The notes under the pieces were generated by a model that had not been told where the DNA came from, ran no database searches, and was given only the letters and a program-made list of their open reading frames with translations. Shown in pieces: positions 1 to 64,000 of a DNA stretch of 64,000 nucleotides (positions are counted from its first letter, which is position 1; the number at the start of each line of letters is the position of its first letter). This DNA is from Hyaloscypha bicolor E (Eukaryota > Ascomycota > Leotiomycetes > Helotiales > Hyaloscyphaceae). The position numbers and the translations under genes are program-made. Where the stretch lies: positions 1,419,974 through 1,483,973 of the forward strand of contig NW_020194638.1 in assembly GCF_002865645.1 (NCBI RefSeq), in the 5' to 3' direction.

Positions 1-1543
1 AACAGCTTGCAATCAAGTACTAATCCAAATATCAGACAACAAGGGTGTGTCCAGTTACTTGTTTGAGGAAGCAATGAAAAGTGATCAGTCTGCTGCTCCA
101 GGATTCGTGGCAGCTTTCAGCCAAAGCAGCGTCGGTGACACTTCACCCAACGTTCTTGGAACTTGGTGTGATGCTACTGGAGAGCAATGTGATTTCGAGC
201 ACAGTACATGCGGTGGTACTACCCAGGACTGCCACGGACATGGACCGGAATACCAGAAGCTTGACTTGGGCGTAGCGAGCTGCTACGAAATTGGCAGACG
301 GGTGTATGCTGGAGCCAAGACACTCTATGTGAGTATCTCAGAACCGAACCTTTTTTTGAGGGGAAAGAGACTCATTTGATAGGATAATTTCGATAGCCAG
401 GCGACAGCTGTAACAGACCCCAGCGTCAGATTTTACCATGTGAGTCTGAGCCTCTCCGATGAAGCTTGCAAGTCATACTAACGTTTATAGTTCTTCAACG
501 ACATGCAATGGTACAGCTTCCCTCTTCCCAATGGAACAGTTGTCCAAACCTGCCCCGCCGCCATGGGACGATCCTTCGCAGGTGGAACCACCGACGGACC
601 TGGAGCCTTCGACTTCGTGCAAGGCGACAACTCCTCCATGGCACAGAATCCCTTCTGGACCGTTGTGTCCGACCTCCTCACCACTCCCACGCAAGAGCAA
701 GTCGACTGCCAATACCCCAAGCCAATCCTCCTCGACGTTGGACAGATGCACGAACCATACGACTGGAGTCCCAATATCGTCGACATCCAAAGCTTCCGCG
801 TTGGCCAGCTAATCATGATCATCTCCCCTTCCGAAGCGACGACTATGACAGGCCGCCGCTGGAAAGCCGCCGTCGCAGAAGCGGCAACCAGTAAATCCAT
901 CGTGACCAGCACGCCTAAGGTCGTTCTCGGTGGACCAGCAAACACTTACGCCCATTACGCCACTACACCGGAGGAATACAACGTCCAACGATATGAAGGA
1001 GCATCTACTTTGTATGGGCAATGGGAGTCCTACGCCTATATCCACCTTTCAACTTCCAGCATCGGATACCTCGCAGCAGGCGCCGGCCAGCCCGCACAAG
1101 GCACCCTCCCACCAAATAATGTCAACAACTCCCTCAGCTTTATCTCCGGCGTCGTCTATGACAACCCCCACCTCTTCACCTCCTTTGGCGACGTCCTCAC
1201 GCAGCCAAAAGCCAGTTACAGCATAGGAGACGTCGTAAACGCCTCTTTCGTTGGCGCCAACCCACGCAACAATCTCCGCTTGGAGGGCACATTCGCCACG
1301 GTCCAGCAGCAGGTAAACGGCAACTGGACGACGGTGCGAGACGACCATGATTGGCATCTCGAGTATACGTGGGTTAGAGATGATAGCTTGTTAGGGAGTA
1401 GCCATGTGGTGATTAGTTGGGAAACGGAGTCTTATACGACCGCGGGCACATACAGGATTGTGTATAATGGGGATGCAAAGGCGCCGGTTACGGGGAAGAT
1501 TAGTGCGTTTACGGGGACGAGTAGTACGTTTACTGTATCCTAG
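1..1543 (+). CDS. Neutral (non-lysosomal) ceramidase, 3' part of the gene
   Basis: Neutral ceramidase hydrolyses the amide bond of ceramide, giving sphingosine and a fatty acid; fungal forms are secreted or membrane-bound. The window starts inside the gene. Visible exons are about 36-328, 401-439 and 491-1543; the first probably follows an intron ending in CAG at 35. All joins are phase 0. The first exon has the family motif VGDTSPN, which holds the nucleophilic serine and usually reads GDVSPN, followed by a Cys-rich stretch (CDFEHSTCGG). The third exon carries the rest of the catalytic domain (FDFVQG, DVGQMHEPY, VGQLIMIISPSE) and the C-terminal immunoglobulin-like domain that ends the family, closing at FTVS-stop. 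The signal peptide and metal-binding N-terminus lie outside the window. Family assignment is firm; the enzyme's location is inferred. Confidence 0.93.
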
Positions 1544-2554
1544 TCTGGCTGATTGGGAGGGAATGGGACGGCTTGTAATTAGGTTTTTGATTGTCATAAG
1601 GGTAATGAATATTGTTAATGTCCTAAGGGGTTTGGTTCATGTTTAACGAATTATTAGTCTACTCCAAATCCTGCCGGCGCACATAGAAGTCTCTATAAAT
1701 TCCCCAAGTTGGAAAGCACATTCATATCCACTGGACCACTGCGAATATTCAGCGCACCAGGCGTTTAGGGAAACAACCAAATTACAAACTGCGAAAGTTC
1801 GATCTTTTGTAGACCATTGGAAGAAGATTTCCCCATCAAACTTTCAAATTGGAATGTAATCTTACATTGGTACCAGAGAATTGCCAACACCAACTCCTGC
1901 CGTGCCAGAAGCCTCCGCATGACCTTTACACACAAGTATCCACTCAGAGACCAGGGGCCAAGGACTTTTTCTCATTTAAAACAATTCGCGCACTTTTACG
2001 TCGCCTTTGCACTTTAAGCTTTGTTTGAAACATGAATTGTTCAAAGCTGAATATCGCTTCTGAAGTCAATACCATTTCTCTGGTTCCCCCGCGTTTCAAG
2101 TTTCACTCCAGCACACGGTAAAACTACCACCCAAATTTCGCCATTTCATAACCAACATCTACAAGTTCAACTGTCCCGAACGATTTCCTTCCGGAACAAT
2201 ACAACGCCCAACCCACCTCCGCTAACAGCCCGTCACGAACCCGAAACGGCGGAGTAAGTGATCCGTTCTCCTACCTTTGCTAACGCCTCTCCAAAGATAT
2301 CGATGCGGTAGGCACGTGATCGTAAAGGATCAGAAGAAGTATGCAATCTGCTACCGCTATGATTCCGTCAGAATCAAGTTCGCAACGGATCGTAATGGAT
2401 CAGCAATCCCATCGTCGGCTGTTATTGGAGAGAGTGGGGCAGATTCGATCATTTGGTTAGATAGGCTCAAGGCGAATGGGCAGAGTATTTGGATGACAGG
2501 ACCAAGACCTGGCGGAAACGGCAAGAAAGGGAAAGGTTAGTGACTACAATCGGA
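1544..2554. other. Intergenic; possible 5' leader of the next gene
   Basis: No gene is well supported here. From an ATG at 2032 an open stretch can be extended through a possible GT-AG intron (2118-2165) to about 2253, followed by a good donor GTAAGT. I could not join it in frame to the coding exons that start at 2555. It may be spliced untranslated leader, or part of a longer N-terminus of the gene at 2555-3052. Confidence 0.3.
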
Positions 2555-3052
2555 ATGTCTTCTCGATCATTGGCTGTTCCGGCGGGGAAGAAGACCAAGA
2601 AAGCAGGCAAAGGCGAGGCGAACGACAGACCGCCAACCAATAAATCAAGCTCAGTCGAACCGAAGCAGACTCTGAAGCGTAAGGCATCCTGGTGATCAGA
2701 AGTATTGCAACGACCAGCCCAGCGTTGAGAGAAGAGATCGGATGTTAACAATTTCTCGAATCAAGTTACGTCCTTCTCTGCCCCTCCGAAGAGCCTAACG
2801 GATCCCACCCGGTCTTCTCCAGCAAAAAGTATTCCTAGCCTGAGAGTGTTGAATGTAAGGAGGAATGGATGAAAGGTCGCCAGATGTGGCTGGCGAAGTG
2901 GCTAGAAAGATCGGAGGAGATTGCGTCGACATCTTGCTTCATTGGACAACGACGAGAACTCGCCTGTGTTGGATATTGCGAAGGGCAAGATGAGGGTCTC
3001 TTTTGGCCCTGGCGGCATTTATACTAGAGACAGCGTCAAGAACCGAATCTGA
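2555..3052 (+). CDS. Small unrecognised protein, 3 exons, 131 aa
   Basis: I do not recognise the product. Exons 2555-2678, 2730-2854 and 2906-3052 join in frame across two introns, each exactly 51 bp, with donors GTAAGG and GTAAGG. The start is the first ATG in the open frame (MSSRSLAVPAGKK). The protein is hydrophilic. Residues 1-45 are rich in Lys and Ser, with likely nuclear-localisation patches (GKKTKKAGKG, KQKRSD). The middle is Ser/Pro-rich, followed by a basic cluster (NKDRRRLRRH) and a more conserved-looking tail (VLDIAKGKMRVSFGPGG) ending in KNRI. The frame stays open upstream to about 2465, so the N-terminus could be longer. Support rests on frame-keeping splice sites and protein-like composition, not on homology. 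Confidence 0.55.
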
Positions 3053-3374
3053 GGAGTCGTGTGGCTGGCAAGGGGGTGGCGGTGCATAACGTGACTGATT
3101 CACATCTCGTTCCTATATCAAAATAGAAAGTCCTATAATTTGGCATCGCAAATGCAACCCTTTTAAACTTTCATCCATCTGACAACGAGAACTTCCACCT
3201 TGAATCGTTTTATGGCTATCAGGAGAGCTTTATCAGCCTCAAATACCAACCAACCCCCACCTTCTCCATCGGGTCTAGCTCCGAAACTGTGCTCAAGCTC
3301 TCCCGGGCTCAATTTCAAGCTTCGTTCATTTGTTCCTCTATCTCGAGTCATCTACGCCAATATATATATCAAAT

Positions 3375-6300
3375 ATGGCGGAGGGTAATGACCCTCACCC
3401 AAAGTTTCACGACCCTCTCCTCTCCACCCAATCATCTCCTCACCATGGCCGTCGGTATCGTCCTAAAGCACCGATTACTGTCGTCACCCTCATCTTACTG
3501 GTACTGGGACTTCAATTCATAGTCCTCCCACGATATGTTTATCAAATCTCTCCGAGCGAGGTCAAATTGTCACAATTTCACCTCGATCGTCTCGAGGCTA
3601 GGCTTCAAAAATGTGCCGAGATCACCACCCCACCGGTTCGATATCCCGTGACCAGCGCTGGATCACGAATCAATCCAAGGTGGAACCCGTTCACCGGACA
3701 GAATGAGACAGTTGTATTTAAGAATGTGAAGCTGTTCGATGGGGAAACAGTTCTGGACAAGAAGGTTGATATCGTGTTCAAGAAGGGGATCATCGAATCT
3801 GTGGACACAGCCGGAAAATCAGTCACCTTTGACCGCCATGCCAAAGTCCTTGATTTGGAAGGGAAGTTTGTCACACCAGGTCTAGTTGACCTGCATTCTC
3901 ACCATCTTGCTTTTGCTTGGCCTCTCCTCCGCGATACCGACGATTCAAATGAAGTCAACCCTGAAATGGGTCCAGTAACGCCCCAAGTCCGGATCGTCGA
4001 TTCTATCAAAGCCTATGATTTTGCAACCACCGTCATTGCCTCTGGTGGTGTCACAACATCCCTCATTCTCCCCGGTTCGGCGAACATCATGGGTGGCGAA
4101 GCTGTGCTTGTCAAGAATGCATTGAGGTCTGGAGAAAATTCAGAAGAAGTTGTGGAAGAGATCCTGCTCGAGCACGGAATTCCAGTCTCTCAAAGAAGAA
4201 GGTTCATGAAAATGGCCTGTGGTGAGAATCCAAGACGAGTGTACAAGCACACTCGAATGGGGAATGCTTGGTACTTCAGGAAACACATGGAGAGAGCCAA
4301 AGAGTTGATGGGAAAGCAGGATGCGTGGTGTCTCCAAGCTGAGGCTCTGAAAGAAGCTGGCAATGTTGCTGCCATTTCCAGCTTCATGGAATCCACATTG
4401 AAGGATGGCGGTGCTACTGATTATCTTGAATACGATTCGAGTATTGGCATGCTTCGTGGAAAGGTTGGGGTCAACATTCATTGCTACGAGACGGAAGACT
4501 TTTGGGACATGATTCATCATAGTAAGGAGTTTGGCTTCAGGATTCAGGCTTTTCACCATGCTTTGGAAGCCTGGAAAGTACCTGAGATGATCAAGGACAG
4601 TGGCGAGTTAGTGAAAGCCTTACATGAAGACATCCCGAAAGCTCACATTCTACAAGTAACATCACGATTGCAACTTTTGCTGAATTTGGTCTTTACAAGA
4701 AGGAAGCTTACGAAGCAAATCTGTGGGCTGGCAAAATCCTGGCCGAACACGGGGTGCCAGTGGCGTACAAATCAGTAAGCTCTGCCAGTATCAAGAAGGG
4801 TCAGGTTGCTAATGATATGTCAGGACCACGTTGAATCAGAGACAAATGCAAAATATCTACTGTGAGTTTTCGAGTACTGCCGTTCACTTGAACCCAATTA
4901 ACCACGATTTTAGTTACCAAGCCGCAACCGCTCATTCTTTCCACCTCTCTGAAGATCTAGCACTTCAATCAGTAACCAGTGTGCCAGCTCGATCTTTAGA
5001 GATTGACCACAGAGTTGGGTATGCGCGTGAGGGATACGACGCCGACCTTGTTGTATGGGATTCTCATCCCCTCTCTATTGGAGCAACGGCTTTGAACGTC
5101 TTTATCGATGGAAAGGATGTTTTAGATGCCAAAATGACTGAAGACAGTTTGTCAAAGGTCGCGTCTGGGGGTCCTCACGAATTGAAGAGTCCGGACATGC
5201 GACCCACCGTTGCGGCTGACATCAAAGAAAAGAGCTGCAGCGCAATTGAGAAAACTGGAGCCAAGATTGCGATCACTGGAATTCAACGATCTTATCTGGA
5301 TGTTGGCTTGGGACCAACAGCGAAATCTGGTAGTCTCACATTGGTCGTTGACCATGGCACGATCACTTGCTTCGACTCTGAACCTCAATGTGCTAGCGCA
5401 AGCACAGAAAGCACAACGATCAGTCTTAAAAATGGACATGTTCTCCCTGGGCTCACCGCAGTCTCCGTTAGTCTCGGTCTCATGGAGATTTCATCGGATT
5501 CATCAACTGGCGATGGTGAAATCAGGAAAGGGAGCTTAAATCCGAACGATACCGTTTATGCCAAATACGGGGTTCATCTCAATGGAAAAGCTTTTGCTAG
5601 AGCTAGAATTGGAGGTGTCACTCGAGCTGTCACTGCACCTTTATATCAAGGATTCGTCGACGGCGTGAGCACCGGTATCAAGACGAGTGGGAAGAAGACA
5701 ATTCTGGATGGTGGGATATTCCAAGACGATGTGGCTTTGCATTTTGCTATCGGACAGGCGGCGAAAAGTATGAACATTTGATTTCTGCTGTTTTTAGAGA
5801 CAAATGCTAACCGTTTAGGTGAATCTTTATCAACGATCTCATCTGAAATCTCGAAGCTCCGCCAGATCCTGTCCGAAAATGCCGGTAAAGATAACATCTA
5901 CGGCAAAGCAGCAGACGGCGCATTTCCGCTTGTCGTTCATGTCCAGAATGAGGTATACACCACACTCCCTCCGCTGTCTCCTTGATGTTAATACAAGTCA
6001 GTACGACATAATGCAACTCATTAAGATTAAGCAAGAGCTTCCGGTCATCAATCTGATCCTCCTTGGGGGAGCCGGAGCCCCTCTCGTTCGTTCATTGGCC
6101 CCCTTCCTCCTATCTTCTAATCCTCTTCGCAGGTAGCAAAGGAGCTAGCTGCAGCAAACATTTCTGTCATTCTCACCGCAAATCGAGGCGCTCAAGACAC
6201 TTTCGAAAAGCTCAACTCGCTCCCGGGCCCACCACTCTCCAAGTCTCCCGCTGCTGTCCTTGAAGAAGCAGGGGTCTTATTTGGCCTTGCGATTAGTGGT

Positions 6301-6646
6301 GAGGGTAAATCTATGCTTTCTCTCCTTCGACCCCCAAATCTTCCCTCTGAAATCTATGTCGGCAGCGTGAGAAATCTTGACCACTAATTGGGAGGCAGGC
6401 GATTCGCACCTCCACAATCTCCCTCTCGAAGCCAGCTGGGCCGCCAAATATGCAGGTCTCTCTTCAAAGGAAGCCGTGAATCTCGTCTCTCGGAACATTG
6501 AGCAGATTTTGGGACTCAATGTCAAGGAAGAGAGTAGAGATTTCGTAGTGTTTGAGGGAGATCCGTTGCAGTTTGGAGCCAGTGTGGTGGTTGCTTTCGA
6601 TGGGCAGGATGGCAGTGTGAGCTTATGCTGGCCTGAATCCAACTAA
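3375..6646 (+). CDS. Membrane-anchored amidohydrolase (metal-dependent hydrolase, CE9-like), 959 aa
   Basis: This is an amidohydrolase-superfamily protein of the kind often labelled carbohydrate esterase family 9 or imidazolonepropionase-related in fungi; its substrate is unknown. Eight exons: 3375-4606, 4657-4774, 4824-4861, 4914-5767, 5819-5952, 6002-6085, 6133-6304, 6399-6646. All phases agree. Start MAEGN at 3375 precedes one transmembrane segment (VVTLILLVLGLQFIVL, residues about 32-50), so the catalytic part probably faces the lumen or outside. The first half has the beta-strand/metal motif PGLVDLHSHH (HxH), the lid region IQAFHHALEAW and a C-terminal KSDHVES. The closing composite domain contains GYDADLVVWDSHP. 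A second amidohydrolase-like half follows (LPGLTAVSVSLG, ILLGGAGAPL) and lacks the HxH pair. The 50-bp intron at 4607 uses donor GTTAGT; without it the frame appears shifted. Confidence 0.85.
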
Positions 6647-6921
6647 TGATGTGTAAGGTGAGAGAGCGGCGGGGAGATGCAATGAGTTACACAGGTCCTC
6701 GCATGTGAAGTTTCGAACGTCTCAGTGTGAAGGGCTCAGGAAGTCTTGAGCTATTTATCCATTTTCAACTTCTTTTGTATTTTTGCAAAACCTTTCTATG
6801 ACTCCATATTTAGCAACTCCCATTGCAAGCAACTACTGTCTAGCTCTCGTCCTCTTGAGCAGAGCCAGGTCAGTCTTGATCGAAGACTCTTCGTTGTTGT
6901 TCAACTGGGTTGCTCTTGCCT

Positions 6922-6984
6922 CGAGTCTGCCCTTGCCCCGAGTCTGCCCTTGCCCCGAGTCTGCCCTTGCCCCGAGTCTGCTCC
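6922..6984. repeat. 17-bp tandem repeat, 3.7 copies
   Basis: The unit CGAGTCTGCCCTTGCCC repeats at 6922, 6939 and 6956, with a partial fourth copy at 6973. The full copies are identical. It lies about 110 bp before the start codon of the gene at 7095, in the presumed promoter or leader. Confidence 0.9.
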
Positions 6985-7094
6985 TTCCTTTCTCTTGACC
7001 TCTCTCCCTAACAACTTAGTGCTGCAGCCCACCTTATAGTGTCCCATCACCCACCTTTTTTCTTGCTTTCTTCTTCTTCTTAAGCTTGCGAATC

Positions 7095-9062
7095 ATGTCT
7101 TCTTGCCGTGCATCCAAGCCCACCCGAGCACTGTTTGGCCTCGCCACCCTAGCAGCTGTTCAAATGTCCATTCCAGCTCGTTCTGCCTCGAGCAACACCC
7201 GTTCTCGTATTCCTATGCGCTCCCAGCACTTTGTTTCCTCTGTTTCGACTGTCGCCATCCCAGCGCAGTCTGCCACTCCTTCGGTCTCTCGACGACCACC
7301 TGTTCCCACCACCGTCTCTGCCTCTTCTATGCCCAAGAAGACAGCGGACTCAATTCTCAAGCATGTAGAGCGTGTAAGTATTGCTCTGATTTCTTTTCGT
7401 GTTCCTGTGCAATTGGGGTCGTCGTTACTGACCCAGATTGCGACCGGCAGCTTCGTAAGACTCGTACCGCCACTACGACTTACAAGGTCGCTTCTGCATT
7501 TGCTACCACGAAGCCGGCAGTGCTTCCTCCTGCCAAACCTCAGCCTGTTCCTGTCCCTCGACTTGCTTCTGTACCACCGTCTCGCGTTCCTTCGACCACG
7601 TCGGCGACGTCATCGTCGGCGTCGTCTGCCCGCACCGAGCGGTCGATCGATGCGCACATTGAGCGAGTAAGTTTATATCACCCCAGCTCCATACCTAGCC
7701 CCTCGGTTTTTCATCTTCACTGTCTCTCCTACGTGTTCTGTCCCTGCGCATTTTTGATGAATTTGCATACATCGTGCACAGTACATTCATTGTCGTCTTA
7801 CCTGCAAGTGTACGCATCGCCCTCAACACATCCATTCTCTTGCTTCCTGCAATGTACACATCTTGGACAGTACATCCATAGCCTTCCTTCCTCAATGTAC
7901 ATATTGGGATAATGCATCCCTTGTCGTCGACGACTGCAATATACAAATCGTGCGCAGTATCTCCTTTGTCATTCTTGCAATGCACCTACCGTGCACAGTA
8001 TATCCATCATCCTTCACTCTTATACTGACTTATTCGCCTGCAGGTTACTAGAGCCAGAAGGAAGGCCACGCCAGCGGTTTCCATTCGCCCATCGCCAGTG
8101 ACGTCCCGGAAGGTCAGCCCAGCGCAGCCACTTCGAGTGGTCAAGAAGTCGCCCGCCGGTAAGCCTTAGCCCTACTTTCAATGCCCCAAAGACTCCATGA
8201 ACATTCCATGCTAACAGTTTGATGGAAGTTGACCTTGCCGTGGTCGATGACCGACTCGCTCGCCTGTCCGTGGCGCCGCTCGTGGTCGTCAAGGCCAAGC
8301 CCAAGGCTTCGAAATCTGTCCGATTTGTAGAGTATGGTGGATGGAACATCCACAGCATCAAGGTAAGCACCAACTTCTTGTAACATCAATCCCCCTCGTA
8401 GCAATGCCCAACATTTATTGGGACATTCTACTCGCAACGTCCAACACCTCCTGGGATATTCCATTCCCCAATGCTGACTCTTGTTTCTTGGAAATAGGCT
8501 TTTGAGGCAGACTCGCCTCCGAATACTTTCCTTTCCCTCGACGAAGCGAAGCTTCTTCAGCCAACAGCCAACAACGGCCGTGGGAAAGGTCCTGTCTACG
8601 ATGGCAGCTATTCCTTGGTTCAATCCAAGAGAGAAATTCGGTGGCCGCCACCAGACCATGATGGGCCGATCATCGATGGATCGACTACCGCGCCGTCGGG
8701 CTGCCGCTCTTGTGCCGAAGTAAGTGTTTCCATTGTTCCAACTTCCTGGAACATTCTGTATTGAGCAACTGCTGACTTGTATCTAGGCCGCAGCCAGGGG
8801 GACGCCTGTCATTCGATATCGTCCTGTACTAGTGAGCGTCTGGTGTTCCGCATGTTTGTCCGATCCGGCCAGACGGCCGTTTTATGTTCCACCACTTGAT
8901 GACAACGGCGAGGATGATTACTTGGACCAGTGCCAAGGCCCTCATCATCATTCTCCTGATGACTGCCAGTACTATCGATGCGCCTTCAAAGCCAATGTCC
9001 GTTGGCTTTATGACAAGTTTCCGGATCGATATGGCTTTTGCGATACTATTCTGAATGCTTGA
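7095..9062 (+). CDS. Unrecognised Cys-rich C-terminal protein, 6 exons, 413 aa
   Basis: Product not recognised. Exons 7095-7373, 7451-7666, 8044-8158, 8229-8362, 8498-8719 and 8787-9062 splice in frame, with GTAAGT/GTAAGC donors at every intron. The N-terminal 165 residues are low-complexity Ser/Thr/Pro/Ala-rich, with basic patches. Exons 1 and 2 both end in a similar octapeptide (SILKHVER and SIDAHIER) directly before GTAAGT, hinting at exon duplication. The middle (residues about 240-260) reads KASKSVRFVEYGGWN. The last two exons hold paired cysteines (GCRSCAE, WCSACL) and a His/Cys cluster (CQGPHHHSPDDC, YYRC) that could bind zinc. No signal peptide or membrane segment is clear. Several introns contain related repeats (see findings). 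The role is unknown. Confidence 0.7.
7762..8016. repeat. Degenerate ~43-bp tandem repeat inside an intron
   Basis: About six diverged copies, each beginning TGCAATGTACACATC or similar and continuing GTGCACAGTACATCCAT, follow one another inside the 377-bp intron 7667-8043. This intron is five or more times longer than most in the window, because of the array. Confidence 0.7.
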
Positions 9063-9944
9063 TTTCATTCTTCTTCCGCACTCTTCAAGACTTTCGTTGG
9101 ACGCTTGAGAGAGTGTCTGCGTGCGGCCATTTCACTCTTTCTAGTCTCTAGGCGGAGAGCTAGCTCGCTTCGGCAAATTCCCAGTTCATTAAATCAACAA
9201 TCCTTTTCAGCTTCTTTGGGCAAAGAGCTGATGACTGCTTCGGCAACATTACATTCTCTTACTTCGACACAAATCACTTTCTTTCGAAGACGGACTGGGA
9301 ACCCGTTCTTCTCCTCGTGTCTGGATGGTGATGCTTGTACCATCAATCACTCCAAACCTTCTTCTGCCGGCCACTGGAGAGCTGGCTACTCTACCATCTT
9401 GTGCCTTGGGGAAGGAGAATCTTGGGGGGGTTGGGGGTAGCTGCTTGCTTTGGTCGGGGTCTGGTTTCTGCTGGGTGACAGGCAAGATGTGTGTGCCGCT
9501 CATTGAGCATAGGGCCATCTCTTCGTCTGAACATCACCTGTAGCGCAGTCCTGAACCAGGTAACGTGGCCTCGCAAGCTGACCTGTTCGCTAACATCTAC
9601 AGGCTCTTTTGGTATTGCTAACATTTAGTGCCCCAGTGTTTTTGCCAACTGTTAACTTCTAGTGCTTTCGTTATTTCTGCTAATTGTTTATAGGTAACCT
9701 TCCATTGAGAGCTGCCTTCACGGGGCGGAAGGTGTCAGTACCCAGGCTTATTTAGTCTGGCGAAGCCAAAGCTCTCATCAACTATTGATCTGTCGAATTG
9801 TGACCTCCGCGGGTGTGCTTGCATCGCAAGAAGAAGTGGGCTCATTGAATTTGGTGCTTGTTGCAGGTGTTTCGTTGTATTGTATGTAGTCAATCAGATC
9901 CTGCATGGTAAATTCAACTTCCACTCTCACTCCCAAGAAAACTG
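9063..9944. other. Intergenic, no gene seen
   Basis: This is the converging space between the gene ending at 9062 (+) and the HET gene ending at 9945 (-). Only short unsupported reading frames are present. It probably contains both 3' untranslated regions. Confidence 0.6.
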
Positions 9945-11783
9945 TTATCCCATCAACTGATACGCCGTGGCAATATCAACATAGAGATCGAGTCGATTCT
10001 CAGTGTTAATGAACTTGAGATTCGTAGTTCCAAACCTCTTCCCTGTGTTTATACTATCCTCTTTTGAAGCTTCAGCTTTGTATCGATTCTCTGCCGCTGC
10101 ACCAGTTCCAATCACCCTGACCTTCCCTTCCTCCTTTCGGACCACGATGGCTTTCTGAGTTCCGTGAACCAAGCAGATATAATCTCCAACCCGGCTTTTG
10201 TGTGGAGCAAGACCGACCTTCCCGGATGACTCGTCGCCATAATCTGGAACTCCACCAAGCAAAAACAATCTTGGATCTGTGGAGGTCGGCTCTGGCTCCA
10301 CAAATTTGTCGCTCTGCATCTCGTCAAAATTTCGAACGTTCTGATCAGCAAAGAGCAAGCAATCCGGCGTCTGAGGCTTAGGGACCGAAATGTCTCTGTC
10401 GAACGATTCCACAATTCTCAAGTCCTCGACCTCAACGTCCTCCAACAGCTCTAAGAACTGATCACTCTCCTCCCTTGCCGAAGGTTGCTCGTTGGGGAAA
10501 AGATGGCGATTCATGCTGGCTTTCCAAGTCGCCACAGCTTTAAAATTGGACATGATTTCTTGGTAGGTAGGACCCAAGTGAACGATCCGCGCAGAAACAC
10601 GTGCCGTAACCAGAATTTTGGCAGTTTTCTCGTCTTCGTCGAGCTCCAAGTCGACTAGGGTGGATTGAAAGATATCTCGAGCAAGGTCTTCTGCAGTCGC
10701 GATTCCCTGGCCTCCCAGTAAATCTTGGACCACTTTTCCGAAACAAAGTGTGTCAATTTCAGGCTCGGAAAATGGTGGGTTATTCTTAGGTTGATTGGCA
10801 TTCTTGAAGCGAATAACATCCTTCCAAACCTCATACGGACTTTTCCCTAACCCCAGAATGTCGAATTAGCATTGCCTTGAAAGGTGTGATTTGGAGTTGA
10901 GACAGTGCCTTATAAGAAATTCGGACTTACCATAATCCATAGGAAAGCCGTCCTGACAATCCACCCCCAATCCGACGAAGCCATAAATATGATCCCTTGG
11001 TTCCTTGCAGAGGGAATCTCGATGATTCTCAATCAAAGCCTGAAGTTTATGGCCATCTTCATATTTCTCATCGATCTGTTTCTGCAGCTTGACCGGCAAA
11101 CTATCCCGAGTTTCTGAATTGGACCGAAAGTTTTTGATCAATGCCGACCACTCTCTCTGAACAGTACCATAGTGGACGAGAATTTTCCTCGCGAGACCGA
11201 CTTCTTGAATAATCCAGACTCTTCTCCAGTATGGATTTTCTGCCAAAGTTCGCAGGACCGGGTCTGGTTCGATGGATCTCCATGCAACCGGGCTTGCCTT
11301 AGCGCCGCTCTCCTGCTCAGAAGGTGCATTGACAATACCTAGCCAGACTAAGACACACTTCGCCCTCGTGTAGATAAACGGCATAAAGCTAATCTGCGAG
11401 TTCTTCTCGGAAATGTCGGACTGGTTGATACAGATTGCATCGATCCAAAGAACCCTCTCTTCAGAGCGGTGTTGCAGGTGTACCAAGGCATCAAAGAGAT
11501 TCTGAGCAACTGTGAAGTCATACCCATCAATTGTAATTTTTCGACGGATGGTCTCGTCGCCCCATGTGTAAGAAAGTGCTTCATACTTCGGTTTCTGTGC
11601 AAATGTGACCTGGATCAATCTGCAATTGATCAAGGTGGTAGAATCTTGAGCTGGTTCGAGGATGAGCAGTCGAATGCCATCGACTGTGGTTTTGATTGGA
11701 GTATACTCGAATGGAGAAGTTGTTGGAGGCTCTTCGATGGAAGCAGGGTTGAGGATTGGGACTATCCGCTCGATTTTAGCCAT
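9945..11783 (-). CDS. HET-domain (heterokaryon incompatibility) protein, 584 aa
   Basis: HET-domain proteins take part in fungal non-self recognition and programmed cell death after fusion of unlike hyphae. Two exons on the minus strand, 11783-10931 and 10846-9945, are joined over an 84-bp intron (donor GTAAGT). The start MAKIERIVPIL at 11783 was chosen because the frame upstream of it is not protein-like. Classic HET blocks are in order: YEALSYTWGD (about residue 65), LWIDAICINQ (about 110), CVLVWLG and PYWRRVWIIQEVGLA, then DHIYGFVGLG before the intron. The C-terminal third is variable, as usual, and ends in DLYVDIATAYQLMG. No NACHT/NB-ARC or other partner domain is visible, so it is a stand-alone HET type. 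The role in incompatibility is inferred from the family only. Confidence 0.93.
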
Positions 11784-12176
11784 TGCAACTAACTGGAACT
11801 GGACAGTAGAAAGGAAAAAGCCGTGAAAGAAATTCTGAAATGATGCGACTGAGCTGCTATTAATGCAAGACCATGCAAGCGACTGCCAGGGGTTCACAGG
11901 GCAATTCCAGGGGAAACTGGGGTAAGACCGCCACTGAAGCGGACGAATATAACGCCGGAAGAGTTTGTTCAGTGAACCGAGGCTCAAGGGAAGGTTGCTG
12001 TTCAAATAATTCCCATTATGAAATTATTGGAACTGTACAGAGTATCATAAAACTCCAACTGTTGCGGATCATTGTCTTTGATATGCCACGAACGCCCCGG
12101 ATATACTTCCCAAAGCATTACTCCAGTGATCAAAGCCTATTTCTAACTCATCTTCATCTTCCTTGTCGTCTTGTTC

Positions 12177-13285
12177 CTAATCTTCGCCTTCACCTTCGTC
12201 CTCCACGGGTGTATCCTCTGCCTCTTGGCTCGATTCCTCCTCCACGGGTCTCCTCCTATTCCTTCTCCTATTACTGCTCTCGGCTTCGGCTTCTTCCTGG
12301 GCCTCCTCTTCTTCCACAGCATCATTCTTTCTTTTTCCACCACTCCTTCTCTTGCCCTTCAAGTATTCCTCAGTACTAGTGATCGCCTTCTGCCCAACGT
12401 ACGCTTTCCCAAGCCACGGAGTCTCACACGTCGGACACTTCTTCCCCGGCCTCGAGTTCCAGAATGCAGCTGTGCAAATATTGTGCAACCGGACATTGCA
12501 TTCTCTCTCCGTGCATCTCTGCCCAATCGTCACAATCTCCTTACACGCCTGACAGAACTTGATTCTCTGCCACGATTCCGGGTCATCGGAATCATTATAC
12601 GCTTCAACCAGCCAACTCCTCAATTCCAATAACGCACGTGGAGAGAGCGTGTAAAAACCTTCCGCGCTCCTCTCAAGCCAAGTCTCTTTTACCAGATTTG
12701 CCAGCAGCTTCTCAGTTTCGTTTTGTGTCAGGCCTCTATCGGATGATTGTGTAGCTTGTGCAGGCTCGCCTCCTCCGCTTTGCCTACCGCCGCCTTTCCG
12801 GACTTTGATCTCCATTGCTTGCATACTTGTGACCGCCATGACTTCTCTACGTTTCGTATTGTGGGTCTCGAACATCGCATCTAGGAGCCGCTTGATGTAA
12901 GATATCTCGTCCGCTGTTCGAGTAGTCGCGAGTTGGGTAAGGGGATCGCTGACGCTGTTTACGAGGGCGTATATTCGCTCTTTGGTGGTTTGATGCTGGG
13001 TGCTGCGGATTTCGTAGTCGTAAGGAGAGATGGCGTCTGCGGCAGCGGATATGTATGAATCGAAATCTGCCTGGGTTACATCTTTTGGATCCGTTTTCCT
13101 TTCTAGGAAGTGTGAGCCATGTCTTGACGAGGCTGAGGGATTTGCTCACCTTCTTGTACGGTGAAGATGGCTGCGAGAACTTTTTGGCCATCTTCGAATT
13201 TCATAGCCCCGCGAGCAAGGAAGGATTGAAGAAACGCGCGGTTTCCATCGTTGTAATGGGCTGGAATATCTTCGGCATCCGACAT
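12177..13285 (-). CDS. nse1: SMC5-SMC6 complex subunit Nse1, RING-like E3 ligase component, 346 aa
   Basis: Nse1 belongs to the SMC5/6 genome-stability complex and pairs with the MAGE-like Nse3; its RING-like domain supports ubiquitin ligase activity. Exons are 13285-13150 and 13081-12177, with a 68-bp intron (GTGAGC donor). The N-terminus (MSDAEDIPAHYNDGNRAF) is followed by winged-helix-like segments (RAFLQSFLARGAMKF; GLTQNETEKLLANLVKETW with FYTLSPRALLELRSWL). Then comes a C4HC3 RING variant: C-x2-C-x9-C-x4-C, then His, Cys, and a final CPTC (about residues 220-262). This order is diagnostic for Nse1. After the RING there is an unusual highly acidic/basic tail of about 80 residues (Glu-rich, with NRRRNRRR), longer than in yeasts. 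Confidence 0.92.
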
Positions 13286-13869
13286 CTTTGCTGTTAAATT
13301 GAGGTTGTTGAAGTTCTGTAGACTCTTCAGGTGTGGGAGACGCGATTTGGTGGGACGTGTTTTTAGCGTGTTTTTGGGATGCCTGGTAATATATTTGGCC
13401 CCCAGTTCGAACTTTTCATCACCTCCTGCTTATAAAATCATTGTTCATCATTCTTTTTATTTTTTATTTTTTAAAAAGCAAAACCCCCGCAGGTACGATT
13501 CAGAAGCTAAAGACTGAGTTCTCTTTTTCATGCCTGGTCATCGAAGCTAAGTGCCCCCCTGGAATAAGTGTTGCTCTGAGCCACCCACCTCATTTGAATG
13601 CAAAGTACTTTGTTTCCGCCTCCCCTCCGTAGGACATCATGTAGAGATTGAGTTTCGACCAAGCGATTTCTAGATTGTATCTCAGGGACAGATGAGGACA
13701 TCAAGTTGGAGTGGAGAAAGTTTTTCGATTGATGTTCAAGAACTCAGGCCTGCAACTTTTGGCTAAAATAACCCTAAAGAATATCTGGGCAAAGAGAAAG
13801 CCTCCAAGCACCTGTCTTACGCCGCACTTTCTTATCTTTACTCGGTGGTCACAGTGACGATATTCTTGT
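13286..13869. other. Intergenic, no gene seen
   Basis: This is the space upstream of nse1 and downstream of the DUF427 gene. It has T/A-rich runs near 13450-13475 and no supported coding region. Confidence 0.6.
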
Positions 13870-14546
13870 CTAGAGATCCGGATCATCAGCTCTGGTCAAC
13901 ACAACACTTTCTGAGTCCCTTGAATCCCTGCCCAGCGGGCTCGAGAGATCAGACAAGAGTATCCATACGCCGGATCTTTGGGAACACCTAGAATCTAGGC
14001 ACGAGGGGGTAGCAGTCAAAGGAAGATGAGTTAGTACTCACAGAAAGCAACATGGTCCTTGATATTCTTCGCCTTTTCAAAGGGTTCTGGATAGTACCAC
14101 GCCGCATTCTTGAACTCAGTTTCTACAATCTCATGAGCTCCATCACTTTCAACTCCTCCAAAGCACACTTACTATCAAGATTGATCGTATAATACGAAGC
14201 AGCTCCCTTCCATGGGCAATGGGTTATGTGATCAGTCTTGGTCATCATCTCCATCTTGATCGACCTGAAGAACGAAGTCAAGCCACGTCTCACAATCATC
14301 CACACCAGAACTTACGAAGGTGGGAACTGAAATTAAATCAGTAAGCGTCAATTGGAAGGCCAATGGGCAACGTACGTAGATATTTCCTTCAACAACCTCG
14401 TACTCATCAGTCTCCGCGATAGTCCGGCCAGAGACCGTTGCAATTGCTTTTCCGTGAGTCATTGTGGGTACGTAGTGTTTGGATAGACGGGAATTGAAGG
14501 TTGTATTCCTGGATAGAGAGCTTGCTTTAAGTAAAGAAAAGCTCAT
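13870..14546 (-). CDS. DUF427 family protein with an 11-nt exon, 159 aa
   Basis: This is a DUF427 (PF04248) protein, a small beta-barrel family of unknown biochemical role in fungi and bacteria. Exons on the minus strand are 14546-14376, 14326-14316 (11 nt), 14264-14173, 14122-14042 and 13994-13870, with introns of 47-51 bp. The joined product contains the family signature: GKAIATVSGRTIAETDEY, VEGNIYFPPSSI (across two introns), TKTDHITHCPWKG, SYYTI, and AAWYYPEPFEKAKNIKDHVA ending in FY. The Ser/Arg-rich N-terminal 28 residues (SLSRNTTFNSRLSK) look like a mitochondrial presequence, but translation could also start at MTHGKAI. The last exon (about 41 codons) does not resemble family tails, so the 3' end is less certain. 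Confidence 0.82.
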
Positions 14547-14723
14547 GAGGATGTGGAATCATATGCATTGATTACAGATCCATGACGAGGAGGGGTAAGC
14601 GGGCGGGTCACGTGCAGCTCTACTACCGTTTATGGTGAGACCTGGCTCAAACTTCAAGTGCAACGCCCTGTTTTTTACATTTCGTTGTCTCAACGGAGTC
14701 AAGCTGTAATAATCGTGTCCAGC

Positions 14724-15300
14724 TCATATGTCATCAAAGACACTCCCCGGTCCTCTCTTAGACATGATCTCCAGGCCTCCCGTTCCAGGAACAAACTTCT
14801 TCATCCCAAACATCTTCTCATAGAACTTCATTGCACGCTCTCCATCATGACCTCCTGTGTACAAAATGGCACCCCTGAGGTCCGGCCACGAGTCTAGCGT
14901 CTCGTTGATACACTCCATCAGCCATTTTCCGATACCCTTGCCTTGGTACTCAGGGATGATGAAGACGTCGGTCAGGTAGGCGAAGGTGGATTCGTCTGTG
15001 ATGACTCGAGCAAGGCCGATCTGTGTTGGTGGGGTTCGACCTGAGTCTGTTAATTGAGTGTTTGGAGTAGGTTGGAGGGGGCTGACAGGCGATTTCAGTT
15101 GATGATTCCGGGAGTGCGTAGACTCCAAAACAGAGTGAGTGGGAGAGCATGTGCTTCATCGCCTCGTCTGAAATTCGCTTCGTCCAGTACATATATTCCG
15201 AGTCAAATACCGCGTTGATGACATCATGTTGCAGTAGAGCTTGTGAGGTAGAAATCAGGAATTGGTCTCTATACCATTGAGATGTAGTTGGACTGGGCAT
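14724..15300 (-). CDS. GNAT-family N-acetyltransferase, 176 aa
   Basis: A GNAT acetyltransferase moves an acetyl group from acetyl-CoA to an amine; the substrate is unknown. Exons are 15300-15087 and 15040-14724, over a 46-bp intron (donor GTCAGC, branch TTAAC). The start MPSPTTSQWYRDQF is the only one in frame with the N-terminal motif. Diagnostic features are strands LCFGVYALPES and IGLARVITD, the motif-A strand FAYLTDVFIIPEYQGKGIG with the acetyl-CoA loop (Q/R-x-x-G-x-G/A form: QGKGIG), and MKFYEKMFGMKKF near the end. It resembles the single-domain fungal proteins in the same class as bacterial YjgM-like acetyltransferases. The catalytic domain is complete. Confidence 0.88.
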
Positions 15301-16471
15301 ATTGAATTGGATGGGGATTTATAAGGCATGGAAAAGATTTTTTGGTTGATCAAGGAAGTTGATATGGAGTTTTTAAATTGGACATTGACTCATAGAGTTT
15401 TGAGGGCAATTGAGCTTGATCAGCTGTGGTGAGTCATGATTCCCCCACTTTGGACCATCGAAGGGCGTATCTGATGTTGGCCTTCTGCATTGCGGAATTG
15501 ATTTTATATTCGGAGTATACAGAGTTGCTCAGGGTATACTAAACCCCGAATCGGGTGGGACCGTTTTTGATTTGAAGTTCAATATAAAGATAAGTTCGGA
15601 CGATAAGTAGGAAGTGCAAGGCTACCCACGTCCTTTGATCCGGACTTACCGAGTTTGACGGCAAGAGAGACTTTGGCAACAGGACTTAATGGCCCGCCAT
15701 CTTATTCTAGAAAACACGGCTTCCGACAATGCTCTCTCAGGGACGTTCACCAATTCTGGGATCCAGAATTCTCTACATCTTCCACTCTCTTGCACCTCCC
15801 GGGCTTGATGGCAATGTACCTGCGTCAAATGTTGTTGCCTAACCGAACAGCAGAGTTGTGAATAGAACAACGGTGACAGAAATGAATCGCTTGGGCAGAA
15901 ACCAAGAGTCCATTAACTCCAATCATTCTGGTAAGCTCCCTCTGGTGAGCTGGATCGTTCTTCGACTTGTCGTTGGTTGATCCCTCCGTACCGCCCCCAC
16001 AGTCTAGGAACTTGAGACAATTTGAATATTAAGAAAAAGACGAGAGCATGAAGTGAACTTCGTGAAGATCCAGAACGATGCAAGGTCAACGTGGTACTTG
16101 CCTCAATCCATCCAACTTGACAGAAAAGTCGCGGCGCAATTTCTAAACAAAGGAAGCCACCACCCGGTGTAGCATGTTGAGAGAGATAGCGAAAAATGAG
16201 GCACCGGCAAATCAAATAGATCAATTTAATCTTTGGACCTTTGAAGGCTCCATTAGGTTCCAATTGGCACTAACCAAGACATTGGTCACGTGGATATTTG
16301 TGCCTTAAAAGCCAGGGGTGCTGATACTTCGCGTCAACTTCAAGTCAACGTAAAACTCGCGTCTGTCACAGCGACAGTACTTCACCAGCCACCACTAATT
16401 CAGTAAGACGAGGCTCCCACTTCAGCCCTATTACCACCGCAGTCGAAAGATTCGGCCCAGCCCAAATCAAC
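15301..16471. other. Intergenic 1.2 kb
   Basis: No gene is supported. Overlapping frames of 60-116 codons on both strands (15646-15870, 15913-16263) lack domains, splice support and protein-like composition. The segment should hold the promoters of the divergent acetyltransferase (-) and arp9 (+) genes. Confidence 0.55.
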
Positions 16472-18599
16472 ATGCCTCCCTTTCGAGATGAGCACATCTT
16501 GATCATTGCGCCAGGATCGCAAACGACTTTGGCGCAACTCGGCCTTCCAGAATCGTTCACTCCTGCGTCGCATAGATTCCCCACTCGCATGTTTCCGGCC
16601 CCTGATGGGAAAACATATGAGCCGTACAAAATTCGATCCAGGAAGAAGGAGGTCGTGATCAATGGCGGGGATGTCGAGATGGGCGGAACTGTAGAACCGA
16701 AGATGGCGGAGGAAGGTGATGAAGAACTGATTGAGCTACCCGAAGACGACGAAGGCGCGATATACCCGCTTAAAGGTAGGCAATTGCCGCGTGAACTCTT
16801 CAAGCTTAACAACTAATATTGATTGCAGAGGGCCGGATCGATAACATGCCAGCTTTCTGGGCTTTTCTTCAGCATGTTCACAACACACTGTCGCCAACCT
16901 TGCACACCCCTATAATGCTGATCGCACAACCATCTTGGACCGCAAAGAACCATGAAGATCTCACAGCATTCTTATTCGAGCAGTTTAAGACACCCGCACT
17001 TTGCATTATGGACAGCGCTTTGGCGACGTCGTATGCGTTTGGAATTGCGAATGCCACTATTATTGATGTTGGATTTGGGAAAATTGATGTGACGGCTGTC
17101 ACAGACTTCCAAATCTCCGGTAGAGGAACAGTTCCTCATTCCGGAGGGGAGGCTATGACACAGCGACTGATGAAGCTGCTCAAGGCCAAGAATTTCACAA
17201 GAGACATGGCAGAGCAATTGAAGCGGAGCCCGGTCTGCGAGATCCTACCTCCAGGAACTCCACTTCCAGGTACTGATGTTAAAGAAGAGGCCGCCGTCAT
17301 CAGCAATCCAGCAGCTGCAGCATCCACAGGTGCGACCTCGTCGGGACCAAGCGTTCGGATTACGGAGGTGCCTCATGTCCCAGTACTTGATATGGAAGTT
17401 GGAGAAGACGACGATGCTTTTGATGATAAACAAATAGAGGATGATGGCGTATTAGACGTTGCCAGTATTGTGACGAGTGGCAAGATTCAAGAGGTTTTGG
17501 CGAGGAGAGAGAAGGAGAAAGCAGAGAAAGAAAAGCTGAAGCAAGCACGAAAAGAGAAGAGAGACGCTGAGAAGGCTGAGGCGGCAGCGGCGGCTGCAAG
17601 GCCTGCAAGACTTCCCAACTCAAAGAGACCTCGTGCGATCTTCCACTACGAGGAGATCATCAAGGATACTCCGGATGCAAAGAGACAAAAGACCCCTGAA
17701 CCTACACCCGCCGCGCCTGCAGCCAGTGAGACGGCTGTCGCTAGCGAAGCTAATCCTGCAGACAGTGCCGCTGCTGCTGCCGTTCCCGAATCTGAACCGG
17801 CACCTATTGAGGATGAAGCTGCACGTCGAGAACAGCAGAAAGCTGCACGCAAAGAAGAGAGACGAAAGAACCGGGAAGAAGAGAACCCGGAGCGAATCCG
17901 TCGGGACATCGAGATTGGTATCGAACGCTTCCAAGCTGCAGATGAGGGCTATCTAGATGCGGTTGCTGATACTATTTATCGCACAATCCTGTCTGTGGAC
18001 GATATCTCAAAGAGACAAGATGCTTGGGATGCATTGGTAATCTGTGGATCAGGGTCGAAAGTTCGAGGTTTCAAGGAGGCGCTGTTGACCACCCTCAACA
18101 ATCGATATCTTGTATCTCCCAGCTCCGCTACGATGTTTATGAGCGAATTGCCGTCCAACCTCGCCACGCCGAGCGGTACTGGTTCACAGACACCCAACGC
18201 ATCATTCACGCCCCATGCTCCTCCTACCGCCAGCGCAGTCAATCCTCTCTTGCTTGCCGCCACGACTGCGTCAAATCCTGCTCTGAATCCCAACCTGTCG
18301 GTCACATCGTACAATGGCACGCATAGCCACTCTTCTCACTCACAATCACCAACAAGCATTAAGGTGGCAAGTCCTCCAGGCTACTTCCCAGAATTGAAGC
18401 TGTACGAGGAAGCGGTTTTCTTGGGATCTCAGGTGGCGGCAAAGGTTATCTTCGTTGTCGACCAGGGATTGTCAAAGGGATTTCTTTCAAGAGTGGAGTT
18501 CAACGAAGAAGGCCCGACCGCTATCCATCAAGTGTAAGTTCAGTCCCTTGACACCCAAAGACTGTTCGCTGACCCTTCTTCAGGGGACTTGTATTCTAG
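16472..18599 (+). CDS. arp9: Actin-related protein Arp9, SWI/SNF and RSC chromatin remodelling subunit, 674 aa
   Basis: Arp9 is a nuclear actin-related subunit that pairs with Arp7 (or its equivalent) on the HSA domain of SWI/SNF-type ATPases. Exons are 16472-16775, 16829-18533 and a 16-nt last exon 18584-18599 (introns 53 and 50 bp). Without the last intron the protein would stop at IHQV; with it the end reads HQVGLVF. Actin-fold elements are EHILIIAPGSQTTLAQLGLP at the N-terminus, PIMLIAQPSW, a phosphate-loop-like DVGFGKIDVTAV and GTVPHSGGEAMTQ, and late LVICGSGSKVRGFKEALL. A long charged insert (residues about 230-360, with KEKLKQARKEKRDAEK and ARREQQKAARKEE) is probably a coiled coil and is typical of filamentous fungal Arp9. 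The assignment is strong. Confidence 0.9.
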
Positions 18600-19189
18600 A
18601 TGTAATCCTTGGAGTTTGGGTGTAGGATATGAACCCTAGCTAGAGACTGCTAGGAGAACAAAAGTATACCCTTTTTACTAGATCCGTAATGATTTCAATC
18701 AGTCTTCTGAAGTTGTGCACATTGACTATTATCTTTCCGAGATAACTGCATTTAATTTGGTGCTGCAATAATGCAGTTGCAGCTTCATTCTCCCATGGAA
18801 AGCAGGCAGTACATCCACGCTCATCCCTGAATTGGCCCTGGGCCTTCAATTAACAGGTCTCGACGAGCATTTTTGCATTACAGTTAATGCTATATCATCA
18901 GGGAAAATATTCTCCCAAGTCACATGATTCTATATTCTCTCGAGAATCATCTTCAAATCCATTCTTAAAAGTGAGGCAAACGTGAATCCGAACATTCGTG
19001 TCACTTGCCGCTTTTTCAAGTTTATATCGCGCTTTCCCTTTCGCTTAGCGAGTCGACCATAACAGGACTCCTGCCCTTCCTTCTCCAAAAATATCTCCCA
19101 TCCACCAACCTCGTCCGTCCAGAACGAAACGCGACGAACTCCATTGTACTTCATTCAGTAGTAGATTGTGTTTAGGGCTCTTCTCCGAG

Positions 19190-19256
19190 GTATGCTCAAA
19201 TCCTGATTCATAGTTCCGGTTGTTTTTGAAAGCGAACCGATACTGACTTCCTTCAG
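19190..19256 (+). other. Probable 5'-UTR intron of the 2EXR gene at 19270
   Basis: A donor GTATGC, a branch-like ACTGAC and an acceptor CTTCAG bound a 67-bp segment 13 bp before the start codon at 19270. Size and signals match the coding introns around it. Not confirmed by transcript data. Confidence 0.45.
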
Positions 19257-19269
19257 GTCATTCAGCAGG

Positions 19270-20582
19270 ATGCGTGCCACGAAGGGGAGCTTGACCATCG
19301 GTCGAGTCGGTGCATCCAAGGCCAAGAACGAAACTCCGTACAGATCTTCCTCAAAGAGGGTCGCAAAGGAGATCATCGAAATCAAGAAACTCCCAGCTCG
19401 CGCATCCAGAAAGCAGGTGAATTACAAGGAAGAGAGCGAAAAGGAATCCGAAGTGGAATCCGAAGAGGACGATGAAGGTGATTATGGTTTCGGAGTTGTC
19501 GAGGTTGTCGAGGAGGTGAAGAAGGAAGTCTTTGCCACTTTTGAGGCAGGTACAGAACTCGAGGAAGGTCTTTGCATCGTACGCAGCCTTGGCGGCGGAA
19601 AGTACGAGCTTGTCAACTTGAACACTGTTCCCCGTGGCCTTATTGCCTCAGAGGATACCGGCAACATTCTCAAGGGCGATCCAGAGCGGCGTGGGATGTT
19701 CGCAATCAATAAGGAACAATGGGACGAGGCGATATTGAAGACAGAGTTGGCTGCTAAGAGCGCTGGTGAGCAATCCAGTTTCGATTTGAACGTACGAACA
19801 CATGCTGATTCAAGCAGATGGCCATATCTTTCGGCTCATGAAATTGCCTCTTGAATTACGGTTCAAGATCTACGAGTATGCCATCATTGCCAATGTCCCA
19901 ATTCGACCCACTACAGCGCCTTCTAAGATTCTCGGCTTAGCTTTACTGAGAGCAAGTCGCCAAATCTACCGTGAATGTCGACCCTTCTTCTATCAGAATA
20001 ATTTCAAGATCAATAGCATCGTAAAGAATTTCATGCCGTATAGAGAATCAGTCACCAAGAATGTCCAGGAGATTACATTCGATTGGTGGGGCTTCTCGCA
20101 AAAGGATATCGCAACGTAGGTCTTGGACCCTTTCAGAGCAATGTCCCTGAACTCGTGGGTCAATCATAATCGAGCAAATGCTAACTCTCCTACATAGGCT
20201 GACCTTCTTCGCACAGTGCAAGAAGCTCAAAGTTCTCCATATAATGATCACCAAATGGTCTGTCGACGCGGCGCCATATCATAGACGTCAACATACGTTC
20301 CAGAATGAAGACAGCGTTAAGCGATTCAGAAAGACCAATGGTTTCGACAAGCTCGTAGCTATTCGAGGTCTCCAGAAGGTCACTGTCCAAAATTGTGCTG
20401 GGCTATATGGAGCATCGGATGTGACACAGGAGGAGCTAGTTGCTCTCGAGGCGTTTTTGATGAGAGAACTGACTAAGCCAAGACCGGATGGAGCGGAAGT
20501 ATGTGGCTACCCTTCCCATATAACTTGTATGCTAACTCTTGCCCAGACCAAAGCTTCGAAGAAACGCAAAGACAGATATTAG
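19270..20582 (+). CDS. 2EXR/F-box-like domain protein with acidic N-terminal region, 376 aa
   Basis: Exons are 19270-19765, 19818-20115, 20198-20498 and 20547-20582, all in frame. The first exon codes a basic then acidic region (EESEKESEVESEEDDEGDYG) with no known domain. Exon 2 starts a 2EXR-like motif of fungal hypothetical proteins: LMKLPLELRFKIYEYA, then LRASRQIYRECRPFFYQNN. The third exon continues with an alpha/beta stretch (KLKVLHIMITKW, LVAIRGLQKVTVQNC). The end is basic (KASKKRKDRY). The last intron (20499-20546) is 48 bp, has no stop and keeps frame if retained, which would add 16 residues. Such proteins are abundant in Pezizomycotina and their molecular role is unknown; some may be F-box adaptors. 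Confidence 0.78.
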
Positions 20583-21178
20583 TGGGTTCTGCGCCACGCC
20601 TGGCCTATAGTTCCATTGATTCCAGGGACTTTTGGCTGTGGCACGATTGTTGGCAGGTATTCTCATGTGGTTTCTTTCACTTGCACAATTGGGTTGCCTG
20701 GGGTCGATCTTCGGGTTTGCATTGATCTTTGGCCTGCAAGAGAGTATGCTTCCCACGGTTTCGTGCGCTGGTTTGAGATACTTCGACTCTCTCAAATACT
20801 GGGCTGAAGGTTTTGCTTGCTCTACATGTATCACATTAGCTTATATGGGGAAGATGCTGCGTTGTTTTCACGGTTTTTGCTACGTAGCACAGAATAATAA
20901 TTCACTTGTAGCAAGAGGTCCTACCATTTTTGGCCATGTCTTCTTCATTGTGCTCTGAGTCTCGACCGCTCAGCTGGACGTACGGTAGAGTTCAAAGGTT
21001 TCACCTGACGCAAATGGGATTCGCAGAGATTATCCTTTTATTTTCCTATTCTAACGCCCCAATTTCTCAACCATCACCCACCATTATGTTCTCAATTACC
21101 TGGCGCCCGCATCCAAATTTCTGGCCGCTGCAAATCACTCATACAATTCGTAAGGGTATCTCATTCTCAATCGCAGCA
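20583..21178. other. Intergenic, no gene supported
   Basis: This is a converging 3' region between the 2EXR gene and the minus-strand membrane protein. A hydrophobic open frame near 20670-20958 (+) exists but has no good start and no splice or family support. Confidence 0.5.
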
Positions 21179-22537
21179 TCATATCTTCGACACTCGTCCT
21201 ATCTTCTCTCCTCCCTGACTGTCAGAGCTCTTGCGGTGCTTATCCGAACTCTTCTTCCTCGAACTCGTCGGTCTCTCAGAATGCTCCCTACTCGAAGCCG
21301 AACGACGTTCACGCTCTGTGCTTCTCTGGGACGAGTTTGGACGTCGGTGTGAGGCCGAAGGGTCATCGACCATGGGGTCGTCGTCCAGTTCAATGATTCG
21401 GCCCTCGCTGTTGACTTTTGCTTCACGCTCGAGACGGGTCTCGCGGCCGCGTTTATGGCAGTACCAGAAGACGAAGAGGAGGACTGTTCCCAAGGTTAGT
21501 ACGATTTCAGTTAATATGATTGGGCAAAGGTAAAGGGTGAATACCGAACAGCCCCAAGCTCAACAAGACATTCGTGCCCATGAACGCAGGCCATCTAAGC
21601 TTCAGAGCATTCATAATAGTCTTCAGTAATCCAACAACAGCTCCCGGCTTCGTAACCAAATCCTTCAAACTTGTCGGCTTAAGGAAGCTCTTGGCAGCTG
21701 CTCCAAATCCTCCACCACTCGCACTCGCACCCGCTGTATTAAGCGCCTGTGCCTCCGTCGCCACAGCCAGCAATTCCGGCGCCAGACTACCCGTCAGCTT
21801 CGTCGGCAGCTGTGTAATCAACTTCTGCAAGAAGCTGGGTAAATGATCGTAGCTCTTGGCCAAGGTGCCTTGTGAGTCGTCAAGCAGGTGGACGAGATCG
21901 TCGTATGCGGTTGGTACGCCATTGACAAGGTCTTTGAGGATCACTGTGAATTTTTGGACGAGCTCTTGGGATTCTTTGGACATGGAAAAGGCGTTGTTGT
22001 TAACAGCGGCCAGGTTGAGGTCGTTGAGAACGCGGATTATGTCGTCTTCTTCTTTCGTGGTTTCGTCGGGTGTTACGACTGGTTTGGGGTTGGGGTCTTC
22101 TTTTTTCTGGGGCTGTTAGTTTGAATTGAGAAGTTGGGACCGGGGCAAGAACTTACCTTCTTCGTGAGACTTCGGGCCAGGAACGAGAATCGAGATGCCT
22201 TCTTGTCATCGTGCTTCTCGTTCTCCTTTCCTTTGCCTTTGTCTTTCTGTTTGGTCTCCTGCTGCTCGACAGCTAATTTAGTTGTGCCATCCCCAGCTGG
22301 TTCAGTCATGCCATTGCCATCGTGAACTACCATCTGCGCCAGATTGTTCATCGAGTCTCCAGCTTCGGGGCCGAATCGAGGTCGTTCAGGCAGAGGTGGC
22401 GGTGTGCCCTCCGTAGAGATGACACGGGTGAGAAAGTGCTCATCTTCTTCGCTGATGATGGGCGTTTGTTCTCCATCTTTGGCCTTCTTCTCAGCTTGGT
22501 GCTTCTTCACTTTCTTGTAGGTGAAGTATTCCATCAT
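21179..22537 (-). CDS. Unrecognised single-pass membrane protein, 417 aa
   Basis: Exons are 22537-22157, 22112-21545 and 21483-21179 (introns 44 and 61 bp). The start is MMEYFTYKKVKKHQAEKK. Residues 1-125 are charged and Pro-rich (TPPPLPERPRF), with a Lys/Glu run (KQKDKGKGKENEKHDDKK). The middle (about 130-310) is a helical, more conserved-looking domain: RVLNDLNLAAVN, ELVQKFTVILKDLVNGV, DDLVHLLDDSQGTL, LPSFLQKLITQLP, and a Gly/Ala-rich SASGGGFGAAAKSF. One transmembrane segment spans the last intron (NVLLSLGLFGVLLFVFWYC), followed by a basic Ser/Arg-rich tail ending in KIGRVSKI. It has no signal peptide, so it is probably a C-terminally anchored organelle or ER protein. I do not recognise the family by name. 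It is divergent from the gene at 22845, with 307 bp between them. Confidence 0.75.
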
Positions 22538-22844
22538 CTTGGCGGTGTTGCTTCGTTATGATCGAGGGGAGAAAGTTGGCGAGAAAGACATTAAGAGGAA
22601 ATTACTCAGGTCGAGATTTCTTGGACAGGTTTCATTGAATGGGCTGCCAGTGACGCCCCATTGTTCAGCTTTTGTTCGTCTGCATAAGCCACACGTCATT
22701 TTTGATACCCCTGCAAAGCAAGATCTCGGCTCCTGTGTCGATCCCTGGAGCGCCACATTCTTATTCAACCTCAGGTTGTTGTTTACTTTCTCTCCACATT
22801 CGTCGACTGCCCCTCCGCAACCCCACGTTGTCTCGCATGGGCTG

Positions 22845-23632
22845 ATGTCCACAAAAGCCATGGCCCTGCCCTCAATCAGCATCGCATCCATCGTTATCGG
22901 CTTCATATCATTCTCTTTTACACTTGCGATTGTAAGTCCTACGCAAATAACTCTTTTTTTTTTGGCAATCCCGGTAGTGCCGAGCGCAATTCTGTTCAGT
23001 CTCTTGGGCGGAAAACTCTCAGAAAGAAATTCTTGCTAGTCGATCGGTTTCAGGGGGTATTTTTACTGGCAATAGCTGACCCAGTTCTTCTCCAGTGGCT
23101 TCACGCATTCTGGGACGCCTTCCTAACCCTCGGTTCCGCTCCCAACCAAATCCAAGACGCCCTGTCCGTCCTCCGACAAGGCTTGTACGAAGAACGAGAA
23201 CACCTCAAACGGAAACGGCGACGAGGAGAGGGTGACCACCCAGGTTCTAAATTGAAGAGTCTATACTACGAAGGCGGACCTACCAGAGTCATAAACGATG
23301 CAGTTAAAGACTTGATAAAAGAGTTCAAGAACTATGAGAGGCCTTTTTTAGTGACTCCGCACGAGGGAAGGGAGAAAGAATTGGAGTGGTCGTTTGATGC
23401 TACGCAGCAGTATTATAAAAGCGATTTTTGGCACCGGCTGCTTTGGCTAAGAGCGAGGGGACATATTTATAATATTGCCAACCGGCTGGAGAAGGCGCAG
23501 ATCAGGCGGATTGCGCAGGAAACCACCGAGACCCAATTTATGTTGAGGGATACGATGGGCATGGTGAGAGAGTATGAGAACAGGCTTCGGGCTATTGAGG
23601 AGAGACTCCAGATGTCGAGGATTGGGTACTGA
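22845..23632 (+). CDS. Unrecognised protein with N-terminal membrane anchor, 207 aa
   Basis: Exons are 22845-22931 and 23096-23632, joined phase 0 over a 164-bp intron with donor GTAAGT, branch GCTGAC and acceptor CCAG. Two in-frame ATGs, at 22845 and 22860 (MALPSISIAS), are possible. The N-terminus is one hydrophobic helix (SIVIGFISFSFTLAI) followed by WLHAFWDAFLTLGSAPNQIQ. The rest is helical and charged: LRQGLYEEREHLKRKRRRGE, a tract VIKDLIKEF-type helix, WHRLLWLRARGHIYNI, and a coiled-coil-like C-terminus (MVREYENRLRAIEERLQM). This order (membrane helix, Trp-rich linker, long helical domain) recurs in fungal proteins of unknown function, sometimes called membrane-associated hypothetical. 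Function not known. Confidence 0.72.
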
Positions 23633-23868
23633 GTTGGGAGTTCTAAAACAGGACAATTGGGATTTATTGAGGATTAAGACATGCTGGTTGGGACGCAGTT
23701 CACAGGGAAAAACTGGGAAGTCTAGAGGGATACCGTTTTTACGTTATATGAGTACAAAGGGGGTTGTTCTCTCTATGCTAGAGAAACACCTTCCCACGCG
23801 GCCGGAAAAGACCGGAAAACTGGGACATTTGGAGGTATCTTCAGAAAACTCCGATCGCGATCGCCTGC

Positions 23869-25658
23869 TCACTCATCATCCTGCACCAACTCCTTGATCT
23901 CCTCAGATCCCAGAACACCACCAGCAAGCATCCCATCCTGCACCGAGACGCCCGCTGAAGAACGCATGCCATTCGTGGCCCCTTTTCCGCTTACGCCACC
24001 ATCCTGCATCCAGAAATCAACTTCGTCCACTATATCATACACTATATCTTCTACTATCTGCTCATCATATCGTTCACCCACTGCTCGCAGTTTTTGCAGC
24101 TTCGAGGTTGTGGGCTGGTCACTTCCAATCATGTCAACCTCGTCGTCTTGGTCCTCGAATCCAGGTGGTGGATACCAGAAGTGTGGACCGAAGTTCACTT
24201 CTGCTGCTCCGCCTCGGAATACCGAAACTGCTGGGTAATATCCTAGCATACCATCATCCAACCCCTCTCGGGCTCCAACTTGGGCAAGTGGTTTCGATGC
24301 CGGTGGCAGGAAGGCGAAGAGGTTGGTGAATGGTGTGCCAATGAGCTCTCCGTTCTTATAAATCTTAATACTCGAATGCGGCAGTGTTCTCAGAGACGGG
24401 CATGGATGTGTTGGTCCTGGATCCTGAGTGTGCCCTGAACTAATTCCTCCGCTCGAAGAGATGACTGGTGAAGGATTCATGAGTTCCTCCAGCTCTTTGA
24501 CAGCTTGGTACTCAATCTGTTCGAAATAAAGGTGTGCCTTGAATCTGATGGGGACCCGGTCTCGGATAATGTCCGCTCTCTCGATTCCAGGGTTCTCGTC
24601 GTCTGTAAGATCGACCGCAGGGTTGTAATTGCCCTCCACAACCTTCCGATGTAATGTTTCTGATGGCAGGTTGATCTCCAGTCCAATCACATCTCCTTCT
24701 CTGATATCCTCTCCTGGCGGGAAGAAATCCTTCGGCCGCGACATGTACACTTTCTGGCCTGCCACATCTCGAAGTCCGTAGCTGTAGGCATCAAACCCTA
24801 CTGGCGCATCTAGCGTAGCTTCTCTTCTTGCCCACCCCATCCGCACATGCCCATTTGCGCTCTCCTCCTGAATATGGCCCCCGCCATCACTTCGTTTCCG
24901 CTTTGGTATTCCGCTGGTAATCTTACACTCCCAATACCATCTCCCCTCTCGTACACCCACGTTCGCCTTCGCCATTCTGAACCCTTTATCCGTAGTGACA
25001 TGCTTTCCAGATTCATCCAAGAACATGTGTGTCGAAGTATCCTCGAAATTCAGTCGTGGCTCGAAGGGCTCGGTTTCTGATTGCCTGTAATAGAGAGAAG
25101 CTGGGAAAGCTGGATCAGCAATACAATGCGTGTAATGGAAAGCTTTCTTGTTATACACACTACATTGGTCAGCAATGCCTCTCTAAATCCTTGCAAAACT
25201 TACTGGTCCGTCGTCTCATTAAACTGTATCTCCGACCCATCGGGTGCAGTTTTCGCATGACTCGGGATGAAAATCGGACCTCTTGGGGGCTCAAAATCTG
25301 TCAACTTGGGCGGAGGCAGCTTATATCGCATAGGAGCCGGCGGCGCCTCATTCTTCTTGCTCTTCTTCTCAGTCCCTGCTTTCGGATCTGGAGTAGCTCT
25401 CGCGCTGGTATCTGGCGCAAGGGATCCAGCTTTCGATTCGCGCTTTTTCAGGGACTCCTTTTTGGCTCGAGGTGCCCGTTCTCGTGCCAGAGCTGCTTCA
25501 TCTTGGGGTTTTGAGGGCTTGAAGTCTGGGTTCAAGGGGGAAGAGACAGTAGGTTGGTGGTCGTCTTCTAGAGCGCGTTTTTGTGGGATGGAGGTGATGG
25601 TAGGGGTCGTTGTAGGGGTTGCTTCGCGTTGGGGAGAGCCGGTGCCCTCGGTGGACAT
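23869..25658 (-). CDS. bre2: COMPASS/Set1 complex subunit Bre2 (Ash2-like, SPRY domain), 581 aa
   Basis: Bre2/Ash2 is a core subunit of the Set1 (COMPASS) histone H3K4 methyltransferase and stimulates its activity through the SPRY domain. Exons are 25658-25204 and 25159-23869, over a 44-bp intron. The start MSTEGTGSPQRE was chosen; longer in-frame N-termini exist up to about 25871. The N-terminal 110 residues are disordered and basic, followed by PPAPMRYKLPPPKLTDFEPP. The SPRY core has HMFLDESGKHVTTDKGFRM, GRWYWECKI, HVRMGWARREATLDAPVG, DAYSYGLRD and DVIGLEI, with a charged insert before RVPIRFKAHLYFEQ. The SPRY then resumes with SIKIYKNGELIGTPF and YYPAVSVFRGGAAEVNFGP. The far end is the Sdc1/DPY-30-binding helix (RYDEQIVEDIVYDIVDEVDF). 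This organisation is diagnostic. Confidence 0.9.
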
Positions 25659-26630
25659 ATTTGAGAAGCTGTTTGAACGAGTGTGGTCGCCGCTAGGGAT
25701 GAGGGACGTCGCCTTGGGGCGGTTTCCTACATTTTTGATCTTCATGGCGACCCGATGCGGAAGGGCGCACGGACCAGTGCCCGAGTTGCAGGGATGTGTT
25801 TGAGGGTGCTCTCGATGTTCTGTGGAAAAGACTCCATAGAATCCAGACAAGGTTGAAGATTGGAGGATCAAATCGGGATTTTTTGCATCTTGTGGAATTT
25901 TGAGTCTGGTCTGAACTGGTGAATATTCTTCAAAGTGGAGGCTGCCAACAGAGCTTAATTCACTTTCACGCGATAAAGTGAGGAGTCAAAGGCGACATGG
26001 AAGCCAAACTGGTTAAAGAAATGAACAAGCATCAATTTTACGAAGACCTGACGTTCCTGAAGTCTCTGGAAGAGCTATTGTCGATTGATTGAGAATACAA
26101 GGTCTTTCATGCGTATAGCCTCCCTCTTCACCGAGTTGGTGACTTCGAAGCCTGATAGCCCCCAAGTACCAACCAAGCCTTCGAAGCTTCTTCCCTACCT
26201 CTTCCTTACAAGGGGGCAATTACTGTGGGTCGCTCAAGTTCTTCAATCTCTCCAATTTCGAAACTGCTCTCAAGACATAACGTAGCAAATATTATTACGA
26301 GTTCCGAGGCTCCTCTCGCCTCCTAACAATATATCCACTTCCATTTCATGAGAGTAGTCACGAGTTCACCTGCATAAAACAATGCATTTGTTGCATATCG
26401 CAGTGACCATTCACTCGGAGTTGTGGGGAAGCGGAGTGGATCTGGATTGCTGGGACGCCTCTAATTTGCTCGTTTGTGTTGCTGAAGCAGCTGCAGGATC
26501 AAATTCATGCAACATGTCAGCATGAACCACAACCTGACTCGAGCCCCCCTATATCATTGCCGACGGATGACATCCAGACAAATGTCCCAAAAACCACTCG
26601 AGCATATATCATTTCTATTTCTCCCCTATG
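25659..26630. other. Intergenic ~1 kb
   Basis: This region contains the promoter or leader of bre2 and the 3' flank of the acid phosphatase gene. The bre2 frame stays open to about 25871, so the region next to 25659 may be translated if an upstream ATG is used. Nothing else is supported. Confidence 0.5.
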
Positions 26631-27796
26631 TTAAAAGAACGTTGAAGCTGTTGCATCACTCAACCCCAAGTTTCCTAGATTCCAGTTGTTCTCGACCGTG
26701 GCCATTTGCGAGTAATGGTTATACGCTTTAGTATCAGTAGTCCCGTGGGACGAAGCAGGGACGGCGTCTCCAAGAAGAACGGAGAAAACTTGATTGTTGT
26801 TTGCATAGTTTTCCGATTCATCGAAAGCTAGGCTGTTAGTCGGGGTCGTCGAAGGAGGTCAGGGAACTTACTCAGAAGAACCAAGGTCTTCTTCGTGAAG
26901 TTTGCATTACTCAATAGAGGAGTGAGGAAAGATCTTGCCCACTTTCCTGCCGTAGTGACGGAAGTATCGTGGCCATCGTTTGCTGCAGATATTAGCATTT
27001 GAAATGGAGTTTCGGAAGACGACTTACTCATATTGGGAGTTATGAATATCCATTGCGGGAGTTGGTTATTGTTCAGATCAGTGTAGAACATAGTGAAATT
27101 CTTGATCTTGGCAAGGCGATCCAAGTTGGATGTGACGGAGTCGTAGCTCATGAGTGGACTGTTCATCAATGGGTTAGCTCTCATTCCTACTCAAAATCAG
27201 GAAACATACTTATGTTTCCGAACATAGTCATTAGCGCCAGTCTTCTGGTTGACGTAGTCGCCTTCAAAGCCACTGTAGGGCGAGTCTTCTTCATACTCGC
27301 TCCAGCTGACTCCTTTAGCTTCAAGCAGGTCAACGATCGTCTTACTAGCTGAACTGATGCGAGTAAAGCTGTCGCCAGTAACGCCGTGAGTAGAGCCTCC
27401 CACCGCAGCAACGTAGTTTGGCTGAGATGGATGAGTAATGGCAAGGTAATTGTTGAGCAGGATGCCTTGAGATGCGATCCATTGGAGATTTGCTATCTGG
27501 CTGTCAGTACATTCCTCAAAGAGGTACGGCAATTCAACTCACCATCCGCAGCAGCCATCGAGTAATCGGTATTTTCCAGCCCTGGTTCAAAGTCAGTATC
27601 TTTTCCCGAATAAGGTCTGGAAGTACCTACAAATCGTCACAAAACGATCAAACGTCTTCCCAGCAATATTGCTCGTCGGACTCTCCGTCAACGCCGTAGC
27701 TCTCGCCTTTGCAATTGCGGCCGTCCCAGTCGAAGTATACTGCGTCTGCGCCAACGCAGTTCCAAGCCAAAATGAAAGACAAACCATTGACCACAT
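26631..27796 (-). CDS. Secreted acid phosphatase (phosphoesterase family), 308 aa
   Basis: This enzyme hydrolyses phosphomonoesters outside the cell; fungal members are often induced by phosphate starvation. There are six exons on the minus strand: 27796-27631, 27581-27543, 27492-27210, 27158-27028, 26982-26872, 26827-26631. Introns are 44-51 bp and all phases agree. A signal peptide (MWSMVCLSFWLGTALAQ) starts the protein. Phosphoesterase (PF04185) landmarks are LENTDYSMAA (usual form GYENTDY), NNYLAITHPSQPNYVAAVGG, the DDSPYSGFEGDY-like block, and RKHNPLMSYDSV. Then come ITPNM followed by TNDGHDTSV (across intron 4), and TLVLLTFDESENYANNN with HGTTDTKAYNHYS. It is shorter than many PhoA-type enzymes but appears complete. 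It lies 757 bp downstream of the sphingomyelinase gene, in the same direction. Confidence 0.9.
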
Positions 27797-28553
27797 GTTG
27801 AATTACGAATTATTCTCGTTGATCAACAAAAATAAATGTGAAGGGAGAACCTCCGTCTCCACGGACGATGTTGAAGTCATTTATGCTTAAAAATTACGCC
27901 ATCACCCTTTTCCAACCCGCTCCACCACTTAGCCCATCATCACTTTCTCCTGCCGACGACTCAAGTATTTGCACTTGGAGAGTCATTCCCCAGCTCCTTG
28001 ATTGGCCCTCCTATTTGAAAGTTTTATGTATACCCATGCTCTATCCGTTTGAGTTGACAACAAGAATTCGGTTCGGCGACGTGGGCGATCACTATCACAG
28101 AAGCGCGGGGGTGGATATTCAGGGGCGTGGAGCTCGGATTGGTTGGGGTGCGTTAAAGTGCCGCCGGCTCTGCCCTTGTGCTGAACATGTTGTGCATTGC
28201 ATAAGTGGCCCACCTTCCGTTTTTGATGGTAGCGCAGGAGAGGAGGGGTACAGTCGGGTGGGAAGGCCCTGAAGGGAAGGACGAGATGAGAAGATCTACG
28301 GGAGGGGCACCAATGAGAGAATTGGTCAATTCTCTGTGCTGATAGAAAGTTATCTTCTACTCGAGTGCAAAAAGTCACTTCTAGAACCGACTTCCTCGAG
28401 CCTCGGATCAGCAGATGGGTGGGCGTGACGAAGGCGGAGGTCATCCGCAACGGGACCCCTGGTTTGGAATTGTTGTCATTTCTATACATTAGATGGTATT
28501 CTATGTTATACGTCATATTACACAACATCTCTCTTCGGATCAGACCGAGCAAA
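27797..28553. other. Intergenic, no gene seen
   Basis: This is the promoter region of the acid phosphatase gene and the 3' flank of the sphingomyelinase gene (both - strand). Short frames only. Confidence 0.6.
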
Positions 28554-30756
28554 TCACTTCTTTCTATACATGGCTCTCGCTTTGAGCACCGCTTCTTCCA
28601 ATAACCCATCCTTTGCTGCCAGCTTCGCCAAAATAGGTCTCAATATGGAGCCTTCACATTCCCCCACTTCAATCACGCCCTGAGATCTTTCAATAACCTC
28701 GTCTCGTTTGCGGAAGTTGATTCCAGGCGTGATAGTTGCACAATTGTATTGTGATTCCGCAGCTCGAATCGCGCAGATTTCTTGAGTTTGGCAGGTGCCT
28801 GTGCAGGTGGTAGGGAAGTAGCCCCTTGTTTGTCGGTTTTTATAGTCTTGGAATGCGGTGGGGCTGGTCTCGAAGACGGTGGTGAGGTTGTGCCAGAAAG
28901 CTGGGGTCAGCTCCGCAGCTGGATCCGTGAGAGGTGGTGTGACGAGGGGGCCGTACGCGTCTTTTGCGGAATAGTATTTTGTCCAGACTGGACCTGTGGT
29001 TTGGTAGTTGGGGTCAGAGAGATTGGCGATGTAGGTTGTCACGTCGAGAACACCGTAGGTGACGGGATCCTGTGGTCCCAAGTCAGCTTTACTATCATGA
29101 AGCTTGCAAAATGGAAGCCAACTTACAATTGAGTAGACGCGGAATGCTGGATGTCCGGAAGTTGGCGTCATTGACGGACAGATGTAGGAGGTCTCGAGAG
29201 CATTTGAGTAGGACTGTGCTGTGTAGTTGCTGTAAGCAATCTGAAATTGATCTGTATGAGTGTGTCCTATCTCAAGTTAGTATTGTCAAAAAGTCTAAAG
29301 AGTGGAAGCAACATACCCCAAAATTCAGCAGCGATAGTAGCTGAATAGCGATTCACGATCTGGCTGTAATAATTCGAGGCATCTCTAAATGCATCTCCCA
29401 TACCCATTGGCATGTGTCCAATAATGTATGCTCGTTGGCCAGAATTCTCGGCCGCTTGCAATTCGCTGACGAGCCAGGCAAATTGGCCACTTGGATCGGC
29501 CTCCATGGTTTTCTCATACAACCAGTAATTTCCCCCATAGTACAGATTCGTGTTGATTGAGATCACGCGCAGATTTCCGTTGATCACAGAATAAGCACCA
29601 AATTTATCCGCTGCTGAAGCAGAAGTAGAACCAATCCATTGACTCCAGTCAGCGGACAGCGTGTCATAAACCCATTGCTCAACATTGTTTTTAAGGGCCG
29701 TTGGAGGGAACGCATTAGTAGGTGATGATTCATGATTCCCCACAACGCCGTAAACTGGGGGAAGGCCGGACATTCTCGTATAGGCGTCGTTGATGTCCTT
29801 GATATTCTGAGTTTGGTTCGTCAACCAAACCGCGTGGTCCACAATGTCTCCAGTGAAGAGTGTAAACGCGGCATTAGGAGCAATTTGCTTTATCGCGGCA
29901 TACATGCTATCCTCCAGGCTGACTGGAGCATCGCATTTCGTGTTGCCGTATGGTCCAGCTGGATATTTGTTGTTACCTGGCGCTTCAGCAGAAGTGTATG
30001 GTCTGCAGCAAATTGGTTTTGTACAGTTATAGCTGGCTCCAGTCTCATAGAACGGATCAACGTGAATGTCGCTGAAATGCACCACTTGGATTGGAAGTTG
30101 TCTGCTCACGACTGGCCTACTGGTTGGAGGCTTTGGTGAGGGAAATGGAACGGTATATGGAGTAACAGGCGGGTAGGGACAGAGACCAAAGAATGTGATG
30201 CAGAATAACTGGGAGGTATGAGACGGTATCGACATCGCTCGCAAATCTTGTGCAATGATGGGTCCCTCCAACCCAACGGCTCCCGTGCAAACATCCTTGT
30301 CATCAGCCTGGTCTATCGTCAGAATTCTTCAGTTTGATATTGGGATGATGTTACTGACCTTTGCCAGAATACAAATTTCCGTCAGCGTTTTGACAAAAAT
30401 TGTGTTGCCTAGCGCAGCAAGAAGTTTGAGAATATCTAGCACTGCCTGTGACAACCCTGGTGTTAGAAGAAATTCAAGATCGTCTCTCCACTTCCCTGTG
30501 ACAAAACATTTCCTTTTTTGGTTGGACAGGTTTTCTGACACTTGATAAAAAGGGCCTCGGAGCATATTTGAACGCCAATATAAAGAATGTACAAAGGTTA
30601 TAACAAGCTGAATTGACGTACATCACATCCCGCACAACTTGCTGCGGATTCGATCTCTCCCAAAATTGTACTTGCAAGGTCCCTGTTCTCTATTGCAGCC
30701 GCAGACGTTAAAGTCAACGCCTGGAGGCACCAAAGGAATGCGTATGATAACTTCAT
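28554..30756 (-). CDS. Acid sphingomyelinase (sphingomyelin phosphodiesterase) with saposin-B domain, 622 aa
   Basis: The enzyme cleaves sphingomyelin or related phosphosphingolipids to ceramide and a phospho-head group; this class is secreted or vacuolar. Exons are 30756-30622, 30445-30359, 30307-29317, 29266-29127 and 29069-28554. Introns 2-4 are 50-57 bp; intron 1 is 176 bp. A signal peptide (MKLSYAFLWCLQALTLTSAAA) precedes a saposin-B domain split by intron 1 (SCAGCD, then ILKLLAALGN, CILAK, DVCTGAVG). The calcineurin-like metallophosphatase core has all metal motifs: HFSDIHVDPFY, FTGDIVDHAVW, GVVGNHES, AYIIGHMPMG, and GHTHTDQF across intron 3. The C-terminal region with Cys pairs (CTGTCQTQEIC) is also typical. 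All catalytic ligands appear present. Confidence 0.94.
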
Positions 30757-32304
30757 CTTGAGCAGCTGGGCTGAAACGTGCCGTTCTTGGATAGAGAAAC
30801 GCGAACAACAGGGAAAAGTCCACGTTCGACTTACTTATATACTACTACCTACATTCTGCCGTCTAGATTCTCAATCTCGGGCGTGACAAGCATCAGTCGA
30901 GTTTAGTTTGCAGGTGATGTGGGGAGTCCTTGTCCATGTGGTCCTTTGGTTTCGGGTATTGGCTGCAGGCGCTGAACCAACCGACCACAATCTCAGGGAC
31001 CTACCCCGCGGCCCAATAAGGAAGCTGAACAGCCATCACAAGAAGCCTTCATCTATACTCCTGTTAATACCCACAGTGATTCGATCGGAGCTTGAGCAGG
31101 CTAATGGGGCATTGGCCTCGGCGGCTTCGGCGCATGTCATGCAGGGGGCGGGAGTGATCCTCAGGGTGGGGAACAGCCAGCTGTTCAGGAACACAGGTGT
31201 GGGTGGCGACCAAACGAAGAGTCTTTACACGTTGAAAGGTGTTGAGAAAAGGTCCTTCGCGTTTCTGAAGTCGTGTATTCTCATCGACTGCAGCTTCTGC
31301 GTCCATGGGGCTCGTTGAGGAAACTGCAAGCTGGTCTTTACTCCTTTTCGAAGGCAGGAGGGGCAGCCTCGTGCGGAATACGAGATGTCTCGGTCAGCCG
31401 GGGTCGAAGCATGTCGCCACAAAAGCTAGGGAGCCCCTTAAGACTTGATGGGGGCGGGGAGAGCTGTTCGATGGGTTTCACGCGCCTGGTAAAGTTCTTG
31501 GTGGTTGAGAGGAGGGTGTGATGGTTTTGTGTGACCAATGTTTCTGGGGGACGTTTTCCGAATTTGGGCCATGCGGCCGCTAACTCGGCACGGAACACTC
31601 GCCTAATCTTAGGGGTTCAGGGGGGCCAACAAATCACAATCAAGAATCATGGGGGAGAATTAAGGAGAGGCTCGAGTGGACCAACTTCTTGGAAATATAA
31701 AAAAGAAAGGCGAGTGGCTCTCTTCGGAGTGGTCCTCTCTCCGTCTTTAATTTCACCCATTTAGCTTGCCGTTCTTCCCCTTGTTTAGCTCTTCCAATGT
31801 TTGGTTTCCCAGGCAAGTGATCTCGGGCCACTGGTCCGAGACTCAATTTCCAGCACTAGAAGTTGAAGTGATTCAAGTTGCGGATCTTGGATTTAGATTT
31901 CATAGGCGGAGCCGCTTGGGCTATGTAGAGCTTGGGAAAGGGGAATTGTATGACCTCTCGCACGCGATAGATTTTCTGGGATCACCAAATTATCTTTGGG
32001 CCGGTTTGGAATGGACTCTGCCTGTATGGTGATCTCTCTTGCCCCGCTCTTACCTTTTTCCAGAGGTGCGAGTTTCCAACGAGGATTATGTGGCTCCGGA
32101 AAGTCCGGATGCAAAATCTTACATACCGAAACACCCATCCTCGCTCCTTCTTCGGAATCCAAACCTTCTCAAGCGCTTCTCTAAAAACATCTTGGAAGTA
32201 CACATCCAGGCGAAACCACCAAGCTTAACGATCCCGCGGTCGATCCAGAACATGCACCTGTACTTCATCCACACGAACCCAGTGGGTTACTGTTAATCCA
32301 AAGA
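30757..32304. other. Gene-poor region, no intact gene seen
   Basis: Many overlapping frames of 60-130 codons exist on both strands, but none has a convincing start, splice pattern or family motif. The stretch begins a 4.5-kb zone (to 35.2 kb) with decayed genes, so fragments too diverged to recognise may be present. Confidence 0.5.
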
Positions 32305-32925
32305 TGATTGCCATTGGGCTTTGGGAAATCTCCCAGCGTGATGACACCATCCACCAAGTCAATCTCCAAAAATCCTACGAGCTTCTGCCCTTTTGCCCGA
32401 TCCGTTTACATCACCTGGTCGAACACAGATTCTGCGCCTCGCCCTTTCATCTCTTCCGTCTCAGATGCCTTCACATCCCAAATGTGATCCAAGCACATCT
32501 TCAGGAAGACTTCCTCATTCCCATCTACTTGGTAGCCGCCATAGATAGTTTTATGGTCCTCCTTGGCCTCCCATAATTTGGCTTTGGCATGCTCTCCAAC
32601 CACACATGTTCGTTCTGCTCAAGCTCAAAATAATCCTTGCGTCTGCGTATTTTCTGCTCATTCCGGTATAGACTTGTGGGAGACACCATGGAAAATTCTC
32701 AAAGGCCATATACTCTTCGGACATTGGGGTAAGGGAGCGAAGATTTGGTGTGGGTAACAGGGCCTGGCGAGACAAGTATTGAGACCATATACCAAGCCAC
32801 CCAGAGCGAATGTAGTTGACAAATTCCAAGGTATCACCCAAGGAGGTTGTACCTGGTTTTGAAAGACCTGTGACGAAAATCTCTGCTTTAGAAGATGTGG
32901 TGTGGTCGGCTGGAGGAGCGCCCAT
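32305..32925 (-). pseudogene. Decayed sulfotransferase-like P-loop protein gene
   Basis: On the minus strand, a frame from MGAPPADH (32925) reads into a P-loop-like EIFVTGLSKPGTTSLGDTLE and then EYMAFENFPWCLPQVYT and YADARIILSLSRT. This order (P-loop start, FPW block, DA-R-IL strand) resembles fungal sulfotransferase-family proteins (Sulfotransfer_4 type). After position about 32600 the frame ends, and the sequence continues in another frame (DHKTIYGGYQVDGNEEVF, FLKMCLDHIWDVKA). A third segment near 32310-32370 reads FLEIDLVDG and GDFPKPNGN. No GT-AG introns reconcile the frames, so I read it as a pseudogene. Identity is moderate only: a diverged functional gene with unusual introns is not excluded. 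Confidence 0.42.
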
Positions 32926-33736
32926 AGCCGCGAAGCACAGCCCATGGATCGGGAATAAATGAATTATGATACGCATTGGAAACGTCGTGGAAATGATAGA
33001 TTTCCTTTGAAACCTCTTCCTGGATGTTCGGCGGGCTGACCGTATAACCCAACTTTTGTGATATACTTGTCCAGCGTCTGGGGAGGTCTGTTCTTCATTA
33101 CGTCGGCATCACTTCTCTACCCATCCTTGCGGAACGTCGTAACCCCCTCACCAATCAAGGATATATTCTACGCTAACGCATCTGGCTACCACGGAATTTT
33201 GCTTGGCCTCCTCGTCGAATCGCGTCCCAAAGTGGAAAGCGTGTCTTAGAATACACTCACCCGGGCCTGCTCTTGCTGCTTTAGTCTGGTCGATCAATGT
33301 GGCATACGGAGAGGCTTTCCATTCCTGCAACCTTCTGCTGTCTTTCTCGCTTCAGAACTCCGTGCAAGAGAATATTTGTCCTCGGCTTTCTTGCACTTGC
33401 GCTTGTTTTGATTTCTTTGGAGTTCGGCACAGCGTGCAAAGAAAATTCTTTTAACAAAACCCTATCTTCGACAAATTCTTGAATATCTTTACTTTCCGCG
33501 GTGTTTGAAACGTTTTCTTACTCGCTCTTTGCTTTTGGGTGTTGTTGAATCACCGTACCATTGAAAGGACGTATCATCTACATCACTATGAAAGACGTAA
33601 CCCGCAAAGGAATCTCGAAACCATTATTCTCATACTACTCCTTATTAATCCACATATCTATTATCATCTCCTCCCTTCGCGCTTGTTAGGCTATATTGGA
33701 ATTCACGAAAAATCTTTAGCAAACTGCGCTCAAAGC

Positions 33737-34672
33737 ATGGAAGACTCCCATCTCAATCATACCATGCCCCAAATTCAAGGTCTCTTCTTCAATCTCACTT
33801 ACAAGCACTGCCTCCTCAGTCTCCTAAACATCGCTTTCAAGGACATCTAGCGAGAAAGGGATTATTGGGACTTTGCCACTGAAAGTCAGGGTGGTTTGGA
33901 GCCGGAGTCCAAGCGATACTCATTCCGAACTGCAAGGAAAGGGTCAACGGACTCTGTGAAACTCTGGATGTTCTAGCTTGCCACCCTCAAGCGAAATACT
34001 CCTACCATGTAAGTTCATATTACTCGCTGGAGACTGGTGCGAAAATATTTAAATTGACGCTCCATAGATATATCTCGCCATGGAGAAGCGCGAGGTCAGA
34101 GCCGAGATCAAGGCTACCCACCGGATCAGCAAATTTCAAAATAGCTTCATTGCATTACGGCAGCCTACCAACCGAGTGGAGTTTCTGGAGAGAGTCCCGG
34201 TAAGAGTCGCAATTTGAGCTGGGCAACTCGAGCCCCAAGTTGCAAGTACCCTGCAGAAACAAGAGCGAATGTGATCATCACCAGCATGATGGTAAGTCTC
34301 CCTTACTCTCGTCAATTGGAGAGTCTCTGCGACACCCCCCCGTGCAACCCTGAAGATAAATTTATCAGATTGCTCAACCCGCGGTTAAGGCCTTGTTTCA
34401 TTGCTCTTGTGCTTCTTCCCTTACCAGAAGTACCGCCGGATTTGCGTCAAAACGCGTCAAAGTGAGATGTAGGCCGCTAGTTTTGCTGATAGGATGCGAG
34501 GGAGTTTTAACAAGAGATCCTGGAAAATGTTGTGGAGTTATCTGGATTCCATTCGTTGCAACGTTCTATCGCTCGATCCCGGCGATTCATGCTCAGCTGT
34601 CGCATTTTTGGCATCTGGATCTCCTTCACGTTGTTAGCAATAAGCCGGTGAGCAACAAGGCCGAAGCGTGAT
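33737..34672 (+). pseudogene. Probable decayed multi-exon gene of unknown product
   Basis: Frame from MEDSHLNHTMPQIQG at 33737 runs to a TAG at 33848-33850. It continues after it in protein-like sequence (RERDYWDFATES, LEPESKRYSFRTARKG) to a second TAG. Further on, segments joined by good GT-AG introns (34009-34067, 34200-34246, 34292-34368) stay in frame. One of them is a 44-codon exon at 34068-34199 reading YLAMEKREVRAEIKATHR and FIALRQPTNRVEFLERVP. Splice signals look intact while stops interrupt the 5' part, which suggests a recently decayed gene or a model I failed to solve. I do not recognise the family. Confidence 0.38.
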
Positions 34673-35216
34673 GATTATGGCCGCAGGTCTTCCGAGGCTA
34701 CTGGGTATATATTCCTGCGACTCTGGTCTTCATGCCTTTCTGCTGAGTTTAATGGTGTTGTTTAAACTTCTACGAATTAACGGAGGGTGATACTTTAATC
34801 CTGGAGCAGCATTAAGTGGGCAGCAATATGATACACCATAACATATTTGCTTTTGTTTCCGAGTCGTTGTTCGGCTGCCCCCTTATTGCTCGCTTAGCAA
34901 AAATCATGAATCATTATTCTCCTCAAATGATATTACTTGCCATTGCATCTATGTACTGTCCTGACGAATGTTTGGATCTTGGTAAGTTGGTTTCATTGCA
35001 TGTTCGTTTGCGAGGTCACTAAATAGCATTGCGTGGTTGGTTTATAGCACAAGCCAGAAATGTGGTTGATGGAGTGAAATTCATTCATCCCAAATGGGAC
35101 GGTAGATTGGTTGAGAACTGTATTTTCGATATGCTTCACCGGAATTTCCTGTCACGCCAATACCGCAGCCTAGTAAGTGTGTCGAATGTCGTATGCCTCC
35201 CTTTTGTTTATCAAAT
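34673..35216. other. Intergenic, no gene seen
   Basis: Short frames only. It includes the 3' flank of the minus-strand Ist2 gene that ends at 35217. Confidence 0.55.
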
Positions 35217-37772
35217 TTACAGCTCCTTCTTCGTCTCTTTCGTCTCGTTGGGGGCGGCCTGCTTGAGTAAGTTTTACTCTTCAACCAGCAAGGAGAACTT
35301 ACCTTGGCGATATACTGCTTTCCAACCGCAATCGTCTCGGCTTGGCTTGGTTGACGCTGCCAGAATTTCTGCTCAGCAGTGCCATGTACTTTGAGAGGTC
35401 TAGCCTCTTCTTCCAGTGTGTTTCTGCTGATCTTTTCTCCGGCTGCAATTCCACCCGCCGCCGCCTTCCCAGCGGCTTCCTCGCCAATGCTTTCTTGAAT
35501 ATATTGCCTTCCAAAGTTAGCACCTGCAAGGTTCAAACACAAATTTCTAACTTACTTCCTGACGATAAACCTCTCCGCTCTCTCCTTCTGCAAGCCTGGG
35601 CTATCAATCTTGCTCAATATCGTTCTCACAGCTATTTTCACGCCAAGATAGATATGTTCTGAAAAGAACATAGTCAGAAGCAGACCCCATGCTTTGATGT
35701 TCCATGGCGCCCCGTCAGGCCCCAGCCCATCTCCACTGAAAAGGTAGACGAGTGCAGAGGAAGTCAAGCTGCCGAGCCACGACAGAAAAGCTAGGGAATC
35801 TAGCCACGGGCCGATTGAATCTGCTCTCCAAGGAACAGGTCTCTGGGTCTCCAGGGCTATTTTGAGGGCGTCACCACGAAGTTCAATCCAGTTATTGATG
35901 AAAAAGGAAACTCCCGTTAGCGGCCAGACGACGGAGAACAGGGAAAGATAGCCTGGTAATCATTAACACTCCTCGACAGCCTTGAGATCTACTACTTACC
36001 AAACTGAACAATCATCTCCCGGAAGTCCGAGGTAACGTCATAGGCACCGAGCTCGGCTTCATTCCTGACTCGGACAAGGAAGGCGGATTCCTCGGGGTGG
36101 TCATCGGCTGTAGGGCTAGCTGGGCTCCCTCCTTTCTTTGCAGCTCTGTCGGCTTGAACCTCTTTCACCTTGCGGAACACACTTCGCTTAACATATGGCA
36201 TAATGACTTCGAGAGCGAAATTGACTATCTGTGCGGTGACTGTGAAGTAGATGATCTGCTTCTTCAATCTGTCTGGATTGATTTGGAATCCAATCTTGGG
36301 CGCCGTCATCTGTTTCTCGTTCTCCGCGAATGGCTTCACAGCTAATTGAAAGACATCTAAATGAGGCACGATAACTTGTGCGAACGGCACGTAGACGAAT
36401 GCCGTGAGGAATATCGGAAGGTAAGAGGTGATGAAGTTGAGCACAAAGATTTTCTGGACCATCGCAGCTTCATATGCTATACAAAGTTAGGAGTTTCGCA
36501 GGCAGCCCCAGGTTATAACTCACAATCTTGAGTTTCGTAGTTCTCCAGATCTGTTAATTTGCGTGCGAATCCCGTGAGAAGTGCAGATAGCGTTGGCATC
36601 ACAGTAGTGAGAATGACGGTTGGGAGGAAAGTCTACATATATCAGTAAGTACCTCAAAATTCCATTGGCTTGACTTACCAGATATCCTTTGAAAGGACCG
36701 TCATAAACTTCTGAGATGAAGATTTCTATGGCGAAGCAGCCTGCAATTAAACTGCCAAGAACAGTTGCCGCTGCGATCGCAAATGGAACTTGCAATAACT
36801 GTCTGGCCAGTCTCTTTACGGGAGAGTAGACTTTGATCTCTTCTCCAGTGATTGGATCGTTCACCACGTTCTCGTGCTGGAACTCTGGTCGCTTGTGTTG
36901 AATTTTCGATACACCTCGAACTCCCCATTGAACTGCCAGATCAGTCTCTTGCTTCTTCCAATATTCAATGAAGATTATCCCCCAGAGTGCATTGATAATA
37001 GCGTATAGGGCGGAGAATTGTCCCAGAAGAATCCAAGCACAGAACCCAAATCCTGCCGGGAAGATGAGGAACAAGAAATAGGACTGCAAGAAAGCAAAGT
37101 AAAATGCAATCTTCTCCCCAAATCTGTCCCTAATCTCAACCAAATCTTTGGAATTGAGAAGGTACTTTGACGTTAACTCCTTGATCCATCTCTTGTTAAA
37201 AGTATGGTCATGTAGAGCAAATATCGACTCGACCCCTTTCCACTCCCCCGTTCTCGGTGTGATCCCAGCGCCGCCTTCGTTCTTTGGCTTCGTGATCAAG
37301 AGATATGCGAGTCTCAGTCGTTCTGCTTCGGTGACTGGCTCGTCGGTGAGGGCCTTCTGCATCTCCTTCTCTGGGGCAGCCGTCCGGACTCCATATAACC
37401 AGTCTTGTACCCTCGACCTGTAAACCTCTGCTTCCAAGTGCCTGTCCGAAGCCACCTTGACGAATACTAACACCGCACAATTGTCTCCATTTCGAACTTC
37501 GGTAGTTAGCCCAACGTCGTTGAGGGCCTGGATAAGCTTCACGAATTGAGCCTCGGCTTGGGGTTTGGCTGTGGAAAATAAGTAGACGCCTTGCAAGACA
37601 AAGGCTCTGGAGCTTACGAGTAGTTGCAAAGCGGTAGTCAATCACATAGTCAACACTTGTAACAAGTCAGCACATGTCTCACGCAAGCTTTTGGAGGGGC
37701 CTACTCGAAATTTGTGTGCAACGCGTTCCCTAAATCTGTGTTTGGGTCATAAAGAGTCTTCAAGGATGCCAT
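35217..37772 (-). CDS. ist2: Ist2/anoctamin (TMEM16, DUF590) membrane protein, 741 aa
   Basis: Fungal Ist2-type anoctamins tether cortical ER to the plasma membrane; related members are lipid scramblases. Eight exons on the minus strand: 37772-37705, 37655-37618, 37568-36679, 36632-36524, 36476-36000, 35952-35556, 35507-35303, 35258-35217. Introns are 44-49 bp and all phases agree. The N-terminal cytosolic domain (NFDVDYVIDYRFATT, ALNDVGLTTEVRNGDNCAVL) is followed by the anoctamin core. Transmembrane segments include AFYFAFLQSYFLFLIFPAGF, WILLGQFSALYAIINALWG and LGSLIAGCFAIEIFI. Further elements are VILTTVMPTLSALL, the family motif KIFVLNFITSYLPIFLTAFV, QIVNFALEVIMPYV and LSLFSVVWPLTGVSFFINNW. 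The short C-terminus (PNETKETKKEL) lacks a long yeast-like tail. Length matches filamentous fungal orthologues. Confidence 0.93.
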
Positions 37773-38215
37773 GGTGAAGTATGCGATGCTCCCAAGTTAA
37801 TCGAATCACCTTCAGAAGTGAAGATGACCAGAGTGAAGAGGAAGAAAGAAAAGCAAAAGTTGGCATGCAGGCTACATGCTTTTGATATGCGTGACAGCTA
37901 TCAGGATTGTCTCAGTTCGTCATGACGTCGCTTAGAGGGATTTTGACCAGGAAGCTGATCCCTGCTGCAGATCCCCGCTAATGTCTCCAACAGCAGCAAT
38001 CAACCCCTCCATACTTTGCAAACAGCTTTGCCTGCCTCGCCGGCGTTTGCTGACCTGTCTGCAAGGCTGACGCTGGTCAGACTCTGCAAAGCCAATGCCA
38101 GCGTGTTTATTTCTTCCTCTGGAAGGATTTTGATAATTTACTACCACAATCTTTGACAGATCCTTCCCAATCTACGCTCAGTACATGAACAGCGTGTCCA
38201 ATTTGAGTCAAGACT
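37773..38215. other. Divergent promoter region
   Basis: These 443 bp lie between ist2 (-) and the metallophosphoesterase gene (+). No coding sequence is supported. Confidence 0.6.
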
Positions 38216-39240
38216 ATGCCGCCCAACCAAAGCAAGCCGTGGCCTTGGTCTCGTCGGAAAGTGATCTGGGACCCTCCCACCGCCTTCGACCTGTTCCTCG
38301 ACTCCCCTTTACGAGCTCTCATCCATTTCATCTACGCCATCTTCCTCGGCCTTCGTGGCGCACCATTCAAACCTCCTCGAAACAAGCCCAAGGTCAAGGT
38401 TGTCTGCATCTCTGACACACATACCAATACCCTCTCTGTGCCCAATGGCGACGTGTTGATTCATGCCGGAGACTTGACGAATAATGGTACTGTTGAGGAG
38501 ATACAAAAGCAGATCGACTGGCTCGCCTCTCTTCCTCACCGCGAGAAGATCGTTATTGCAGGTAACCACGACAGCTACTTTGATCCCAAGTCCCGGTTTC
38601 CACAAGATAATGGCAAGAAATTGAACCTCAGGACTCTGCATTACCTCGAGAACAAGGCTATCACGTTGAAATTCAAAGGTGGTCGGAAGTTGAATTTCTA
38701 TGGCGCTCCTGCTATTCCGAAGTGTGGAGGGTCTAACTTTGCGTGAGTTTTCTGCTTTGTATTTGATTCAAGCTCTAACGTAGCTGCAGGTTCCAGTATG
38801 AGCGGACAGAGGCACCATGGCAGAACCGCATTCCACTCGAAACCGACGTCTTGATCACCCATACTCCTCCTCGATACCATTTGGATATCAATCTCGGCTG
38901 CGCAGCTCTGCTCGAAGAGATATGGCTTGTCAAATCCCGGCTTCACGTCTTTGGACACATTCATTCTGGTCACGGCCGCGAAGCAGTATTTTGGGATGAA
39001 GGCCAGCGTGCATATGAGAGACTTATGAACAGGAAGAGGGGAGGCATCCTATTGGATATCCTTCCTAGCATGGCTTGGATCGATGCGATGAAAGTACTTT
39101 GGCATGGCATAAAAGGAATCCTTTGGCAACGACTGATGGTCGGTCCCGCCGGTGGAAATGGTGGGATGATGATCAATGCCGCAGTGGTCTACCAGAGTAC
39201 CACTGAGGTGGGCAATCCTGTGGAGGTGATCGAACTATGA
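38216..39240 (+). CDS. Metallophosphoesterase (MPPED-like calcineurin fold), 325 aa
   Basis: This is a calcineurin-like phosphoesterase of the small MPPED1/2-like group found in many fungi; its natural substrate is not known. Exons are 38216-38742 and 38790-39240 (47-bp intron, donor GTGAGT). The N-terminal 65 residues contain a hydrophobic patch (LRALIHFIYAIFLGLRG) that could be a membrane anchor. Metal-binding motifs are in order: VCISDTHTNTL (D-x-H), VLIHAGDLTNNG (GD), IVIAGNHDSYF (GNHD), DVLITHTPPRYH (H), HVFGHIHSGHGR (GHxH). Thus the whole dinuclear site appears intact. The C-terminus ends in GNPVEVIEL after NAAVVYQS. The start is the first ATG in frame. Confidence 0.9.
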
Positions 39241-39629
39241 GGGTTGGGGGACCAGAAATTATGACTGAAGATACTAATGTAAAAGGTCAAGATTTTACAC
39301 CTCCAAGCTGCTCCGGTGCTGGCCTACTGGCAGTCGATGGTGCTGGCGATAGAATAGTCCTTCAACTCCATCCATTCGGAGAAACCTCATGACGACCAAT
39401 TATTCGACTTCATTTAAAAATTGCCAATATGTACCAAGTGGCAGACTAACTCTTCATGGCAGGCAAGGTCATTTTCAAAATTTGGTACCGCCGAGAGGAC
39501 TTTTCTCATAATTGCCTAGTCCTCCCGCCAAAATAGGGACCATCTACTCTAATATATTTTCTTTGCTTTTGCATATTCTCTATCATTGTCCGACTTTTCC
39601 GTTCATAATTTACTTGCTCAACTTCGAAA
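39241..39629. other. Intergenic, no gene seen
   Basis: 3' flank of the metallophosphoesterase gene and promoter of the 2EXR gene. Nothing else is recognised. Confidence 0.55.
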
Positions 39630-40526
39630 ATGGATAAGAGTCGTCTCGACCTAATCTCTGGCTCGCCACTGCCTGACTTTATCCTGGATCGTCTCCTTTC
39701 TAGCAATGCAGGCAACGTTGAGAAAACGCACGAGGACAAAGGTGCGTCTTAAATATATGTTAGGCTTGAGAATAATACTGACTGACGTCAAGAAATGATC
39801 CCTTTCCATCCATCGTCTGCCGATTCCGTGCAATTCTGCAGGTTTCTTGACCTTCCCATCGAACTCCGCCTGATGATCTGGCGATATCTGCTTCCGGATG
39901 GATGCTATGTGCAGCTTCGTGCACCCTGTCATTGTACTTCGTGCCCATCCCAGCGTACCTGGGGGGTGGATCGCCAATGGCGTCTCCCAAACCCTGGCGG
40001 CCTTCTCGGACTGGGGAAGACCCGTCGTGACAAGCAGCCCGGCCCGTCAACATTGAGAGTCTGCAGAGAGGCCCGAAAAGAGACACTTCAGCACTACATC
40101 GCTCTGTTTGAAGACGATTGTACATTCACGACGGTATATTTCTCACCGAAATGGGATATCCTAAGCTTAGAAAACTGCATCGGGCCTTTTGTCAAAGAAC
40201 TGCACGGCTTTGCTCCTAAATTGAAGGAGCAACTAAACATAGTAAAACGAATCTCCTTTGGAGTGGGGGACAGCTCTCGTCGGAATAAACGTGATGGAGT
40301 CGTCGAGTTCTGGTTTTGTTTTAAAGGTGTTGAAGAGGTTATTTTGAACCGTTACCAGCATCATCCGATCGATACAGTTGGCATCCAAAAAAAGCTTCAA
40401 AGATATAGAGACCGCTTGGCGGAATGGCAGAACTCGCCAAAGTGCCCCAAGAATGCAATTAAGACGATTAAGGTCCTCACTTTCGATCACGTGTTGCACG
40501 AATTGCAACCCACCGCCGCGTCTTGA
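39630..40526 (+). CDS. 2EXR domain protein, 281 aa
   Basis: This is a fungal 2EXR-domain (PF20150) protein of unknown role, from a family greatly expanded in Leotiomycetes and Sordariomycetes. Exons are 39630-39741 and 39793-40526 (51-bp intron, GTGCGT donor). After a 38-residue N-terminus the domain runs FCRFLDLPIELRLMIWRYLL, PDGCYVQL, then a Cys-rich insert (CHCTSCPSQRTWG). It continues with STLRVCREARKETLQHY, FTTVYFSPKWDILSLEN and VVEFWFCFKGVEEVIL near the end. The tail IKTIKVLTFDHVLHEL is also conserved in the decayed copy that follows 525 bp downstream, so the pair arose by tandem duplication. Confidence 0.85.
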
Positions 40527-41050
40527 TGGTCGTTTGGAGTTCAGGGTGTTCTCGGAGACAATATCACTGGAACCAGAATAGATGTTTGTAGGGGGTCTGA
40601 GGAATGGCTGGTGAACATGTTGGGGCGAGTGGGAGGAGAGAGATTGGCGCGGAATATAGTTCAATCTGAGCAGGATATAGAGAGAATCAGACTGTAATTC
40701 ATACAAACCCCGAGAGTGCTCTCTGTACCGTGGAAATGGCGGCCAGATTATTACATGATATTTTTGGAAGGTGCCAAGTGGCAGATATGACGCCTAGTTG
40801 CGATGAAGATTGCCGTATCTTCAAAGTTTGGGACCAGTGAGAAGAGATTTTTCTGTTTTGTGCTTAGTACTCCCATAACAGCGGTGCACGATAAATATGT
40901 CCTCATTTCAATTCTCCTTTTCTTGACCTCCTTGTGCTGTGCTGCATGAAGAGGCGATTATGAGCTTTTCGTTGCTTAAATTGAAGTGGCGGCGGTAGAG
41001 GCGAAGGAGGCGAAGGAGAGGATAAGCCATGCAGCGACAAAGTTGACGCA

Positions 41051-41943
41051 ATGCTCGTCCAAGCAGTGCAAGCAGTGCAAGATGAAAGAGTTCAGGTAAA
41101 GCAAAACGATGGAGGCGAGTTTTCAACGTTAAAATTTGAGCCAACACTGAGAAAACAGTTAGTGATTGGCTCATTGACTCCTCCAACAGCTCCAGTACAA
41201 TTTCATAAATTCCCGAGCTTCCTTGAAATTCATCAAATAATCCAGCAATATCTGCTTCCAGATGAAGGCTACGTACGACTCCAACCACCTCCACTTTGCA
41301 CGCCGCCCTGTTCCCCGATTTGTGCTCCCGAGGGGATGAATGGCGCCTGTACGAGTATAGGGAACAGGGGCACAAATCCAAGCAACTCTCGCACCAGACA
41401 CATTTGCAAACAGCCGGGGGCAGAAACATTGAGAGTGTGCAGTGAATCGCGCGAGGAGACCCTTCGACATTATTTTCCTCTTTTTCAAGTGGATTCGCAA
41501 TTCGTCCCAACATACTTCTCACCAGCTCGAAATGTTCTAAACTTAGCAGCGTCCGTTCGGAAGTTTATTAAAGTTTGCCTAGATTATTATCTCCTGAGAC
41601 GCAAGAGCAGCTCCATCTCGTAAAGCGATTCTGAATATATACTACACACTGGCTGTTCGAGTGCTGTTGCCGCCCACACATCGGAGTCTCTTATCTCAAA
41701 AAGGGCTTCTGGGACAGTTTCAAGGGCGCTGAAGAGCTTATTCTCTTTGGCCTGCATCACAATGAAGCTAAAGTCGATACAAAACTTCAAAAGTCCAGGG
41801 CGATCTTGGCACGTTTGTACAAGGAGGCATCTTTCCTCGTTCCAGTCAAGACATTCAAGCTGCTCTGCCACTTCAGAATATATATGTGGCACACAATCAG
41901 AGCCCGTGCTTTCTTGGCGGCGTTGGCGGCGTTGGCGCTTAAA
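41051..41943 (+). pseudogene. Decayed tandem copy of the 2EXR gene
   Basis: The frame from 41051 gives FHKFPSFLEIHQIIQQYLLP, DEGYVRLQPPPLC, then ETLRVCSESREETLRHYFPL and FVPTYFSPARNVLNL. This matches the intact 2EXR protein at 39630 block by block, though it is strongly diverged (PSFLEIHQII for DLPIELRLMI). Near 41580 the frame is lost: the matching QEQLHLVKRF is one frame over and ends at a stop. The later match, FWDSFKGAEELILFGLHH followed by VPVKTFKLLCHF, is open again to 41943. The breaks, loss of core residues and shared order show a tandem duplicate in decay. Confidence 0.6.
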
Positions 41944-42905
41944 TAATACAATTACTTGGAGGTATTATTCATCGGACAAGGAAGATAGCTTCAGCAGATT
42001 CGATAAAATTGGGCGACGGGGAGGGATTGGATGGAAGGATAGAAGTCGCCGCCAAATCCAATCAACCTCGAGCATCCTTCTGAAGCAAGGTTCGAAGCTT
42101 GGTACACTAAACTTAGATTCAGCCGAGCCATTTTTAGCACCTCGGATTTCGAATAGCTATAGCCTGTGGGGACGACGGATTTTCTCTCCCTGGATTTAGT
42201 TGATCGGAAGATTGTTGTCGGGACCCAAAATAATGTGCTTAGCTAGGCTGAAGGTTAATCGAGCAGCCTCTGATGAGGCATGTAGGACTGGCTGATGCTG
42301 TTGATTATCAAAAGGACTACCTGGTCAACGCTAACCTAAGAAAAAATAGGGGCAAGGCGGGAGCCGAGTTCGAGAAGCGAGGGTGGGGCTTTACGGGAGT
42401 AAAGGGGCGGAGCTGGGGAGGATGCACCAGACACCATTGACCTCTCCTCGATATTTCAAGCTTCAATTAATGGCTCAGATTGCTGGGATACTTGGTGGTA
42501 AAGCTTTGATCACTCCCTAATCTTGTGAGAACTTCACCACTGGAAGGCTTGGCTTGATTGTTGGAACCGACAGGCGGATTCGGCTTCTTCTGAAGAAGTC
42601 TATCGCAGATCAGGGTTACTTGAAAAAACCGATTCATTCACTATGCAAGGAGCTGTTTTTGATTGATGTGGCGAATTTGATCAGTGGCTTTTCCAATGCC
42701 CCACGATCTCAAACGGATGCCGGCTGTGGCATTCCTGGCTTCATGTTGTAGCTACGGATGAGCTTAATGTCAGCACTTCCTAACAGCCAAGATGTTTAAG
42801 AGTTGGTAGAGATGTTCACGAATTCCTTATTCAAGAGGCATACTTCGAGTCAAGGCACAGCTCGACGAGCTTGTAAAAGCAGACAATAGGGGAGAGAGAA
42901 TGTCC
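41944..42905. other. Intergenic ~1 kb, no gene seen
   Basis: Nothing with protein-like composition, splice signals or repeats was recognised between the decayed 2EXR copy and the cupin gene. Confidence 0.5.
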
Positions 42906-43573
42906 TTACGCAATTCGACCAGCAGGCAAAAAGAACATGGCGACGAGGGCTCCTCCGCGAACCTGCGGATACTAGAATCACGAGTCAGTCTTTGATTGGA
43001 AATGCATAACTGCAGAGATATTCGAAAAGGAGAGAAATAGAGAAAATAGCGCCGCATACATGATGTGTTCCCGGACCAGGACTCGTCCATCCTGCCCCCT
43101 GCCAACCCGACATGCCTTTCAACTCAGCCGTCTTATCAAGCTGCACAACGCAGTTGATCTCTCCATACGGATGCACGTGATACTGTCCCGAATACTCCTC
43201 CTCACTATCCATATACACAGTCGTGATGCTGAAATATCGATTTTCCGGAGAAGGGAGACAGATCTTGCTGCGGCGATACTTGGGCCCGTCGACTTCGATG
43301 TTGGCGACCCAACCTTCGGAGAGACCTTGCCGGATGCAGGAGCACATTTCTTCGTAGTAGAGGCTTCCGGGTCCGTATTCGGTGTTGAGCTTTGCTTCGA
43401 GTGCTTTACCGGGTGTGCTGTACATGTAAGATAGGGCTATGTATGGGGGAGAGAGGGACGTACAGGTTGTCAATTTCGCTGAAGAATTTTCTACATGTTG
43501 ATAAAAGTTTCTTGGCCGTGGGGTGAACCTCGACATCGACTTCGGTATCCAGCCCGCCACTATAAGCGTCCAT
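42906..43573 (-). CDS. DUF4863 cupin-like protein (4-hydroxylaminobenzoate lyase family), 174 aa
   Basis: Bacterial members of this family (PF16155, PnbB-like) convert 4-hydroxylaminobenzoate to protocatechuate in nitrobenzoate breakdown; the role in fungi is unknown. Exons are 43573-43464, 43417-43060 and 42962-42906 (introns 46 and 97 bp). The protein starts MDAYSGGLDTEVDV, then TPGKALEAKLNTEYGPGS, QGLSEGWVANIEVDGPKYRR, the strand SITTVYMDSEEE, and the likely metal/active site YHVHPYGEINCVVQL. The last part is GWTSPGPGTHH joined over intron 2 to VRGGALVAMFFLPAGRIA. Without splicing the frame would run to an unrelated tail, so the final exon was chosen by its match to the family end. No signal peptide; likely cytosolic. 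Confidence 0.85.
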
Positions 43574-45319
43574 GCTGTCGTTCTGGTTCAAGTGTTGAGG
43601 AATGAAGGTTTTTGTGTGTGATATTTGAATCGATTCAAAGCCCAAATTCTGAGATATGTCAACCTTTGAAGTGCGTCCCTGTGATATTTCTAAAATTTGT
43701 AGCCAAGTAGCTTACTGCGGAGGTGCTTTAGCAGCTATTTTCGGGATGCTACACGGCATTTAGCTGCAGCACTAGCTTGGCGGACCCCGCCATTGAGAAG
43801 CCGGCAGGGACTTTAGAGATCAACATGCCTCGCATGTGGCTCACTTCGCATAGACATGGTGCCAAAATGGATACACTTTGATGTCTTGCAAGGAATCAAT
43901 GAAGCTTGAATGGGAAGACAAGGGATACATTTCGTGCCACGTAGTTCAAGTGTCTATAGAGTTTGTAAGCACATTTTATGGAGTAAATAGGTCAGTCTCC
44001 GAGCTGATTCTACGCCAGTGCGTAAGGCTTATTTCATGGAAACGTCCAACCGGACCATTCCTTCGAGCTCTGGTACTACATGGGCGGAATGATTGCAGTG
44101 GAGCAAAGCACAGAATCCAGCTAGTATTTTACGTGTGACATGTTTGTCAATATTGCCAGTGTTTCCTCGACCTTCTCCTCTTCAAGGCTGCGAGACATCA
44201 CCGTGGCTAGCCTTTCCACAGTTTGTGTTTGAAGCTATGAACTTGCTGACGGAAAACCAAGTTCAAGTCGGGTTTCCAAGATCTCCCCTGATCGATTTCA
44301 TTTCACACCCCCAGCCAGCAGGCACTCACCCATATCCCTCCTATTCTCCTGAAATTTAGCTCTGCAATAAATTGGATAAAGCTGGCAAAATTTGTGCTCG
44401 CACTCAAGGAAACTCTGGGAATGCTACATACAGTACATACTATGAGAATAAGACAAGACGTGCCTAAATTTGCCAAACTCAACACAGATGAGTTAACATT
44501 TAGCAAGAGAGTATTTAAAATTTGGGCCACTTAACAGGATTCCGATAACTAGATAAGGTAGTGGTGGTGGGCTAGCAACATGAGTTCACATGTCTCCCAC
44601 GCGTTCGTCAAGCCTTGCTCGTACTAAGCCATATATCTATCCAGGAAAGCTAAATCGCGAGGAACACGCCGACTTTGACCTACTGTGCCCACTAAGGAGG
44701 CTTGCCTTGGAGAAGAAAGAAGTTTGCGTTCCCTCTTTGCATTTTCTGCGTGCTTCGTCCTTGCGTCTTATGTTCTCCCTCCACCTTGGAGTGGGAGAAT
44801 TCGACGATCAACCATTAGTAGATCAGAAATCTGGCACAAAAACGAGATGGAGCAAAGTTGGCCCGTTTCTACAACATCTTCTTGCATCTCTGATGACTTC
44901 ATGTTGTCTCCCTGATGTTGCGAGGTCCAGTCGGATTGCCACCAGATCACTGCGACCACGTTGGTTGTTGTAGCATGTTGTGAGTTTGGTTTGGTTTAAA
45001 TGATGATGACGATGATGAGGCATTCGAGAATAGTTATTTTAGCTCCATTCTAGGTGCGAAAACACAGAAGTGCCTGGAAACAACAAGGGGATTCTTTGGC
45101 GTGCAAGGTCGTCAACGCTATCAGATCATGTCAGGCCCAAAGCCATTGCTGATTGGAGATGGCCAAGCAGCCAGAAAAAACTTGTCTATTAGCGTATCGC
45201 ATGCAGTGTCTGATGCAGCTATTGACTTCGAGGACGGGTTGTCAAGTCTAAATTGGGGGCCTTGGTCTGGTTGACCACAACGACCAAAAGACTCAATGCC
45301 TGATTTCAAAACCTGCAGC
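43574..45319. other. Gene-poor region
   Basis: There are only unsupported frames of 60-127 codons on both strands (for example 44590-44973). No domain, splice pattern or repeat family is recognised. Confidence 0.5.
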
Positions 45320-45640
45320 CTAGATTTTCAGGCTCATTATCCCCCTTCTCTATAAAGTATAGAAAGTATAGGCTCATATACGCCATAAGACAGGTGCGCA
45401 GTATGGGTACGCTGTGAGCGCTGTGAGCGCTCGCTTTTGTAGCGAGGCTGGAATGGGTTTTCACCTTCTGCAAGCCTTAGATATAAGGCTATAAGATTGT
45501 CACATAGTTCTAATCTAGGAAGGCAATTTCTAACTCAATAATACTAGCTAGAATAGGCTATTTGCTTTTGTATAACTTATCTATTATATATATTAGCCTG
45601 AAGGAAGTATATTAAGTACTATAGAGTACGTGCGATGTGT
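45320..45640. other. AT-rich, TA-rich patch; possible old mobile-element remnant
   Basis: This stretch is clearly richer in A/T and TA dinucleotides than its surroundings (for example around 45530-45630). It also carries a short direct repeat, GTGAGCGCT, at about 45415 and 45424. TA excess is what repeat-induced point mutation leaves in fungal repeats, but no element ends or coding remains were recognised. Confidence 0.3.
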
Positions 45641-46074
45641 GAAATAAGGAGAAATAGTGAAGCTGGTAGGAGAGCAAAAAGCGATGTTGCAAAAATGGCC
45701 ACTGAGCCTTTTGGTCGATACGGTCACCCATACTTGGGAACTGTATCCTACCTACGGTCCTGGCTCTGGCAGTGGGAGGCTCCGCAGCGCAGCTGCAGCC
45801 TCTGCCCCCTGCAAAATAAACACGAATAAGACATGTGGTCCCCCACATAGGCTCGAGCTGCCAGCCTCGAGATGGCCTGCAGCGTATGATTGAATGCTCT
45901 ATTGACGGAAAGGAAGTGTCGTCGAGATCAGAGAGTGATGTGCGAGGGAGATGGGGACCATACATGCCCAATTTTGGGTCGGAGCTCAGGAGCTCTAAAG
46001 TTCCGATTTTCTGGACGAGATTTGTTGAGGGCTTCATGTACTAATATAAGCGAGTTTGCAGCATCCAAAACAAA

Positions 46075-46263
46075 TCCCCGGTGGCGCAATTGGCTAGCGC
46101 GGTAAGCATTCACGAGTACCTGCTCATCAGCACGTTCTAATTCATAATAGTTCGACTGTTAAACAGCAGATCATCGAGAGGTTGGTGGTTCAAGCCCACC
46201 CCGTAAGCACTCCTTCAATACTACAAATTGTGAAATATGTACTAATATCACTTTCAGGGGGAG
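46075..46263 (+). tRNA. tRNA-Asn (GTT) interrupted by two GT-AG introns plus an 11-nt canonical intron
   Basis: Joining 46075-46101, 46151-46202 and 46258-46263 and removing 46162-46172 gives a full cloverleaf. Acceptor TCCCCGG pairs perfectly with CCGGGGA (7 bp); G73 follows. D stem GCGC/GCGC with loop AATTGGCTA; anticodon stem TTCGA/TCGAG; anticodon GTT at 46158-46160. Variable loop AGGTT; T stem GGTGG/CCACC with loop TTCAAGC. A box (TGGCGCAATTGG) and B box (GGTTCAAGCCC) are good Pol III promoter elements. The extra introns are 46102-46150 (GTAAGC, CTAAT branch, TAG) and 46203-46257 (GTAAGC, TACTAAT branch, CAG). They look like ordinary spliceosomal introns of this genome, placed between positions 26/27 and 67/68. 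The 11-nt intron sits at the standard 37/38 site. G73 and anticodon agree with asparagine identity. Confidence 0.85.
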
Positions 46264-46290
46264 ATTCCAAACGTTGCATACATTGCACAA

Positions 46291-46310
46291 TTTTTTTGCA
46301 TTGATTTTTT
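46291..46310 (+). terminator. T-runs after the tRNA, possible Pol III terminator
   Basis: T7 at 46291-46297 and T6 at 46305-46310 lie 28-47 bp after the last base of the tRNA. Runs of this length normally end Pol III transcription, though the distance is somewhat longer than usual. Confidence 0.5.
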
Positions 46311-48309
46311 GCATCTTTCTTGGACTGCTGTGCTGCATGAACTTTTGACACTTTTTTTTGGTGGCCAGCCTGGAAGCGAGACCGACTAAAATTTGGTACC
46401 CCTATTACCCCTGTTCTTCACTTTCTGGTTTGCGGTCTGGCCCGTGGGTCTTGTCTTTCGAGGTGGTAAACGCACTCCGTTTCCTGGATGTTCTTTTTTC
46501 ATACTTCCTGTATTGAGTTTCAGATTGGACAACTGATTGAACTCCCGTCTATTTCCCACCTGGATCAAAATAGTAATTACAGATCTAATCTATTCTGTAA
46601 GTAGAGTCGAGAACTCAATCTTTTCACTTTTCAACCACTTGAGCATTTTATTCTCCAGTATATATTTCAATAGCAGGCAGCAAACGAATAAGGAGGCATT
46701 CAGAGTCATGCACGTGATATGATACCGTCTGTGTTACACCCGAATTGAGCAAGGCTAGACTCCCGTTTGTTTTGGACCCCAAAGAGTCGCCACCGCTGAT
46801 CGACGGTCAAGGCTACGTTCTATCTTTGTTGCATACCGCACGCTTGAGGCTGCTAGGGGCTCTTCAATTCTGTGGCTATTAGTTCAGTCTCCGCATTGTC
46901 TTTGTCGGCTCTTAACCCGGGGGAAGGAGACTTCGATGTGGTGATGCCATGCATGTACTGTCTCACTCATATTCAACACTCACGATTTTAATAGTAAGGA
47001 AACTTGTAGTGAAACAAATCCAAATTGAAGCTTTTTACATGCTGAAGGGTGGATCTGGCCCAGATTTGGTGCCTACTTATCACATAGAGAGCTGAAAGCC
47101 AAAGTTTATCCCGTCTAAAGTCTCTCGACTTGGCATGCATCGTTGGTGTTCACACGCTCTGCCATTTCTTCAACCCGAGTACATGCTCCGTGTTTTCCAA
47201 ACCAAATCGTTGAGCAGCGTTCAGAACCTGCACTCGAAGACCCAGCAGAAGATACCCCAACTCTGGTAAATCCAATAGCCAGTCAGCCTTGGAAGAATGC
47301 AAAAGGCTTCGCAGGTAATCGCGCGGACACACAATTCCTTGGACCCCTCGAACGAGGGGTCGATCCGGGCAACCGATCCCCACCCCTTATCAGGGCCCTT
47401 ACTGTGTGCTCTGTGTTGCCCGAGGGGGGAGTTCACAGCAGGCAACAAGTACACAGCCTCGCTAACTGACGTCGAATTCTGATCACAGCGTCATCGAAGG
47501 ATCACAGCCGCAGATCACCAATTATTTGTGCCAGCCTCTCGAGCACTTGGAGGTCGTTAATCGGCAGGGGCGAGGATAACTCCCGAGGGGTTGATTCCTG
47601 GTAACGTGCCGGCTCCGGGTTGACACACACCAGTTCCCTCCAGGGTCGCGGGATCCTGCTGGGAGCTGGCTTCCACGCCCGACTGGCTGGCCCTGATTGC
47701 GGGGAGACCTGTCAAAACTTCCAGAGAGCCTCGCCCGAGTTGTGGAAGATCTGTACTCTTCTCTTGAAAAGGAGAGCTTCTCTGCATACTTCTAGAATAG
47801 CTCAAACGTCCTGCTCTCCAAGCCGACTGAGTTGCCAAGTTCCACCAAACAGTCTCCGCGTGCAGCATCTCGCCTGGAGACAAGAGCCCATTCGTTCCTC
47901 AACGCTGTGGGAACGCCACGCCCGCAACACAGCCCAGAACCAGCCTCGCGAGATCCCCCAAAATGCAGTCTAGGCTGTTTACAGCAATATCGGAGAGGCG
48001 CAATCGATGGAAATGGTAAGGCAGTAGTTGCACCTGTGCTCGTGGGGGGTGCGCCGATTAGGCCGATAATCTGGACAGCCTTGGAGCCACTGCACACCTC
48101 AGACCGCAGTCACACACTGCACTGCACTGCACCGTCTCATGTACGTGGGCACACCTGTCACCCACCATCGCACCTTGCTCTTATTCTGCTTTGTCCTTTC
48201 GCTGCATCTCTCCTTTAACATTGATCGACAGCAGGAACGAAGCTTCGACGATAGAACGCCCGAAGATTGCGAGGCGACAGCCGGCACCCCGCCGGCCTTG
48301 CTCAACGAA
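46311..48309. other. Gene-poor 2-kb region upstream of the SH3 gene
   Basis: GC-rich frames of 60-128 codons around 47143-48218 overlap on both strands and lack any support. A possible 5'-UTR intron of the SH3 gene lies at about 48140-48231 (GTACGT donor, TTTAAC branch, GACAG acceptor). No other feature recognised. Confidence 0.45.
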
Positions 48310-51283
48310 ATGGCCGACTTCGTAGCTCCCGTGAAAGCCATCCTCAAGGCTCTGGAAACAGGAATCAAGTTAACGAAAAAGGTATCCGAGTCCGCAGAGC
48401 TCGCAGTCTCCGAGTATGCGAGCTCTGCAACCGAAGCAAAAGCGCAGCAGATTTCCGAGTTGGCACCCGGTTTGCAGAGGTCGTTGGAGCAAACTTGTCA
48501 GGCTATTCGGGACGCCTATCAGCAGGAGGTTGAAGCATGCGGCAAGCCGTTCACAAAGGCTCTGGTCGAGGACAGTGGGTTGGTCTGATATTGCGAGTGT
48601 TCCCCAGCTGATCGTCTTGCAGAAACCATTCAAGCCCGGCTGAAGGACCTCAAAAACGACGTTCGTGATAGCATAGACGAATGCCAAGATTTCGAGGATG
48701 ACCCAGAATCTTTCGATCAGACAACATTTATGGCCATCGAGCAACAAGCTAACAAATGCTCTGCGGATTGCGTTTCTATATTCCGGGATCTGCGAGATCA
48801 ATTGACCCAAGGCCGGGTTCCCACATATATGCTCGGAAAGGAACCCAAGGACGATACCACACAGTCTACAAGTACAAGAGTGGACACAAAGCATAGTCAG
48901 AGCAATCCCGTGGCCAACCTCCAAACATTCATGTTGGGAAACCAACCAAAAGACGACAGGATACAATTGTCAAGCATGAGACATCCCAGCGCAACCAATT
49001 CAATGCCACCTCCCTACATATCACCAGCAACTCCAACTGAACCGATCCGAATCACTACTCCTTCTGTTCCAGCTCCCCAATTCGAGCCAGTGAGGCCGAA
49101 GGGTCCTTGGGGAATCGGGGATCCTTTAAATTATGACATGAGTCCAACTCTCGGTGGCTCTCTTGGGGCCTCAGCGAGCTTATTACGGCGGAAACCCGTT
49201 GGGGAAGGGTCTCCTGCGGAGCAATCAGATGCCCCCCCATTGATACCTAAGGAGATTGTCCACTCTCGGATTAACGCAAACGAAGAGTTTCTCGAACGAC
49301 GACGGCAGTCACGTATCATGTTCAACAATGAGCTGCGTTACTCTGCTGTATCCTCCATTGATGAAAACCGGGCCAGCGAGACTTTCAGTGATGGGCCATT
49401 CTCACCGCTTAGTCCAAGCCCTGCGACGTCTACAAGTCCAGTAGAAGGGCGTGGCTTCAGAGCAAGTTTGAACACATACGATATGACCAGGCAAAGAAGC
49501 CAAGGACATGCTTCACAGGGAACACGCAGCTCAAGAACGAGCTCCGTTCTCCCTGACCGTCATCCAGTTCAAAGACGTGATAGTGAAGATTCGATATTCG
49601 GTCTTCGTGGTGCAGCACCAGCGAGTCCCTCTATTAGTGAAAACCAGACTGTTGGGACTTCGGGGAATATCGAGCTTTGGTCGCCAATTACTACGACTGC
49701 GAGCCCAGCAGTCATCGACAACCCCTATACCTGGGATCCAGTGCCAGTGCCAACGAAGTTGCAAATGCCATCGCCTTCATTTGGGAATGAAGTCCCAGCT
49801 GGACTTGAACCAGTGAACGTCGCGTACGATGACGGAATGATTGTAGTGAACGCCCCCGAACAAAATGCTCAGCGCGGACCAACGTTTACAGTGAGGAAAA
49901 TGGACTACCCTATACGACCCGATAGCTCCTTCACCAAGTTTGGGGGGTTCTGCGACGGCGCCAAAGCATTAACAAGAGGGGAGACGGGGTTTAAAATAGC
50001 GAAAAGGCCATCAGTATGTTCGATCTCTGTAAATGATATGGCGAACCAGCTAACCGTCTATCCCAGGGCCATTATAGCGCAACTGTTTCGGCCAGGTGTA
50101 TCACTTGTTCTTATGAAGTGGGCTGGAATGATGTTGAGAAAGACAAAATGCTTGACAGTAGGGAGTTCAGTCGTGGTGAGAAACAGTTGCTAATACCTGT
50201 TCAGGATCCGGTATATATGGTAACAGTGGAATACGATTTCGGCAACGATTTGTGTCAAAGTGCCATCTGAAGGCAAACTCAATCGAAACTCCCAAATATG
50301 CTGTAAGAATCTTCAAGGTTTTAGTCGTCGCATAATCTAACCTTTAATAGTGTTTATTCTGCATCGAAGTACACAAGACCGTCGAAGAGCACGATGCAAC
50401 AATATTCTTCTCAGTCGCCCAACTATTTAAGCACATCGCCAAACATCCACAACCTGTACCTCACGTCCACGGCATTACAGTCCTTTATGGCCAACAACCC
50501 CCAAATGTATTGGACTTTGACATTCATTTCACAACATCACAACCTCTGGTTCCCGAATTTGCGTACGCTGCAATTGCCCAAAAGGTGGCAATTCGACCCT
50601 CAGCACAGGCCATTTCTTCCAATAATCCAAAAAATGGTCGCACCGATTCTCGTGACCCTGATGGCAATCCTGTACTACATTTCGCTGTCGGAGCTCGGAT
50701 CATTGGAATAACGTTCCCGGACAGGTTCAATGGTCTATGGTCTATTGGCTATCACGATGGCCTGCGTGGGTCATTTCCAACCTCTACAATTACGATCGAT
50801 CAGCCCGGAAGAGATGAGGAGGTCATGAATTCCAATAGCAATCTAGTTGCCTTCGCGAAGTGGGACTTCAAACTAAAGAAATCAAAAGACGACCCCTGGC
50901 TCAAGTTCAGCAAAGGAGAGACAATTACCCATATTGGATTCAAATATCAAGATCAGTGGTGTTGGACCGGACAGAATGAAAAAGGACAATGGGGCTTGTT
51001 TCCAAATGCGTTTGTGGACAGTCTGCACGATCGTGGAGTCTTCGGTACGAGTCCAGGAAGCGTTAAGAAAGGTAGCTTGTCGTCGAAAATGCCCAGCTTC
51101 TCACTCAAGAAACATAGGAGTCCGAATAAGCCTGTAAGGAAAACAAGCATCATGAGTACGAGCAGCGGTGGGAGTATGAACAGTGTTCAGCCTGGATTAG
51201 AGGTGGTTCAGACACCGTCGCCTATTCATGCTTCGAGTTCGAGATTCCCTTCTTCGAGTCCCTTCCGAGTTCCCGGGACCTGA
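48310..51283 (+). CDS. Large fungal SH3-domain protein with Cys/His-rich region, 925 aa
   Basis: Exons are 48310-48574, 48623-50013, 50067-50157, 50205-50302 and 50351-51283, with introns of 47-53 bp and all phases agreeing. The start MADFVAPVKAILKALETGI opens a helical N-terminal domain (residues 1-170, DECQDFEDDPESFD). A long Ser/Pro-rich disordered region follows (170-530). A conserved block then begins at FCDGAKALTRGETGF, with likely zinc ligands CITCSYEVGW, SKCHLKAN and CLFCIEVHKTVEEHD, plus LFKHIAKHP. The C-terminal half has IIGITFPDRFNGLWSIGYHD and an SH3 domain (VAFAKWDFKLKKSKDDPW, GQWGLFPNAFVDSL), with a basic tail. SH3 proteins bind Pro-rich partners in signalling or cortex organisation; the exact role here is not known. 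Intron 3 is placed at 50158 because the alternative would be only 29 bp. Confidence 0.82.
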
Positions 51284-51849
51284 GGAGTATTTTGAGGAGA
51301 GTTGTTAGATGTGACTGATGATATCTGGGCATTTTTTTGCGAATGGTAGGGAATGAAGGAGTACTTGACGCCGTATTTAGCATGGCTTACGGTCTTTTGA
51401 GGCGCAATTTTGTATATGGAGCTTCTCTACGATACCCTTTATTTTTTGTTTTTATATGATATCTCATATCCAAAAAAAAAAAAAAAACTTATCTTTCTTT
51501 CATCTACTGGATCTCATTCTTGTGTCAGAGAGCATTTCCGCTTAAGCGAAGTCGTCGCTCCACTCTTGCTCGAAGATTCTCTCTTCTCCAAGTGGAAGAA
51601 GGACGGCAGCTAGTATCAAGATCGTGGGCTCGGATGTCCCCCGCCAACAGGCTGTGTGGGATTCTTTCCTCCCCGGGCTGCATCTCCACCTCCACCTCCA
51701 CATGGGGCTTTAGCCACCACTGGATGCTTATAATACCTGACCTCTCAATCCATCATCTGTATATCAAAGCCCCTCACTTACCCTGCAATCTACTTTTCAA
51801 CTACATGATTCACACCCATAGCCTTACCTCCAAACTTCATCCAAACACG
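51284..51849. other. Intergenic with a 16-bp poly(A) run
   Basis: 3' flank of the SH3 gene and promoter of the dehydrogenase gene. A run of 16 A occupies 51472-51487. An in-frame upstream ATG at 51805 could extend the dehydrogenase by 15 residues. Confidence 0.55.
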
Positions 51850-52763
51850 ATGTCACAGCCAGTCGGTATCGTCACAGGAGGGGCATCAGGAATCGGCCTA
51901 GCAGTCACAAAACACCTTCTAACCCGCGGCTACAAAGTCGTAATCGCAGACGTAAATGATTCCGAAGGAGAACGCCTCGCCTCCAGCCTGGGCTCCAACG
52001 CGATATTCCAACATACAGACGTCTCATCCTTCGAGCAGCAGAGCGCGCTCTTCGACCGTGCCTTCAAATGGGGCGGAAACAGACTTGATTTCCTCGCTGC
52101 GAATGCGGGCGTTGATGATCGTCAGAGCTTGTATGAGACGGAGGAGAAGGTCGATGAGAAAGGGCTGCCGTTGGAGCTGAACCTGAAGACTGTGAAGGTT
52201 TGTCTAGATGCTGCGTTTCAGGGGATTTGGCTTTTCAAGTGGTATGCGAGGAGGAATAAAGTTCCTGGTGGGAAGGTGGTGATTACTGCGAGCGCGGCTG
52301 GGCTTTAGTAAGTCTTCTCCTATAGGATTCAAGATGTGCCAAAAGCTGGTGTGTTCTCTCGACTGATGTTTTTTCAAGTCCGATGACCACCAATCCGCAA
52401 TATGCGGCAGCAAAGCACGGCCTAGTCGGCCTCACAAGATCTTGCGGCCCAGTGTTCTTGAAAGAGAACATCACCGTTAATTGCATCTGTCCCGCGTTCG
52501 TGGTCACGGGTCTCTGTCCACCAAATATTCGGGATATCTTTCCCAAGGAGCATATCACACCCATGGAGACTGTTATCAAGGCTTTTGATACGTTCTTGGA
52601 TGATGATAAGATGACGGGACAGACAGTGGAGTTGTCGCTCGATGAGCTGCATTTCAGGAAGCAGGTGGATTATCCGAATGAGAGTCAGAGGTGGATTGGT
52701 ACGCAGTCTGCGGCGTTGTGGGATCAGGCTTATGAGAAGCCGCCTGCGAGGCCACAGTCGTAA
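51850..52763 (+). CDS. Short-chain dehydrogenase/reductase (15-PGDH-like), 280 aa
   Basis: This is a classical SDR oxidoreductase using NAD(P), close in pattern to fungal proteins annotated as 15-hydroxyprostaglandin dehydrogenase-like; the substrate is unknown. Exons are 51850-52307 and 52379-52763 (71-bp intron, GTAAGT donor). Visible motifs: cofactor loop TGGASGIGLA (TGxxxGxG), acidic strand end VVIADVND (an Asp here favours NAD), HTDVSS, NAG at AANAGVDD, the Ser strand VVITASAAGL, and the catalytic YAAAK across the intron (NPQYAAAKHGLVGLTR). The C-terminal half (ITVNCICPAFVVTGL) is usual for the family. It ends in PPARPQS. The start is the first ATG giving the Rossmann N-terminus directly. 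Confidence 0.92.
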
Positions 52764-52962
52764 TACGCTTCTTCTATACTATGTTTAACAATGTTTTCCA
52801 CTTTTAACTAAGAGAGACTCCTTCCCACTAGATAGTGAATGTCCCTATAAGTAAACGGGTCGGGAAAGGGCGTGGTATCCCGTGCCTGGGATACGATTCG
52901 CCCCCAATTTTCTGTGTATTAATCTTATTGTATAAAATTATTAATTGCCTTACAATTCATCC

Positions 52963-54829
52963 TCAGACACAAGTCCAGGCATCAGGTGATGTATAATTCG
53001 CCGGATTCGTGCAAACGTTTCTCTTCGGATACTTGCAATGGTTCCTCGTGAACTCAACCCCCTGAGTCGGATCATCCTACACTGTCATCAGCAACTTCCC
53101 ACTCATCTCTCAGCCTTTCATAAACTCACATTAACAAACTTCGTCCCTGTCACCGTCTCCGGCGCATTCCCATTCTCAACCCAATCCACGATTCTCAATA
53201 ACACATTATTCTGCGGATCCATCGTTGACACGCTCGCAAGTTGGTTCCCGATGAAGTGAGCCCCATCACCTCCTTGACAATGTCCCATCCCGCTGATTCG
53301 GAAGAAGCGGTAGAAGCTATCCGAGGCTGAAGAGTTGAGACCCATTGTTCGAGAGACGAGGTTGTAGTATACCGGGCTGTTCTCTGAGGTTATGATTGCG
53401 TCCATTTGACCATGGTAATGGACTGGATTTGGTCAGTATATTGTATCTCAGGGAAAAGGAGAGCACTGACGTATTTTCCCGCCATTGTTCTGGAAAGCGG
53501 AGATATTTCCATTCCACGTAGCGATGTCAAAGGGATTCTGATCTTCAGCCTCCTTCGCATCTGCGATAGTGAAGGTGGCAGGATCCCAATTCGAGTTATC
53601 TGCCAATTTGAGCAAGTTTCTCATAAGTGAAGAGAAAGGAGAACCAACTGTAAACGGCATATTTAAACCAATCGCTCGAAAACGAGAAAGCTCCGTTAGC
53701 ATAATACACCAAACTGGCAATGACCTCTGAACCAGGCTGCATCCTGGGATAAATCAACTTCCCATCAACACCATAGAGATCCGTGAACGCATCCCTCACA
53801 GCACCAACCTGAGCGCTCGTCAAGCAAGTACTTGAATTCGTCACCCCAGGAGCACACTGCAGCGCCTCAGGTCTAAATCTGCACAATTCAGGATCTTCAA
53901 TAATTCCATCGACGACTCCGTCAATACCATCACATTGACTCAGAATCTCTCGATGAACGGCTGCCCAAAGCGGAATCGGGATATAAGTAGCGTGCCCTGG
54001 GTCCCCGAAAATAGGATAGAAGTGATTGCTCCAGGAATTCAGGTTCGGGTAGTTGAGCGCTGGGGCGCCAGCGAGAACACCGTCGAAGTCGAGGGGATAG
54101 GATTGTACTGATTTAAAGCCTTGACGACCGCCTGTGGAACACCCGAGGTAGTAGGATTTCTTGTGTGCAGTGCCGTAGAACTGTTTGGTCAATTCTTTGC
54201 CGACTACTACGCCTGTATGGAGGGAGCGGATGGCGAAGTCTTCGACGACGTCGGAGTTGTTTGCAAATGCCTGGGAAAATTAGATACTATTCTTCTCTTG
54301 AACGAGATAGTACTTACTACTCCTGTCGTTCCATTATGTCCGTTGTTCGCCCCTGGAATATGTCAATTTCTGTTGTACCTTCACCGAGCTAGATTGACGA
54401 ACCAACAGTAGCAAACCCTAAACCTGCAGTGTACGCCAGGTCCGTATACTGAATACACCCACTCTCCCCTCCATTGCCGGTACTCAAGAACCTTCCCGTC
54501 CAATTTATCGGCAGCCACGCTTCCAGCGTAATGCTGTTTCGATAACTCGTTGCCACATACATCGCGACTCGACACATATCGCTCGTCACCAAGGCACTTG
54601 GATACCCACAATCAGCCAATCCAAAATCTTGCGTAAAAGACAAGTTCGTGCCTGCGGGGACGAAGTTTGCAAAGTTCACAGTGACGTTCTCGATGGCGAT
54701 TGAGGCGCCGAGTTGCGAACATGCTGAAGATGGGTCGGAGAAGATGAAGTCTCTTTTCTCGTAAAGTATACCATCTGCAAAGCACAATGGAAGAATAGCA
54801 GGTAGAAGAACAGAAGAGAAGAGACGCAT
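52963..54829 (-). CDS. Tannase/feruloyl esterase family protein, secreted, 539 aa
   Basis: Tannase-family (PF07519) enzymes release gallic or ferulic acid from plant esters outside the cell. There are six exons on the minus strand: 54829-54403, 54352-54318 (35 nt), 54270-53649, 53599-53471, 53422-53130, 53076-52963. Introns are 47-53 bp and all phases agree. A signal peptide (MRLFSSVLLPAILPLCFADG) is followed by the N-terminal esterase part (LEAWLPINWTGRFLSTGNGG, ANNGHNGTTG). The nucleophile elbow is YLGCSTGGRQGFKSVQ. The lid domain contains CDGIDGVVDGIIEDPELC (calcium-loop-like). The acid and His regions are LHYHGQMDAII and GMGHCQGGDGAHF. The last exon (VEFTRNHCKYPKRNVC) restores the usual family end. 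Substrate specificity cannot be told by eye. Confidence 0.93.
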
Positions 54830-55904
54830 CTTGACGCCTGTCGCTGTAAATCAAGAAGAATGGATCCAAATTGAAAAATGTGTGAAAGACAAAAAGTGGA
54901 CACCAAGTCCTATTTAATCCCACCCATCCAAGATCACCATGTCCACCACGCTCCTGACCGAAGGTTCAAATGCGAGTCTATCCCATGTTATTTCAGAGGG
55001 GAGGCTCCCTTGGCGAACAAGGAAAGTGCGAGCCCTCATATGAACGCATGCAACCCACTTCATCCCAGTCCCTACTTTCCTCGACCTGCGTCGGCAGTGA
55101 CTTCGGCTCCATCCCCGACCGTCAACCCCTTGCAACTTTCCCCATATTCGTGCACTAATCCCTGGCTCCCTCTGAGAAAAGAGAAACTTGCGAAAATAAG
55201 CGTCGGAGGTTGGGAGATCTCTTGCCTCCCAAGTCCTGATTCAGTCTCAGCCGCGGCGGAATGTGGAGTTGGAAGTGGACGGAAAATCCCTGACTATGCG
55301 TTGTTGCATTCATCTCATCCCATCAAGGCTCAAAAGAACCGAGTTTTGCAAATCTGGCCCATGGGTGATGATGCACATTATGGACCTGCAGGGCCCTCTT
55401 CGATGTGATGATATCGAAGGAGAGATTTTGGTTCGGCGCATAGAAAACTCCCCACTTTGCGGGGCACGTAACCTTACTATATTTACCATCAAAGTCTAGG
55501 GTCCGGCCCGAGTGCTCCCAATCTGCGAGTGCGAGCTCGCGATTTGTGTATACCTCTAGAGACCCACAGATTCCTCTCTTCCGCTGATCGATTTCAGGGC
55601 ATAGGAGAGAGTGATTCGGAGAGAGAACACAGCGCAGTGCAGCGGACGGGTGGGTGGAGAATCCGCATCACCTCCGGCGGGGTGACCCTATCCATCACGA
55701 ACATGATATCCAGACATGTATGTATGTAAACAAGCCATTTCCCTCTTCGATTCGGAGAGTGTCCGCCATCGCATCTACTGTGCCTCTTCGTTAGCCTTTC
55801 TAGGTCGCACAGTCGAGGTGATTGCAGACAAAGGTGTCGAGAATTGCGACGAGACTCACAATACCATCGATCATCCCATTTCCTCCTCGTAAGAGCCATC
55901 CAGC
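54830..55904. other. Intergenic ~1.1 kb
   Basis: Promoter region of the tannase gene. Frames such as 54878-55408 (+) lack domain or splice support. Confidence 0.5.
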
Positions 55905-56021
55905 TCAAGCACCAACAACCTCGGGGCCCTGCTTCCGGATCGATATGTTGATCAAGGACGCGGCGCCTATGAGGACGATGGCCAGGATCAGGACGCCGAG
56001 GACAATGGGTAGGGTGTCCAT
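55905..56021 (-). CDS. Possible tiny single-pass membrane protein, 38 aa
   Basis: A short frame begins with ATG in a purine-rich good context (AAGCAAAGATGG). It reads MDTLPIVLGVLILAIVLIG, then AASLINISIRKQ and ends GPEVVGA-stop. One strongly hydrophobic helix near the N-terminus is followed by basic residues, the arrangement of small tail- or signal-anchored membrane peptides. It could also be exon 1 of a longer gene, since a GT lies near the stop. I do not recognise it. A longer overlapping frame on the same strand (55594-56052) is less protein-like. Confidence 0.35.
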   Translation of the reverse strand: MDTLPIVLGVLILAIVLIGAASLINISIRKQGPEVVGA

Positions 56022-56740
56022 CTTTGCTTCTTCTCTTCTCCCGCTTTATCACTCTTCTCGTCTCTCAACTTGGTTCGTAGATCGTCACTTGCGAAGATTC
56101 TAAAGGTCTTTGTCGTTGTCGATGGATATAGTTATTGACGTTAATCGTACTTGTTAAGGTGGAGGGATAAATGACAATTTGCAACGGCGTGGCAATGCAG
56201 CACAAGATTTATTACCTATTCACGGTGACTGCCTGTTTGCTGGGCGGCTCTCGGATCACGCATCATGAGGGGTAGGTGTGGGTGCCCAAAAAACCTCATT
56301 GGTCCTAATCGTTATTCACGCAATCAGATCAGGTTGTTCTGCAGTCCTAAAACATGACGCTGTTGCAGAAAATGCATGCTTTCGCATTGCGTTATACAAG
56401 ATGCGCTTTCGGAGGATAGAACGCGGAAGGATGCAGATGCAGGAAGTTTTCCTTGTAGTGCTAGTGCCGTTTTTTTTTAATGGGGATGTGTCCCCGGGTT
56501 CAGTCCAGGGGTTCGGATTCGGCTCCGAAAGGGAGCCTGCCACGGCAATCCAGATAGCGAATTGCAGATTAAAGGTAATGACTCTATTTGTCTCTCTTTT
56601 GAATGTACAGTGGAATGGAAATCTCGACAGCGTAACTAACTACAAGCACAGACTCTGCTGAATTTCAAAACTCATGCCATGCAAATAGGCTCTCTTTGTA
56701 AATGATCCCAGACGCCCCTCTCAACATGAATCTACTTCCA
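56022..56740. other. Intergenic, no gene seen
   Basis: This segment lies between the small frame and the 3' end of the fatty acid synthase gene. A + strand frame (56278-56661) has no family features. Nothing else is recognised. Confidence 0.5.
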
Positions 56741-59700
56741 CTACGCATGCGTGCCATTCATGCCATTGACACCATTTGTACCATTAACCCCGTTGGTATA
56801 CGGCTCCTCATATTTGTCCCAGTTCGCCAACACCGCGCCAATCTTCGGTGAGTTGGTCAGTCTGTAGACATCCTCGAAGTACTCCTTGGTCAACTCGAAG
56901 GGTCGTGCAGTGACGTTGGGGATGTATTTCCCAATCAGCTTGCTTGGATCGATGGTGGTCTTGTTAATTTTCTTGAGCAAGAAAGAACGGAAGGGCTTGA
57001 CACCTGAGCGCAAGAAGGTCGAATGGAAAGGCACATCAATGCCCTTGAGCGGGATGGTAGCAAAGCCTCGTTGAAGATCAAGGGGCTTGGGTTTAGTCTC
57101 AGTCTGTTTGGCGCACTCTTGAATGATTTCAACAAGATGAGCCTTGACATCCTCGAGCGACAGAGTCTGCATTAATTGTTGAATGTCGATCTTCTGAGCT
57201 TTGAGGTAGTTGGTCACACCAGTCAGGGTGTCCAGCGCACGAAGGTCACCGGCGCAGACGTATTGCATGTTGGCGATGTTGTAGTTGACAATTTCCAACA
57301 GCCATCCAGTCTCCTCAGCAATGTTCTCAACAACGTATTGGAGAGCCTGCTCGTTGAAGGTCTTGGAGATCCTGCTTGGGTTGACGGCACACATGGAATA
57401 ATTCGATCGGCCGGTCTCATCACGCTCGACGGCGACTTGCATGGTGAGCCCTCGGTAGAAGACAACGGAAACCAAACTCTCAATGGGCATAACGTCAGCC
57501 AGTGCGGCAAGGGCAGAGTATTCTCCGAGTGAGTGTCCAGCGAAACTGCTGTCACGCTGGACAAGGCCCTTTGAACGCATGTCCTCGAAACTGGCCTTCT
57601 CCATGAGTGTCAAGGCGGGCTGAGTGAACTGTGTCGCCGAAAGTAGACCAGTTGGTGATCGATAGGTGTATGACGTTGTATGTTCATTGATCTCCTTGAA
57701 AATCTTCTCTGACTTGATGGCTCCATCAGAACCAACAGTCTCGAAAGTCATAGACATGTAGTTTTGACGAATGGCCTTTCCTCGAGGTCCACCAAAGTAG
57801 ATGGTCAACTCCTTAGGATTGTTCTTGACAATGTTCGTGATCGCGAAGCCTGGATAATATTAGTATGTTTTTAATAGTGCGAGGAGGAGTTGCTTACCAT
57901 AGTTGTCCATGAAGTGCTTATCAGCTCTGTCCCAAACCTCTTTGGCCACCGGGCTGCTGGCATAGAGCTCCATGCCCATACCTTGCTCCTGAGAGCCTTG
58001 TCCAGTGAAGACGTATGCTGAAACTGGCTGTTCAACCTCAGCCTCACCAATCAAGACCTTGTCCTCGGTCTCCTTATTGCTTGCTTCGACCTTGATGATC
58101 TTGCGACCAGCAACCATACCAACATGTGTTAACTTGACTTCAATGTCATCGTTTGGAAGAACCATGCCGGTGAGAGAGGCATGGAAACTTCGAACACGGC
58201 CTACGTTGTTTTCTGCCGCCCAAGTCTCGACTAGACTTCGAACAGCGGCACTCGAGTACATTCCATGAGTGATTGTACCAGGCAAGCTTGCATAACTTGA
58301 GAAGACCCGCGACACGTGAATGGGATTGTAATCCCCGGAAACACGAGCATAAGTCTCGTTGGAAGCTGGTGCCCTCAAAAGGAGAGGAGTCTTGCCACTC
58401 AGAGGAATGACGTTCTCAAAGTTGACAGGTTGCTCAATCGACGATCCGCGTCTCTCAAGATAATCAATGACTGGGTTACCGTGAGACACTCCAGCTTCGT
58501 ACTCAACACTCGCCACTTGAATGATCTCCTTCGTAGGCAGCTCGAGAAGCACTTGGCCTCTGGTCTCAACACTGCTGAAAACAGTCTTGTTCTTGAAGCG
58601 AACCAAACTTTGAAGGCGGAAAGTTAATGTCTGACCAAGAAGTTCTTGGTCCGGCTCATCGAGGCTGAACCATTCCTTCGATCTCAGGACAGCAACATCT
58701 TTCGAGGTCGCGAGATGGATTTGCATTGGAGTTTCCTGCTTGCGCTGGAAAGTGTTCTCGAAATCAGTGTAAGAACCGCGATACAGAAACTGAGATGTCA
58801 CTTCCATAACCGGCTTGCCTTCGCGAGTAATTGTTCCGCAGACCTCGACCATCTTGCCCGAATCCTGGTTGATGACGGCGTTGATCTGAGCGGTGGCTTC
58901 AACCTCGTCACCTTTCTTCAATGGCTCCGCCCCAGGTAGCATGCGGAAGCCATTCGAAAGATGAACAAGCCTGAGAAGGTCGCCGTCAATGGTTCTTGGG
59001 AATATTGGCTTCGTGATGGCTTTCCAGCCAACGACAATGGCAAAGTCCATGGGAGCAAAGACCTCCTTCCCTGGTCTGTCAACGAACGCCTCACCGGTAT
59101 TGCCGACAGCGTGAATGAAATCGTTGATTGCTTCCGCAGTAATCTTAGCCTTGCCACCGTCGAAAGTTCCGGTGACTGGAGCGTCGAGATTAAGCGGTTC
59201 ATTGCCAAACCACGCACGCCAGTAGAACTCTTTGATGCGGTCGTTTCGGCCTTCCATCACTTCCCGAATGGGCGCATATCCGGTCTCGGGATGGTAGGTG
59301 AAGACAAGTGGAAGGGGGACTGGCTTTCCGAGAGCTGTGGTATCTTTGATCATGTTGATCAAGATCTTGTTCTTGTTTGTGAGTTTGACATCGATTACTT
59401 GAACGTAGTGATTAGGTCTTGGTTGTTCCTTGACGGTGATGACAGTCTTTGAAGGCTCATTAGGATGGAGAATTTCGACGAAGAGGCCGCGGACTGGGGC
59501 AAAAATTCGCTTTATTGGGTTCGTCTGGAACTTTTGACCCTGCACGAACACCTCAGAGGTGAAAAGTGCATGCCTCCATGACCGCTTGCCACCGGCCAAG
59601 AGAGTTAGCCATGACTCGAGAGACGGCAGAGCAGCTGTAGCGGATGACGAAAGACGATAGGTAGTCTTGTGGGTGTCTTGGGAAATGGTAAGACCCTCAA

Positions 59701-62700
59701 CATCCAGTTCCGGCTCTGTGTCAATGAGGATACCGCCAAAGTACTCGGTGATGGGGATAGTAGATTCTTGTCCACCATAGACATCCTGGACGAGGCCTTT
59801 GATATGAGCGTGGTGAATGCCGTCCAGAATATCCTTGATGGGCTCGTCCACAACCTTGGAGTATTTGACTGCGGTGGGGCCCTGCAAGATACAGGTTCTC
59901 CCAACATCCTGGTCAATGACAGCTTCCAGATCCTCAGACTGCCACAACGAATCCTTCTTGAAGTAGAATTCAAAGTTGTCATCAAGAGCTGGGACGAAGG
60001 TTGTTGGCTTTTGACCCCGGCGTTGGCAGAGAAGGAGGAAGTGCTGGACATCTTGGGCATTGATCAGCTGCGTCTCGGCTTCTGGATACGCGGCCAGGAT
60101 TCTCTCGACAGTTGGGTACGGGTCGGCGAGTTCGGAGTAACTTTGAAGCAAGGACGGCTTTCCTTGGCTTGGTGTGAAACGTTCTTCGACACGGCGAATG
60201 AAATCTCCAGTGAGTTTTTCGTAGGATTTATCGATCCAGCGAGATTCGTGTTTGACAAACATCAAGTCCACCATTCGACGCACAACTTCGCCATAAGTCA
60301 TATCCTCGAGGTCAACGGTCTCACCAGCCTTATTGCGTCCGAACCAAACCTTCTGGAAATCATCGTTGAGCTTCTTGATGATATATTCCCGGTTCTTCTT
60401 CAGTTCTGGCACACGCTTCTCTTTCGGCAAGCTGAAGATCTTAGCGTCCATCTCCGCCCAAAATTTGACACCTCGAGTTGCAAGCTTATGGATTGGCTCG
60501 CCCATCTCCGATCGGACGGTGATAACACCGCCCGCAGGTCCTTTGTAGGTCTTCTCCCAGTGGGAGTCATCGAGGCCCTCCGCCTCTGTGATGGCCTTTT
60601 TGGCATTCTTGCTAGTGTGCGCTTCTTTGGCAGTCATCATACGGCTGCCGAAAAGACAACCATCAAAAGGCATTGGAGGATATCCATACTTGGCAGACCA
60701 GGCACCGGTGAGGTAGGGGTAAGTATCTTCGGCACCACCGAAACCACTACCGGCAACGAGAACGATATTCTCGCTTCTCCGGATGCGACCATACATTTGA
60801 AGGATAGGTTGATGGAAATCTTCGAATGAGTGATGGCCACCGCCACGACCCCCGGTCCATTGAAGGATGACTGGGAAGGTAGGGTTTGCCTTTGCAATGT
60901 TGATCACAGCTTGAATCGCGTCCACGGATCCTGGCTTGAAGGAGATATGTTTCAGACCGAGGGTTTCAATATATTCTTGAGCGACCTCGATAGATGGCAC
61001 ACCGGCTCCAATAGTGAGGCCTTCAATCGGAACACCCTCCGCACGCAATTGGCCGAGAAGGGGAATTTGCCATTGCATAGCACGTGGGTTGACATAAATG
61101 AGGTTGACGGTGATACCACGTCCGGGAGGGATGGCATTCTCAATCTTTCTCAGGGCCTCAGTCATGGTCCTGGCATTATAGTAACCACCACCCGCCAATT
61201 CAATTTGATAGCCGGCGTTCATAGTCGCTGCCACGAAATCCCAGGGCACGGTACATGGTGTCATACCGGCGACCATAACTGGAGGGACACCCAAAAGTCG
61301 GCTCATCTTGGTATCGACGTAAGTCTGACCAGTCGATGTCTTGATGAGACGTGGGCCATGTTCCTTAACCCAATCGATGGCGTATTTCACGGCGTGCTCC
61401 TCGTCGCGATCGAAAAGTTCGGGCTTGTAGCCAACTTCGGGTATCGTCCCGTCGATGGCACCCGCCAAGATAACTCGAACGCCGGTTCCATCCTTGTTGC
61501 GACTGGTCAAAACACCAAGGCCAGAAATCCCACCAGGACCAAAGTCAAGGACATGGGTGGCGTTGGGGAAGACAGTAGCTTTCTCCCAGTTGACTGGGTC
61601 GTGTGTGATCAAGCGCACCAGGGTTGGCACGATATCACCGTTGACCTCATCTCGAAGGTCTTTGCCAGTGTTTGTATCATATACAGGTATTCCTAGTAGT
61701 TTGCTATTGATTTTGATGTCTTTGAGATCCTCATCAATATGTGAGGTGGCATCGGACAAGTATTTGCTGTGGAAGGGGGATGTGATTGGGAGAAATCTGC
61801 TGGAAAATCGGACCTTTCGTTCAGTGAAAGGAATACGGGTCTGATCAAGACCTGTGGGAGCCTTCACTTTTCGGAGCTGAAGATTAAGACCGTACAGAGA
61901 GATGGGTGGACCGGTGACAACCATATTTCGAGCGCTGTTCACCAAGGATATGGCGATGTGTCTGTCTTCTGGCAGATATTGATTTGTTGCATCAATGTGC
62001 TCCTGGACTTGTGCTCGAGACAGGTCTCGGATGCTCAACATGGGCGTTGGGGTACCTTCGCCGTGGTCGACTGAATCTTGCAAAATTGAGGGTGCAAGTG
62101 AGGTTCTTGGGTAGGTTTGTTGACTGCGGGATCCAATCCAGAAGAGTATGGTAAGTGAAGAAATCGCAATTTCGTCAAATGACTCCCACGAATCTGCGGC
62201 CGAGGTGGCAGCGGCAAGAACGATACCTTGGGAATGGCCAGTGGTCCCGCTGATTTTTTCTCTGAACTGACCTGGTGTAAGGCCTAGGACTTTGCAGGTG
62301 ACCGTGTAATGTGCAAGCTGCACAAGCCCAATCAATGGGAAGCTGACCGGCGCAGAAACCATATAATCAACATCTGGAGTAGCTTCAGGATCGTGGAGCC
62401 ATGCCATCACATCCAGGCCTTTCGAGTAGAGCTTTTCCGCTCTTGGGTCCCTGGAGAGATTCTGCAACAGTTCCGCGGCAGAGACGACCAATTCTTCGAC
62501 GAATGACGGATATGTCGTGTAAAGTTCTCGTAGTTCCTCGAAATACTCCTCGATGTTTCCCTGCCCGCCAAAGACACTGTAGACCTTGGCGAACTCGTCG
62601 CCAACTGCTCGGAATAGCGCGGACTCATGGCGTTTGATTGCTCGGCTTGTGGCAGCACGAGCGGCGTAGTATGCTCTGACGACCTCGAGCTTTTTGGCAT

Positions 62701-63088
62701 CGATTCCAGGAAGAGTTGCAGTTATGGCATGGACCTCATTGCCTCTTAAAAATGCTCGCTCAAACTCGTTCAACACAAGTTTCAGCACCTCTTCGTATGA
62801 GCCCTGCGCATCGTCCTCACCCTCATCAACATCTTGCGCAACAAACCCGAGGTATCGCGCAACAAGCTCTGCCACAGACGACGGCTCGTCGTCTTGTGCT
62901 AGTTCGTCTGTTGGGGCGGGGAGTGACGCTAGGAAGCGGTCTTTGATTTGGGCGGCGTGGAAATGGAGGTTTGTCGGTATTAAGAAGGAGTGCTCGAGTG
63001 AGCCGTGGGTAAGAACAAGAGGTCGCAGAGATGCGGAGGATCGAGGTGTAGAGACGCCCGTCTGGGGGCCTGTGGATGTTCCGTACAT
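56741..63088 (-). CDS. fasB: Fatty acid synthase subunit beta (Fas1/FasB), 2099 aa
   Basis: This is the beta chain of the cytosolic type I fungal fatty acid synthase (alpha6-beta6), carrying acetyltransferase, enoyl reductase, dehydratase and malonyl/palmitoyl transferase. Two exons, 63088-57898 and 57849-56741, are joined by a 48-bp intron (donor GTAAGC). The N-terminus [20 protein letters not shown] is typical. Acetyltransferase: [12 protein letters not shown] and serine elbow TTGHSQG near residue 286. Enoyl reductase: [19 protein letters not shown] from about residue 596, with [14 protein letters not shown] and [15 protein letters not shown]. Dehydratase hot-dog/MaoC region: G-D-YNPIHV near 1590. 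Malonyl/palmitoyl transferase: [18 protein letters not shown] and [15 protein letters not shown], with Ser near 1834. All four parts are present and complete. The alpha subunit gene is not in the window. Confidence 0.97.
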
Positions 63089-64000
63089 GTTGGGAGGTTG
63101 ATGTCAGGTTATTAGGGAGATTCTGACATTTGAAGTGTTAGCAAAAAGCTCTCTTAAAGTGCAGAGCAGAAAGTAAACTTCGCAAAGCACTCGAAACATC
63201 ACACTAACCTAGATTTTCAACTCCGTTTACTCAGCGAAGAGCAGGAGCGAAGTAAAGCAGAAAATTGAAGCTGCAAAAAGCAGCGGCGGCGTCGTCTCCT
63301 TGCCAACAAAGTCTTTCTATGGCCGTCTGAAAAGGAAAAGGAGGGTCGTTCTATGATGTGGCAAGAGTTTGAATACGGGAGGATGGAGAGCAGAGAAGGA
63401 GGGGCTGCTTCTCTTGTGTGGAGGTTCAATTGGGGGGTATTTGCAAGAAGCGGTGGTTTCCTCGCAGCTCGAGATCAATTATTGAGCTGTCGGTCTCAAC
63501 GGAACCTCGCCAAATTCTGTCTCCAAGCACTAGCGCAGTGTTGGGCGCACTTCCCGGCACCCCCTGCAGCCTGGCCGCCACGCTTGCTGATTGGCACACA
63601 GCGGCACGGCTGTTGGTGGCAGCCTGCAGGTGAGCGGGCTTGAACTTTGGAGGCTTTGGTCTTGACGGGGACGGGGTCTAGAGTGCGGGAATCGTGCGGA
63701 CAATGAGGGGCTGAGGTGCGATACTCGATGTTGCTGCAGGACAGTTATCATCATTCCTGGCATGGCATAGTCACAGGACGAGGCAGCAATCTGAGAGGTC
63801 CCCGCCAGACTGAGTAAGTGAGACGTGGAAGAGCGCTGCTGGGCGATGTCTTCTTCGCCTTCTGTTTAGTAAACACCTCGGCAGATCAAAGCATACATAT
63901 TGTTGAGGAGCAGAAAACAGCTGCCTGGGTCCAGCGTGATTTACAACGTGTCAAGAACGGTACATCTATTTCGCCGTTCCTTTGGTCCATCTGCGAGGCT
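63089..64000. other. fasB upstream region with a probable 5'-UTR intron
   Basis: On the minus strand, a GTTAGT donor at 63208, branch GCTAAC and acceptor GTCAG at 63123 define an 86-bp likely leader intron 35 bp before the fasB start. The remaining 0.8 kb to the window end shows no supported gene. Fungal FAS alpha and beta genes are sometimes neighbours, but nothing here shows the alpha gene. Confidence 0.45.

Follow-up and report, generated by a model that had tools for sequence, protein, structure and literature searches.

A tRNA-Asn gene split by two spliceosomal-type introns, and similarly split tRNA genes, in the Hyaloscypha bicolor genome

A tRNA-Asn(GTT) gene of Hyaloscypha bicolor E, at positions 46075–46263 of the window (the whole 64-kb stretch of DNA that was analysed), is split by two GT-AG introns, and its cloverleaf is restored when these are removed together with an 11-nt intron at 37/38. 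It is the sole tRNA-Asn gene found in the genome at BLAST sensitivity, and 16 other tRNA genes are split likewise, with introns at other positions of the tRNA. On the usual view, spliceosomal introns are a property of Pol II transcripts, U6 and some rRNA genes being the exceptions, and introns of nuclear tRNAs are substrates of the tRNA endonuclease. The genes described here very probably yield Pol III pre-tRNAs that would be spliced by the spliceosome and then, where a 37/38 intron is present, by the tRNA endonuclease.

The split tRNA-Asn gene

The locus is organised as follows, in window coordinates.
46045–46052, plus strand: upstream promoter-like element, TATAAGCG, at −30
46075–46101, plus strand: exon 1 (27 nt), tRNA positions 1–26, A box uninterrupted; pairs with exons 2 and 3 once spliced
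46102–46150, plus strand: spliceosomal-type intron 1 at 26/27 (49 nt), GTAAGC...AATAG
46137–46141, plus strand: branch motif of intron 1, CTAAT, with the putative branch A at 46140
46151–46161, plus strand: exon 2, positions 27–37 (11 nt), anticodon GTT
46162–46172, plus strand: insert at 37/38, the ordinary tRNA-endonuclease position; an 11-nt intron according to ARAGORN on the spliced sequence
46173–46202, plus strand: exon 2, positions 38–67 (30 nt), B box uninterrupted
46203–46257, plus strand: spliceosomal-type intron 2 at 67/68, inside the acceptor stem (55 nt), GTAAGC...TTTCAG
46240–46246, plus strand: branch motif of intron 2, TACTAAT, with the putative branch A at 46245
46258–46263, plus strand: exon 3, GGGGAG, positions 68–73 (6 nt), completing the 7-bp acceptor stem
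46291–46297, plus strand: T7 run, likely the Pol III terminator of the gene (T≥5 run at +28)

An earlier note on this DNA had claimed that a tRNA-Asn(GTT) forms solely without the two GT-AG segments and the 37/38 intron, and the observation is confirmed. Taking out the 49-, 55- and 11-nt segments leaves a mature tRNA of 74 nt in which 21 of 21 stem pairs form (7 acceptor, 4 D, 5 anticodon and 5 T). ARAGORN reported zero tRNAs in the 64-kb window and zero in the raw stretch 46075–46263; it returned nothing when the first GT-AG segment alone was removed, a spurious tRNA-Ser(cga) with a 43-nt intron when the second alone was removed, and tRNA-Asn(gtt) when both were. An intron-aware finder gave a single solution at the locus, with 21/21 stem pairs; the proposed junctions 46101/46151 and 46202/46258 proved exact, the sites at 26/27 and, within the acceptor stem, at 67/68 were recovered, and the boundaries given for the 37/38 insert are those of this solution. 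The Rfam search of the window produced no match at the gathering threshold; a covariance model (R2) built from 17 tRNAs of the same genome, with Asn left out, matched 46079–46203 at 25.5 bits (E 4e-6), its sole match in the 64 kb of the window at E values up to 10. The part of the window from 43.59 to 48.07 kb contains no stop-to-stop ORF of at least 150 aa.

The finder removes one or two segments bearing splice motifs and demands at least 20 of 21 stem pairs. Its first run accepted segments of 40–120 nt with a GTNNG donor, an [ACT]AG acceptor and a branch motif within 45 nt of the 3′ end, and in this wider form each of four decoy pairs gave 0 intron-bearing matches. Under limits chosen once the genes were known (45–60 nt, branch within 25 nt), the real splice motifs gave 13 matches among 254 T-loop sites in 120 loci, corresponding to 12 distinct genes (the Ala locus is present twice in the set), and each of the 23 non-identity letter-permuted motif sets gave 0.

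Split tRNA genes across the genome

The genome searched comprises 82.04 Mb in 76 contigs, and the gene models were drawn from tRNA matches, T-loop sites and A-box sites. Among the protein matches listed, those nearest that carry a species name belong to Helotiales or kindred fungi (FAS beta of Acephala macrosclerotiorum at 92%, anoctamin of Cadophora gregata at 77%), with other matches reaching 99%. Seventeen split tRNA genes were modelled, carrying 27 introns of 48–57 nt, distributed per gene as follows.
Asn-GTT 2, Arg-TCT 1, Glu-CTC 1, Ala-AGC 1, His-GTG 1, Arg-ACG 1
Arg-CCG 2, Gln-TTG 2, Lys-CTT 1, Ile-AAT 1, Met-CAT 2, Trp-CCA 2
Thr-AGT 1, Arg-TCG 2, Gln-CTG 2, second Ile-AAT 2, Thr-TGT 3

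All 17 mature forms pair at 20 or more of the 21 stem positions and are named by ARAGORN, which called only three of the raw genes, each with wrong ends or anticodon. A 37/38 insert of 10–32 nt is also present in eight of the 17, Asn included. Twelve genes are reached by the finder; the other five (Arg-CCG, Arg-TCG, Thr-AGT, Gln-CTG and Thr-TGT) were modelled by eye, and odd features occur in four of these, namely a GAG acceptor, a GC donor and a GTAAAT donor (one each), one intron lacking the strict branch motif and one 3-nt exon. The last of these belongs to Arg-TCG (L016, minus strand), where two introns, one with the GC donor, flank the exon TGG; nested removal of the stwintron kind would presumably spare the splicing of so short an exon. 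On the 3′ side of Thr-TGT, L122 appears to be a degenerate second copy of its last intron and exon, likely a partial duplication.

Six resolved genes carry no GT-AG intron (Lys L004, Gly L006, Gly L007, Val L009, Phe L018 and Ala L002), and the split share is thus 17 of 23 resolved genes, or 17 of 26 counting L044, L025 and the second L031, in a non-random sample that consists of what the tools showed and is no census. Nor is the genome-wide Rfam search for tRNAs a census, as 63 of 3058 candidates were scored and many of the 39 matches are AT-rich repeats. Compared with reversed controls, B-box patterns showed weak enrichment at best (418 vs 500; 138 vs 119; 57 vs 124).

Left out of the counts were L044, L025/L034, L005, L017, L031 (two), L098, L117, L085 (two), L099, L120, L043, L111 and the AT-rich repeats. 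In L005, L017, both L031 copies, L098, L117, both L085 copies and L099, good acceptor and T arms are combined with a long odd stretch that replaces the anticodon arm; CAGG[TC]GTGTCTCGG is common to L017 and the first L031 copy, and one L031 copy forms 19/21 pairs with an 89-nt insert. Possibly, these odd-arm loci belong to a distinct family of Pol III RNAs, or they are tRNAs whose 37/38 introns are long. L044 has a tRNA body with a 71-nt insert in the anticodon arm, and L025/L034 (C1:324305–324374) is a contiguous, bacterial-looking tRNA on a fungal contig. The AT-rich tRNA-like repeats (L010–L015, L019–L021, L023, L026–L030) display C-to-T style variation, and several lie no more than a few kb from the end of a contig; they are perhaps a subtelomeric tRNA-derived repeat.

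BLAST of the 82-Mb genome found no intact copy of the spliced Asn, Trp or elongator Met sequence; each of these three sequences, out of the 17 genes, matches its own split locus only, in a search whose first-look filters could overlook a diverged intact copy. Ile-AAT is represented by two split copies (L115 and L121) specifying the same 74-nt tRNA. Both are interrupted at 6/7, an intron at 28/29 occurs in L121 alone and a 10-nt 37/38 insert in L115 alone. Their 6/7 introns score 0.59 against each other, which falls inside the range of other tRNA-intron pairs (median 0.49, best 0.64), though BLAST of the 6/7 stretch including exon ends gives 78% over 86 nt. Furthermore, Lys(CTT) L114 carries an intron after base 8, a site at which L004, a related but different Lys(CTT) isodecoder, is continuous.

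These observations bear on the possibility that the loci are pseudogenes or tRNA-derived repeats with chance insertions, the real tRNA-Asn being made elsewhere. Repeats of a tRNA-like kind do exist near contig ends, and, according to Yoshihisa 2014, when a eukaryote has many synonymous tRNA genes an insertion in one of them is usually taken as a sign of a pseudogene. However, the pairing of the exon stems in all 17 genes, the lack of any second Asn, Trp or Met copy in the BLAST searches, the differing introns in two Ile genes with identical exons and the low similarity among introns, where the best pair (0.64) does not exceed shuffled pairs (up to 0.65), make this explanation exceedingly improbable. 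The same lack of similarity above shuffles led to the rejection of introner elements as a source; the 261-nt query around the Asn locus had one genome match.

Intron signals and Pol III features

Twenty-six of the 27 introns are GT-AG and one is GC-AG. The donors (GTAAGT 9, GTAAGC 5, GTGAGT 3, GTATGT 3 and seven singletons, GCAAGT and GTAAAT among them) all fit GTNNG except for the single GTAAAT and GCAAGT, the acceptors are CAG (13), TAG (9), AAG (4) and GAG (1), and a strict branch motif is present in 26 of 27, the A of the last such motif lying 9–13 nt from the 3′ end; this consensus is partly due to selection, since the finder demanded GTNNG at the donor, AG at the acceptor and a branch motif. 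Length, branch distance and TTTT content were free of selection in the first finder runs, and the narrow spread of length and branch distance is a finding because the ranges allowed there were wide. Frame-restoring coding-intron candidates in the window number 63, of which 14 passed a similar motif filter; these coding-like introns, some of which may be false, are 43–82 nt long with the branch A 6–22 nt from the end. The tRNA-Asn introns resemble them in donor, branch, acceptor and length, as had been suggested from the sequence. In motifs, length and branch distance, the tRNA introns appear to be of the U2-type spliceosomal class.

Multiple tRNA introns at ectopic sites are known from Cyanidioschyzon merolae and from nucleomorphs (PMC9602550, PMC3978253 and PMC4090602), where the tRNA endonuclease would cut bulge-helix-bulge (BHB) motifs at unusual positions; applied to H. 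bicolor, this explanation would render the GT-AG boundaries coincidental. The likeness lies in tRNA genes of C. merolae and cryptophyte nucleomorphs that are cut at several unusual positions, sometimes by three introns. Those introns are of the BHB type or of unknown removal, and measure 3–24 nt in Guillardia, whereas the introns described here are 48–57-nt GT-AG segments with a branch motif. A strict BHB motif was found, in up to five registers, in none of the 22 introns of the split genes other than the second Ile gene and Thr-TGT, an absence that is weak alone since 160 of 5000 random segments contain the strict form. BHB-type introns were rejected on this absence, and an endonuclease origin would, moreover, leave the splice donor and the branch motif at fixed distance without explanation; we regard it as very unlikely.

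The split genes also look like Pol III transcription units. TTTT, a Pol III stop, occurs in 0 of the 27 introns, in contrast to 4.1 expected in dinucleotide shuffles (P(0)=0.005); the AAAA control occurs in 8 vs 11.3 expected. TTTT is present in four of the 14 coding-like introns of the window, and in Gln-TTG it lies within the exonic anticodon loop. All 17 split genes are followed at +13 to +73 by a run of T≥5, the background being 6.6% per 80 nt of window. The arrangement, with a putative Pol III terminator 3′ of the genes and none in the introns, is that predicted for functional tRNA genes. In 14 of the 17 split genes, [AT]A[AT]AAG starts 22–49 nt upstream of exon 1 (60 nt searched; background 4.4% of window positions); one of the three genes without it, Thr-TGT, has just 18 nt of flank. 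The element also lies within 70 nt of four of the six unsplit tRNA genes, and a AATAAGCG-like element is common to split and unsplit genes at about −22 to −65, that at 46045–46052 being an example. Its position supports the start chosen for genes whose exon 1 is 6 or 7 nt long.

Introns fall within the A-box region in His, Trp, Arg-ACG, Lys, Gln-CTG and Arg-TCG (after base 12 in His and Trp, after base 16 in Arg-ACG). Such introns would be expected to impede TFIIIC if nothing upstream made up for them, and our guess is that the upstream elements may bear more of the promoter function here.

The interrupted A-box regions, from their positions, might weaken the internal Pol III promoter, and the normal substrates of the spliceosome are Pol II transcripts; both points would suit a model in which the loci lie in longer Pol II non-coding RNAs and are spliced in the ordinary capped, co-transcriptional manner. 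The T runs after every split gene, the absence of TTTT from the introns and the sharing of the upstream element with four of six unsplit tRNA genes speak against it, and we consider it very unlikely. A general intron invasion of Pol III genes was likewise rejected on full-length genes, in a survey that could miss split copies: four above-threshold matches to U6 (105–112 nt; 47 of 4920 candidates scored) and 16 to 5S (117–121 nt; 47 of 2901 candidates scored) are all full-length and uninterrupted.

Proposed processing and relation to known introns

Taken together, the mRNA-like motifs, the recurrence in 16 further genes, the absence of strict BHB motifs, the paralogues with and without an intron and the Pol III features support the spliceosomal reading of the split tRNA-Asn put forward in the earlier note. 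The tRNA-Asn gene would give one Pol III precursor, from which the spliceosome would take out the GT-AG introns at 26/27 and 67/68 via lariats. As the acceptor stem is split at 67/68, the cloverleaf would be able to fold only after this removal; RNase P and RNase Z would then trim the ends of the spliced pre-tRNA, and the tRNA endonuclease and ligase would remove the 11-nt 37/38 intron, so that both splicing pathways would act on one RNA. The tRNA endonuclease reads the mature tRNA body. The anatomy is read directly from the DNA, and the proposed steps and their order are modelled on established pathways.

Tani and Ohshima reportedly described mRNA-type introns in U6 snRNA genes, in fission yeast and in further fungi. 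Fission-yeast U6 introns, which also figure in PMC10484740, resemble the present case in that a short non-coding RNA made by Pol III carries spliceosomal introns. However, U6 is a single RNA and itself a spliceosome component, in contrast to the many tRNA genes affected here, and the four above-threshold U6 matches of H. bicolor are uninterrupted, unlike fission-yeast U6. Ectopic spliceosomal introns in the nuclear rDNA of ascomycetes, lichen fungi among them, similarly reside in structural RNA genes of this group and are removed from non-Pol II transcripts (PMC8527467); the rDNA transcript is, however, made by Pol I from many copies, whereas the tRNA genes are low-copy and some also carry a 37/38 intron. 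Canonical eukaryotic 37/38 introns have their counterparts in the 11-nt Asn insert and the inserts of seven other split genes, in contrast to the GT-AG introns, which lie elsewhere in the tRNA and bear mRNA-type signals. A literature search over titles and abstracts, outside of which lay bioRxiv and most subscription journals, gave no spliceosomal introns in nuclear tRNA genes among the matches listed, and passages of PMC11782384, PMC6461891, PMC13130702 and PMC12352066 contributed nothing to the point.

More than two dozen spliceosomal-type introns are present in tRNA genes, and some of them interrupt the acceptor stem or the A-box region. They raise the questions of how the spliceosome would gain access to Pol III precursors that lack a cap, how it would recognise internal exons as short as 3, 6 or 7 nt, how TFIIIC would cope and by which route introns entered these genes. 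With at least 17 genes built in this manner, much of the tRNA supply would depend on the spliceosome. We propose that in this helotialean lineage the spliceosome is probably an obligatory component of tRNA biogenesis, the genes for the essential tRNAs Asn, Trp and elongator Met existing only with spliceosomal introns and tRNA genes carrying up to three of them, often beside a TSEN intron. tRNAscan-SE counts are low in Hyaloscypha hepaticicola (51) and Gamarada debralockiae (50) (PMC11678538), and one may guess that overlooked split genes account for this. If the proposal holds, tRNA prediction programs would undercount such genomes, and the decoding capacity of these fungi would be tied to their splicing capacity.
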